Source of the DNA: Victivallales bacterium
Lineage (GTDB): Bacteria; Verrucomicrobiota; Lentisphaeria; Oligosphaerales; Oligosphaeraceae
Direction of reading: 5' to 3'
NCBI GenBank assembly: GCA_017431185.1
Contig: JAFRLP010000380.1
Span: forward strand, 1-6,246
DNA: 6,246 nt
Made by a program: the position numbers and the translations under genes. The notes beneath the pieces are model-generated. The model made no database searches, was not told the origin of the DNA, and saw nothing but the letters and a program-made list of their open reading frames with translations. Each line of letters begins with the position of its first letter. The first letter of the stretch is position 1. Of this stretch, positions 1 through 6,246 are shown in pieces.

Positions 1-2309
1 ATGTCCGCAGCCAGGATGACCTCCTCGATGACATCGGAGCGTGGTTCGTCCCAGACTGGTACCCAGAAGCGGCTGAAATCAATTCCCTCTTCCTTGGCGA
101 ACCGGCTCCAGTTCCGAATTGCCTCCTCAAAATATCCTCTGGTGGCCTCGTCCTTGAGGGTATGCGCAAGCCCCGCTTTCTTCAGACGCGCATGAAGTAC
201 CGCCCACACACCATAATGGTATGACCATTTCAGACCAGCGGCCTGGAGTTCCTTCTCATCCAGGAGGTAGTCCTCTCTCCTGCTGGAAACCCGCACCGTC
301 TTGTCCTTGATGACCACCGCCTGGTTCAAAGGGTCGCGGCTGTGAACCGTCCAGGCATGGTAGGATTTGCAGAAATCCACGTACTGCCAGAAGAGAGGCG
401 CTGTCTCCTCCCCCCATTGTGTCCAATACCGCCTGCCGCCAGTATATGGTCCGAAGAGATAGACCTCAAACGGGAGTTTGTCAGGCAATTCCAGATTCAG
501 GACCTCAACCTGAACACTCACATGCCGTTTCGGGACATCCGCATTGACGGGCACCAGCGTGAATCCGCCGCGGTACTTTCCTGGAGGCAGTTGCGTTTTC
601 ACCTCCACGGAGAGGACTCCAAGGTCGTTTCCAGGCACGGCGATGACCGCCGCCTGATTCAGCGGAGTGATGATCTCCCAGAAAACCTGACGGTTGACCG
701 CACGATATGGAAGCACCTCCTTCATGGTGAACAGTTGCTCCGCCCTCTCCTTTCGCCTGTCAAGGGTGCGGTCAATCTCCACCCGATAGCGGAGATTGGC
801 GTCACTCCCGTTGACAAGCGCGAGAATGGCCAGTTCCTTGTCATTGCGGGCCACCGTGAATTGGAGCGCCTCCACCTCCCCTTCGCCCTCCTGCGGGGCG
901 TAGTCGGCATAGATTTTGGTGAACGCGGGCACCTTGTGGACTCTCACGCCGTCAGTGGATTGCCGGGAGGCACGCGGCTGGGGTCCCTCCGGAAATGGCT
1001 CGGTTCCAAAATAGTTGTAACTGCCGGTGTCACCAAAAGATGTCATTCTCCGCAAAGCCTGAAGCTGCTGCTCATATTTCAGTTTCTCGCCAGGACTCAA
1101 CGGCACCCCACTCCTGACCTCACGGCAGAAATTGGCGCGGAACGGCCTGCCCGCCAAGCCCAGGGACGCAAAGGGGATTGCCAGTTCCACCTCATACCCT
1201 TGCGGAGTCACCTTACCACTTACCTTCACCCCCTCGCATTCCCAGGCGGTCGCGGAGTCCTTGGCATCGTACAAAATCCCTTTGGAATTGACGATGAAAT
1301 GGTACATGGGGTCGCTGTTCCGCAGACCACCCTGAATGAAGACCTCGACACAGTCATCCAGCCAAAGCGCGCCGTCATGCATGGCGATGTTGGTCTTCAG
1401 TTCATCCGGCTTCGGAGTATGACAGACAAAGCGGCATTTGAAAAAATGTTCATCCGGCGTCAAATGGACTTCCGTAGGGCATGGAGAAGGCTCTCCGCTG
1501 GCGATGAGGACCAGATGGAATACCTGCGGCCTGCGGATGTCGCACCAGTGTACGTCCATTTCCTCACCGTCACGTCTTCGGTGGGTCCTTGTGACACTTT
1601 GCTTCGGCAGGACGGATTCGCCGTAGAACCGCCTCACCATATTGAGGAAGAAAGGCGACAAGGGCGCCCATAGCATGCGGGAGGCATAATTGACCAGCAC
1701 GACTCCTTTGCCCTTCACATCATCACGGAACAGTCCCGTCACGCTCCTCTTGTCTATGGAGGAGCGCCAGAGCTCCCTCCAGCGTCCATCGTAACTCCTG
1801 CCGGCATGCCCCCCCGCGAGAATGGGGAACTCCTTTTCAGGCGATGCAGGCCACTGTCCCACGAACTCCTCCGCAACTTCGCAGAACTCCAACATGTTTC
1901 TGGAAGGAAAGGCATGGTAGTCCACTGGAAGCGGAGCGTCTATCTCCTGAAAATACCTGTAAACCAGCAAGGGGCGCTTGCGCATCCAACTCCAATTGGG
2001 AACATTGAAGAACACAAGTCCGCCACGCTCCAGCAGTCTCGTGACCGCAGCGCAGATGGTCGCCTCCGCAAACAGATAGTTCAGCGCGTCTCCGGAGTCA
2101 TTGAGCAGCAGGCACGACGAACCATCCAGCGCCTCGCAGACCCGCAGGCACTCGGCTCTGGCCAGTCCGTGGTCAAAGCGGAACTGCTTCACCATCAGGC
2201 CGTACCCTCCCAGTTCCCTTTCGCCCAATGCCCCGAATGAGGTCAGCATCGGCGCGCTGAATGCGGCGAGCGAGAGCACAAGCAACAGAATCAGAGACCC
2301 TCTGACCAT
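1..2309 (-). CDS. Secreted multidomain glycoside hydrolase-like protein (GATase-like + CBM9-like + GH123/DUF4091-like), C-terminus beyond window
   Basis: One uninterrupted minus-strand frame of 769 codons runs from the ATG at 2309 off the left edge. Residues 1-19 form a signal peptide (Arg3, hydrophobic 5-16, AFSA before the likely cut). Residues about 25-235 look like a class I glutamine-amidotransferase fold used as a structural domain (LLLNDSG at 67-73, RGGLVFFN at 95-102, GKGVVLVNY at 200-208). Residues about 262-435 resemble CBM9 carbohydrate binding (ALWLDDCVEVFI at 314-325, YEVELAIPF at 372-380). Residues about 455-610 are beta-rich, like the N-terminal part of DUF4091 proteins. From about 612 a glycosidase-like domain begins; VWDEP at 752-756 contains consecutive Asp754-Glu755, matching the Asp-Glu pair of GH123 beta-N-acetylgalactosaminidases. 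A GGAGG lies 4 nt before the start and the prepilin gene ends 9 bp upstream, so the two are probably co-transcribed. Domain names are recognised by eye; the substrate is unknown, and the catalytic domain is cut by the window edge. Confidence 0.85.
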   Translation of the reverse strand, partial: MVRGSLILLLVLSLAAFSAPMLTSFGALGERELGGYGLMVKQFRFDHGLARAECLRVCEALDGSSCLLLNDSGDALNYLFAEATICAAVTRLLERGGLVFFNVPNWSWMRKRPLLVYRYFQEIDAPLPVDYHAFPSRNMLEFCEVAEEFVGQWPASPEKEFPILAGGHAGRSYDGRWRELWRSSIDKRSVTGLFRDDVKGKGVVLVNYASRMLWAPLSPFFLNMVRRFYGESVLPKQSVTRTHRRRDGEEMDVHWCDIRRPQVFHLVLIASGEPSPCPTEVHLTPDEHFFKCRFVCHTPKPDELKTNIAMHDGALWLDDCVEVFIQGGLRNSDPMYHFIVNSKGILYDAKDSATAWECEGVKVSGKVTPQGYEVELAIPFASLGLAGRPFRANFCREVRSGVPLSPGEKLKYEQQLQALRRMTSFGDTGSYNYFGTEPFPEGPQPRASRQSTDGVRVHKVPAFTKIYADYAPQEGEGEVEALQFTVARNDKELAILALVNGSDANLRYRVEIDRTLDRRKERAEQLFTMKEVLPYRAVNRQVFWEIITPLNQAAVIAVPGNDLGVLSVEVKTQLPPGKYRGGFTLVPVNADVPKRHVSVQVEVLNLELPDKLPFEVYLFGPYTGGRRYWTQWGEETAPLFWQYVDFCKSYHAWTVHSRDPLNQAVVIKDKTVRVSSRREDYLLDEKELQAAGLKWSYHYGVWAVLHARLKKAGLAHTLKDEATRGYFEEAIRNWSRFAKEEGIDFSRFWVPVWDEPRSDVIEEVILAAD

Positions 2310-2313
2310 TGTT

Positions 2314-2320
2314 CCTCCTT
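2314..2320 (-). promoter_or_regulatory. Shine-Dalgarno site of the glycosidase-like gene
   Basis: AAGGAGG on the minus strand begins inside the TAA stop codon of the prepilin gene and ends 4 nt before the ATG at 2309. The overlap of stop codon and ribosome site suggests translational coupling of the two genes and fixes the start of the downstream one. Confidence 0.8.
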
Positions 2321-3101
2321 ATTTTTGCAGGCAGTAGTAGATGTCGGTTGCGGGAGAAAAATCCGGCAGCAAACTGTTGACATTGGCCCCCTTCCTCCGC
2401 AAAGTCTCGATATGCCCGTCCACAAACTGCATATTGCAGCCATTGTTGTGACGGTCAGTCGGCACGCCCATCCCGTTCGATGAGGTTGGAGTCTTGGTGA
2501 CGATTCCCAAATTATACATCCCTAGCCCATCTGGTCCGATGGAGTCGCAGATAAGCCACTTGGCGCTGGGGGACTTGACTTGCAGGAAGCGAGGCCACTG
2601 CTTGCTTGAGGCTGTTCGCGGATTGACAAATACGGTGGCGTTCGTCAACCCGTAGTCCGTGTTGCCATAGTTGAGCAGCGCTGCCTGTTTCTTGGTATGC
2701 GGCTGGCTGGGGCAGAGCAGAACCCGGAAGTCGCCATTCGCCGTTTCTCCACCAGTCCACAGGTTCAGCTGTTTGCCGTAGTTCAGCAGCATATACCAGG
2801 ATGACCTGCGGTTGTTGTCATGCCCAAAACTCTGCTCCGTCGTCAGGGTCATGTCAAAATGGGTGGCACACTGCGTGACAATAAAGTCATTGTTGTCATC
2901 CCCATAAAGCCGAAAGGCGAAGGAGACGGTTTTCAGGTTGTTGACGCAGGCAATGGCCCGTGCCTTCTCCCGCGCCTTGCTTAACGCAGGCAACAGCATC
3001 GAAGCAAGCACGGCGATTATGGCTATCACGACCAATAATTCAATCAGCGTGAATAGACTACGCCTCGTCATCCCCATGGTGTGACACAAAACAAAGTTCA
3101 T
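2319..3101 (-). CDS. Prepilin-like (type II secretion pseudopilin-like) protein with H-X9-DG C-terminal motif
   Basis: This 260-residue protein has the N-terminal class III (prepilin peptidase) signal: basic MTRRSL, then [17 protein letters not shown] at 17-33 with Glu21 as the +5 glutamate, followed by [15 protein letters not shown]. It would be cleaved and methylated by a PilD-type peptidase and held in the inner membrane by this helix. Residue -1 is Leu16, not the usual Gly. The C-terminal half has [10 protein letters not shown] near 125-134 and the H-X9-DG motif (His218, Asp228-Gly229), typical of the expanded prepilin-like families of Lentisphaerota and Planctomycetota. I chose the ATG at 3101 because AAGGAG lies 6 nt upstream; an in-frame ATG at 3119 has no ribosome site. 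It is first in a two-gene operon with the secreted glycosidase-like protein, which suggests a role in exporting, anchoring or presenting that protein. That role is inferred; it is unlikely to be a major structural pilin. Confidence 0.9.
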
Positions 3102-3107
3102 TTTGTT

Positions 3108-3113
3108 CTCCTT
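3108..3113 (-). promoter_or_regulatory. Shine-Dalgarno site that decides the prepilin start
   Basis: AAGGAG on the minus strand sits 6 nt before the ATG at 3101. The longer in-frame start at 3119 is preceded by GTTAACCCACA, with no purine-rich site, so the shorter protein is preferred. Confidence 0.75.
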
Positions 3114-3146
3114 TTGCATTGTGGGTTAACCTTGTCTTTAGTTTTT

Positions 3147-3174
3147 AATATACTAAAAAAAAACGACACGTCAA
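3147..3174 (-). promoter_or_regulatory. Sigma70-like promoter of the prepilin/glycosidase operon
   Basis: Reading the minus strand, TTGACG (3174-3169) is followed after 16 bp by TATATT (3152-3147). The spacer is T-rich with nine consecutive T. Transcription would start near 3140, giving a leader of about 40 nt that contains the palindrome GGTTAACC (3124-3131). The -35 box lies one base from the -35 of the opposing promoter. Confidence 0.6.
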
Positions 3175-3175
3175 T

Positions 3176-3203
3176 TTGATTTTCAAGGAAAAGCATATAG
3201 AAT
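3176..3203 (+). promoter_or_regulatory. Sigma70-like promoter of the AraC-family regulator gene
   Basis: TTGATT (3176-3181) is followed after 16 bp by TAGAAT (3198-3203), within the longer AT-rich TATAGAAT. The start would be near 3210, with a leader of about 58 nt. It is back to back with the prepilin operon promoter, so a protein bound here could influence both. Confidence 0.45.
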
Positions 3204-3229
3204 ACCGCCAATAGCATACATTTTTTACC
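3191..3229 (+). promoter_or_regulatory. Direct repeat with 21-bp period, candidate AraC-type operator
   Basis: AGCATA occurs at 3192-3197 and 3213-3218, exactly 21 bp apart. Each is followed by TACC (3203-3206 and 3226-3229) after 6 and 8 bp. Two same-direction half-sites spaced by two helical turns are the classic arrangement for AraC-family dimers, and TAGCAT-N-TACC resembles E. coli araI half-sites. The repeat covers the regulator's own -10 and start region and lies 17-55 bp upstream of the opposite operon's -35. This suggests autorepression plus activation of the prepilin/glycosidase operon. Inferred from layout only. Confidence 0.45.
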
Positions 3230-3251
3230 AATCATGCAAGAGTGCAGAATG

Positions 3252-3269
3252 TTTTCCGGAGGCGGAAAA
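3252..3269 (+). promoter_or_regulatory. Hairpin over the ribosome binding site and start codon of the AraC-family gene
   Basis: TTTTCCG (3252-3258) and CGGAAAA (3263-3269) form a perfect 7-bp stem around the 4-nt loop GAGG. The Shine-Dalgarno GGAGG (3258-3262) is the loop plus its closing base, and the first base of the ATG is in the stem. Two further G-U pairs would extend it through the whole start codon. The strong ribosome site with a 6-nt spacer supports ATG 3269 over the in-frame GTG at 3242. Confidence 0.5.
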
Positions 3270-4228
3270 TGGGCAGGACAGATCAAAAGCCGGTGGTGGT
3301 GCAGCCAAACAACACCGTGACCATCTATTCTCCAGGATATGAGCGCAAGCTACAGCGGAACCGCGCGGAGACCTGGTATGACGTCTATCCATTTGCATCG
3401 GTGCTTTGGGCTCATGCGCTCACCGACGTCACACATCATGGACAGTGGCAGTTGACCAGGGTGAACTATCACCAGATCGCCCTGGAATTGGAGTTGGAGA
3501 AAGAGGTGGTTTACATCCAGAACGACGAGAAGATGATTCTCTCTCCTGGCGAACTGCATTTGACCAGACCTGGCGACACAGTGATGATGCGTTCCGCCAG
3601 CGGCAGGCCGTCCCGACAATTGCAATTGCTGATTTCCGGCAACAATACCCAGGGCATTCTGGACTCATTGAAAATCACCCGGGGAATGAAGTTCAGTTTC
3701 GAGCCATCGGACGCCGCGTTCTTTCGCAGCCGCATGGAGTCCTTCTTCCCGCTGCTGCAAAAGAAGGACCTGGCGGATGCCTGGACAAATTCGCTGCGGT
3801 GCAACGAACTGCTGCTGTTCCTGGCGGACTGCATCAGGCGTAAACAGCATGAGACGGAGAAATATCCCCTGCCGGTCATGATGCTGCTGAAAATCATAAA
3901 CACGGCGTATGACCAGCATCACTCCATCCAGGAACTGGCACAGCGCTGTGGAGTCAGCGACCGTTCCGTGTTCCGCCTGTTCAAAAAATACATCGGGGTC
4001 ACGCCCCATACCTACCATCAGCGTCTGCTCATGGAAAAGGCCCGATACCTGCTGAAGAACAGCAATGACTCCATCAAGGAAATCGCCGGGAAACTTGGCT
4101 TTCTCAACGCCTTCTATTTTTCCTCGACCTTCTCCCGTTTCACGGGCCTCTCCCCCTCCGATTATCGGAAAACCGAGCCGCAGAGCGTCCAGCGTTTTGT
4201 TGTCAAGGGGGATAACTGTCTAAAATAG
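3269..4228 (+). CDS. AraC-family transcriptional regulator
   Basis: This 319-residue protein has the standard AraC layout. Residues about 30-125 are a cupin-like sensor region (PGELHLTRPGDTVMM at 93-107 fits the cupin beta-strand pattern). Residues about 205-302 are the double helix-turn-helix DNA-binding domain. The first helix-turn-helix is SIQELAQRCGVSDRSVFRLF (219-238); the second begins SIKEIAGKLGF (268-278) and ends in the family signature FSRFTGLSPSDYR (288-300). It is transcribed divergently from the prepilin/glycosidase operon with a shared promoter region, so control of that operon, probably in response to a sugar or glycan fragment bound by the sensor domain, is the natural hypothesis. 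The start is set by GGAGG 6 nt upstream of ATG 3269. Family assignment is firm; ligand and target are inferred. Confidence 0.93.
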   Translation: MGRTDQKPVVVQPNNTVTIYSPGYERKLQRNRAETWYDVYPFASVLWAHALTDVTHHGQWQLTRVNYHQIALELELEKEVVYIQNDEKMILSPGELHLTRPGDTVMMRSASGRPSRQLQLLISGNNTQGILDSLKITRGMKFSFEPSDAAFFRSRMESFFPLLQKKDLADAWTNSLRCNELLLFLADCIRRKQHETEKYPLPVMMLLKIINTAYDQHHSIQELAQRCGVSDRSVFRLFKKYIGVTPHTYHQRLLMEKARYLLKNSNDSIKEIAGKLGFLNAFYFSSTFSRFTGLSPSDYRKTEPQSVQRFVVKGDNCLK

Positions 4229-4240
4229 CGAAAATTGACG

Positions 4241-4271
4241 CCTGGATAACCTATCCATCTGGCAATCCAGG
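4241..4271. terminator. Weak inverted repeat between convergent genes
   Basis: CCTGGAT (4241-4247) pairs with ATCCAGG (4265-4271) over a 17-nt gap. Inside it TGGATA-ACC-TATCCA (4243-4257) can form an alternative tight 6-bp hairpin. It lies in the 82-bp gap between the ends of the AraC-family and transporter genes. There is no proper T tract on the plus side; on the minus side CAATTTTC follows at a short distance. It may be a poor bidirectional terminator or simply a palindrome. Confidence 0.25.
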
Positions 4272-4310
4272 AACGAGAGGCGGACGGGGAAGGCATAATG
4301 TTGAGCGTGT

Positions 4311-5564
4311 TCAGAGCAGTTCCCTTGCGGACTTGAGCAGGCCTGGCACTGTGCGCACCATCGCCACCAGGACAGCCACGGTAATCACGCCGGTGACGAT
4401 GAACGCCTGGCTGGGCTGCAATCCCAGCGGCCTCAGCAGAATCCACTGCACCACATACGCCAGCAGCATGCTGACGCAATCCACGGCGTTGCCCAAAGCC
4501 AGGCAACTGCCGCGAATCTTCTCAGGGCTGTTCTTCTGCAAGGAGGTCGAAAGCGGCAACTGGTAGATGCCGGCAAAGAAACCCAGCAGAAACGAGCAGA
4601 GCACCGCCATGGTCAGGCTGGAACTGGTGAACCCTGCCAAAATGCAGACTGCCGCCATGCAGACTCCACCGGGCAGGACAAGGCCGAATTCGATGCGTCC
4701 CCGTGAGAGACGTCCACACACGGCACAGCCCACACCGATGCCCAGGCCGACCGCGCCGAGGAGCCAGCCGATTTCACGGCTCCCCATGCCGAGTTCCTGT
4801 TTGACCAGCAACGGCACGGTGTTCTGGTAGAGGGCGGCCACAAACCAGAAATAGGTGTTGCCCAATAACGAGAGCACCAGGATGCGCTTGCCCTGAATGG
4901 CGCGAAAAGTCTGGAGGTGACTGCAAAACGGGTCCATTTGGAAACGGGCCGAGGGAACCCCCTGACGAGTTCTCCCCGTGAAATACGCCGTGAACACCCC
5001 CAGACCTGCCACCAGCACACACCCCAGTCCCCCAAGCCAAAAATGGTCGGGGCTGGAGATTCCGCTTCCCGCCCAGGTGCCTGCAATGATGGCGATGAAG
5101 GTGCAGAGTTGGGTCATGCCATTGCCAATGGACATCTCCGACTCGGGAAGCGTCTCCGGCAGATAGCCGTATTTGGCAGGACTGTACAGGGCGCTTTGCG
5201 CTCCCATGAAGAACAGCACCCAGAGCAGACCATAGACCGCGCCCCTGGCAAACAAAAGCAGTCCCAGGGCCATGACCGCCAACTCCAGCCATTTTGACCA
5301 GATGATGACACGCCGTTTGCTGAAACGGTCGGAAAGGTACCCAGCGTATCCCGAACACACCAGGAACGGCAGGACAAACACGCCTCCCGCCAATGGCACA
5401 TAGTTGCGTTGCGCACTCTCGCCCAGCACCGACAACGCAAAGCACGTCACCAGCAACTTGAAGAAATTATCGTTAAACGCGCCCAGAAAGGAGGTGGCCA
5501 AATAGGCGAGAAAAGGACGGCTTCGCGTAACTTTTCCAGAGAACTTGCTCTTGTTCGCTTGCAT
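4311..5564 (-). CDS. MFS transporter, LplT-like (lysophospholipid transporter family)
   Basis: This 417-residue hydrophobic protein has about 12 predicted membrane segments. FLGAFNDNFFK (26-36) in the first helix, GYLSDRFSKRRVII (75-88, the MFS loop 2-3 motif) and ALYSPAKYGYLPE (125-137) are the marks of the LplT branch, which flips lysophospholipids across the inner membrane for re-acylation. In many bacteria this domain is fused or adjacent to the Aas acyltransferase/ligase; here the frame stops after ELL and no acyltransferase is adjacent within the window, so the substrate is uncertain. The start ATG has no recognisable Shine-Dalgarno, only a CTCG and six A before it, yet it begins at the expected distance from the FLGAFNDN motif and no other ATG occurs before residue 120. 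It converges with the AraC-family gene and diverges from tRNA-Arg, only 33 bp away, so any promoter must overlap the tRNA gene; I could not identify one. Confidence 0.85.
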   Translation of the reverse strand: MQANKSKFSGKVTRSRPFLAYLATSFLGAFNDNFFKLLVTCFALSVLGESAQRNYVPLAGGVFVLPFLVCSGYAGYLSDRFSKRRVIIWSKWLELAVMALGLLLFARGAVYGLLWVLFFMGAQSALYSPAKYGYLPETLPESEMSIGNGMTQLCTFIAIIAGTWAGSGISSPDHFWLGGLGCVLVAGLGVFTAYFTGRTRQGVPSARFQMDPFCSHLQTFRAIQGKRILVLSLLGNTYFWFVAALYQNTVPLLVKQELGMGSREIGWLLGAVGLGIGVGCAVCGRLSRGRIEFGLVLPGGVCMAAVCILAGFTSSSLTMAVLCSFLLGFFAGIYQLPLSTSLQKNSPEKIRGSCLALGNAVDCVSMLLAYVVQWILLRPLGLQPSQAFIVTGVITVAVLVAMVRTVPGLLKSARELL

Positions 5565-5586
5565 TTTTTTCGAGAAACGCTATGTT
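5559..5586 (+). promoter_or_regulatory. Promoter of tRNA-Arg
   Basis: TTGCAT (5559-5564), a 16-bp spacer and TATGTT (5581-5586) lie 11 bp upstream of the mature tRNA 5' end. The -35 box overlaps the start codon of the divergent transporter gene. Confidence 0.5.
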
Positions 5587-5597
5587 AATGGATGTTT

Positions 5598-5674
5598 GTG
5601 CCAGTAGCTCAGTTGGATAGAGCGCCTGCCTCCGGAGCAGGAGGTCGTGGGTTCGAATCCCGCCCGGCACGCCA
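5598..5674 (+). tRNA. tRNA-Arg (anticodon CCG)
   Basis: A full 77-nt cloverleaf is present. The acceptor stem is GTGCCAG with CCGGCAC; the D arm is GCTC/GAGC; the anticodon stem CCTGC/GCAGG encloses the loop CTCCGGA with anticodon CCG at 5632-5634, reading the arginine codon CGG. The variable loop is AGGTC, the T arm GTGGG-TTCGAAT-CCCGC, and CCA is encoded at 5672-5674. The only irregularity is an A-C mismatch at acceptor pair 6-67. A single-gene unit is implied by its own promoter and the terminator 8 bp downstream. Confidence 0.97.
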
Positions 5675-5682
5675 ATTTACCC

Positions 5683-5715
5683 AGCCCGTCACAAACCAGT
5701 GGCGGGCTTTTTCTT
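5683..5715 (+). terminator. Intrinsic terminator of tRNA-Arg
   Basis: AGCCCGTCAC (5683-5692) pairs along all 10 bp, with one G-U pair, to GTGGCGGGCT (5699-5708) across a 6-nt loop. The strand then continues TTTTCTT. This is a textbook rho-independent terminator on the plus strand. Confidence 0.92.
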
Positions 5716-5801
5716 GCCTTGTCTTCAGCCCCCCAGTCTCTTTCAATCCGCGAGGAGTGGCCTCGCGGGCAGGTTTGGAGACTCACTCCTGCTACGTCAG
5801 A
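5716..5801. other. Junction sequence between tRNA terminator and truncated gene, with a GC-rich hairpin
   Basis: No gene is recognisable in these 86 bases. They contain a perfect 8-bp inverted repeat, CCGCGAGG (5748-5755) and CCTCGCGG (5761-5768), around the loop AGTGG, with no T tract on either side. Next to it GGAG/CTCC (5777-5780 and 5786-5789) can form a second small hairpin. The region joins the tRNA unit to the broken DUF1156 gene, so it may be the scar of a deletion, insertion or recombination event. Confidence 0.5.
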
Positions 5802-5855
5802 CTCCAGCGGCAATGCCACCTCGATGAGTTTCCAAGGGAATTTGATATTCGACAT
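5802..5855 (-). pseudogene. 5' remnant of a DUF1156-type (adenine-specific DNA methylase family) gene
   Basis: The ATG at 5855 starts an 18-residue piece, MSNIKFPWKLIEVALPLE, that matches the well-known beginning of DUF1156 proteins (KKLIEVALPLE, normally followed by AINKxSAREKSIRHGHPS and then LHLWWARRPLA). After the Glu at 5802-5804 the similarity stops; the open frame continues through unrelated sequence and the reverse of the tRNA to a TGA or TAG-type stop near 5580, giving a meaningless 91-residue product. A good AAGGAG lies 8 nt upstream and the preceding gene stops 2 bp away, so this was once the next gene of an operon. DUF1156 proteins are large, zinc-ribbon-containing putative adenine methylases often found in defence islands. 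The family call rests on a short but characteristic segment. Confidence 0.6.
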
Positions 5856-5857
5856 GG

Positions 5858-6246
5858 CTACTGCTCCTTGACCGTTGGCTGACCCAGATCCAGGACTTCC
5901 CAATGGCCGCCCTTGTCCGGCCCCACCCGGCGAAGACGACCGAAAGAAACCAGTTTGGAAATATGCTCCTTGACAGTATCTTCTCTGATTGCCAAAAAAG
6001 CGGCTAATTCTTTTCTGGTGATTTTAGGATTTTGCCGCATAGCAATAAGTATCTTTAGCGCCGTTTTCTGGGGGGCATCCGCCGTTTTCTGGGGGGTGCC
6101 CTCCGTTTTCTGGGGGGTGCCCTCCGTTTTCAGGGGGGTGCCCTCCGTTTTCTGGGGGGTGCCCTCCGTTTTCTGGGGGGTGCCCTCCGTTTTCTGGGGG
6201 GTGCCCTCCGTTTTCTGGGGGGTGCCCTCCGTTTTCTGGGGGGTGC
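5858..6246 (-). CDS. C-terminal part of a winged-helix protein, AlbA_2/RecG-like ATP-binding type, with heptapeptide repeat linker
   Basis: The minus-strand frame is open from the right edge to TAG at 5858-5860: 128 residues are visible and the N-terminus is outside the window. The first part is a tandem array of EGTPQKT heptapeptides, the last one degenerate (ADAPQKT). Then ALKILIAMRQNPKITRKELA begins a winged helix, continuing through a recognition-helix region EDTVKEHISKL and ending with GRLRRVGPDKGGHWEVL. That ending is characteristic of the C-terminal domain of AlbA_2 (AAA_4, Schlafen-like) or RecG-like ATP-binding proteins, which often have Thr/Gln/Lys-rich TTQKTTQK-like linkers at this spot. 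These proteins are transcription- or defence-associated DNA/RNA-binding factors. The stop is 2 bp from the truncated DUF1156 start, so the two formed an operon. An ATG at 6040 is internal, without a ribosome site, and is not the start. Confidence 0.75.
   Translation of the reverse strand, partial: TPQKTEGTPQKTEGTPQKTEGTPQKTEGTPQKTEGTPLKTEGTPQKTEGTPQKTADAPQKTALKILIAMRQNPKITRKELAAFLAIREDTVKEHISKLVSFGRLRRVGPDKGGHWEVLDLGQPTVKEQ
5864..5869 (-). promoter_or_regulatory. Shine-Dalgarno site of the truncated DUF1156 gene
   Basis: AAGGAG, inside the last codons of the winged-helix gene, lies 8 nt before the ATG at 5855. Its presence shows that the 18-codon remnant is a true gene start and not a chance match. 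Confidence 0.6.
6061..6246 (-). repeat. In-frame 21-bp tandem repeat (coding minisatellite)
   Basis: Eight complete 21-bp units plus 18 bases of a ninth run to the window edge; the array continues outside. Seven inner units and the partial one are identical except for one substitution at 6132 (Gln to Leu, giving EGTPLKT). The unit nearest the winged helix (6061-6081) is diverged and reads ADAPQKT. The unit length is a multiple of three, so copy-number changes alter linker length without shifting the frame. Each unit carries a run of six G (plus strand). Confidence 0.97.

Follow-up and report, generated by a model that had tools for sequence, protein, structure and literature searches.

The window, by which we mean the whole stretch of 6246 bases analysed here, is apparently a complete contig. 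It breaks off inside a tandem array at the cut end of a probable Schlafen-type gene, the neighbours of which are present on one side only. The features on which the analysis centres are the following:

5598..5674, plus strand: tRNA-Arg (CCG), beside the 3' end of the Schlafen gene
5858..6244, minus strand: C-terminal 128 residues of a probable Schlafen AlbA_2 - GHKL ATPase - winged helix-turn-helix (wHTH) protein, its body inferred from homologues and its N-terminal part lying beyond the contig end
5894..5923, minus strand: wing motif GPDKGGHWEV, conserved among close relatives in contrast to the stretch preceding it
5894..6067, minus strand: winged helix-turn-helix (HTH_24; Pfam PF13412, E=5.5e-07), nearest to the wHTH of P0001, P0003 and P0004 (class A)
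6056..6244, minus strand: 21-bp coding tandem array of nine units forming the linker (TPQKTEG x5, TPLKTEG, TPQKTEG, TPQKTAD, APQKTAL), open at the contig end

Elsewhere, the minus strand of the window contains a contig-cut open frame of 769 residues without a Pfam match at E 0.001 (3-2309) and a gene for a prepilin-like protein with an N-terminal methylation motif and a DUF1559-type match (2319-3119), from which an AraC-type regulator gene (HTH_18; 3242-4228, plus strand) diverges. The tRNA-Arg (CCG) adjoins an MFS gene, as it does in G034 (L038 2853-2929) and G036 (L040 1298-1374), and its far side differs in all three genomes. Matches to the MFS neighbour at E 1e-60 occur in 28 of the 47 genomes of the order of G001, the best of them in G034 (68% identity). 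In this genome, the MFS gene and the tRNA are kept, the next gene is dnaG-like instead of the Schlafen gene, and the window wHTH has no match at E 0.001; in G036, the tRNA is followed by yet another gene. Three different genes beyond the same tRNA suggest an insertion site, and the synteny with G034, a single syntenic genome, indicates that the window Schlafen gene may have been acquired beside the tRNA-Arg. No near DNA match to window positions 5680-6246 was found in plasmids, and the exact degenerate array pattern yielded 0 matches in viral contigs.

Tandem Repeats Finder identifies a single tandem array within the window, located at 6061-6246, with a period of 21, 8.9 copies, 96% matches and a score of 337. 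Its minus-strand translation, starting from 6244, opens with a TPQKT that is cut by the contig end and continues with four copies of EGTPQKT, one EGTPLKT, two more EGTPQKT and an ADAPQKT, after which the wHTH begins. The preliminary description had counted at least eight EGTPQKT units; the 21-bp array is real, but this count is slightly generous, as six units are exact, one carries a Q-to-L change, one is cut and one, at the edge, has diverged. The inner seven units share 98.6% DNA identity, their single difference being the Q-to-L change, yet 2048 codings are possible for one unit peptide. The unit pattern occurs seven times in the window (up to three mismatches) versus a maximum of 0 in 200 dinucleotide-preserving shuffles. 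The near identity of the inner units and the decay of the edge unit thus hold as first described, and the recent expansion proposed on that basis, or else a homogenisation, is likely because the units are so alike. The placement of a coding linker before a winged helix is borne out as well, the PF13412 match being in frame.

The unit is free of stop codons in six of six frames, as had been noted. The suggestion that this protects the gene when the array slips is weakened by L004 (4001-5381), the Schlafen gene of which is frameshifted in the body and again, by one inserted base, within the array, after which a stop codon is reached ahead of the wHTH; this is either a broken gene or an assembly error. 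The G-rich strand of the window array folds better than shuffles (z -3.17; opposite strand z 2.89). As the arrays of L001 and L004 gave z values of 0.90 and 1.68, only one of the four strands folded beats shuffles, and hairpins were rejected as a general cause of slippage.

Domain architecture and neighbourhood of the homologues

A homologue search with the array and wHTH as query gave 306 hits. Many of the best 120 of these have the order AlbA_2 (Schlafen), HATPase_c_4 (GHKL), repeat linker and wHTH; Fic proteins are also present. The best full-length homologue, P0001 (E 9.8e-36, 65% identity across 92% of the array and wHTH), carries PF04326, PF13749 and PF13412. The AlbA_2 and GHKL domains are found in the homologues P0001 and L002 and are lost beyond the contig end in the window. 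The window fragment has the C-terminal wHTH after a linker that is expected of a Schlafen AlbA_2 - GHKL - wHTH effector, and its wHTH contains the motif RRVGPDKGGHWEV. As the window lacks a body of its own, its membership rests on the linker and the wHTH, and the lost body would presumably have been of the Schlafen AlbA_2 and GHKL type.

The carboxylates aligned with the SLFN13 triad are E38 (52 of 52), E43 (50 of 52) and E/D76 (45 of 52), counted over rows with a letter and with the SLFN13 residue numbers taken from the accessible part of PMC5862951 and the offset to chain 5yd0 set by hand. The GHKL residues E327, N331, H335, G395 and G397 occur in 54 of 54 rows, and so do the wing residues G552, G557 and W559 (P0001 numbering) in the 54 aligned rows. 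In the AlphaFold2 model of P0001, residues 439-502 have a pLDDT <50, while most of the body exceeds 85 and most of the wHTH exceeds 90. By analogy with this model, the linker encoded by the window array is predicted to be disordered; 98% of its residues are P, G, S, T, N, Q, D, E, K, R or A.

The close relatives L001-L003 are Victivallales MAGs from ruminants, and L004 is from an uncultured bacterium. Upstream of the Schlafen gene of L001, and overlapping it, lies an HmaA-type helicase gene (1899.7 bits); the search for HmaB/HmaC covered part of the other open frames of at least 150 residues on this contig. Hma stands for helicase, methylase and ATPase in the accessible part of PMC8565338, and the portion of PMC12839542 at hand treats it as a BREX-related system. 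A Fic gene also lies upstream in L001, and a Fic protein gene (L026 3066-4037) precedes the HmaA-type helicase and Schlafen genes in a Victivallales MAG. The neighbours include an AbiEi-type gene in L004 (downstream) and a DUF3990 gene in L002, and no core defence system was seen beside the Schlafen gene in either. In Pseudoalteromonas plasmids (L057-L060, L063), the gene is located between hsdS and hsdR of a type I restriction-modification operon in five of the five cases found, and in the fetched E. coli records it adjoins dinD.

Repetitive linkers and their length

Of the 120 homologues listed from 2181 hits, 20 are close and 100 farther, with some near-copies among the farther rows; 18 and 82 of them, respectively, have internally repetitive linkers (p<0.01, 200 shuffles). 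Repetitiveness is not significant in P0072 and P0129 of the close set and in 18 of the 100 farther linkers. A period of 7 residues fits best in 17 of the 18 repetitive close homologues, and in the farther set the best period is mostly 7, 12 or 11 residues (28, 26 and 22 of 82, respectively). In close relatives, the corresponding position is occupied by 21-bp arrays, each built from its own units. L001 contains five identical units before its contig ends inside the array, the units of L002 and L003 are quite different and less regular, and L004 has a PQKT-type unit; the core CCCCAGAAAACGG is common to the window, L001 and L004.

Eight more distant relatives (38-42% identity) come from a viral collection. 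In six of them, an in-frame DNA array precedes the terminal wHTH or, in L021, extends to the contig end. The unit sizes are 12, 21, 24 or 36 bp, and the units are unrelated between lineages; within an array, they match to 93-97% in L018, L021 and L024 and to 80-87% in L020, L022 and L023. In L019, a 24-bp array of ~12.6 copies lies ~380 bases past the stop of the matched Schlafen frame. As a control, the remaining 55.5 kb of the eight viral-collection loci contain one array with a score of at least 100, which is that of L019. No array was detected in L025, L056 and L062 at the thresholds used, and a megablast search for near DNA matches of L018, L024, L020 and L022 in E. coli found none. The arrays of L018 (6816-7147), L021 (6768-7079) and L024 (6563-6670) consist of 24-bp (ELSTEQEP-like) and 12-bp (SHEL) units, and the 4-residue SHEL repeat recalls the TAEL of HsdS. 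A short array of score >=40 is present in six of the eight plasmid copies fetched (of 18 hits), whereas the seven E. coli copies fetched (of 8) all have the same 2.9 repeat copies, across three distinct DNA versions of the gene.

The preliminary description had expected linker length to vary and had proposed a search of homologues for such variation, and this expectation holds in part. Among 18 close pairs chosen by eye, tail length differs in 12, but it is equal in the other six, and array size was the same in seven of seven E. coli relatives; no population with variable unit number was seen. Some pairs in which the wHTH has hardly changed differ by an integral number of units. The linkers of P0024 and P0052 are two units apart (plus four residues at the end), those of P0051 and P0056 one unit, those of P0001 and P0003 two units, and those of P0153/P0161 and P0149/P0160 each one 5-residue unit. 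In several other close pairs, the length differences are larger or uneven blocks rather than clean single units. That linker spacing tunes activity, as suggested earlier, is plausible.

Histories of the body and the winged helix

Sequence comparison indicates that the body and the wHTH have different histories in the relatives. Nearly identical bodies are combined with dissimilar wHTH cores in P0003/P0125 (98% and 33% identity, respectively), P0001/P0037 (96% and 42%) and P0004/P0129 (97% and 23%), and concordant pairs exist as well, e.g. P0051/P0056 (99% and 94%); P0002 and P0122 stand outside this comparison. P0121 and P0122 are 99.5% identical in the body and have unrelated linkers, the wHTH of P0122 being missing. 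Between the DNA of L002 and L004 (60-column bins), identity is 70-96% in the body versus 28-56% in the linker and wHTH, rising to 80% at the wing codons. On the body tree, each of the wHTH classes A-E, which were assigned by eye, is rejected as a single clade (AU p 2.6e-07, 0.00037, 1.7e-202, 0.011 and 8e-06, respectively), and nine changes are needed for six classes; P0122 has no class in this tree or in the repeat-type match described below.

The repeat type next to the wHTH fits the wHTH class in 20 of 22 cases, including all 13 from classes A and B, the tags of which are the least circular, those for classes C-F having been written after the linkers were seen. Repeat type and class are mismatched in P0121 and P0129, and in P0004 and P0128 the linker start was not found, their first two tags coming from the body and being uncounted. 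The linkers thus look layered, with class-matching repeats beside the wHTH and other types upstream. In P0231, for example, four GIEN-type (C-type) repeats are followed by eight SEKT-type (B-type) and three PQKT-type (A-type) repeats and then by a class A wHTH. Since adjacent sequence tends to be co-inherited, the match of repeat type and class locates the border of the mosaic and leaves its mechanism aside. The wHTH-proximal part of the linker tracks the wHTH with a partial r of 0.71 in the close set (n=17) and 0.72 in the farther set (n=85), although the relatedness of the rows makes the counts of the permutation test too favourable. Rows that did not match the wing pattern were dropped from these sets, namely 15 of 100 farther rows and, of 18 close rows, P0125, which is half of the most striking pair above. 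The body-proximal part tracks the body in the farther set (partial r 0.65); in the close set, no clear tracking of the body is seen (partial r 0.20 with the body vs. 0.28 with the wHTH). As judged from these comparisons, the linker and wHTH seem to be replaced as a module, a mosaicism that is seen in the relatives only, as the window has no body.

Shuffling between paralogues within a genome was considered and finds little sign in four MAGs, as G001, G002 and G004 each hold one close copy (broken in G004) and G003 holds one plus an extra wHTH match. This extra match to the P0001 wHTH region (45% identity) is located at the start of contig 706 of G003 (4-195; L013) and may be what remains of another copy truncated there. 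Fic proteins share the QKT-rich linker and a similar wHTH with the GPDKGGHWEV-type wing and have a Fic effector body. Two or more [QE]K[TSI] motifs precede the wHTH in 31 of the 43 Fic proteins and 40 of the 47 Schlafen proteins, versus 0 of 90 control pieces, in a set of 91 proteins chosen from the 120 listed (P0099 dropped) that is biased towards QKT linkers because the query contained the array. A module shared between Fic and Schlafen bodies was not upheld, given this query and starred branches that force only one label change.

Interpretation and comparison with known systems

Beyond the preliminary description, the homologues are Schlafen-type predicted defence effectors in which repetitive linkers are common and the linker and wHTH seem to be replaced as a module. 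We consider it probable that the array encodes a repeat-built disordered tether from the Schlafen body to the wHTH, which is renewed by slippage or unequal recombination and is a site of recognition-module exchange. The pairs of equal length and the two mismatches of type and class lower this probability slightly. Such a tether would join the conserved body, with its RNase-like AlbA_2 domain and GHKL ATPase, to the C-terminal winged helix. Its unit number would shift in frame through replication slippage or unequal recombination, processes that may also keep the units alike. The wHTH-proximal repeats and the wHTH would be swapped as a module while the body stays nearly constant, repeats of other types would remain upstream, and recombination between repeats could import new tips. 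Going by what is known of the family, the wHTH most likely binds DNA, either that of an invader or its own operator, and upon this trigger the GHKL switch would relay the signal to the predicted RNase. The linker would supply reach and tolerate new tips, allowing a fresh wHTH to be hung on an old body.

If this is correct, the DNA-reading tip of a widespread class of predicted anti-phage RNases is replaced as a module at a repeat linker that renews itself, which bears on how such effectors acquire new triggers. In the relatives, tether length and repeat type often vary, and the type tends to change together with the tip carried. Moreover, short-read assemblies can truncate Schlafen genes at contig ends, as in the window, L001 and L021, which hides their tips.

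A serious alternative, which we hold to be less than probable, is that the array is a neutral minisatellite. A little-constrained disordered linker would gather in-frame duplications by slippage, its length and type would be functionless, and the incongruence of body and wHTH would reflect ordinary homologous recombination in a horizontally moving gene. The units are indeed unrelated between lineages and mostly polar, and the folding of the G-rich window strand (z -3.17) may favour slippage. However, highly diverged relatives from several phyla are again repetitive at this position, and the repeat type adjoining the wHTH goes with the wHTH class, although co-inheritance of adjacent sequence may explain the latter.

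Tentatively, and with more doubt, the tether reading can be extended to a linker that captures new tips and keeps, in layers, a record of past sensor exchanges. Repeats and wHTH arriving together would recombine into the resident repeats and at the conserved wing, remnants of former tips would be oldest beside the body and newest beside the wHTH, and the repeats would be kept because they enable capture.

It is unlikely that unit number is a switch that sets linker length and thereby tunes or phase-varies the effector, as would be suggested by the whole-unit differences between some close pairs and the precedent of the TAEL repeats in type IC HsdS (accessible part of PMC3874165). The predicted disorder of the P0001 linker argues against it. 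A rough chain estimate with assumed constants gives an rms reach of 3.8-6.4 nm for 44-126 residues, so that single units should matter little. The constant array size in the E. coli relatives and the lack of any population seen with variable numbers also speak against such a switch.

Two helical turns of DNA span 21 bp, and this period, together with the core common to the window, L001 and L004, could point to units that act as binding sites at the DNA level, for instance of the protein's own wHTH in an iteron-like autoregulation. We regard this as very improbable, since other arrays have periods of 12, 24 and 36 bp, the units elsewhere are unrelated, and the doubled DNA pattern was found in one of 387 genomes of the phylum, solely as the L001 array (G002-G004 lie outside this sample). 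The same count led us to reject a repeat dispersed through genomes. Finally, the contigs of the window, L001 and L021 all stop within an array, but an assembly artefact is hardly credible given the arrays that end inside longer contigs (L002, L004), the nine units of P0001 (longest contig 16,074) and those in complete E. coli and plasmid records; the concern that the array might be such an artefact is thereby answered, and it is more likely that the repeat caused the contig to end there.

Among known proteins, the mammalian Schlafen RNases such as SLFN13 (PMC5862951, accessible part; 5yd0) have an AlbA-type core with which the three-carboxylate site is aligned, the sequence match being limited to the AlbA part. 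The best structural matches of the P0001 model, and the best sequence matches of the alignment, are DIP2311 (3lmm) and the RecG-related 2kyy, where 3lmm is named as uncharacterised in the sequence listing and the overall superposition is poor (TM ~0.35). Closer to the homologues described here are the Schlafen-family RNases fused to a minimal histidine kinase and a wHTH, which have been linked to BREX and BREX-related loci in the accessible part of PMC12839542. They have the same AlbA_2 - GHKL - wHTH order as the homologues, among which L001 has a defence neighbour, the HmaA-type helicase. That part of the source makes no mention of tandem-repeat linkers or of an exchange of linker and wHTH, the term "tandem repeat" occurring 0 times in its main text, and among the matches listed from open-licence papers, repeat linkers or wHTH exchange in bacterial Schlafens are undescribed.

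Type IC HsdS offers a parallel of a different kind. Its two target-recognition domains and helical connectors have no counterpart in P0001, which carries a single wHTH and a disordered linker and lacks any such Pfam match, and the window fragment likewise lacks an HsdS-type Pfam match. Unlike its helical connector, in which TAEL repeats set the base spacing (PMC3874165, accessible part), the linker found here is predicted to be disordered, and a sequence relation between the two was not found. Still, as far as the same source extends, both have short in-frame connector repeats that vary by unequal crossing-over and recognition domains that are exchanged by recombination. If the proposed tether is real, these effectors would change their tips in a manner resembling that of HsdS, though by different means.
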